From the IMG/VR virus record IMGVR_UViG_3300030419_006876, positions 1 to 25,533 of that record: DNA of 25,533 nucleotides. One strand, given 5' to 3'. Below the pieces are notes generated by a model that worked only from the letters and a program-made list of their open reading frames with translations, had not been told where the DNA came from and ran no database searches. The position numbers and the translations under genes were made by a program. Shown here piece by piece: positions 1-25,533 of the stretch (positions are counted from its first letter, which is position 1; each line of letters opens with the position of its first letter). The DNA comes from a virus.

Positions 1-1395
1 AAGTTAAGCTTTAATCTTTCACTAGTCCATGCTAATGCTAAGGCTCTTGGTGGAGATAAAAGAATATATGGTGCAAGAATATATTATAAGAAAAGTGGTG
101 ATGTAGACAGATATAGACTTGTTGAGCTTCATCTAAGAGATGGTGTTAAAAGTTCTACAAGCTCTAGTTATATACCTTGGAATGAAAGTAGTGATGTTTA
201 CAATTTATCTAGTGACATAGTATTTGAAGATGCTCCTGATATATATACTTATGAAAGTGATAAAGATGGTGTAATTGCAGAAGAGTTTTATGGGGAATCT
301 AAGGATGAAATAGCTTCTACTACTGCTGGACCAGTTGGACATGATATAAAATTTGGAACAGCTACAGTTGGTCAAAATGGACATGTGTATCTTGGGAATA
401 TAAGTTTTAATGGATCTGAGAGACCTGATGCTATGATGTATTCTCTTAAGAACTCTGGATCAGCATTTCCAATGTTCAACCTTGTTGATTCTCCTTCCTC
501 AGATGGTAGTAAAATTATTAAATTAGAGTCATTTCAGGATACAGTATTGCAGTTTAAAGAAAACTCTTTATATACTTTTAATATTTCAAATCCTCAAGCT
601 CCTTACGCAGAAGCAGTATTTAAGGATTGTGGAATATATAATCCCTGCCAAGTATTTAAAACTTCATTTGGAGTTATATTTGCTAATGATAATGGTTGCT
701 TTATATATGATGGAAGAAGTGTAACATCTTTAACTAATGGTAAATTTGCTAGAACTGATTGGGCTCTTACTAGTGGTTCTGGCATAGGAGTTGATGGAGC
801 AGCAGTTCCATGTGTAGGTTATGATCCACGTTCACAAAATATAATTGTTTTAAAGAATATTGGAGATAATTCTACAGATACCGGAGCTTGGATTTTTAAT
901 ATGCCAACTCAATCATGGACTGAAGGTTTAGACATGATAACAAATGGTAATGAGAATAGACATACTAATTTTATTATAACATCAGATGGTTATTTATCTA
1001 TTAAGCGTGATGATTCTCAATCTATCTTTGACTATACTCAAGGCAATAATGCACAAAAGTTTATCTTTCAAACAAAAGATATGGACTTCGGATTACCATC
1101 TCAAACTAAGAAATTATTTAAAGTATATATTACATATAAAGGGAATGCATCTAATCTAACTGCGACATGGAGATATAATGGTGAGACAACAGACAGAGGG
1201 TTTACTGCTACAAATTGGGCTGATAACTCTGATATAGATGACTTTGAGGTAGCTACACTCGTTCCTGATAGTTTAGCTGAATCTAAAGGTTGGAAAAGTA
1301 TGTCAATATATATTACAAGTGCATCAAATACTGTTGCTACGGATTTTGAGATAAATGATATTGCAATTTTATATAGAGCGAGACCAATAAAATAA
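1..1395 (+). CDS. Phage tail/virion structural protein, 5' truncated by window edge
   Basis: The frame is open from base 1 to the TAA at 1393-1395, so the true start lies upstream; about 464 codons are visible. The protein is rich in Ser, Asn, Gly and aromatic residues with short beta-strand-like stretches. A segment around 600-760 reads FGVIFANDNGCFIYDG, a pattern I associate with beta-propeller-like tail or DNA-stabilisation proteins of podovirus-like phages (gp10-like); this is recognition of style, not a proven match. There is no signal peptide or membrane segment in the visible part. It overlaps the following fibre gene by one base (TAATG), so the two are probably translationally coupled. 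A GTG at 385 could be read as a start, but the coding pattern continues unbroken upstream of it. A tail structural role is likely; the exact component is uncertain. Confidence 0.72.
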   Translation, partial: KLSFNLSLVHANAKALGGDKRIYGARIYYKKSGDVDRYRLVELHLRDGVKSSTSSSYIPWNESSDVYNLSSDIVFEDAPDIYTYESDKDGVIAEEFYGESKDEIASTTAGPVGHDIKFGTATVGQNGHVYLGNISFNGSERPDAMMYSLKNSGSAFPMFNLVDSPSSDGSKIIKLESFQDTVLQFKENSLYTFNISNPQAPYAEAVFKDCGIYNPCQVFKTSFGVIFANDNGCFIYDGRSVTSLTNGKFARTDWALTSGSGIGVDGAAVPCVGYDPRSQNIIVLKNIGDNSTDTGAWIFNMPTQSWTEGLDMITNGNENRHTNFIITSDGYLSIKRDDSQSIFDYTQGNNAQKFIFQTKDMDFGLPSQTKKLFKVYITYKGNASNLTATWRYNGETTDRGFTATNWADNSDIDDFEVATLVPDSLAESKGWKSMSIYITSASNTVATDFEINDIAILYRARPIK

Positions 1396-2942
1396 TGGCA
1401 TTAGATAAGTCAGGATCATTACAATGGGGAAAAGGTACTAGACCAACATCTAGGAGTGAGATTGGTACACCTAATCCAAGTGAAGGTAGTAATGGAGATA
1501 TTCAGCTAAGAAATACTAATATTGGTGCAAGGTTATTTGGTAAGGTTGGTGGCAAGTGGCTATCTATTAACTTATCTAGTACAAAAGAAATGAGACTTGG
1601 TATTAATGATAGAAAGCAAATATTTATTAATAGTAATGGATTTAGATTTGGTGCTAATTCTGCTACTGAAACTGCACTTAGAATAGCAAATGATGGTTCA
1701 TTGTCTATAGGTACTAGTACAACTAAAAAAGTTAATATTTCATCAGCAGGCGTTTTAACTGTCGCAGATGTTCTTCTTACTGGTAAAATTGGATTAACTG
1801 GCACGGATAATAATATTTGTATTGGTGTTAACAATTCTGATGCTGGTGATGATAATGTGTCTATTGGCACTGATGCTGGCAGTTCTCTTGAAAGTGGTGG
1901 AGACTTAAATATATCTATTGGGACAAAGGCAGGAGAAGACATTACCACTGGCGATCAGAATACTTTAATTGGTTATAATGCTGGAAAAGAGATTTCAACA
2001 CAAGGCTTTAGTACATTTGTGGGTACTTATGCTGGGAACGTAGCAACTGGGGCTGGCAATACTGGTTTTGGTACAGGTGCTGGTCAAGTAATTACAGATG
2101 GCTATTGGAATACTTATATTGGGTTTAATACAAGAGGTTCTGGGACTAGCGTTGTAAATGAAGTAGTTCTTGCAGGTGGATCAAGTGGAACTGCTGGTAA
2201 TGGTAGCAATACAGTTACGCTTGGTACTGATTCTGCTACTGATGTATATATGGGGGAAAATGGAAGAGCTAATGTCCATGGAAAAGTCATGGCTCTTTAT
2301 GATATGGGATACACTGGTGCTGATGGAGGAACTTCTCCAACTAATATAACTGATTACATGCAAATTTATGGAAGTATTTATAATAAACTATATCTTGTAA
2401 ATGGTGAAGGCAATCATTATGAATTAGAGGCTGTAAGTAGTCCAAGTGGAAGACATACTCTATCTGGATTACAAGATATAAGGTATAATCATAGTGGTGA
2501 TAATACAGTTATTACACAATTTTACAGGCGTGAAGGTGGGACATCTGCAAGTCATGCATTTAAAATTCCAGCACATGCTATTATAACGAGGGTTGTTGCA
2601 GTTGTACAAACTGCTAGCAATCAATCTACTCATAAGGTTAATATAATGATGTCAGCTACCCATGGTACTGCTGCAGATTCATCTATATCTAGTGGAACTG
2701 AGCTTTTAGGTGCTGGATCTGCTAACGCTGATACGATTAGTACTGATGTAGCTTTAGGTGGAACTTCAGAAGATATTGATCTAAATGGAGATCATAAAAA
2801 AGTTTATATGTGTAATACATTGGTAAGAAATGGAGGTAGTGATCAGTATATATATATATGTAATGCTGGTACTGGAAATGGAACTACAAACTCAACAGCA
2901 GGTACTTTATCTATATTGATAGAATACTATGGAATGGATTAA
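1395..2942 (+). CDS. Tail fibre / appendage protein with glycine-rich beta repeats
   Basis: 515 aa. It starts at the ATG sharing a base with the previous stop and has no separate Shine-Dalgarno site, so it is probably translated by coupling. Residues 1-50 form a polar N-terminus containing SNGDIQLRNTNIGARLF. Residues about 138-247 hold a series of units built on IGxxAGxxITxGxxNxxIG, the type of repeat seen in trimeric phage fibres and adhesin heads. Then comes a segment containing SNTVTLGTDSATDVYMGENG, of a kind common in phage fibre or appendage proteins. The C-terminal ~150 residues contain FKIPAHAIITRVVAVVQ followed by a beta-rich Ser/Thr/Gly region, probably the outer domain that contacts the host. 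Role inferred: host recognition or particle surface. Repeat and composition are visible; receptor-binding is inferred. Confidence 0.75.
   Translation: MALDKSGSLQWGKGTRPTSRSEIGTPNPSEGSNGDIQLRNTNIGARLFGKVGGKWLSINLSSTKEMRLGINDRKQIFINSNGFRFGANSATETALRIANDGSLSIGTSTTKKVNISSAGVLTVADVLLTGKIGLTGTDNNICIGVNNSDAGDDNVSIGTDAGSSLESGGDLNISIGTKAGEDITTGDQNTLIGYNAGKEISTQGFSTFVGTYAGNVATGAGNTGFGTGAGQVITDGYWNTYIGFNTRGSGTSVVNEVVLAGGSSGTAGNGSNTVTLGTDSATDVYMGENGRANVHGKVMALYDMGYTGADGGTSPTNITDYMQIYGSIYNKLYLVNGEGNHYELEAVSSPSGRHTLSGLQDIRYNHSGDNTVITQFYRREGGTSASHAFKIPAHAIITRVVAVVQTASNQSTHKVNIMMSATHGTAADSSISSGTELLGAGSANADTISTDVALGGTSEDIDLNGDHKKVYMCNTLVRNGGSDQYIYICNAGTGNGTTNSTAGTLSILIEYYGMD
1806..2135 (+). repeat. Degenerate tandem repeat coding for fibre beta units
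   Basis: About five to six imperfect protein units of roughly 20-23 residues with the core IGxxAGxxIxxGxxN, for example IGTKAGEDITTGDQN, IGYNAGKEISTQGFS and FGTGAGQVITDGYWN. The DNA copies have diverged, so the repeat is clear in protein and weak in nucleotides. Such arrays usually fold as stacked beta layers in a trimer, and copy number can change by recombination. Confidence 0.7.
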
Positions 2943-2967
2943 TAATTTAAAATAAGAGGTAAGTAAA

Positions 2968-4212
2968 ATGGCAGTAAGTACGTCAAGACTTAAAATTAGA
3001 AAAGCTCAAAGAAAAGAGGCAAGAGAAGTTGCTGAAGCTGCAGCTAGACAGAGAGCAAGGCAAAAGAAAAGAAAAGGGTTTTTAGGTAAAATATCTGGCA
3101 TCGTTGGTGGTGGTCTTGGATCACTTATAGGTGGTGCTTTAGGTGTTGCCTCTGGAGGTCTTTTAATGCCACTTATTATGGGTGCTTCAACATTAGCTGC
3201 GAAAAAAGGATTAGATGAGGCTACTAAAAAGGGAGTGTTTGGTAGAGGTCTGATGGGTTATGATCCAAGAGATCTAAAAAGAGCTGGAAAGGAATTTGGA
3301 TATGCTGAAGCACAAAAAGGACAAGAAATGGCAGAGCTTAAAGCAGGGGCAAAAGAAAGGTCTACTATAATGGGTGAGCTTCAAAGTGCATATGCAGGTG
3401 CTGCTCTAGGTGGATTAAAAGGTGCAATGAAAGGTGCTTATAAGTCAGGTGGTCTTAAAGGTGTTTTGGGTGAGTTTGGAAAAGGAAAGACATGGATGGG
3501 GCAAGGAGCTGGTGGTGTTACCGGTACTGGTGGTGGACTATTTGGAAAAGGCATGGAAGGTGTTAAAGAATATGCTACTGATGCATGGAGTGGTGCAGGA
3601 ACTTATGCCAAAAAGCAAGCTAGTCAACTTGCAAAAAGCTCTTTAACAAAAAAATTAAAAGAATTTGATCCTACAGGTGGAATGGGAGTTGATCTTTTAA
3701 GTCAAGTACCTAGTAGTGTGGAAGGCTTAGGGCGTAAAATAAAGCATGGAGTTTATGATCAGCCTGCGATGACTCTTGGTCAAGGCAATGTATCTCCACT
3801 TAAAAGTTTAGGTATGGGAGTTGGACAATCTCAAGAAGTACAACCTCCAGCACCTGCAGGTGGCAATCTTGATGAACTTTCTTTTGGACAGGCATTTAAG
3901 CAGGAATTTGCTAGTCGTCCTGGGGAAACAATGAATTGGAGAGGACAGGATTATGCATTAGAGCAAGCTGAAGATGGTGGATATATCCCTAAGTATCAAG
4001 AAGGTGGAAATGTTCAACAACAACAAATGAACACTCAACCTCTTAGTGGACAAGATTTATTAGGGATGCTTATGTCTGATCAGCCTCAAGATAAAGAAGA
4101 ACTTGAGGATACTGATCCACGTGTTCCCACTATAGCTGAATACTTTGGTTCTCAAGGCAAAACATACACCGGTACTAATACTAAGAGTTTATCTCAAATG
4201 CTTGGAAGGTAA
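2968..4212 (+). CDS. Gly/Ala-rich internal virion protein (probable ejection protein)
   Basis: 414 aa, preceded by GAGGT with seven bases to the ATG. Residues 1-35 are very basic and Arg/Lys/Ala-rich (RKAQRKEAREVAEAAARQ), likely a helix. Residues about 37-75 are hydrophobic with spaced glycines (GGGLGSLIGGALGVASGGLL), a glycine-zipper pattern typical of membrane-inserting virion proteins. The middle is rich in Gly, Ala and Lys, with repeated GGLKG-like blocks. The C-terminal third is polar with Gln/Pro and carries GGYIPKYQEGG, a segment I recognise from other phage virion proteins. It sits first in a run of four genes ending with the lysozyme-like and giant proteins, the position of T7 gp14-like internal core proteins. 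Function by position and composition only; no catalytic motif seen. Confidence 0.6.
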   Translation: MAVSTSRLKIRKAQRKEAREVAEAAARQRARQKKRKGFLGKISGIVGGGLGSLIGGALGVASGGLLMPLIMGASTLAAKKGLDEATKKGVFGRGLMGYDPRDLKRAGKEFGYAEAQKGQEMAELKAGAKERSTIMGELQSAYAGAALGGLKGAMKGAYKSGGLKGVLGEFGKGKTWMGQGAGGVTGTGGGLFGKGMEGVKEYATDAWSGAGTYAKKQASQLAKSSLTKKLKEFDPTGGMGVDLLSQVPSSVEGLGRKIKHGVYDQPAMTLGQGNVSPLKSLGMGVGQSQEVQPPAPAGGNLDELSFGQAFKQEFASRPGETMNWRGQDYALEQAEDGGYIPKYQEGGNVQQQQMNTQPLSGQDLLGMLMSDQPQDKEELEDTDPRVPTIAEYFGSQGKTYTGTNTKSLSQMLGR

Positions 4213-4217
4213 TAAAT

Positions 4218-5846
4218 ATGTCAAAAATATATAATGAAGTAGTCATTGATATGAATCCAGAATCACCTGATTTTGAACAGGTGCTTCATGAGGATAGTTT
4301 TGAATATAATGGTGAAATGGCTTTATGCCATATGATTCAATCACTTGGAGGTACTCCTAAACACCACACTCATCCAACGAAGGAGGAGGAAGCACGTGCT
4401 AAAGAGAAGAGATTGTCTGGAGTAAACCCTAAATGGGGAGATAAAGCACAAGATTTTTTTAATAGTCTAGACCTTTCTGATAAAAGTAGAGAAGATGTAT
4501 ATAATTTATATAATGATTGGTATAAAGAAAACGAAGACAATTTAGACAGTAGAAGTTCTGAAAAGAAAAATAAAAGACAAATATATGCAGCCCTTCAAGG
4601 AAGTGATTTTGGAGAATATACAAAAGGATATGATGATGTTGAGGAAGGTGAGATAATGTATGATAAATCTGGGGAGGGTGCTAAAGAGCTGATGTTTCAA
4701 GATGGAGAATGGGTAGAAACAGGGAATAAAGCTTTGGAATGGTGGAAGACAAAAGGGAAGGTAGTTGATGAAGCCGGATTACAAAAATCACAAGATGTTG
4801 CTAAGTCTGCTTTTGAAGAACGAAGAGAAGAGTCTGGAGATCCACACGAAGGGAAGTTTATGATTGTTCCTTCAGGCACTTATGAAGAGAAATATAAAAA
4901 AGAAGCTTTTGGAGAAACGGAAATAAGAAGTCGTAACGTCAAAGGAGCAGATAGATATGAATATAGAAATGGGGAATGGGTTAAGACTAATACAAAGCCT
5001 TTGAAGTATAGTCTCTATGAAAAGAAAGCCGGACAAGATGGCTTAAAAGATGCTCGTGGTGCTGAGTATAATGTGTTTTCTAAAGATACTGAGTTTACTT
5101 CTGAAGCACTTGCAAGTGGAGATTTTGATCTTTCTGATCCTTTATTCTTTGATCCTCTAGCATCAAAAGCAAATAAGGCAGGTGATCCAACTGGAGGAGA
5201 AGATATAGATGGTGATGGTACTCCTGATCCACAGCCTGCCCCAGGGAGTGATTGGGGTGCTGAGAGTTTTGGAAAAGATGATTTTATTGATTCGGTAACT
5301 GGAAAACAATTGGGAGTTGATCAGATTATTGAAAATCTTGCAGGCAAAGGTGTTATCAAGCCAGGAATAAAAGGTGATGATTATAACCAATTAAAAAATA
5401 ATATAATGAAAAATGCTCCTAGGTTTGCAGATTTTGCACCATCTGAAGAACAGATGGAATTTGCTCAAGCTGATTTCAAAAAAGATTTAGGTGCTATACA
5501 AGACCAAGCTGCTTCTCCTGAGGTTGCTGCTATGTCAAGGGCTGAGGCTGGTGGTCAAGGTTCTGCGATGAGGCAGAAGAGGAAACAAGAAAAAAATGTT
5601 GCAAAGAAATTTGAACAAGCTCAAACTGCTTATCAAAGAGATGTTTATAATTTAAATAAAAACGCTACGGACAAGTATGAGAGTGAGTTAGCTACGTATT
5701 GGGATACTGTTCCGGAGCATTTAACCAAGTCAGCACTTGGTGGTTATATTTATAGAGATGGTTCTGGGATAAGTACAGATAATAAAAATTCAACAAAAAC
5801 TTTTTTAGATATTTTAACAGAGTTGCCAGACTCAGGAGGTGTATAA
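4218..5846 (+). CDS. Hypothetical virion-associated protein with one DxDGDG calcium-loop motif
   Basis: 542 aa. It starts five bases after the previous stop, with GGAAGGT upstream. The protein is highly charged and Lys/Glu/Asp/Trp-rich, with recurring 'DGEWVxTxxK' segments (around residues 163 and 251) that look like an internal duplication. Near residue 330 it has EDIDGDGTPD, matching the calcium-binding loop of dockerin/thrombospondin-3 type repeats, but only one copy. The C-terminal quarter (about 400-510) is Ala/Gln/Lys-rich and probably helical. No signal peptide or membrane segment. The stop is directly abutted by the next ATG and the coding end carries that gene's Shine-Dalgarno site, so the two are co-translated. 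By position it is probably part of the ejection or tail apparatus; I do not recognise the family. Confidence 0.55.
   Translation: MSKIYNEVVIDMNPESPDFEQVLHEDSFEYNGEMALCHMIQSLGGTPKHHTHPTKEEEARAKEKRLSGVNPKWGDKAQDFFNSLDLSDKSREDVYNLYNDWYKENEDNLDSRSSEKKNKRQIYAALQGSDFGEYTKGYDDVEEGEIMYDKSGEGAKELMFQDGEWVETGNKALEWWKTKGKVVDEAGLQKSQDVAKSAFEERREESGDPHEGKFMIVPSGTYEEKYKKEAFGETEIRSRNVKGADRYEYRNGEWVKTNTKPLKYSLYEKKAGQDGLKDARGAEYNVFSKDTEFTSEALASGDFDLSDPLFFDPLASKANKAGDPTGGEDIDGDGTPDPQPAPGSDWGAESFGKDDFIDSVTGKQLGVDQIIENLAGKGVIKPGIKGDDYNQLKNNIMKNAPRFADFAPSEEQMEFAQADFKKDLGAIQDQAASPEVAAMSRAEAGGQGSAMRQKRKQEKNVAKKFEQAQTAYQRDVYNLNKNATDKYESELATYWDTVPEHLTKSALGGYIYRDGSGISTDNKNSTKTFLDILTELPDSGGV
5834..5840 (+). promoter_or_regulatory. 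Ribosome-binding site AGGAGGT
   Basis: A perfect Shine-Dalgarno sequence six bases before the ATG at 5847, inside the 3' end of the preceding gene. It fixes the start of the lysozyme-domain protein and shows the host uses anti-SD pairing. Confidence 0.85.
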
Positions 5847-8033
5847 ATGGCTCAAGACATGTGGAGTTTATTTAATAGTGAATTAGCAAAAGCTGAGAGA
5901 AGAGAAGGCTCAGAGCCTGACTATTGGGATCATATGCTTAAAGTAAGAGAGGCTAAACAAAGAGCTGACTTGTATACGGATCAAGACCTAAAAGAAAGAA
6001 ATGTATCTTTGACAAATCTAATAGATGAAATTGATACAATAAGTGGATTAGATAATTTAACTAAAAATGAGTTAAATACTTATGAAAATGATGCTTATAG
6101 TCTTGGGAAAGGATCAAATATTGTTTCCCATAAGACAATGCAAGATAAAATTAACGACAGACGTAACGCAATAGTGAAATATAATGGAGCTATGGATCAA
6201 TTTGAAAGCTTTAGGAAATCACCAACATATCTCAATGAGGTAGATGAATGGATTAATCTTGATTCAGCGTATGACAAAGTAAATGCAAGACTCAAAGCTG
6301 ATGGGAAAAAGCAATATGGCTATCCAATAGAATACATAAAAGATCAGTTTGATGAAATAACTAGAATTGAGCAGGCTATGAGAAGTGGCTTTGAATTTGA
6401 TCAGCAGGGAAATATAACAAAAAATAATTTTAAATCTATTTATGATGATAATGATATGTATATGGAGTTACAGGAACATAAAAAAAGACTTAATATTGCC
6501 TTAACGAGTTTAGCTGATAATAAAATTAATGCAGAAGAAGCACAAGCAATTATAATGGCGAAGCCCGAAGAATATGAAACAATGAGAAAAGATGCAAAAG
6601 ATAATGCCAAAACTGCTTATAAAACAAATAATGCTCAAGCTTTAAAATATGAATACCTTAAGGCTTCTGTAAAAAAAGCTGAAGAAAATGGTACTCCTTT
6701 AACTACTGATTTGTTAAAGCAAGGAGCACTTGAGGAAAGCTTTGATTCAGCCAATACTGAGACTGAACTTTCAGGTTTAGCTTTGATGGGTATGAACAAT
6801 AATTATAAAGGTGTTTATGAATTTCTAGATGATAAACAAGAACTATATACAGGAAGAGCAAGACAAAATAGTGACACATACTATGAATGGGCTGGAACAA
6901 GATTATATTATCCTGATACTCAGATTGTTGACCCAGGTAGCCATATATTAAAAGTAAAATCTGGAGAGGAAAATAAAAATCTTATTCTAGAGAATATTCC
7001 TGAACTTTCAGGACTTCCCGATCCTGACAAGCCTGTTGAAGTAGATGATGAAGAAGAGATGGACTTTGAGCCAGCTGACCCATTGGCAAAGGTTAAAAAA
7101 GATGATCCTGACGATCCTAGAGCTTCAAGAAATAACAATCCTGGAAATCTAAAATTTAATCAGCAGATAAAATCTACTGGGAAAGATGATGATGGATTTG
7201 CTAAATTTGGTACGGCAGATGATGGTTGGAATGCATTGTATGCTCAAATTGACGGAGCAAAGAGAGGAACTACACCAAATTATGTAAGAGATGATTATAC
7301 ATTATCAGAGTTTATCCATAAATATGCACCACCAGAAAATGAACAAGGCGAAGTAATTAATGATACTGAGACATATCTTTCAAATTTAGAAAATTGGCTA
7401 GACGTTGATGGTAGCACAAAATTAAAAGATATTAATACAAAGCAACTTGCAAATGCTATTGCAAGGCAAGAAGGTTACACAGGAGATTTTCCAGAATCCG
7501 GAGTTCCTGCAAAAACAAAACTTGGTGTAAAGGGAAAGATGTTAACTTATCAAGAAGGAGAACAAAAAGGAAGAGAAAAGGGAGACGTTGTAACACGTAC
7601 TCCAGGAGCATACTGGCCAGTGTTTAAAAGGCATCAAGAGAATTTAAGACAAATTGCTGTAGAAAAATATAATATAAAAGAAAACAAAGCTAAATATAAA
7701 AATATACGATCTTTTGTTGAGAAAAAATTTGACGAATTTCTAAAACAAAGAGGACTGCATGGAAAAGGATATAGCAAAGGTGATTATATATATTTTTTCC
7801 CAACCGATGATAAATATGGTTATCGTGAATTTAAAGATACAGTCTGGAAAGGAACAACTAAACCTAAAGGAGAAGGGATTATTAATAAAATCAAGGGATG
7901 GGGAGTAAAGACTAAGGGTCTTCAAAAGCCAATACTTGATAAATATGATTATGAAGGAGGCAAGATCACCGGTGCATATGCTGATTTTGCACGTTTGTTT
8001 GATGAGTTTAGAGAATTTCTGCATACAGTTTAA
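5847..8033 (+). CDS. Virion protein with lysozyme/transglycosylase-like NNNPGN domain
   Basis: 728 aa. Residues 1-400 are charged and mostly helical with many Lys/Glu/Asn and no recognised domain. After an acidic linker (about 390-410, VDDEEEMDFE) comes RNNNPGNLKF at about 428-437, then GFAKFGTADDGWNAL and YTLSEFIHKYAPPENE. That order matches the lytic domain of virion muralytic proteins of the PRD1 P5/NNNPGN type: conserved N-N-N-P-G-N, an aromatic-Gly segment, then a helix with KYAP and an E/N-rich loop. Its role would be local cutting of peptidoglycan during DNA entry. The C-terminal 160 residues are basic and unassigned. It lies just before the giant protein in an ejection-like operon, so delivery with the DNA is inferred. 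The domain call is good; the exact bond cleaved cannot be stated. Confidence 0.72.
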   Translation: MAQDMWSLFNSELAKAERREGSEPDYWDHMLKVREAKQRADLYTDQDLKERNVSLTNLIDEIDTISGLDNLTKNELNTYENDAYSLGKGSNIVSHKTMQDKINDRRNAIVKYNGAMDQFESFRKSPTYLNEVDEWINLDSAYDKVNARLKADGKKQYGYPIEYIKDQFDEITRIEQAMRSGFEFDQQGNITKNNFKSIYDDNDMYMELQEHKKRLNIALTSLADNKINAEEAQAIIMAKPEEYETMRKDAKDNAKTAYKTNNAQALKYEYLKASVKKAEENGTPLTTDLLKQGALEESFDSANTETELSGLALMGMNNNYKGVYEFLDDKQELYTGRARQNSDTYYEWAGTRLYYPDTQIVDPGSHILKVKSGEENKNLILENIPELSGLPDPDKPVEVDDEEEMDFEPADPLAKVKKDDPDDPRASRNNNPGNLKFNQQIKSTGKDDDGFAKFGTADDGWNALYAQIDGAKRGTTPNYVRDDYTLSEFIHKYAPPENEQGEVINDTETYLSNLENWLDVDGSTKLKDINTKQLANAIARQEGYTGDFPESGVPAKTKLGVKGKMLTYQEGEQKGREKGDVVTRTPGAYWPVFKRHQENLRQIAVEKYNIKENKAKYKNIRSFVEKKFDEFLKQRGLHGKGYSKGDYIYFFPTDDKYGYREFKDTVWKGTTKPKGEGIINKIKGWGVKTKGLQKPILDKYDYEGGKITGAYADFARLFDEFREFLHTV

Positions 8034-8053
8034 TATAGGACTTTAAATATTAT

Positions 8054-11000
8054 ATGAAAGCAAAATACGGACAAGTTGATATAGAATCATTAGTAAAGGA
8101 AGCAAGGGAGAAATACCCAAGGAGATATCAGGGTCTTTCAGATAGGCATATTTATCTTACACATAAAGAAGCATATCCAGATGCAGCATGGCCAGAATTT
8201 TCCCCTTACGATATTAATGATGAAATAAATCCAAATAAAGAAACTGTTGAAGCTAAGGATAAAGACTACTCTCCTAGTACATTTGAGAAAATAGCATTAG
8301 CTGGGCTTCCTGAGGTTTGGGCTGATCAGCATGATTGGGCAAAAGAGGCTTATAATAATTCTATAGCTGGAATGACCTATACACTTTTACATGGCAAGCC
8401 TAAATATAAGATAGAAGATTATGATCGTGAGCATAAAATATGGGAAGATGCTTTAGGCTTCTTTACAGGTATAGTTTCTGCTCCAGACCTTGGATTATTT
8501 CTTGGTAGTGGTGGTGTTGGTGGAGTTGCATCAAAAAGATTACTAGCATCTAATGTTGCACAAAGATGGTTGAAAAATGGTATTGCAGCTAATACATCAT
8601 TAAAAGTACTTGATAAAAAGTTTGGCGTAGAGTCTATGGTTCGTGCTTCTCTTGATTCCGGTATAAGCTTAGGTATGTATGGAGCTGCTGGTGGAGCAAC
8701 GGCAGAGGCTACAAGACAAGTTTCAGAGGGATACGAGGATTTAGATTATAGTAAAATAGTTGGTGAAGGTGTCAAGGCTGGTGGAAGTGGAGCTATTATA
8801 GGTGCTGCTGCTGGTGGTGTTACTAAAGGTGTTATGGCAAATAAATTTGCAAGAGCTGCAAGAGCTGCGAAAAAAGGAAATAATACATTTAACAATGTTG
8901 CTACAAGAATTTTAACTAATCCTGCGTCACAGGTAGGGGCTGAAGCTGGCTTGTTCACTACTGGTCAATTAACCGAAGCATCATTGCTTCATGGTCAAGA
9001 TTTAACAACTGAAGATATTTATAAAGGTCTTTTTAATAATTTAGCTATTATTGGTGGTTTAAGACTTGCAACTAAGCCACTTAGAATTGGTCAAAATGAT
9101 ATGTCTAGGTATGAAAAAAGACGTTTAGATTATCTCAATAAGCATGTAGAAAAATTTGATAAGCATTTAAATGAAATATCAAAACAAATTAAAGGTGCTG
9201 GGATAGAAGTACCAAGAGAGCTTATAGATGAACAAGTAAAATTAAAACTTGAGACAAATGAGCAAAAGGAAGCTTTTGATTTTATTAAGTCACAAGAGAA
9301 AAGTTTACATCAAAAATTAGGAAGTAAAAACTTTAAAAACCTTAAAAAGAAAGATCAAATTGAAGCATTAAAACAATATTTACTTCTAAATAATTTCTAT
9401 ACAGATATGTATAGTAAGCTAAAAAAGAATCCAGATTTAGCATATGAGATATTTGAAAAAACTACTTTAAAGACAAAAGATGCTGAGGGTAAGCCAATCT
9501 GGAAAAGAGGGTTTAAACCAAAAAGACCTATGACTGATGCTGAAAAGAAGGCTGAGATGAAAAGGATTGACTCTCATTTGGAAACTCATGGCTTATTGAG
9601 TGATCTAAATGGCAAGCTTGCATTAAATGATAAAAAAGGTGCTAATAAAGTATTAACAAAATTAATTAAAAAAGGCTATATAGACAAGTCTGACGTAGCA
9701 TCTATTAAGGGTAAGCCTGATAGTGGGTATGGTGTTGCTCTAGAAGGAGATGTGTATAAATGGTATAATGCTAAGGGTGAACGTGGAGAAGTTAAAATTT
9801 CAAATTTCAAAGATGACCCTGTTTTTGGCTCTGCAAAGGAACAGGCTTATAGTGAAGCTGCAGCAAAGGCTAATCCATTTGGCTCAGATAAGCCTAAAGG
9901 TATCGATACAGCTAAGGTTAAAAAATCAGATTCAAAGAAAGCTGAGGTCGAGCCCAAATTAGAAGATATATATGATGCTAATAAGCTTTTAACGATAGCT
10001 GAGGGACAAGGAGTTCCAAAGGAGACTATTAATAGGCTTAAAGGCAAAGGGATTGAAACAAAAGAAAACCCTGAGGGGTATGATCTTGCAGGGTTAAGAG
10101 ATGCAATTAACATTCAAAAATCTGCTCCTTCTCAGAAGCTTTTAGAATTAGCAGAACCATTAATTTCAGGTGATAAAAAGCCTAATGGTATTTCTCAAGA
10201 CGCTTGGGTAAAAAATACAGCACTTAAAAATAACAAACGATTTTTAGAAGTAAAAGACAGAGATAATCGAAAAACTATACTCTTTGCTGCTTCTAGGTAT
10301 TTAGAGGGGAACGTAAGGAGTAAAGCTATAAATTCTGCTATTAAATTTGCACAGTTTTTAGAAAAAAATCACCCATTTGCAAAATTATCAAGTTCAGGGG
10401 CAGAGCTAGAAGTCTTATACAAAAATTATATTGATTATATTCGTAATAATTTAAAAAAAGGTAAAGGTGAAACACATATTAAGGGATATATCAATTCTGA
10501 GAATAGTGGACTTAGAGCATTTTATAAAAACACACATAAATTCCTACAAGATAATATAAATCCTATTCCATCAGGAAAAGAGAAAGTACCAACTGCAGTA
10601 AGAAAGAGTATCTTTGTTGGAGAATATCTTAAAGAAGAAACACGTAATCCTGAGTTGGAAAAATTAGCTAACAAGTATTCTCCTTCCGGTAAAGGAACTG
10701 ATGTTATTATTTCAAATAAAGGAAAACCTTACTCACAAAAAGCTAGGCAGGGTAAAGAAGTAGTTATTGAAAAAGATATGATGTATGATCTACTTACTCT
10801 TGCTAGGGTTTTAAGACCACGTAGCAATGAATTTACAAAAACTAAAATACGAAATATTAATCATACTGAGGGCTTTATATCTTTAAAAAGACATAAAACT
10901 GAAGCATTAGATATTGTTAAAATAGATAAGTCAATTTCAGAATATCTTAAAGCTCATCAGAAAAAACATAATTTAAAAGATAACGATTATATTTTCTTTG

Positions 11001-14000
11001 CAATAGATAAAGGAACAGGCAAAAAAACATTAATTAGGGATGCACATATTCAAATTTTACTTGCAAAAGCATTAGAAGGAAGTGGTGTTAAGCTTGGTCT
11101 TTATAAACCAACCGGAAAGGGGAAGGAAATAAGCTATTTAGATATGAAGGGGGCTATTCCAGATGATTGGGGTGGGAAAAAACTTCCCTTGTCTCGTTTA
11201 TTTAGAACATTTTTAGAAGCAACTGGGAGTGAAAAACGTCTAGAGGGAGAAGTAGCAACTCTTCCTCCACAGCACAATTTAGGACATAGTAAAGGTACAA
11301 CAGGAATAATTGGTGAAAGTTATAATCTCAAACAAAAGGGTGGAGGTAGAGAAGCAGGCACTCTTGCAAAGGAAGAGTCTAGGATTGATCGTGCACAAAG
11401 GCTAGTAGAGGAAAACCCTGAGTATATTAAGCTTCGTGAGCAAAAGAAAACTGCAAAAGGTGATAAAAGAATTGAAATTAGCAAGGCTATGGATAAAATG
11501 GAGCAGGATGTACTTGCGACTATTCCTGTTGTATCAAAAAAAGGCAAGGGTAGAGAGACAATGCTTGCTGAAAAAGAAAATGTACCAGCTCCAAAAGAAT
11601 GGTATGAAAAAGTTGTAGAACCTTGGCTCAAGAAAAAATATCCAGAATATCACAAGAAGTTAAAATTTGTAGATGAGTTGCCACCTAATGTTGATGGCAA
11701 AACTGTTCTTGCTGATCTTATGGGTCACACTATTAGAGTTGTTCAAGGCAAAGCTCCTAAGGATGCTATACCACATGAGATTATGCACTCTGTGTTTCAT
11801 GCAATTAAAGCCATTGGAAGTCCAAGGGCAAGACAATTATTAAAACAAGTTACTAGAGATTTTGGTATAAAAGGTAGTGATGAAGGTGCTGCAATTAAAG
11901 TTGGCAAGATATTAACTGGTTCTCTTGAAAAAGGACTTATTCCTAAAGTAAAGAGATGGTCAAGGAAAATTAATATATTCTTTAGAGATTTCTTTGGTTC
12001 TCCTTTAAGAAGTAAGGATGCTGCATTCTTGCTGAGTGAAATAGGGCTTAAAAGAGATTATGGTGGCATAGGAGGTGCTGTAAAGGTTACACCTCAAGAT
12101 CTTAAAAGAGAAACAATGATTGATCCTAAGGACATGGGAAATCCTAATGATCTTCGTTTAGCAGTTAGATCTAATTTCCAAGTAGCTGCAAAGAACTTTA
12201 AGGGACAAGAGAAACAATTACGAGATTATTTGCTTAAAAGTATAGACCCTGAGGGAAGAATGCCATCAAGTTTTAAGAAGCTTTTATATTCTGTTCCTGA
12301 AAACATGGATACAGCTACAAAGCAAAAATATTTTAATTATCTTTTAAAATTCAATGAGGCTCTTGAATCTGCTGATCTTCAAAAGTTTCTACAGCATAAG
12401 AAGAGCTTAAAGTTTTTTGATACAATTAAAAAAATTGAACATCAAACTGAAGGCGATAGAGTATTAAGAAATATAACTGTAGAAAAAGGCAAGCAGATGC
12501 TTTTAGATTTAGGTGTTAAAGATGGTGAAATATGGAATGCTACACAAAAGCAATTAAATGAGTATCGTAAAAGACTTGAGGCGATTGATTTAGCTCCGGT
12601 TGAAAGCACCGGTTTACAAGCAGCAGGAGCAGAACTAGCTCCAATACAAACAAAATATAAAGCTTTGCTTGAATGGGGTGGTGCTAAAATACTTCCTGTA
12701 ATAGACGTTATTGATGCTCTTGGTTTGAAACAAATCTCTCACAAATTAAGAAAACATGTTGCTATACAATCTACACATTATGGAGATGGCTTGCAAAAAG
12801 CTCATTATGATATGAGTAAAGGATGGACAATGGAATTGCCAATGAAAAATGGTGGTGTAAATAAGGTTGCTATAGAAGGTATAGATAGATGGACAGGAAA
12901 AAGAATATTAACCGGTATTACTAAGCTTGATGAATTAAAAGATTTATTGTCTATTGCAGATAAAGATGGTGGTATATATTTAGAAAATATTAAATGGTTA
13001 AAAAGTCATGGCTCTTCTAAAGTTGCAAAAGATTCAAAGCCCTTATCTGCTCAAGAAATAAAGTTATCAAATGATTTAATTAAATTTTTTGAAAATGCTA
13101 TTCTTATGGACAAGTGGAATAAGACTATTAAAAAAGATGGAAAAAGTGGAGATGCATTAAATGCTGTTGATAAGACTGCTGGTGAATTTAAATATATTAA
13201 TCTTAACACGCCTGAGGGTAGGATGCTTGCTAGGTATGCACATCCTACTGAAGGTATACCAGCATACTTTGAAAAAGCTTATAAAAAATCATTAAAGCAA
13301 AATTTAAATGAAGCTCAATATGAATCTGTAATGAAAAGTGGTGACGTTAAATGGATTAAGAATGGTGTATATATTCATCGTTCTGCTTCTGATGCTTTTA
13401 GGAAAATAGTAGATTTAAATAGTGTAGCTTTTGATAGAATTGTTAATAATCAATCTACTGCTATAGCTAGAAAATTAGCAAAAGATCGTTATAAAGTTAT
13501 GAACCCAAGTACAGAACAAATAAATGAATTTCTTGGTATAGCTCGTGGTATTGCTATTGGTAATGTACATGATGCAAACTTCTTTAGTATTAATAAGTTT
13601 TCAACAAAGTTTTTAATGAAAAGACACCCTAGACTTGATTTATTTACAAAAGATGATAATGGCAATTGGATTAGAACATATAATACATCATATAATAATA
13701 CTGTGAAAAAATATGCTCTTGGTATGTCTCATTATATTGCCGGTATAGAAACCTTTCCTGAGTTTACTAAAGTACAGGGATCTAATCTTCCAGTGCCACG
13801 TTTTGAAATCGAAAGCTTTAAAAAGCATACTGGAGAGTGGTCTGATTGGGTTAGCAGTGCTATTAATGACCATATTGGAGTTGGGCAGAAATCACCATTT
13901 AACCTTGCTACATCTGCTTTACAAAATTATTCTAATATTTTAGCTAAAACACAGCTTTCTAATCCATTATCTGGAGTTAAGAATGCATTCCTTGCTACTA

Positions 14001-15541
14001 CTCAAGCTGCATGGGCATATGATGTAGCAGATATTGGAAGAGGTATAGCTGAGACATTTAAAGAGGAGAGTAGAATATATGTAACGAGGACAGGTGCAAA
14101 GCATATGGGAACAGCTCATTACGAGGGTGGTAAACTTTCAAAAGCCTTAGATGCCACATTTTTTAGATGGGGACTTATGAAGCCAACTGAGAATTGGGCT
14201 AGAAATTTTTCAGTTCTTACTGGTAGGATCGACCAAAGAAAACATATAGACTTAATGAGAAATAATCCTAAAGGTAGTAAGCTGTATAACAAGGGTAAAA
14301 ATAGGTTGGAAAGATTTTATGAATTAGATGCTGCTGATATAGATTTGCTATACAAGTTTGGATATGGTCATGGTAAAAAACTTGAGGGTCACAAGCTTGC
14401 ACCTCAGAATAAATATGAAAGATCAAAGTTAGAAAGAAGGCTCGAAGTTGCACATCAGAATATGAACCATATGGCTCACATAAAAACACAAGGAACTTCA
14501 ATATCATTGTTTATGCCTAAAGGGGCTGAAGGAAAGTTTATCAAGCCTATGACTCTCTTTAAAAGAATGGCATATGCTGCAAGTACCAATACAATTAAAA
14601 ATGCAAAAGAGGCAAAGCAGTCTGGCAATTATATGAAACTTGCTACCGGTACTATGGCTACTTATTTTACAGGTCAAGCATTATTTGGACTATATTCTCA
14701 ACTTTTAGGAACTGATATGCCAAAAGAAAATTCTTCATGGTGGAAACAATTTTGGACAAATATGTGGAGAGGTGAGTTTTTGGGAATTATGTCTGAGTTT
14801 TTAAATCCATTTGGGGCTTCTGTAACTACAAGCATCTATCCAGCCATGTTTAGCAATGCTGGGGTACTTGCTCGTAATCTTTATGATGTAGCATGGAATG
14901 ACAGTAAGTTTGTCTGGGGTAAAGATCAAGCTGTTGATTCTTATTTAAAGCAAACATTAGGTATATATAATGCTGCTCAAAAAGTTATTCATAGGCGTAA
15001 CAATCCATATGCTAGAAAAAGTATAAAATTTGACAATCTCTATACTGACTTTGAAAAAGAAATATTTGATAAAAATAAGAGCATAATTTCTGATCCTAAC
15101 ATAAAAACTAAGTATGTTAAAGATTTAAAAAATGCATTTTCTAAAGGTAGTGCAAAAGAATTTGCCAAAGCTTTTATTCTTACATACTATGTTACAGCAA
15201 GTGAATACTATAATAAAGGATTTAAGAAAAGTGGAATCAGACATAATACTTTAGATGAAGCATTTAAAAAAGCAGATTCCCAGATGAAAAGATATATGAC
15301 TCTTCTTAACCCAACACATAAGCCATCAAAGGATTCTGAAAGATCTACAAAAGCTAAATATATCGCTTGGTTAAATTGGCTTGGAAAAGATAAAGATAAA
15401 GGATACCTAAATGAACTTGCTATTCTTGGTAATGAGTATGAGAGAAGAATGAATGAATTTAAAGCATTATTACCATATTATATTAGAAAGAACAATCTAA
15501 CAGATTTAGCAAAAGAGTTTAAATGGCTACATAAAATTTAG
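8054..15541 (+). CDS. Giant 2495-aa polyvalent/internal virion protein with recombinase-like and metallopeptidase-like domains
   Basis: The only possible start region is the ATG at 8054, since an in-frame TAG lies just upstream; its ribosome site is weak (AGGA about 15 bases away). Layout: residues 1-70, a short helical head; 145-260, several Gly/Ala-rich hydrophobic stretches (e.g. GGSGAIIGAAAGGVTKGV) likely to enter membranes; 360-720, charged helices; about 735-1095, a tyrosine-recombinase-like core; about 1183-1335, a zincin-like domain with HEIMH at 1241-1245; 1380-1500, helical; 1500-2300, long alpha/beta regions of the kind found in large phage polyvalent proteins; a hydrophobic segment near 2196-2220; a basic C-terminus. 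It is probably packaged and ejected, like T7 gp16 but larger. It ends tail-to-tail with the nuclease gene, the stop codons overlapping. Confidence 0.75.
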   Translation: MKAKYGQVDIESLVKEAREKYPRRYQGLSDRHIYLTHKEAYPDAAWPEFSPYDINDEINPNKETVEAKDKDYSPSTFEKIALAGLPEVWADQHDWAKEAYNNSIAGMTYTLLHGKPKYKIEDYDREHKIWEDALGFFTGIVSAPDLGLFLGSGGVGGVASKRLLASNVAQRWLKNGIAANTSLKVLDKKFGVESMVRASLDSGISLGMYGAAGGATAEATRQVSEGYEDLDYSKIVGEGVKAGGSGAIIGAAAGGVTKGVMANKFARAARAAKKGNNTFNNVATRILTNPASQVGAEAGLFTTGQLTEASLLHGQDLTTEDIYKGLFNNLAIIGGLRLATKPLRIGQNDMSRYEKRRLDYLNKHVEKFDKHLNEISKQIKGAGIEVPRELIDEQVKLKLETNEQKEAFDFIKSQEKSLHQKLGSKNFKNLKKKDQIEALKQYLLLNNFYTDMYSKLKKNPDLAYEIFEKTTLKTKDAEGKPIWKRGFKPKRPMTDAEKKAEMKRIDSHLETHGLLSDLNGKLALNDKKGANKVLTKLIKKGYIDKSDVASIKGKPDSGYGVALEGDVYKWYNAKGERGEVKISNFKDDPVFGSAKEQAYSEAAAKANPFGSDKPKGIDTAKVKKSDSKKAEVEPKLEDIYDANKLLTIAEGQGVPKETINRLKGKGIETKENPEGYDLAGLRDAINIQKSAPSQKLLELAEPLISGDKKPNGISQDAWVKNTALKNNKRFLEVKDRDNRKTILFAASRYLEGNVRSKAINSAIKFAQFLEKNHPFAKLSSSGAELEVLYKNYIDYIRNNLKKGKGETHIKGYINSENSGLRAFYKNTHKFLQDNINPIPSGKEKVPTAVRKSIFVGEYLKEETRNPELEKLANKYSPSGKGTDVIISNKGKPYSQKARQGKEVVIEKDMMYDLLTLARVLRPRSNEFTKTKIRNINHTEGFISLKRHKTEALDIVKIDKSISEYLKAHQKKHNLKDNDYIFFAIDKGTGKKTLIRDAHIQILLAKALEGSGVKLGLYKPTGKGKEISYLDMKGAIPDDWGGKKLPLSRLFRTFLEATGSEKRLEGEVATLPPQHNLGHSKGTTGIIGESYNLKQKGGGREAGTLAKEESRIDRAQRLVEENPEYIKLREQKKTAKGDKRIEISKAMDKMEQDVLATIPVVSKKGKGRETMLAEKENVPAPKEWYEKVVEPWLKKKYPEYHKKLKFVDELPPNVDGKTVLADLMGHTIRVVQGKAPKDAIPHEIMHSVFHAIKAIGSPRARQLLKQVTRDFGIKGSDEGAAIKVGKILTGSLEKGLIPKVKRWSRKINIFFRDFFGSPLRSKDAAFLLSEIGLKRDYGGIGGAVKVTPQDLKRETMIDPKDMGNPNDLRLAVRSNFQVAAKNFKGQEKQLRDYLLKSIDPEGRMPSSFKKLLYSVPENMDTATKQKYFNYLLKFNEALESADLQKFLQHKKSLKFFDTIKKIEHQTEGDRVLRNITVEKGKQMLLDLGVKDGEIWNATQKQLNEYRKRLEAIDLAPVESTGLQAAGAELAPIQTKYKALLEWGGAKILPVIDVIDALGLKQISHKLRKHVAIQSTHYGDGLQKAHYDMSKGWTMELPMKNGGVNKVAIEGIDRWTGKRILTGITKLDELKDLLSIADKDGGIYLENIKWLKSHGSSKVAKDSKPLSAQEIKLSNDLIKFFENAILMDKWNKTIKKDGKSGDALNAVDKTAGEFKYINLNTPEGRMLARYAHPTEGIPAYFEKAYKKSLKQNLNEAQYESVMKSGDVKWIKNGVYIHRSASDAFRKIVDLNSVAFDRIVNNQSTAIARKLAKDRYKVMNPSTEQINEFLGIARGIAIGNVHDANFFSINKFSTKFLMKRHPRLDLFTKDDNGNWIRTYNTSYNNTVKKYALGMSHYIAGIETFPEFTKVQGSNLPVPRFEIESFKKHTGEWSDWVSSAINDHIGVGQKSPFNLATSALQNYSNILAKTQLSNPLSGVKNAFLATTQAAWAYDVADIGRGIAETFKEESRIYVTRTGAKHMGTAHYEGGKLSKALDATFFRWGLMKPTENWARNFSVLTGRIDQRKHIDLMRNNPKGSKLYNKGKNRLERFYELDAADIDLLYKFGYGHGKKLEGHKLAPQNKYERSKLERRLEVAHQNMNHMAHIKTQGTSISLFMPKGAEGKFIKPMTLFKRMAYAASTNTIKNAKEAKQSGNYMKLATGTMATYFTGQALFGLYSQLLGTDMPKENSSWWKQFWTNMWRGEFLGIMSEFLNPFGASVTTSIYPAMFSNAGVLARNLYDVAWNDSKFVWGKDQAVDSYLKQTLGIYNAAQKVIHRRNNPYARKSIKFDNLYTDFEKEIFDKNKSIISDPNIKTKYVKDLKNAFSKGSAKEFAKAFILTYYVTASEYYNKGFKKSGIRHNTLDEAFKKADSQMKRYMTLLNPTHKPSKDSERSTKAKYIAWLNWLGKDKDKGYLNELAILGNEYERRMNEFKALLPYYIRKNNLTDLAKEFKWLHKI
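10256..11338 (+). other. Tyrosine-recombinase-like domain inside the giant virion protein (residues ~735-1095)
   Basis: The segment has both halves of a tyrosine recombinase. The first is a helical core-binding-like part (about 740-870) with SRYLEG..INSAIKFAQFLEK and a later YIDYIRNNL...SGLRAFYKNTHKFL. The second is a catalytic part: LRPRSNEF with R923 aligning to the first catalytic Arg; ISLKRHKTEALDIVKI with K948 in the beta-hairpin position; LSRLFRTF with R1051 near the second Arg, where the usual His of HxxR is not His; LGHSKGTT with H1078; and Y1090, twelve residues after that His (nine is usual). The motifs and their order are visible; the fold and any activity are inferred. The altered HxxR box and the longer His-Tyr spacing could mean a divergent or inactive enzyme. 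Confidence 0.6.
11600..12060 (+). other. Zincin-like metallopeptidase domain in the giant virion protein (residues ~1183-1335)
   Basis: Residues 1240-1245 read PHEIMH, a full HExxH zinc motif (H1241, E1242, H1245) on a predicted helix, preceded by a beta-like stretch GHTIRVVQG. Further on, DEGAA places E1277 32 residues after the second His in an ExxA context, the usual third ligand of gluzincins. HExxH alone occurs by chance, but the preceding strand, the hydrophobic pattern around it and the ExxA make a real domain likely. Such peptidase modules are known in polyvalent phage proteins and may process the protein itself or attack host proteins after ejection (inference). Confidence 0.62.
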
Positions 15542-16062
15542 TCTCTATCTGTATTATCAATCTTTATAGCATTTTTAATAATTACATCTTTTTTAACTAA
15601 ATATGCTTTCTTCCACTTGTTGTCTCCATTACCTATAAAGCTTGCAGGCTTCATTGGTTGAACTACTTGTCTCAATATATCCGGTGTAATCCATATATAA
15701 ATCTCACCATCATCAAAGACCCAATAATCAGCAGTAGTAGTTGATAGTGCTGAAGGTTTACCATTAAACTCAATCTCAACAACAATATTCCCTGTAAAGT
15801 TTGATTTCTTATCCTGTTTAACCTCTATCTTCATCCCATTCTCTGGAACAAAAATATCATAACCTTTACAATAACCTTCTATGACATGTGCTCTAGGATA
15901 TTTCTTTTTTATCTTAGCACATACAGCATCTTCAGAGCTTTTACCTACTCCTAAAGATTCTTTAAAGTTTTTTCCTGCAGTTTTGTCATCTATTTCCATT
16001 GTATACTCTTCTATCACCTCAACATCTCCTATTATTCGTTTTATAGCCTCTATACTAAGCAT
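15538..16062 (-). CDS. PD-(D/E)XK family nuclease
   Basis: 174 aa from the ATG at 16062, which lies two bases after the RuvC-like stop; a longer reading to 16098 would run into that gene and lacks support. Residues 45 (E, in EDAVCAKI), 69 (D, in GYDIFVP) and 80-82 (EVK, in KIEVKQD) form the E...D...ExK signature of PD-(D/E)XK nucleases, and a later TGNIVVEIEF...STTTADYWVF matches the core strand and helix that follow in phage members. Likely a structure-specific or resolvase-type endonuclease acting on replication or packaging intermediates. It is the last gene of the leftward replication block, after RuvC, DnaB and the methyltransferase, and its stop overlaps that of the giant virion gene on the other strand. 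Family call good, substrate unknown. Confidence 0.72.
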   Translation of the reverse strand: MLSIEAIKRIIGDVEVIEEYTMEIDDKTAGKNFKESLGVGKSSEDAVCAKIKKKYPRAHVIEGYCKGYDIFVPENGMKIEVKQDKKSNFTGNIVVEIEFNGKPSALSTTTADYWVFDDGEIYIWITPDILRQVVQPMKPASFIGNGDNKWKKAYLVKKDVIIKNAIKIDNTDRD

Positions 16063-16064
16063 TA

Positions 16065-16580
16065 TTAAGCTTTTTCCATCAAGGTGGGGTGTACCCACGC
16101 TGGAGAATTTTCGTAGCTTAAATGGGCTTCTATCCCATATATAGCTATTAATAGTGCATCACATGTTTTTAATGTAATTCCTTTTGTACTTGGACATCTA
16201 TCCACAGCTAATTTTTTTAATATTTTTTTCCTTACAGGTTTTGGTAAACCTTTTTTTATTTCAAAATGTGATTGCCATTCTTTAGGAGTAACAAGTTTTG
16301 GCTCAAGTTCATTTGCTGCTAGTATTCCCTGCCATTGTCCAAAGTTTTCTCCAAATGAGAATGACCCAGCTCTTCCATCTGTAGGGAATGCCCATACTTT
16401 CTCAAGAAAGACTCTTGCTCTATAGGCTGGAAAGTTGGTGAGACAACTACCAATTATAAATGACATATCTTTAACTGTCTTAGGGCATGGTAATAATTTT
16501 ACTTGTTCATCTGTAATGATTGCTATACCACCACCTTTTCCTGGGTCTATACCTATACATTTTCTAAAAGGGGATTTCAT
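16065..16580 (-). CDS. RuvC-like Holliday junction resolvase
   Basis: 171 aa from the second ATG (16580), chosen because AAGGA lies five bases before it; the upstream ATG at 16595 lacks a ribosome site. Residues 9-16 read IGIDPGKG, the first RuvC strand with catalytic D12. VFLEKVWAFP gives E60. GSFSFGENFGQWQGIL matches the middle helix, and LKTCDALLIAIYG carries the C-terminal Asp D141. Only one clear Asp is seen in that last motif. RNase H-fold resolvases of this size are common in phages and cut four-way junctions formed during recombination-dependent replication. It overlaps the end of the helicase gene by 17 bases, so expression is coupled. Confidence 0.85.
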   Translation of the reverse strand: MKSPFRKCIGIDPGKGGGIAIITDEQVKLLPCPKTVKDMSFIIGSCLTNFPAYRARVFLEKVWAFPTDGRAGSFSFGENFGQWQGILAANELEPKLVTPKEWQSHFEIKKGLPKPVRKKILKKLAVDRCPSTKGITLKTCDALLIAIYGIEAHLSYENSPAWVHPTLMEKA

Positions 16581-17913
16581 CTGTTTCCTTTTCATTTAAT
16601 GGAATATTAAACATGTCATCTTCATTATTATATATTTTACACTTATCTCCATTGTATGCCATGTTAATAGATCCTGTTTCTCCATATCTGACTTTAGATG
16701 CTACAAGAACCATTCTATTTTTATCTTCTGGCTTCGATGAAGCTGCTACTTTGTATGGATAAAATACAAAGAAAACATTCTCAGCTACTTGCTCAATAGC
16801 TCCACTTTCTGCTAAGTCTGATAGTTGTGGTAGTTGAGTTCCTCTAGTCTCTAATGCTCTGTTGAGCTGTGAGGCTAAAATTACTGAGCAATTGTATTCT
16901 TTTGCAATCCATTTATAGTCATTGACTAGTCTTTCAAGTTGTAGTCTTCTAGGATCATCACTATTCTCTGGCTTTATAAGTTGTATATAATCATCAAATA
17001 CAATATCCGGTTTAAACTTTTTAATTTCTGTTGCTGTTGTAGAAAAGTCTCTAAGCTGATCAAACATCCTGAACTTATCCGGATTATATTTCTTTGAGAT
17101 AAGCTCTCTTGTTTTATCTAGCTCTTCTAATTGAGTTTCATCATATATACCTTTACGTATCATAGAGTATGAGAGTTTGCCAGATTCAAGACCTATAAGC
17201 TTTTTAAGAACTTCTACATTGGTAAGTTCTCTATTGAGTAGCAATACCTTTTTACCCTCTTCAAGAACATTACTTAACATATTTAATATCATTGTAGACT
17301 TTCCATGCCCAGGTCTTCCACCTACAATAGTTATCTCTCCCCTTGTTAAACCACCTGCAAACTTGTCTACATTTTGAAAGCCAGTTTTTATTAGTAATTT
17401 GTCTGTGTTTTTAATTGAGTCAATAGCATCACAAAGTGCATCATCTATATCAAATGTATTGTCCGGTCTTAAGTTAATAAGTTCACCAATAGAGGTATGA
17501 GCACTTACAAGTGTATCAAGTGCATCTACCTTATTATCCATTGCTGTTTTTTGTATTTCTTTTGCTTTATCAACAACAAGTCTAAGTAGATATTTTTCAT
17601 ATATTTTTCTAGCGTATACCTCTATAGATGCCTTTGTCCCAGCCTTACCCATACACTCTGAGATAAATATAGTATCTATACCTACTGCCTTATTAGCAGC
17701 ATTTAACTCTGAAGATATAGTCATTAGGTCTATATGTTCTCTCCTTGAAATCATGCTAGATAAAATACCCCAAAGCATTTTACATTTAGGGTCATACCAT
17801 ACATCATCAGCTATAATATATCTAGCTACATCACTATGAACACTAGGATAGTTCATGATACCACCAATAACAGCAAACTCTATAGAAGTATCATTTGGTA
17901 GCTCTTTATTCAA
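16564..17913 (-). CDS. Replicative DNA helicase, DnaB family
   Basis: 449 aa starting at TTG (17913), supported by AGGAGG seven bases upstream; the TTG overlaps the methyltransferase stop as TTGA. Residues 1-110 match the DnaB N-terminal helical domain (GGIMNYPSVHSDVARYI). The motor domain has Walker A GGRPGHGKST at 198-207, Walker B IVFDDYIQLI with D307-D308, and the later ASQLNRALETRG and DLAESGAIEQVAENVFFVF motifs with the sensor and arginine-finger region. It forms a hexameric ring that unwinds DNA at the phage fork. Length is normal for DnaB. No primase domain is fused and no primase gene is in the window, so priming must come from elsewhere in the genome or from the host. Confidence 0.95.
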   Translation of the reverse strand: MNKELPNDTSIEFAVIGGIMNYPSVHSDVARYIIADDVWYDPKCKMLWGILSSMISRREHIDLMTISSELNAANKAVGIDTIFISECMGKAGTKASIEVYARKIYEKYLLRLVVDKAKEIQKTAMDNKVDALDTLVSAHTSIGELINLRPDNTFDIDDALCDAIDSIKNTDKLLIKTGFQNVDKFAGGLTRGEITIVGGRPGHGKSTMILNMLSNVLEEGKKVLLLNRELTNVEVLKKLIGLESGKLSYSMIRKGIYDETQLEELDKTRELISKKYNPDKFRMFDQLRDFSTTATEIKKFKPDIVFDDYIQLIKPENSDDPRRLQLERLVNDYKWIAKEYNCSVILASQLNRALETRGTQLPQLSDLAESGAIEQVAENVFFVFYPYKVAASSKPEDKNRMVLVASKVRYGETGSINMAYNGDKCKIYNNEDDMFNIPLNEKETDEIPF

Positions 17914-18818
17914 AATAATTCCTCCTGTGCTGTTTTGTTTTTAATAAATTTGGCATAGTCTTCATTGAGTTCTATGCCTACCCATTTTCGTCCTAACCTC
18001 TTAGCTACAGTTGCAGTTGTACCACTACCCATAAATGGATCTAGCACCACATCTCCCTCTTTTGTTCCAGCTTTTATACAAAGCTCAGGAAGTTTCTCAG
18101 GAAATACTGCAAAATGTGCTTCACCTGACTGCGCAGTGTTAAAGCTCCATACACTACGTTTATTCTTATATTCTCCAGTTGGCTGCGAGCTGGCTGCGAC
18201 AGAACATGCCTTAGGCTCATCCCTTCTTATATCTTTTCTTGCACCTCTATTATCACCTATATATTTAGCTTTCTCTTGTATAGCCTTATAGTCAAAGTAA
18301 TACTTAGGCTTTAACGAAAATAAGAATATATATTCATGTGATTTAACACATCTATCCTTGACTGCTTCTGGCATAGGGTTAGGTTTATGCCATATAATAT
18401 CTTGCCTTAAATACCATCCATCTTTTTGCATAGCAAATGCAAACATCCAAGGTACTCCACATAAATCTTTTGTTTTTAGTCGTGGATGCTTAGGTGGTGC
18501 TTTACGTTGCATTCTATAATTAGAACCGGTAGCATCATTAGTAATGGAATTGCCACCATCCCAATGTCCACCCTTAGCACCAAAGTAAGTATCCCCTATG
18601 TTGACCCATAGAGTACCATCATCTCTAAGTACACGTTTTGATTTATTGAATAAGGCTGTGAGTTTTACTACAAAATCATCAGGTGTAAGCTCTTCACCAA
18701 GTTGTCCATCTCTATTGTAATCTCTAAGACCCCAATAAGGTGGTGAAGTAACTATAGCCTGTACTGATTTTTCTTCTATTTCATCTATTTTTTTATAACA
18801 ATCACCAATCAGTAACAA
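17910..18818 (-). CDS. Site-specific DNA methyltransferase (N4-cytosine/N6-adenine, beta class)
   Basis: 302 aa starting at TTG (18818), with GGAG seven bases upstream at 18826-18829. Residues 24-33 read TSPPYWGLRD, the catalytic motif IV, and residues 260-268 read DPFMGSGTT, the S-adenosylmethionine-binding motif I, followed by GRKWVGIELNEDY. Catalytic motif before SAM motif, with the target-recognition region between, is the beta-class order. TSPPYWGLRDY is shared by N4-cytosine and N6-adenine enzymes, so the base cannot be fixed from sequence. No restriction endonuclease gene is next to it, so it is probably a solitary phage enzyme protecting DNA from host restriction or marking replication. 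It overlaps its upstream neighbour by 17 bases. Confidence 0.92.
   Translation of the reverse strand: MLLIGDCYKKIDEIEEKSVQAIVTSPPYWGLRDYNRDGQLGEELTPDDFVVKLTALFNKSKRVLRDDGTLWVNIGDTYFGAKGGHWDGGNSITNDATGSNYRMQRKAPPKHPRLKTKDLCGVPWMFAFAMQKDGWYLRQDIIWHKPNPMPEAVKDRCVKSHEYIFLFSLKPKYYFDYKAIQEKAKYIGDNRGARKDIRRDEPKACSVAASSQPTGEYKNKRSVWSFNTAQSGEAHFAVFPEKLPELCIKAGTKEGDVVLDPFMGSGTTATVAKRLGRKWVGIELNEDYAKFIKNKTAQEELF
17921..17926 (-). promoter_or_regulatory. Ribosome-binding site AGGAGG deciding the TTG start of the helicase
   Basis: AGGAGG lies inside the last codons of the methyltransferase gene with a seven-base spacer to TTG at 17913. No ATG or GTG is better placed, so this site fixes the non-ATG start. 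Confidence 0.8.
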
Positions 18819-19005
18819 TGTCTCTCTCCATAAGTTGTGAATACCTCTTCATGGTAACTTTTACAAGACGTGATGTAATCTTTACATTATTATCTGTATA
18901 GCCACCTATGTTATCAAGAAATGATATTAATCGTTTCTCGTAAAAAGATATTAACCATTCATGGAGTTCTTGTTCTGATCCGAATTTGTCTGCGAAGATT
19001 CCCAA
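18802..19005 (-). CDS. Hypothetical 67-aa protein
   Basis: The frame starts at TTG (19005) with an AAGGTGAG-like site a few bases before it; no ATG lies near the N-terminus. The product is helical and charged (ELHEWLISFYEKRLISFLDNIGG), with no Cys, signal or membrane segment. It overlaps the following methyltransferase start by 17 bases, and its 5' end overlaps the previous gene by 55 bases. The methyltransferase ribosome site lies inside its last codons, which suggests translational coupling. Function unknown. Confidence 0.5.
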   Translation of the reverse strand: MGIFADKFGSEQELHEWLISFYEKRLISFLDNIGGYTDNNVKITSRLVKVTMKRYSQLMERDIVTDW

Positions 19006-19337
19006 GACTCACCTTTCGTTAATGCTTTTGAAATTGCTTCTTCAAAATCTACTTCATCAACTTGGTTTACTTGGTATAGAGAATCTCCATCTTGCATTTC
19101 AAGATGTTTCATTGGTTGATTCTTATAATAGATTCCCCAATTCTCAGTTCTAAGAACTTTTATTATTTTTTCTATAACATCCATAGTTTTTTTATTTTCA
19201 GCTATCTTTCTTCCAATTCCACTTTGCAATTCACCTTCCCAGTAAAGTGCATCTACATACTTAAGAAACTTTCTTCCATCTGATATAATATAGACAGTAT
19301 CAAGCTCCTCCACTATCTTTAGATTGCTTTTTTTCAA
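18951..19337 (-). CDS. Hypothetical 128-aa protein
   Basis: The longest frame starts at TTG (19337) without a clear ribosome site. A later GTG (V9) is also possible and lies just after the GGAGGAGC near the previous gene's stop, but the spacing is poor. The protein begins with alternating strands (VYIISDGRKFLKYVDALYWEGE), then an amphipathic helix (KKTMDVIEKIIKVLR), and ends in an acidic/Ser/Asn-rich tail (SSQTNSDQNKNS) that looks unstructured. The N-terminal half reads as a compact small domain; family not recognised. It overlaps both neighbours in the leftward operon. Coding direction and codon pattern agree with the block; the exact start is uncertain. Confidence 0.55.
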   Translation of the reverse strand: MKKSNLKIVEELDTVYIISDGRKFLKYVDALYWEGELQSGIGRKIAENKKTMDVIEKIIKVLRTENWGIYYKNQPMKHLEMQDGDSLYQVNQVDEVDFEEAISKALTKGESWESSQTNSDQNKNSMNG

Positions 19338-19536
19338 ACTCGTCTGTAACCTTCTTGATGAACTTATTGAAGTTTTCTGTATCTCCCTTATGATCTAAAT
19401 ATAAGGAGAATACTTGCTTAGTTTCAAGAACTTCTTGTCTTATCTGTTGTATATGTTGATATAACAGATGGTCATTAGAATTAAGTCCAGTCAGTGTTTC
19501 GGTTATCTCTCTATTGGTTAATTTCTTTTTCTTCAA
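19300..19536 (-). CDS. Hypothetical 78-aa helical protein
   Basis: The longest frame begins at TTG (19536), with only a weak purine-rich region before it, so the start is uncertain. The product is polar and helical (HLLYQHIQQIRQEVLETKQVFSLYL, then FNKFIKKVTDEFEKKQ), most likely a small coiled coil. It overlaps the zinc-ribbon gene upstream by 26 bases and the 128-aa gene downstream by 38 bases. Function unknown. Confidence 0.5.
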   Translation of the reverse strand: MKKKKLTNREITETLTGLNSNDHLLYQHIQQIRQEVLETKQVFSLYLDHKGDTENFNKFIKKVTDEFEKKQSKDSGGA

Positions 19537-19738
19537 GGATTCTTTCTTTTTTTGCTTGTTTCATATTTTTTGTGCCAAATCTTTCCTTATAAGCACACTC
19601 TCTACATATATTTATTTTAGTCCCAGTTAATCTGCTTTCCCATACAAACTTATTCCTCATTGTCCTTTCTCCACACATTTTGCACCTGTATGACAGTTTC
19701 GGTTTTTTTTCTAATAAGTATATTTTTGGTCTCGCCAT
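19511..19738 (-). CDS. Small zinc-ribbon protein (75 aa)
   Basis: It starts at ATG 19738, directly preceded in frame by a stop. Cysteines pair as C19-x2-C22 (YRCKMCGE) and C45-x2-C48 (NICRECAY), 22 residues apart, a four-cysteine zinc ribbon. The N-terminus (MARPKIYLLEKKPK) and the C-terminal tail are strongly basic, the tail a charged helix of KKERILEEKE type. Such ribbons in phage early operons usually bind nucleic acid or a host polymerase subunit; that is inference. The ribosome site is weak. It is one of several zinc-binding miniproteins in this block. Confidence 0.65.
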   Translation of the reverse strand: MARPKIYLLEKKPKLSYRCKMCGERTMRNKFVWESRLTGTKINICRECAYKERFGTKNMKQAKKERILEEKEINQ

Positions 19739-19787
19739 ATTTCTTTTTTAGATAATCTCTTATCTTCTGGGCTGCTGTTCTTTTCAA

Positions 19788-19985
19788 TTATGTAGTAGCT
19801 TCAGCTTTTTTAGTTTTTTTCCTAGATTTTGTTACAACTATTTCTTTAGGCTTTACTGTGTCTATTTCTGTTAGATCAACGTGTTTCATTCTTGTTTGTA
19901 CAAGCTCTTCTAATGCTCCTTCAACAAGTTTTAATCTTCTTTCTATATCATCTATTTTATTCTCCATAGAAATCCTAATTCCCAT
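19788..19985 (-). CDS. Small coiled-coil protein with basic tail (65 aa)
   Basis: It starts at ATG 19985, well supported by AAGGAG seven to eight bases upstream; a second ATG six codons in is less well placed. Residues 7-33 form a heptad-like coiled coil (MENKIDDIERRLKLVEGALEE). The C-terminus is Lys-rich (VTKSRKKTKKAEATT) and probably binds nucleic acid or membrane phosphates. It overlaps the end of the upstream gene by 11 bases. Function unknown; a small oligomeric accessory protein is likely. Confidence 0.6.
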   Translation of the reverse strand: MGIRISMENKIDDIERRLKLVEGALEELVQTRMKHVDLTEIDTVKPKEIVVTKSRKKTKKAEATT

Positions 19986-20199
19986 TATTTTTCTCCTTTA
20001 TTACATTGATTAATCGTTTATCTTGTATTTCTAAAAGCCTAGCTGATACATATACCATACAATCTAAGACCTCTTCCAATGCCTCTTGTTCAAAGTCCCT
20101 ACCATCGCCTATAAGATCATCAGCAGACTTACCATATTTTTTATAGCCTAATTCTAGTCTATCTTTAACTAAATTTAATATTCTTTTACTCTTTACCAT
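19975..20199 (-). CDS. Small hypothetical protein, possible MazG-like fold (74 aa)
   Basis: It starts at ATG 20199 inside the end of the 52-aa zinc-ribbon gene, a seven-base overlap. Residues 14-58 contain RLELGYKKYGKSADDL and then FEQEALEEVLDCMVYVSARLL. The pattern KYG...E-A-x-E-E-x-x-D followed by a hydrophobic helix resembles all-alpha nucleotide pyrophosphohydrolases of the MazG/dUTPase-2 group, where ExxE and ExxD bind metal. It is shorter than those enzymes, and only one of the two acidic motifs is evident, so activity is doubtful. If real, it would clean or tune the nucleotide pool during phage replication. Confidence 0.55.
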   Translation of the reverse strand: MVKSKRILNLVKDRLELGYKKYGKSADDLIGDGRDFEQEALEEVLDCMVYVSARLLEIQDKRLINVIKEKNNGN

Positions 20200-20351
20200 A
20201 GTCTTTGAGTTTTTAATTTATATCGTCTAGTTTGATATGCTCTGTTGTAAATTTTTCTGCAAGACTTACATTTAACATCTTTATTGTGTGCACTTACAGT
20301 GTAAAACTCTTCTCTAGGAAGGTCTTTATTGCAATCTTTACATGTCTTCAT
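20193..20351 (-). CDS. Zinc-ribbon miniprotein (52 aa)
   Basis: ATG at 20351 overlaps the previous stop as ATGA, and a GAGA-type site lies within the previous gene's last codons. The product begins MKTCKDCNKDLPREEFY, with C4-x2-C7, and has C28-x2-C31 in VKCKSCRKIYNRAYQ, 20 residues later, then a basic tail rich in Arg, Tyr and Lys. This spacing and the text 'CxxCxxxLPxxxFY' are typical of small phage and bacterial zinc ribbons related to HNH-associated or DNA-binding modules. It fills the interval between two named genes exactly, which argues it is real. DNA or RNA binding is inferred. Confidence 0.72.
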   Translation of the reverse strand: MKTCKDCNKDLPREEFYTVSAHNKDVKCKSCRKIYNRAYQTRRYKLKTQRLW

Positions 20352-20584
20352 TTCTCTTTATTATCCTCTCCTATTATGGGTAAATATGAATGTAATATTT
20401 CTTCTAGTATATCTAGTCTCTTTTGCAAGTCTTTCTTCTCTTGCACAAGATGTTTTATTATCTCCATAAACTCATAGTTTTCCATCGATATTTTATCTAT
20501 CTTCTTTTCCCAGTCTACCGGAGGATGACTATTCTTTTCTAATCTAGCCAGCCTCCTTAATATATTCCTTATTATATTATTCAT
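20348..20584 (-). CDS. Small coiled-coil protein (78 aa)
   Basis: It starts at ATG 20584; no Shine-Dalgarno site is visible, and an 84-base gap with an inverted repeat lies before it. The first 16 residues are a basic amphipathic helix (NNIIRNILRRLARLEKN), and residues about 25-68 form a long Leu/Ile/Glu/Lys coiled coil (IIKHLVQEKKDLQKRLDILEEIL). The tail is acidic. The stop is overlapped by the start of the zinc-ribbon miniprotein. Function unknown; a scaffold or oligomer role is plausible. Confidence 0.58.
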   Translation of the reverse strand: MNNIIRNILRRLARLEKNSHPPVDWEKKIDKISMENYEFMEIIKHLVQEKKDLQKRLDILEEILHSYLPIIGEDNKEK

Positions 20585-20591
20585 AAATCTA

Positions 20592-20670
20592 TGAGCAGGT
20601 AGTTATGAGGTATGCTAAGGTCTAACTTATCGTCTGCGAATCAAGGTAATAAATGAAACGTACCTGCTCA
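20592..20670 (-). repeat. Perfect 10-bp inverted repeat with 59-base spacer (RNA structure candidate)
   Basis: TGAGCAGGTA at 20592-20601 and TACCTGCTCA at 20661-20670 are exact complements. The leftward RNA would form a 10-bp stem, with a smaller bulged hairpin inside (CTTGATTCG against CGATAAG). The right arm includes the stop codon of the Cys-rich gene; the left arm ends eight bases before the next ATG. It is nearly the only untranslated gap in this part of the block. The size (about 77 bases) recalls tRNA, but no T-loop or anticodon arm fits. Confidence 0.55.
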
Positions 20671-20838
20671 AATTCTTTTTTCATAAAACTTGCATCCTAC
20701 ATCTACAACATTGGGTGGAATATCTTTCTTCTCCTCATCTATCAACTCGAAGTATAGACAGCATCCAAGTAGGTTTATCCCACCCTTTTGTTGATACTTG
20801 CATGTCCAACACTCTATTTTAGTATCTACAGTTTCCAT
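20668..20838 (-). CDS. Cys-rich zinc-binding miniprotein (56 aa; may be the 3' part of a longer gene)
   Basis: From the ATG at 20838 the product starts METVDTKIECWTCKY and has C10-x2-C13, C26-C27 and C49, in the pattern CxxC...GCCLYFE...GCKFYEKR; this looks like a real zinc-binding fold. The same frame stays open 35 codons further upstream (to 20946) with protein-like text (SFYFEGNKRLTSISPQR) but no ATG, GTG or TTG, and the ATG at 20838 has no good ribosome site. The gene may therefore be longer and joined to the reading frame ending at 20930 by a +1 shift at the AAAA run 20941-20944. The 3' half is secure, the 5' end is not. Confidence 0.6.
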   Translation of the reverse strand: METVDTKIECWTCKYQQKGGINLLGCCLYFELIDEEKKDIPPNVVDVGCKFYEKRI

Positions 20839-20929
20839 GGTAATATAAGTATTGTCAGCATTTTCCCCTATATTTTTAAATCTTTGAGGGCTTATACTTG
20901 TTAATCGTTTGTTTCCTTCAAAGTAAAAA

Positions 20930-21070
20930 CTAGGATGTCCTTTTAGTCACCCTTTGTATAAACCCTCTGATGTATTCGATGGAGTTTTTATACTGCAACT
21001 TCCAGCCAGTATTCATCTCTAGCATATACGGATACAAGGTGTAGTAATCCTTATGTGTCCTGCAAGACAC
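20930..21070 (-). CDS. Small protein of 46 aa, possible 5' part of a frameshifted gene
   Basis: The frame can start at GTG 21070, with TAGG six bases before it, or at internal ATGs (LEMNTGW region). It reads VSCRTHKDYYTLYPYMLEMN and ends with GFIQRVTKRTS at the TAG 20930-20932. The composition is protein-like, aromatic and basic, and agrees with the direction of the block. It overlaps by about 16 bases the open frame of the next Cys-rich product in the +1 phase. Joined after K43, the two would make one protein of about 133 residues. It is either a separate miniprotein or half of a gene interrupted by a natural or sequencing frameshift. Confidence 0.42.
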   Translation of the reverse strand: MSCRTHKDYYTLYPYMLEMNTGWKLQYKNSIEYIRGFIQRVTKRTS

Positions 21071-21077
21071 TATATGC

Positions 21078-21212
21078 CTATGAATCTTTTATATACCTAT
21101 AAGTAGTAGCACGACTTATATTTAAAAGCCTTGCTACTCTTACAGGTTTCATTCTTAAGGCTCTAACACATATACGTGCTAGTTTTTTCTTTAAACTAGA
21201 AGGGAAGATCAT
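21078..21212 (-). CDS. Helix-turn-helix miniprotein (44 aa)
   Basis: It starts at ATG 21212 inside the last codons of the SSB-like gene and ends at TAG 21078. After a basic N-terminus (SSLKKKLARICVRALR), residues 23-42 read PVRVARLLNISRATTYRYIK. This is a textbook helix-turn-helix: A in the first helix, a turn at NIS, and a recognition helix RATTYRYIK like that of resolvase/Hin and FixJ-type domains. It is only long enough for one tri-helical unit, so it would act as a dimer or as a DNA-binding adaptor. The overlap with the SSB-like gene suggests coupled translation. Possible role: control of the early operon. Confidence 0.68.
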   Translation of the reverse strand: MIFPSSLKKKLARICVRALRMKPVRVARLLNISRATTYRYIKDS

Positions 21213-21834
21213 TTGTCGTAGTCCCAGCTAATCTTTTACCACTTTCCCATCTCTTAGTAAACTTACATCTCCATGATGGACATGTCTCACCTTTATCGTT
21301 TACCCAATCTTGACCACGACCAACAACAGCAACAACTGGTGTTCCATTTAACTTGTCTACATCAAGATCTGGTAGTATTTGTACTTTAACAGTTCTACCA
21401 TTGACAGTACGTTCTTCAGTTCTTATCTCCATACCTAATGATTGACAAAACATTAAGTATCTCTTATTGCCCTCAGCATTAGATACAAATGTATCCTTAT
21501 CCGTAGGCTCTAAGAATCTAAATACACCATCAGCAACTACAGACCAATCAATATAGTGTTCACCGGAAATCTCTTTAGTCCCACCTTCTTTTGTTGTCAT
21601 AGTATATTTATTATGTTCATTTTCTGGAGCTACACGTACTTTAAAATTAAAGATACGTGCTTTCATGGTTTTACCATCTTTTTGAAATTCCCTAGTCAAT
21701 GTACGAGCATCTGTTATATGCCCAAGATAGTCCCCAGGGACTTTAGGAATATATTCCTCTCTCTCTGCAGTCCCATTATCACTTGGAATAAACAGAGCTT
21801 CCTCATTTTTGAGTGTTTCAGTCATTGTTGACAT
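21196..21834 (-). CDS. Single-stranded DNA-binding protein (OB-fold, DUF669/SSB-like)
   Basis: 212 aa from ATG 21834, with AAGGAG five bases before it. The N-terminus is acidic and flexible. From about residue 28 it reads YIPKVPGDYLGHITDARTLTREF...ARIFNFKVRV, the opening strands of an OB-like fold seen in phage single-strand-binding proteins. The C-terminus carries WRCKFTKRW and ends in NDLPF, an acidic-hydrophobic tip like the DDDIPF tail through which SSB recruits partners. It lies right after the annealing-protein gene and two genes downstream of it sit DNA-binding miniproteins, so a recombination/replication role fits. Exact family not certain; the tip and context are the main support. 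Confidence 0.65.
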   Translation of the reverse strand: MSTMTETLKNEEALFIPSDNGTAEREEYIPKVPGDYLGHITDARTLTREFQKDGKTMKARIFNFKVRVAPENEHNKYTMTTKEGGTKEISGEHYIDWSVVADGVFRFLEPTDKDTFVSNAEGNKRYLMFCQSLGMEIRTEERTVNGRTVKVQILPDLDVDKLNGTPVVAVVGRGQDWVNDKGETCPSWRCKFTKRWESGKRLAGTTTNDLPF

Positions 21835-21843
21835 GCTTTCTCC

Positions 21844-22389
21844 TTACGTGTTTGTGTAATGTTCCATAGCTTGATGGAAATTACCTTGGTTTATTTGTCC
21901 CATGCTTATCTGATGTTTAACTGTATCAGCCAAGCCTTCCTTCTTATTGTCTTTTATTACATCTAGTAATTGTTTTTCTTGTGCTGCTGTTAGTGGTGGA
22001 CTTGGTGGTAAGTCTTCACCAGCAAATATATGAATACCTAATCCATGTAATGCTATTGCCTTAGCTAAACATCTTTGAATACTTGTGTTTATCTGAAATG
22101 CATTTGGCACAGATATGGGTTTGTTAGAATGGTCAAGAACTGGATGGATTTGAGTCATCGTCACCTCATCTACCATCACACTTACCTTGACAAAGTAACC
22201 ACATTCAGTTTTCATATATGGTGCACCATCGTACTCGTGTATAGTCCACGTAGCACTTGGATGTCTTTTCTTTAATTCCCTTACAGCATATGCCCAACTA
22301 AGATAACTAAACCTACCCTTCTTCTCCATATGTTTAGTAACATCTACTTGGTCAAGCCTTGTAAAGTAATTTGTTTTTTTAGTTGCCAT
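21844..22389 (-). CDS. Single-strand annealing protein, DUF1071 / Sak-type
   Basis: 181 aa from ATG 22389, with AGGAG six bases upstream. Residues 27-37 FSYLSWAYAVR, then WTIHEYDGAPYMKTECGYFVKVSV, HPVLDHSNKPI and FQINTSIQRCLAKAIALHGLG, GEDLP match the DUF1071 family, a Rad52-like (Sak3-type) group of phage single-strand annealing proteins. The C-terminal 45 residues are polar and helical and probably contact partners. It is encoded together with a Cas4-like exonuclease upstream and an SSB-like protein downstream, the standard phage recombination trio: resect, anneal, protect. Family call strong; activity inferred from homologues. Confidence 0.85.
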   Translation of the reverse strand: MATKKTNYFTRLDQVDVTKHMEKKGRFSYLSWAYAVRELKKRHPSATWTIHEYDGAPYMKTECGYFVKVSVMVDEVTMTQIHPVLDHSNKPISVPNAFQINTSIQRCLAKAIALHGLGIHIFAGEDLPPSPPLTAAQEKQLLDVIKDNKKEGLADTVKHQISMGQINQGNFHQAMEHYTNT

Positions 22390-22516
22390 GTTTCTCTCCT
22401 ATTTCGTTCTTAATATTCCAGAAATGTTGATTTCTACCATCCGTATTATCTATGCAAAGACAACATATAGTATCTTCTTCATCTATTTCTGCATCACATT
22501 TATAGCACTTGTTCAA
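22379..22516 (-). CDS. Zinc-ribbon miniprotein starting at TTG (45 aa)
   Basis: It starts at TTG 22516, overlapping the previous stop as TTGA, with GGTGAG eight bases before it, and ends 11 bases inside the annealing-protein gene. The text is MNKCYKCDAEIDEEDTICCLC, with C4-x2-C7 and C18/C19-x1-2-C21, then a polar helix with a Trp. A short four-cysteine knuckle with acidic residues between the pairs is typical of phage miniproteins. It fills the gap between two real genes exactly, in the same direction. The role is unknown; an accessory to recombination or to a host target is possible. Confidence 0.65.
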   Translation of the reverse strand: MNKCYKCDAEIDEEDTICCLCIDNTDGRNQHFWNIKNEIGEKHGN

Positions 22517-22800
22517 TTTACAATCTCACCCTTCCAATGATCTACTGCTATTGCATGTCCATCAATGCATGAAGCTGAGTACACAGCATCCCATTTCCCA
22601 CTTGCTATTATAAGTCTAACCTGTTCTTCCCCTTCATATTTTTTAGTTTCCTTATTATAGAATGTACCTTTAAATATTACATCTCCATTAGGTGAGTAAG
22701 ATACTCTGTCAGCATTTACATATATATCTCCATTCTCTGATAAATCTTCAGTAACCTTAACACACCAATACATTTGTCCATAGTTGTATGGTTCTCTCAT
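22513..22800 (-). CDS. Hypothetical 95-aa protein
   Basis: It starts at ATG 22800, with AAGGAG seven bases before it. The protein appears to be all beta strands (MYWCVKVTEDLSENGDIYVNADRVSYSPNGDVIFKGTF) with a hydrophobic core and a C-terminal half containing ASGKWDAVYSAS and HAIAVDHWKGEIVN. No cysteine motif, signal peptide or membrane segment. It sits between the Cas4-like exonuclease and a zinc miniprotein. I do not recognise the family; a small OB- or SH3-like barrel is plausible. Confidence 0.68.
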   Translation of the reverse strand: MREPYNYGQMYWCVKVTEDLSENGDIYVNADRVSYSPNGDVIFKGTFYNKETKKYEGEEQVRLIIASGKWDAVYSASCIDGHAIAVDHWKGEIVN

Positions 22801-22811
22801 TGTTCTCTCCT

Positions 22812-23573
22812 TTATTTAAAACTTGGTGGCTTACAGTGATCCTTAAACTGACAATAGTTACAACACCAAGCATAGGCTGGTGACGTACCAAATTGAAACC
22901 CAGGAAGTCCTTTGCTATGCTCTTCGTTAATAGCCATCCAATATCTCTTTGCTTGTTTAACATAATCAAGTGGGACATCTACACGTCTCATAGCAGATGT
23001 ATCCTTGTTGTAGTATATGATAGCTATCTCATCTAACCTACCATGAGTTCTTTCCACAGCAATACCATAAGTACCAATCTGCAAAAAATGATTTCTATTT
23101 ACTTGCTTGTTCGTAAAGGCTCTTGAAAACTTTTGTTTCCAACTAAAGCTAGCAGTTGTCTTAATGTCAAATAATCCTATGTTATCACTACCTTTTGATA
23201 CAACATCATAGTATCCTCTAACATTAAATTCTTTAAGTTCAATTTCACCTTCGATGTCAAACGTGACATCAGTATGTTCTACAATATAATCTTTGTTAAT
23301 ATTATTATTTATATTATCTTTTTTAATATTATTATAATATATTAAGGCGTTCTGAATATCTTCGTGAAGAACAGTACCTAATGCCATCTTTCTCATGGCT
23401 GATTTGTTAACTGGATTTGTAGGTTCAGCTTTCTCAACAGACTCAAAATAGAGCTTGCGAGAACAAAAGCCAGCACCACTTGCATGATACCAGCTTTCCT
23501 TCCCTTCATATCTATCTCTTCTGTTCTGCTCGTTTTTATAGAGCAAATATTCGTGATAAATCTTTTCAAACAT
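22812..23573 (-). CDS. Cas4-like / RecB-family exonuclease with iron-sulphur cysteines
   Basis: 253 aa from ATG 23573, sharing one base with the upstream stop (TAATG). Catalytic features: H70 in GTVLHE, D123 in RGYYDVV, D136-I-K138 in GLFDIKTT, and the Q165 motif LQIGTYGIA; together these form the RecB/Cas4 PD-(D/E)XK site. Cysteines C37 (GFCSRKLYF), C238, C241 and C247 (CCNYCQFKDHC) match the four-cysteine iron-sulphur cluster of the Cas4/AddB type. An Asn/Lys-rich low-complexity insertion (about 81-95) is encoded by a very AT-rich stretch. It would resect DNA ends for the annealing protein two genes downstream. No CRISPR array or other cas gene is present, so this is a phage recombination enzyme. 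Confidence 0.85.
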   Translation of the reverse strand: MFEKIYHEYLLYKNEQNRRDRYEGKESWYHASGAGFCSRKLYFESVEKAEPTNPVNKSAMRKMALGTVLHEDIQNALIYYNNIKKDNINNNINKDYIVEHTDVTFDIEGEIELKEFNVRGYYDVVSKGSDNIGLFDIKTTASFSWKQKFSRAFTNKQVNRNHFLQIGTYGIAVERTHGRLDEIAIIYYNKDTSAMRRVDVPLDYVKQAKRYWMAINEEHSKGLPGFQFGTSPAYAWCCNYCQFKDHCKPPSFK

Positions 23574-23722
23574 TACGTTCTCACATATTCTTCGATAAGT
23601 TCAATGATCTTATCTCTGTATGTGGGACTATTGTCTTCTATAGATTTTATCCTGAATTTATTGTATAAATGGTTAGGTATTTTAAATTGAAAATTTATAT
23701 ACCCTTTTTCACTCTTCGTCAT
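23573..23722 (-). CDS. Ribbon-helix-helix miniprotein (49 aa)
   Basis: It starts at ATG 23722 with a GAGAGA site before it and ends at a TAA overlapping the exonuclease start. Residues 8-18 read YINFQFKIPNH, an alternating strand as in Arc/CopG proteins, followed by a first helix LYNKFRIKSIED and a second helix PTYRDKIIELIEEYV; this is the ribbon-helix-helix pattern with no extra domain. Such proteins bind DNA as dimers at short inverted repeats. It is the first gene after a 135-base AT-rich control region with inverted CATATGATA boxes, which makes it a candidate autoregulator of the exonuclease operon. Fold call fairly strong; target inferred. Confidence 0.68.
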   Translation of the reverse strand: MTKSEKGYINFQFKIPNHLYNKFRIKSIEDNSPTYRDKIIELIEEYVRT

Positions 23723-23857
23723 ATTCTCTCTCTTTTCTCATTGGATTTCGTAGTTAAAATTAACATATAACATATGATATATCCCAAACATATTTTAAAA
23801 ATAATTAAATTATTTATTGTATTGACGATAGTATCATATGGTCTCAATTATGTCTCA
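23723..23857 (-). promoter_or_regulatory. AT-rich control region with inverted CATATGATA boxes
   Basis: 135 bases without a gene, between ParB-like and ribbon-helix-helix genes read the same way. Two near-perfect inverted boxes are present: CATATGATAT at 23771-23780 and GTATCATATG at 23831-23840. A 7+1+7 palindrome (AATAATT-A-AATTATT) lies at 23800-23814, and a TGTCTC/GAGACA dyad spans 23851-23873 over the ParB-like stop. Several weak promoter-like hexamers exist, but none is clean. Arranged boxes around an AT-rich core suggest a promoter with operators; a replication-control site is possible. Confidence 0.5.
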
Positions 23858-24520
23858 CTATTTTTTAGAGACACCTTTTATGTTAGATAACCATCCAATA
23901 GTTAAGGGTTTTCTATTTACAACACAATCTCTTATAATATCAGCATCTACAAAAGAATGAATAGCAGTTTTTAATTTATACGCAGTATCCACATTAAACA
24001 TCCAATATAGACATTCTCTTTTTGCCTTTCTTGTATCATCTTTAATGTATCCGGTATAATGAGCTATTGCAATTAAATACGTAGTTGGAGATTTTCCTTC
24101 TGCTACTGTATGCCTAATAGCATTTCTTCCACCTATAGCTTCTAGTGACTTGATAGCCTTAAGTGTTCTTACAGATATTTCTTTAGCTCCATTTAGGTAT
24201 CTTTCTGTTTCTTGTGCTGCTGTTAGTGGCATTTGATCCTGATGGTCAATAACAAACATTTTATCATAATTAGTTTTTGTCACCTTATGATGTATTATTG
24301 CAGGTATATATTCTATACCTAGATCCTTAAATGCATTTAACCTTCTATGTCCTGCGACTAGTGATTTTTCGTCAGCTGCAATAAGAATAGGATTTAAAAG
24401 TCCTATCTCTCTTATGCTTTCCTTAAGAGCATTAAAAGATCTATTTGTCCTATCTGTTCTTATAGATGGATTATGTTTATTTTCAATCACCTCTGATACT
24501 TTAACTTGTTTGTATTGCAT
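23858..24520 (-). CDS. ParB-like nuclease-domain protein
   Basis: 220 aa from ATG 24520 (TAATG overlap with the upstream stop, GGAG eight bases before). Residues 5-70 match the ParB N-terminal domain: VSEVIENKHNPSI, LKESIREIGLLNPILIA, and the hallmark AGHRRLNAF with G57-H58-R59-R60, followed by IEYIPAIIHH. The ParB N-domain binds and hydrolyses nucleotide triphosphate in partition proteins and acts as a nuclease in some phage proteins. The rest is helical and lacks a clear ParB-type helix-turn-helix, and no ParA gene is adjacent. It is therefore more likely a phage regulator or DNA-modifying accessory than a partition protein. It lies just upstream of the boxed control region. Confidence 0.82.
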   Translation of the reverse strand: MQYKQVKVSEVIENKHNPSIRTDRTNRSFNALKESIREIGLLNPILIAADEKSLVAGHRRLNAFKDLGIEYIPAIIHHKVTKTNYDKMFVIDHQDQMPLTAAQETERYLNGAKEISVRTLKAIKSLEAIGGRNAIRHTVAEGKSPTTYLIAIAHYTGYIKDDTRKAKRECLYWMFNVDTAYKLKTAIHSFVDADIIRDCVVNRKPLTIGWLSNIKGVSKK

Positions 24521-24804
24521 TACCTGTTCTCCTTTATTTTATAGGTTATTCCTTTTATTTTAAGTTCTTCAAGTGTATCTAAGCTAATAAACCTGTATGC
24601 CTTTTTATGCATATCAAATACACCAACTAGGCTACACTCTTCTGGTTTAAACTTAAGTCCTTTGCCGGTAACATATTTAGCTACTCCTTGTCTGCACACC
24701 ATTCTACGTAATTCACCATTCTTCTTTGTAAAAGTAGCAGCAAATATCTTACCATTAGTTTTATATATATACTCTCTTGCAGTATCTCTGTCTATTTTTT
24801 TCAT
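24520..24804 (-). CDS. SH3 beta-barrel small protein (94 aa)
   Basis: Start set at ATG 24804 because AAGGAG lies seven bases before it; a longer reading to 24849 would include the promoter-like sequence and has no ribosome site. The text FTKKNGELRRMVCRQGVAKYVTGKGLKF and later LVGVFDMHKKAYRFISLDTLEELKIKGITYKI matches a small beta-barrel family, often labelled SH3-fold, widespread in phages of aquatic metagenomes. Strand-rich, with one Cys, and basic overall. It is the first gene after the structured RNA and promoter-like site. Its molecular role is unknown; nucleic-acid binding is plausible. Confidence 0.72.
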   Translation of the reverse strand: MKKIDRDTAREYIYKTNGKIFAATFTKKNGELRRMVCRQGVAKYVTGKGLKFKPEECSLVGVFDMHKKAYRFISLDTLEELKIKGITYKIKENR

Positions 24805-24820
24805 TTTACTCTCCTTAGTT

Positions 24821-24849
24821 AAAATAGCTGTGTATTGTGTGTATTGCAA
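24821..24849 (-). promoter_or_regulatory. Sigma70-like promoter candidate with 9-bp tandem repeat
   Basis: On the - strand TTGCAA (24844-24849) is 17 bases from TATTTT (24821-24826), a fair -35/-10 pair, just before the SH3-barrel gene's ribosome site. The spacer and -35 edge are a direct repeat: CAATACACA occurs twice at 24829-24846, a possible activator or repressor site. The -10 box to start codon distance is short (about 17 bases), so any leader is very short. Confidence 0.4.
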
Positions 24850-24856
24850 TAATTAA

Positions 24857-24945
24857 AATAGGGGTAGGCAGAAAGGCATAGGGCGAAATGAAAGAAACCC
24901 TACTGCATACAAGGGAGAACCTGTATGATATAACCTACCCCTATT
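24857..24945 (-). ncRNA. Three-way-junction RNA structure / terminator-like element
   Basis: A perfect 12-bp stem closes the element: AATAGGGGTAGG at 24857-24868 pairs with CCTACCCCTATT at 24934-24945. Inside lie two hairpins: GCATAGGG (24876-24883) with CCCTACTGC (24898-24906, one bulged base) and CATACAAGG (24906-24914) with CCTGTATG (24920-24927, one bulge, GAGAA loop when read on +). On the - strand the closing stem runs into TTTTAATTATT, so it could end transcription after the membrane-peptide gene, whose stop is nine bases away. The two internal hairpins exceed what a terminator needs. It does not match tRNA (no T-loop) or hammerhead (no CTGATGA core). Strand is inferred from neighbours. 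Confidence 0.58.
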
Positions 24946-24953
24946 GATATTAT

Positions 24954-25082
24954 TTACAGCATTTTAAATAGTATGTACCAAAATAACATAGTACTTGCTA
25001 TTATACCCACATATACCATGATATGTCCAATAGAGCCAAGTATATGTGCTATTTGATCTATTATATCATCTTTATCTACCAT
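24954..25082 (-). CDS. Single-span membrane miniprotein (42 aa), holin-like candidate
   Basis: It starts at ATG 25082 within the last codons of the upstream gene, with GGAGG at 25092-25096, nine bases before it. The N-terminus is acidic and polar (MVDKDDIIDQIAHILGSIG). Residues 19-42 form one hydrophobic helix (HIMVYVGIIASTMLFWYILFK) with a basic residue near the end. Length and layout would fit a tiny holin, a host-membrane effector or an inhibitor of a membrane protein. No lysis enzyme gene is beside it, and it lies in the early block, so holin is only one option. The ribosome site and membrane helix make it probably real. Confidence 0.65.
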   Translation of the reverse strand: MVDKDDIIDQIAHILGSIGHIMVYVGIIASTMLFWYILFKML

Positions 25083-25533
25083 ATTTGGAAACCTCCAGAC
25101 TTTTCACAGAAATTAGCAAACTCTAATACACGTTTGACCTCGAATGGATAATTTCTATCGTAATCACTATCACTTAATTTGCTTTGTTTATGTTTGTAGT
25201 AGTCATTATAAGCATGAACATCACCTCTGTTAAATAGTTTACGCAATCTACTAGCTATGCGTTTTGACTTTGTCTTAGCTATTGTATGTCCATTGTTCAT
25301 GAATCCTTGATTCATATCTTTATCTGTGATAAACTCACAGACACTACATACATAACTCCATAGTGGTCTCCAGAGCCATACATTGCTCCTAAAGTAAGCA
25401 CCCTCACTATTATCTTGCCACTCAATAACAGCATCCATATGTTCACGATATTCTTTTTCTATCTTTGGATCAAGATATCTTCTGTTGCCATCTACAATCC
25501 ATGGATCACCTTTTTTCCATGTAGGCTCTGGTG
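25076..25533 (-). CDS. Hypothetical phage protein, 5' truncated by window edge
   Basis: The frame stays open to the right edge of the window, so the start is not seen; the ATG at 25438 is internal because coding-like text (WKKGDPWIVDGNRRYLDPK) continues upstream. At least 152 codons are visible. The product is rich in Trp, Tyr, Asp and Lys, with SNVWLWRPLWSYVCSVCEF (one C-x2-C pair), a basic helix TIAKTKSKRIASRLRKLF, and a C-terminus ending FCEKSGGFQIW. I know similar Trp-rich proteins only as phage hypotheticals. Its end overlaps the membrane miniprotein start by seven bases. Confidence 0.62.
   Translation of the reverse strand, partial: PEPTWKKGDPWIVDGNRRYLDPKIEKEYREHMDAVIEWQDNSEGAYFRSNVWLWRPLWSYVCSVCEFITDKDMNQGFMNNGHTIAKTKSKRIASRLRKLFNRGDVHAYNDYYKHKQSKLSDSDYDRNYPFEVKRVLEFANFCEKSGGFQIW

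Follow-up and report, generated by a model that had tools for sequence, protein, structure and literature searches.

The giant gene of the structural operon and its surroundings

The window analysed here spans an entire virus record (25,533 bases, GC 34%), and at that length the genome is probably incomplete. Its plus strand carries a set of late genes that ends in a giant reading frame, open across all of its 2495 codons, whose product (P0001) bears a tyrosine recombinase domain in mid-chain. The genes and regions that frame this domain are as follows.

1395..2942, plus strand: P0005, a tail-spike-like protein (phrog_4636, 5e-4)
5847..8033, plus strand: P0002, 728 aa, with a lysozyme-like virion region (phrog_873, 8.9e-18; tblastn matches to phiV10 and SPN1S head/structural proteins)
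8054..15541, plus strand: the giant protein P0001, 2495 aa (open reading frame, with homologues of 2.1-2.5 thousand aa at the same place in related phages and gene order in the relative G002)
11774..11788, plus strand: HEIMH, residues 1241-1245 of P0001, a zinc-peptidase-like HExxH motif (read in the sequence; the stretch 1191-1335 is homologous in relatives)
13670..15043, plus strand: the conserved C-terminal region of P0001, residues 1873-2330 (alignments A1 and A5; common to all relatives used)

The gene for P0001 is the last of a podovirus-type structural operon, an order that is read both in the window and in G002 (52.8 kb). In this relative, the genes for a portal, a major head protein and a tail fibre lie upstream of the giant gene on the same strand, and a neighbouring gene gives a weak match to the internal virion protein family phrog_511. 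Downstream of the giant gene the coding strand flips, and the genes found there encode DnaB, a DNA methyltransferase, a Sak-type annealing protein, a PD-(D/E)XK nuclease and a ParB_N protein. P0001 itself joins several unrelated domains in one chain, namely the recombinase, the HExxH region and conserved N- and C-terminal regions. Gene order and this domain company suggest that P0001 is probably an internal virion or ejected protein, packaged and delivered together with the DNA, in agreement with what had been supposed when the sequence was read on its own.

The HEIMH motif lies about 150 residues beyond the predicted nucleophile of the recombinase domain (Y1090), and an HExxH motif is equivalently placed in most carriers. 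When the mid-regions of 36 homologues were compared with Pfam, one of them gave an SprT-like match (0.004). Judged by its motif, the region may be a processing peptidase, and peptidases of this kind have been proposed to split long polyvalent proteins into working units (PMC5512222). No known polyvalent domain was matched by P0001 in Pfam.

Relatives of P0001 were reached by an indirect route. Direct searches with the protein and its domain against Pfam, PHROG and PDB sequences gave no match for the recombinase region, the window protein alone falling below every Pfam cut-off. Likewise, phage and plasmid records yielded no real tblastn match to either the giant protein or its domain, and pattern scans of viral contigs found no relatives, whether they used the domain, the complete protein or P0003. 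On the window sequence by itself, the assignment would have gone no further than a reading of motifs. Scans of viral contigs (IMG/VR) succeeded with the DnaB helicase (P0007), which led to 15 loci, most of them 65-76% identical in that gene. Wherever enough flanking DNA was available, these loci carry a giant reading frame of 2.1-2.5 thousand codons at the same place as P0001, sharing with it N-terminal, peptidase and C-terminal regions that are homologous at an identity of only about 25%. Further scans with the conserved C-terminal region brought the set to 57 non-redundant large reading frames, and tyrosine recombinase motifs are recognisable mid-protein in many of them.

The recombinase domain: residues, homology and predicted fold

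The domain and the residues on which its assignment turns are located as follows, with XerD as the reference for alignment.

10265..11326, plus strand: tyrosine recombinase domain, residues 738-1091 of P0001 (leave-one-out profile, hhalign, PDB profile search, and AF2 with fold search)
Within it: a helical core-binding part, residues ~747-860, followed by a catalytic part, residues ~890-1091
10820..10831, plus strand: box I, R923 (catalytic Arg I) with E926 (RxxE motif), aligned with XerD R148 and E151
10895..10897, plus strand: K948, the beta-hairpin lysine, aligned with XerD K172
11204..11206, plus strand: R1051, catalytic Arg II, aligned with XerD R247, the preceding histidine of HxxR being missing
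11285..11287, plus strand: H1078 of an LGH motif, aligned with the LGH of XerD
11321..11323, plus strand: Y1090, the predicted nucleophile, aligned with XerD Y279

The five residues that the sequence-only reading had named (R923, K948, R1051, H1078 and Y1090) are all present at the positions it gave, and the two irregularities it pointed out are real. The first histidine of the HxxR box is indeed absent from the window; most relatives read xDxR there, and HxxR is kept in three of them (L003, L041 and L042). The spacing between histidine and tyrosine is 12 in the window, three more than the 9 of XerD (H270, Y279), and it ranges from 9 to 14 among relatives.

Conservation was assessed in a MAFFT alignment made with no structural hint (A7), which comprises the window and 22 homologues at 12-20% identity to it. 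Since this set was picked from relatives with recognised motifs, with fragment ends cut with the tyrosine in view and shortened versions left out, its conservation refers to motif-bearing versions of the domain. R923, R1051 and Y1090 (R177, R305 and Y344 of the fragment) are the only columns invariant across the whole domain in the 23 sequences. E926 is nearly invariant, as is H1078, which passes 90% in the sister alignment A8 (likewise made without guidance from structure), and K948 sits in a loosely conserved column. The possibility raised earlier that the five residues might vary freely among homologues is thus borne out for K948 and contradicted for the other four.

Homology to tyrosine recombinases was detected in library searches with relatives of the window protein. 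The homologue L003 passes the curated cut-off of PF00589 (Phage_integrase) with 2.6e-13, and L001 matches a SAM-like core-binding family below the cut-off of that family. Among the 36 mid-regions, PF00589 was found in 5 and PF13495 or PF02899 in others, and 4 of the same mid-regions match the PHROG integrase family phrog_216. The best PDB sequence matches of the L003 domain alone, XerA (0.01) and XerD (0.06), are weak. The window domain is linked to the others through its closest versions, L033 matching it at 8e-6 in phmmer. Built without the window, a profile of a six-sequence subgroup gives P0001 a score of 36.6 bits, and one of 23 sequences gives 48.7 bits over residues 738-1091 (E 9e-13 for 20,000 sequences), with R923, R1051, H1078 and Y1090 in register; reversed P0001 and 200 shuffles reached at most 7.9 bits. 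When the profile was limited to the 17 sequences that lie outside this subgroup, the window domain went undetected. It is therefore L033, L010, L005, L030, L050 and L043 that connect it to the rest, and this failure marks how far the window domain has diverged.

Profile comparisons extend the relationship to canonical enzymes. In hhalign, A7 scored 95.6% against a reference set (A6) of E. coli XerC, XerD, FimB and FimE, the lambda and P2 integrases, Cre and three Gram-positive phage or satellite integrases, the boxes falling into register along an alignment of 148 columns. The control, an alignment of the giant protein's C-terminal region, reached 0.1%. An hmmsearch of the A7 profile against 177,635 PDB sequences placed XerA (4e-11), an archaeal Xer (3e-10), XerD (7e-4) and IntI4 (9e-3) as its top four. 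A chance resemblance of the motifs in a protein unrelated to recombinases would fit the lack of a direct library match for the window protein, but it is refuted by the gap between the leave-one-out score and its shuffled controls, by conservation and by the profile and fold searches, and its probability is negligible.

Structure prediction with AF2 gave a pLDDT of 38 on the single window sequence and a mean pLDDT of 59 with a pTM of 0.50 on A7. Over the first half of the catalytic part the A7 model has a confidence of about 70-90, which drops below 50 for the final 50 residues. In Foldseek, the first 35 PDB matches of this model are tyrosine recombinases (best E 3e-4), which largely disposes of the concern that the fold might prove unlike theirs; the TM-scores are low (~0.2-0.5), as expected for a partly confident model. 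A viral library returned mainly phage integrases, together with nudivirus VLF-1 proteins. The PDB profile and fold matches comprise Xer, Cre, integron and transposon or phage integrases; a type IB topoisomerase, which has the same fold, is not favoured, and none appears among the profile or fold matches listed. Conservation, profile-profile comparison, the PDB profile search and the predicted fold thus uphold the family first read from the motifs, and the assignment of residues ~738-1091 to the tyrosine recombinase superfamily, as a diverged member, is secure.

Whether the domain is an active enzyme is a separate matter. The missing box II histidine, the loose K948 column and the low AF2 confidence over the last 50 residues have been counted against a recombinase delivered by the virion. 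The same three traits, the altered histidine-tyrosine spacing, and the loss of box I or of the entire domain in some relatives would fit a reused, non-catalytic DNA-binding fold serving to hold or steer DNA, either inside the capsid or while it is ejected, its recombinase residues being relics. Against this stands the finding that, among sequences 12-20% identical to the window, invariance is limited to Arg I, Arg II and the tyrosine. A purely DNA-binding role would not explain why the nucleophile persists while almost all else changes, and it is considered unlikely. A recombinase that is catalytically competent and is brought in by the virion, acting on a target left unspecified, is in our judgement the probable reading.

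Distribution, exchange and loss of the domain

Tyrosine recombinase signatures in the related records were found only in the giant protein. In 30 related records, all seven matches to PF00589 lie within the giant frame, and the A7 profile matches 21 of 31 records, again only within giant frames; most of the matched sequences had been used to build A7, so that the informative part of this result is the absence of matches elsewhere. No stand-alone tyrosine recombinase was found in the 30-31 related records, and no serine recombinase or resolvase in the related records, all of these being fragments or linear contigs.

This distribution bears on the idea that the domain is the phage's own integrase or circularisation enzyme, carried in by the particle and acting at a site in phage DNA, which is a special case of the virion-delivered enzyme. 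Tyrosine recombinases normally integrate, excise or resolve phage genomes, and a lineage whose records hold no other tyrosine or serine recombinase would suit that usual role. On the other hand, one pattern scan of genome contigs found no host or prophage relative, and no lysogeny genes are seen in the window. Inverted repeats with 11-bp arms and 5-9 bp spacers were not above chance as a recombination site, nor was a dif-like site, sought with E. coli dif. On balance an enzyme dedicated to the phage's own genome appears rather improbable.

Comparison of close relatives shows cassette-like exchange of the domain. In the pairs L003 and L005, and L002 and L009, the flanking sequence is mostly 55-95% identical, whereas identity across the domain falls to 12-27%; L002 and L006 share a common cassette that is conserved at least as well as its flanks. 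The swapped-in versions are mostly still readable as members of the tyrosine recombinase superfamily. Such swapping is typical of specificity modules and suggests that the target differs between close relatives, for instance a site in the host or in a rival element, or a co-evolving site in the phage's own DNA.

Not every relative keeps the domain. Box I seems to be missing in eight homologues (L009, L026, L027, L031, L035, L040, L062 and L065), and no recombinase can be read in four others (L025, L064, L071 and L072). Since some relatives have a shortened recombinase or none, the domain is not essential to the lineage. These relatives, and the absence of a detected recombination site, have also been counted against a virion-delivered recombinase.

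In the distant relative L070, the giant protein instead carries an FtsK-gamma domain (1e-13) together with an integrase core-binding domain (8e-10), both above their cut-offs. This single case hints at Xer-related targets. As a general link to Xer, the FtsK-gamma domain was discarded, as it is present in only 1 of 44 records.

Possible action and relation to known systems

If the virion-delivered recombinase is the correct reading, the giant protein would be packaged and then ejected along with the genome, and the adjoining HExxH peptidase may release its recombinase part. The enzyme would cut and rejoin DNA site-specifically by forming a covalent phosphotyrosine at Y1090, which R923, K948, R1051 and H1078 would activate if the chemistry of the family applies. 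Its action would fall in the first minutes of infection, ahead of phage gene expression. Within this reading, the target may be the phage's own genome, to be circularised or integrated, or it may be host or rival DNA. A narrower proposal, which we regard as tentative and give less credence than the general one, is that a lineage without a stand-alone integrase delivers a cassette-swapped site-specific recombinase that acts on host or incoming DNA before expression begins, possibly at the host Xer/dif machinery.

The domain resembles known tyrosine recombinases (PF00589 with SAM-like PF13495 or PF02899, as in XerA, XerD and IntI4) in its fold, its RxxE motif, Arg II, LGH and tyrosine, and the core-binding part in front. 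Unlike these enzymes, it lacks the box II histidine, has a longer histidine-tyrosine spacing, carries a long insertion separating the strands from Arg II, and sits in a 2495-aa protein of a structural operon instead of forming an enzyme of 300-400 aa. Tyrosine recombinases are textbook examples of separate enzymes made after entry. Judged from sequence, this would be a familiar enzyme family housed in a new kind of carrier, a giant and probably virion-borne phage protein.

Phage-type polyvalent proteins, such as DdrB of phage P1 and the virion RNA polymerase of N4 (Iyer et al. 2017, PMC5512222), offer a close analogy in architecture, since P0001 is likewise giant and multidomain, carries a putative metallopeptidase and is encoded with late virion genes. 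It differs from the catalogued members in bearing a tyrosine recombinase: the main text of that catalogue contains no occurrence of recombinase, integrase or XerC (PMC5512222). In open-licence papers, no report of a packaged, ejected or polyvalent phage recombinase was found. P0001 also resembles the internal virion or ejection proteins of podoviruses (T7 gp16-like) in its size, in the position of its gene behind the tail genes and in the presence of a muralytic domain within the group. To our knowledge, no such protein carries a recombinase.

Baculovirus and nudivirus VLF-1 provides a different comparison, being a member of the same superfamily and a virion component. VLF-1 is a structural tyrosine recombinase linked to packaging (PMC11654684, PMC3649998), and its presence among the fold matches lends some weight to the view that the P0001 domain acts inside the producing cell, resolving or packaging the genome as has been proposed for baculovirus VLF-1, and not after entry. 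VLF-1 differs in being a stand-alone insect-virus protein tied to nucleocapsid assembly. P0001 is giant and multidomain, bears a peptidase motif and has its gene behind the tail and muralytic genes, features that give it the look of an ejected protein; cassette swapping is also less expected of a housekeeping packaging function. A role in the producing cell is seen as quite unlikely.

A recombinase delivered by the virion would, if confirmed, represent a new way for a virus to bring such an enzyme into a cell, permitting site-specific cutting and joining of DNA at time zero of infection with no need for transcription. The known ejected phage effectors would gain one that rearranges DNA, and baculovirus VLF-1 would have a parallel in bacterial viruses. 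The exchanged cassettes would then amount to a diverse, swappable collection of recombinase modules, with targets open to experimental identification.

FtsK-gamma and integrase-type domains in a distant relative

L070 is a distant IMG/VR relative whose large open reading frame is homologous to that of the window. Its giant protein matches FtsK-gamma at 1e-13 and, at 8e-10, the SAM-like core-binding domain of integrases, each match exceeding the Pfam cut-off; FtsK-gamma is present in one of 44 records. These domains may represent a link between these virion proteins and the host Xer/FtsK machinery.

L070 4460-11572, + strand: giant protein gene, with the domains at protein residues 579-637 and 859-943

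Peptidase motif and shortened recombinase-like regions

Among the relatives, the zinc-peptidase-like motif (HExxH) and the recombinase domain almost always occur together, and the motif is absent from L012, L001 and L004.

Window 11774-11788, + strand: HEIMH, zinc-peptidase-like motif downstream of the recombinase domain
L012 12454-19389, - strand: giant protein gene, with a stretch of interest at protein residues about 990-1070

The L012 stretch, near the expected place of the peptidase, reads as ParB/sulfiredoxin-like by eye; a Pfam search with it returned no match. In the giant proteins of L009, L026, L027, L031, L035, L040, L062 and L065, the recombinase-like part is shortened, with the end from the second catalytic arginine to the tyrosine seemingly kept and box I seemingly gone; these versions are perhaps decayed or regulatory forms.

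Inverted repeat of Xer-site geometry and early-region genes

Just one inverted repeat in the window combines 11-bp arms with a 5-9 bp spacer, against 2.85 expected, and such repeats are not above chance across the window.

Window 19442-19469: inverted repeat 11-6-11 with one mismatch, Xer-site geometry
Window 21844-22389, - strand: Sak-type single-strand annealing protein
Window 22812-23573, - strand: PD-(D/E)XK nuclease
Window 23858-24520, - strand: ParB_N domain protein (2.7e-10), early region

The annealing protein and the nuclease constitute an ordinary phage homologous recombination pair. No partition system is visible in the phage that encodes the ParB_N protein.
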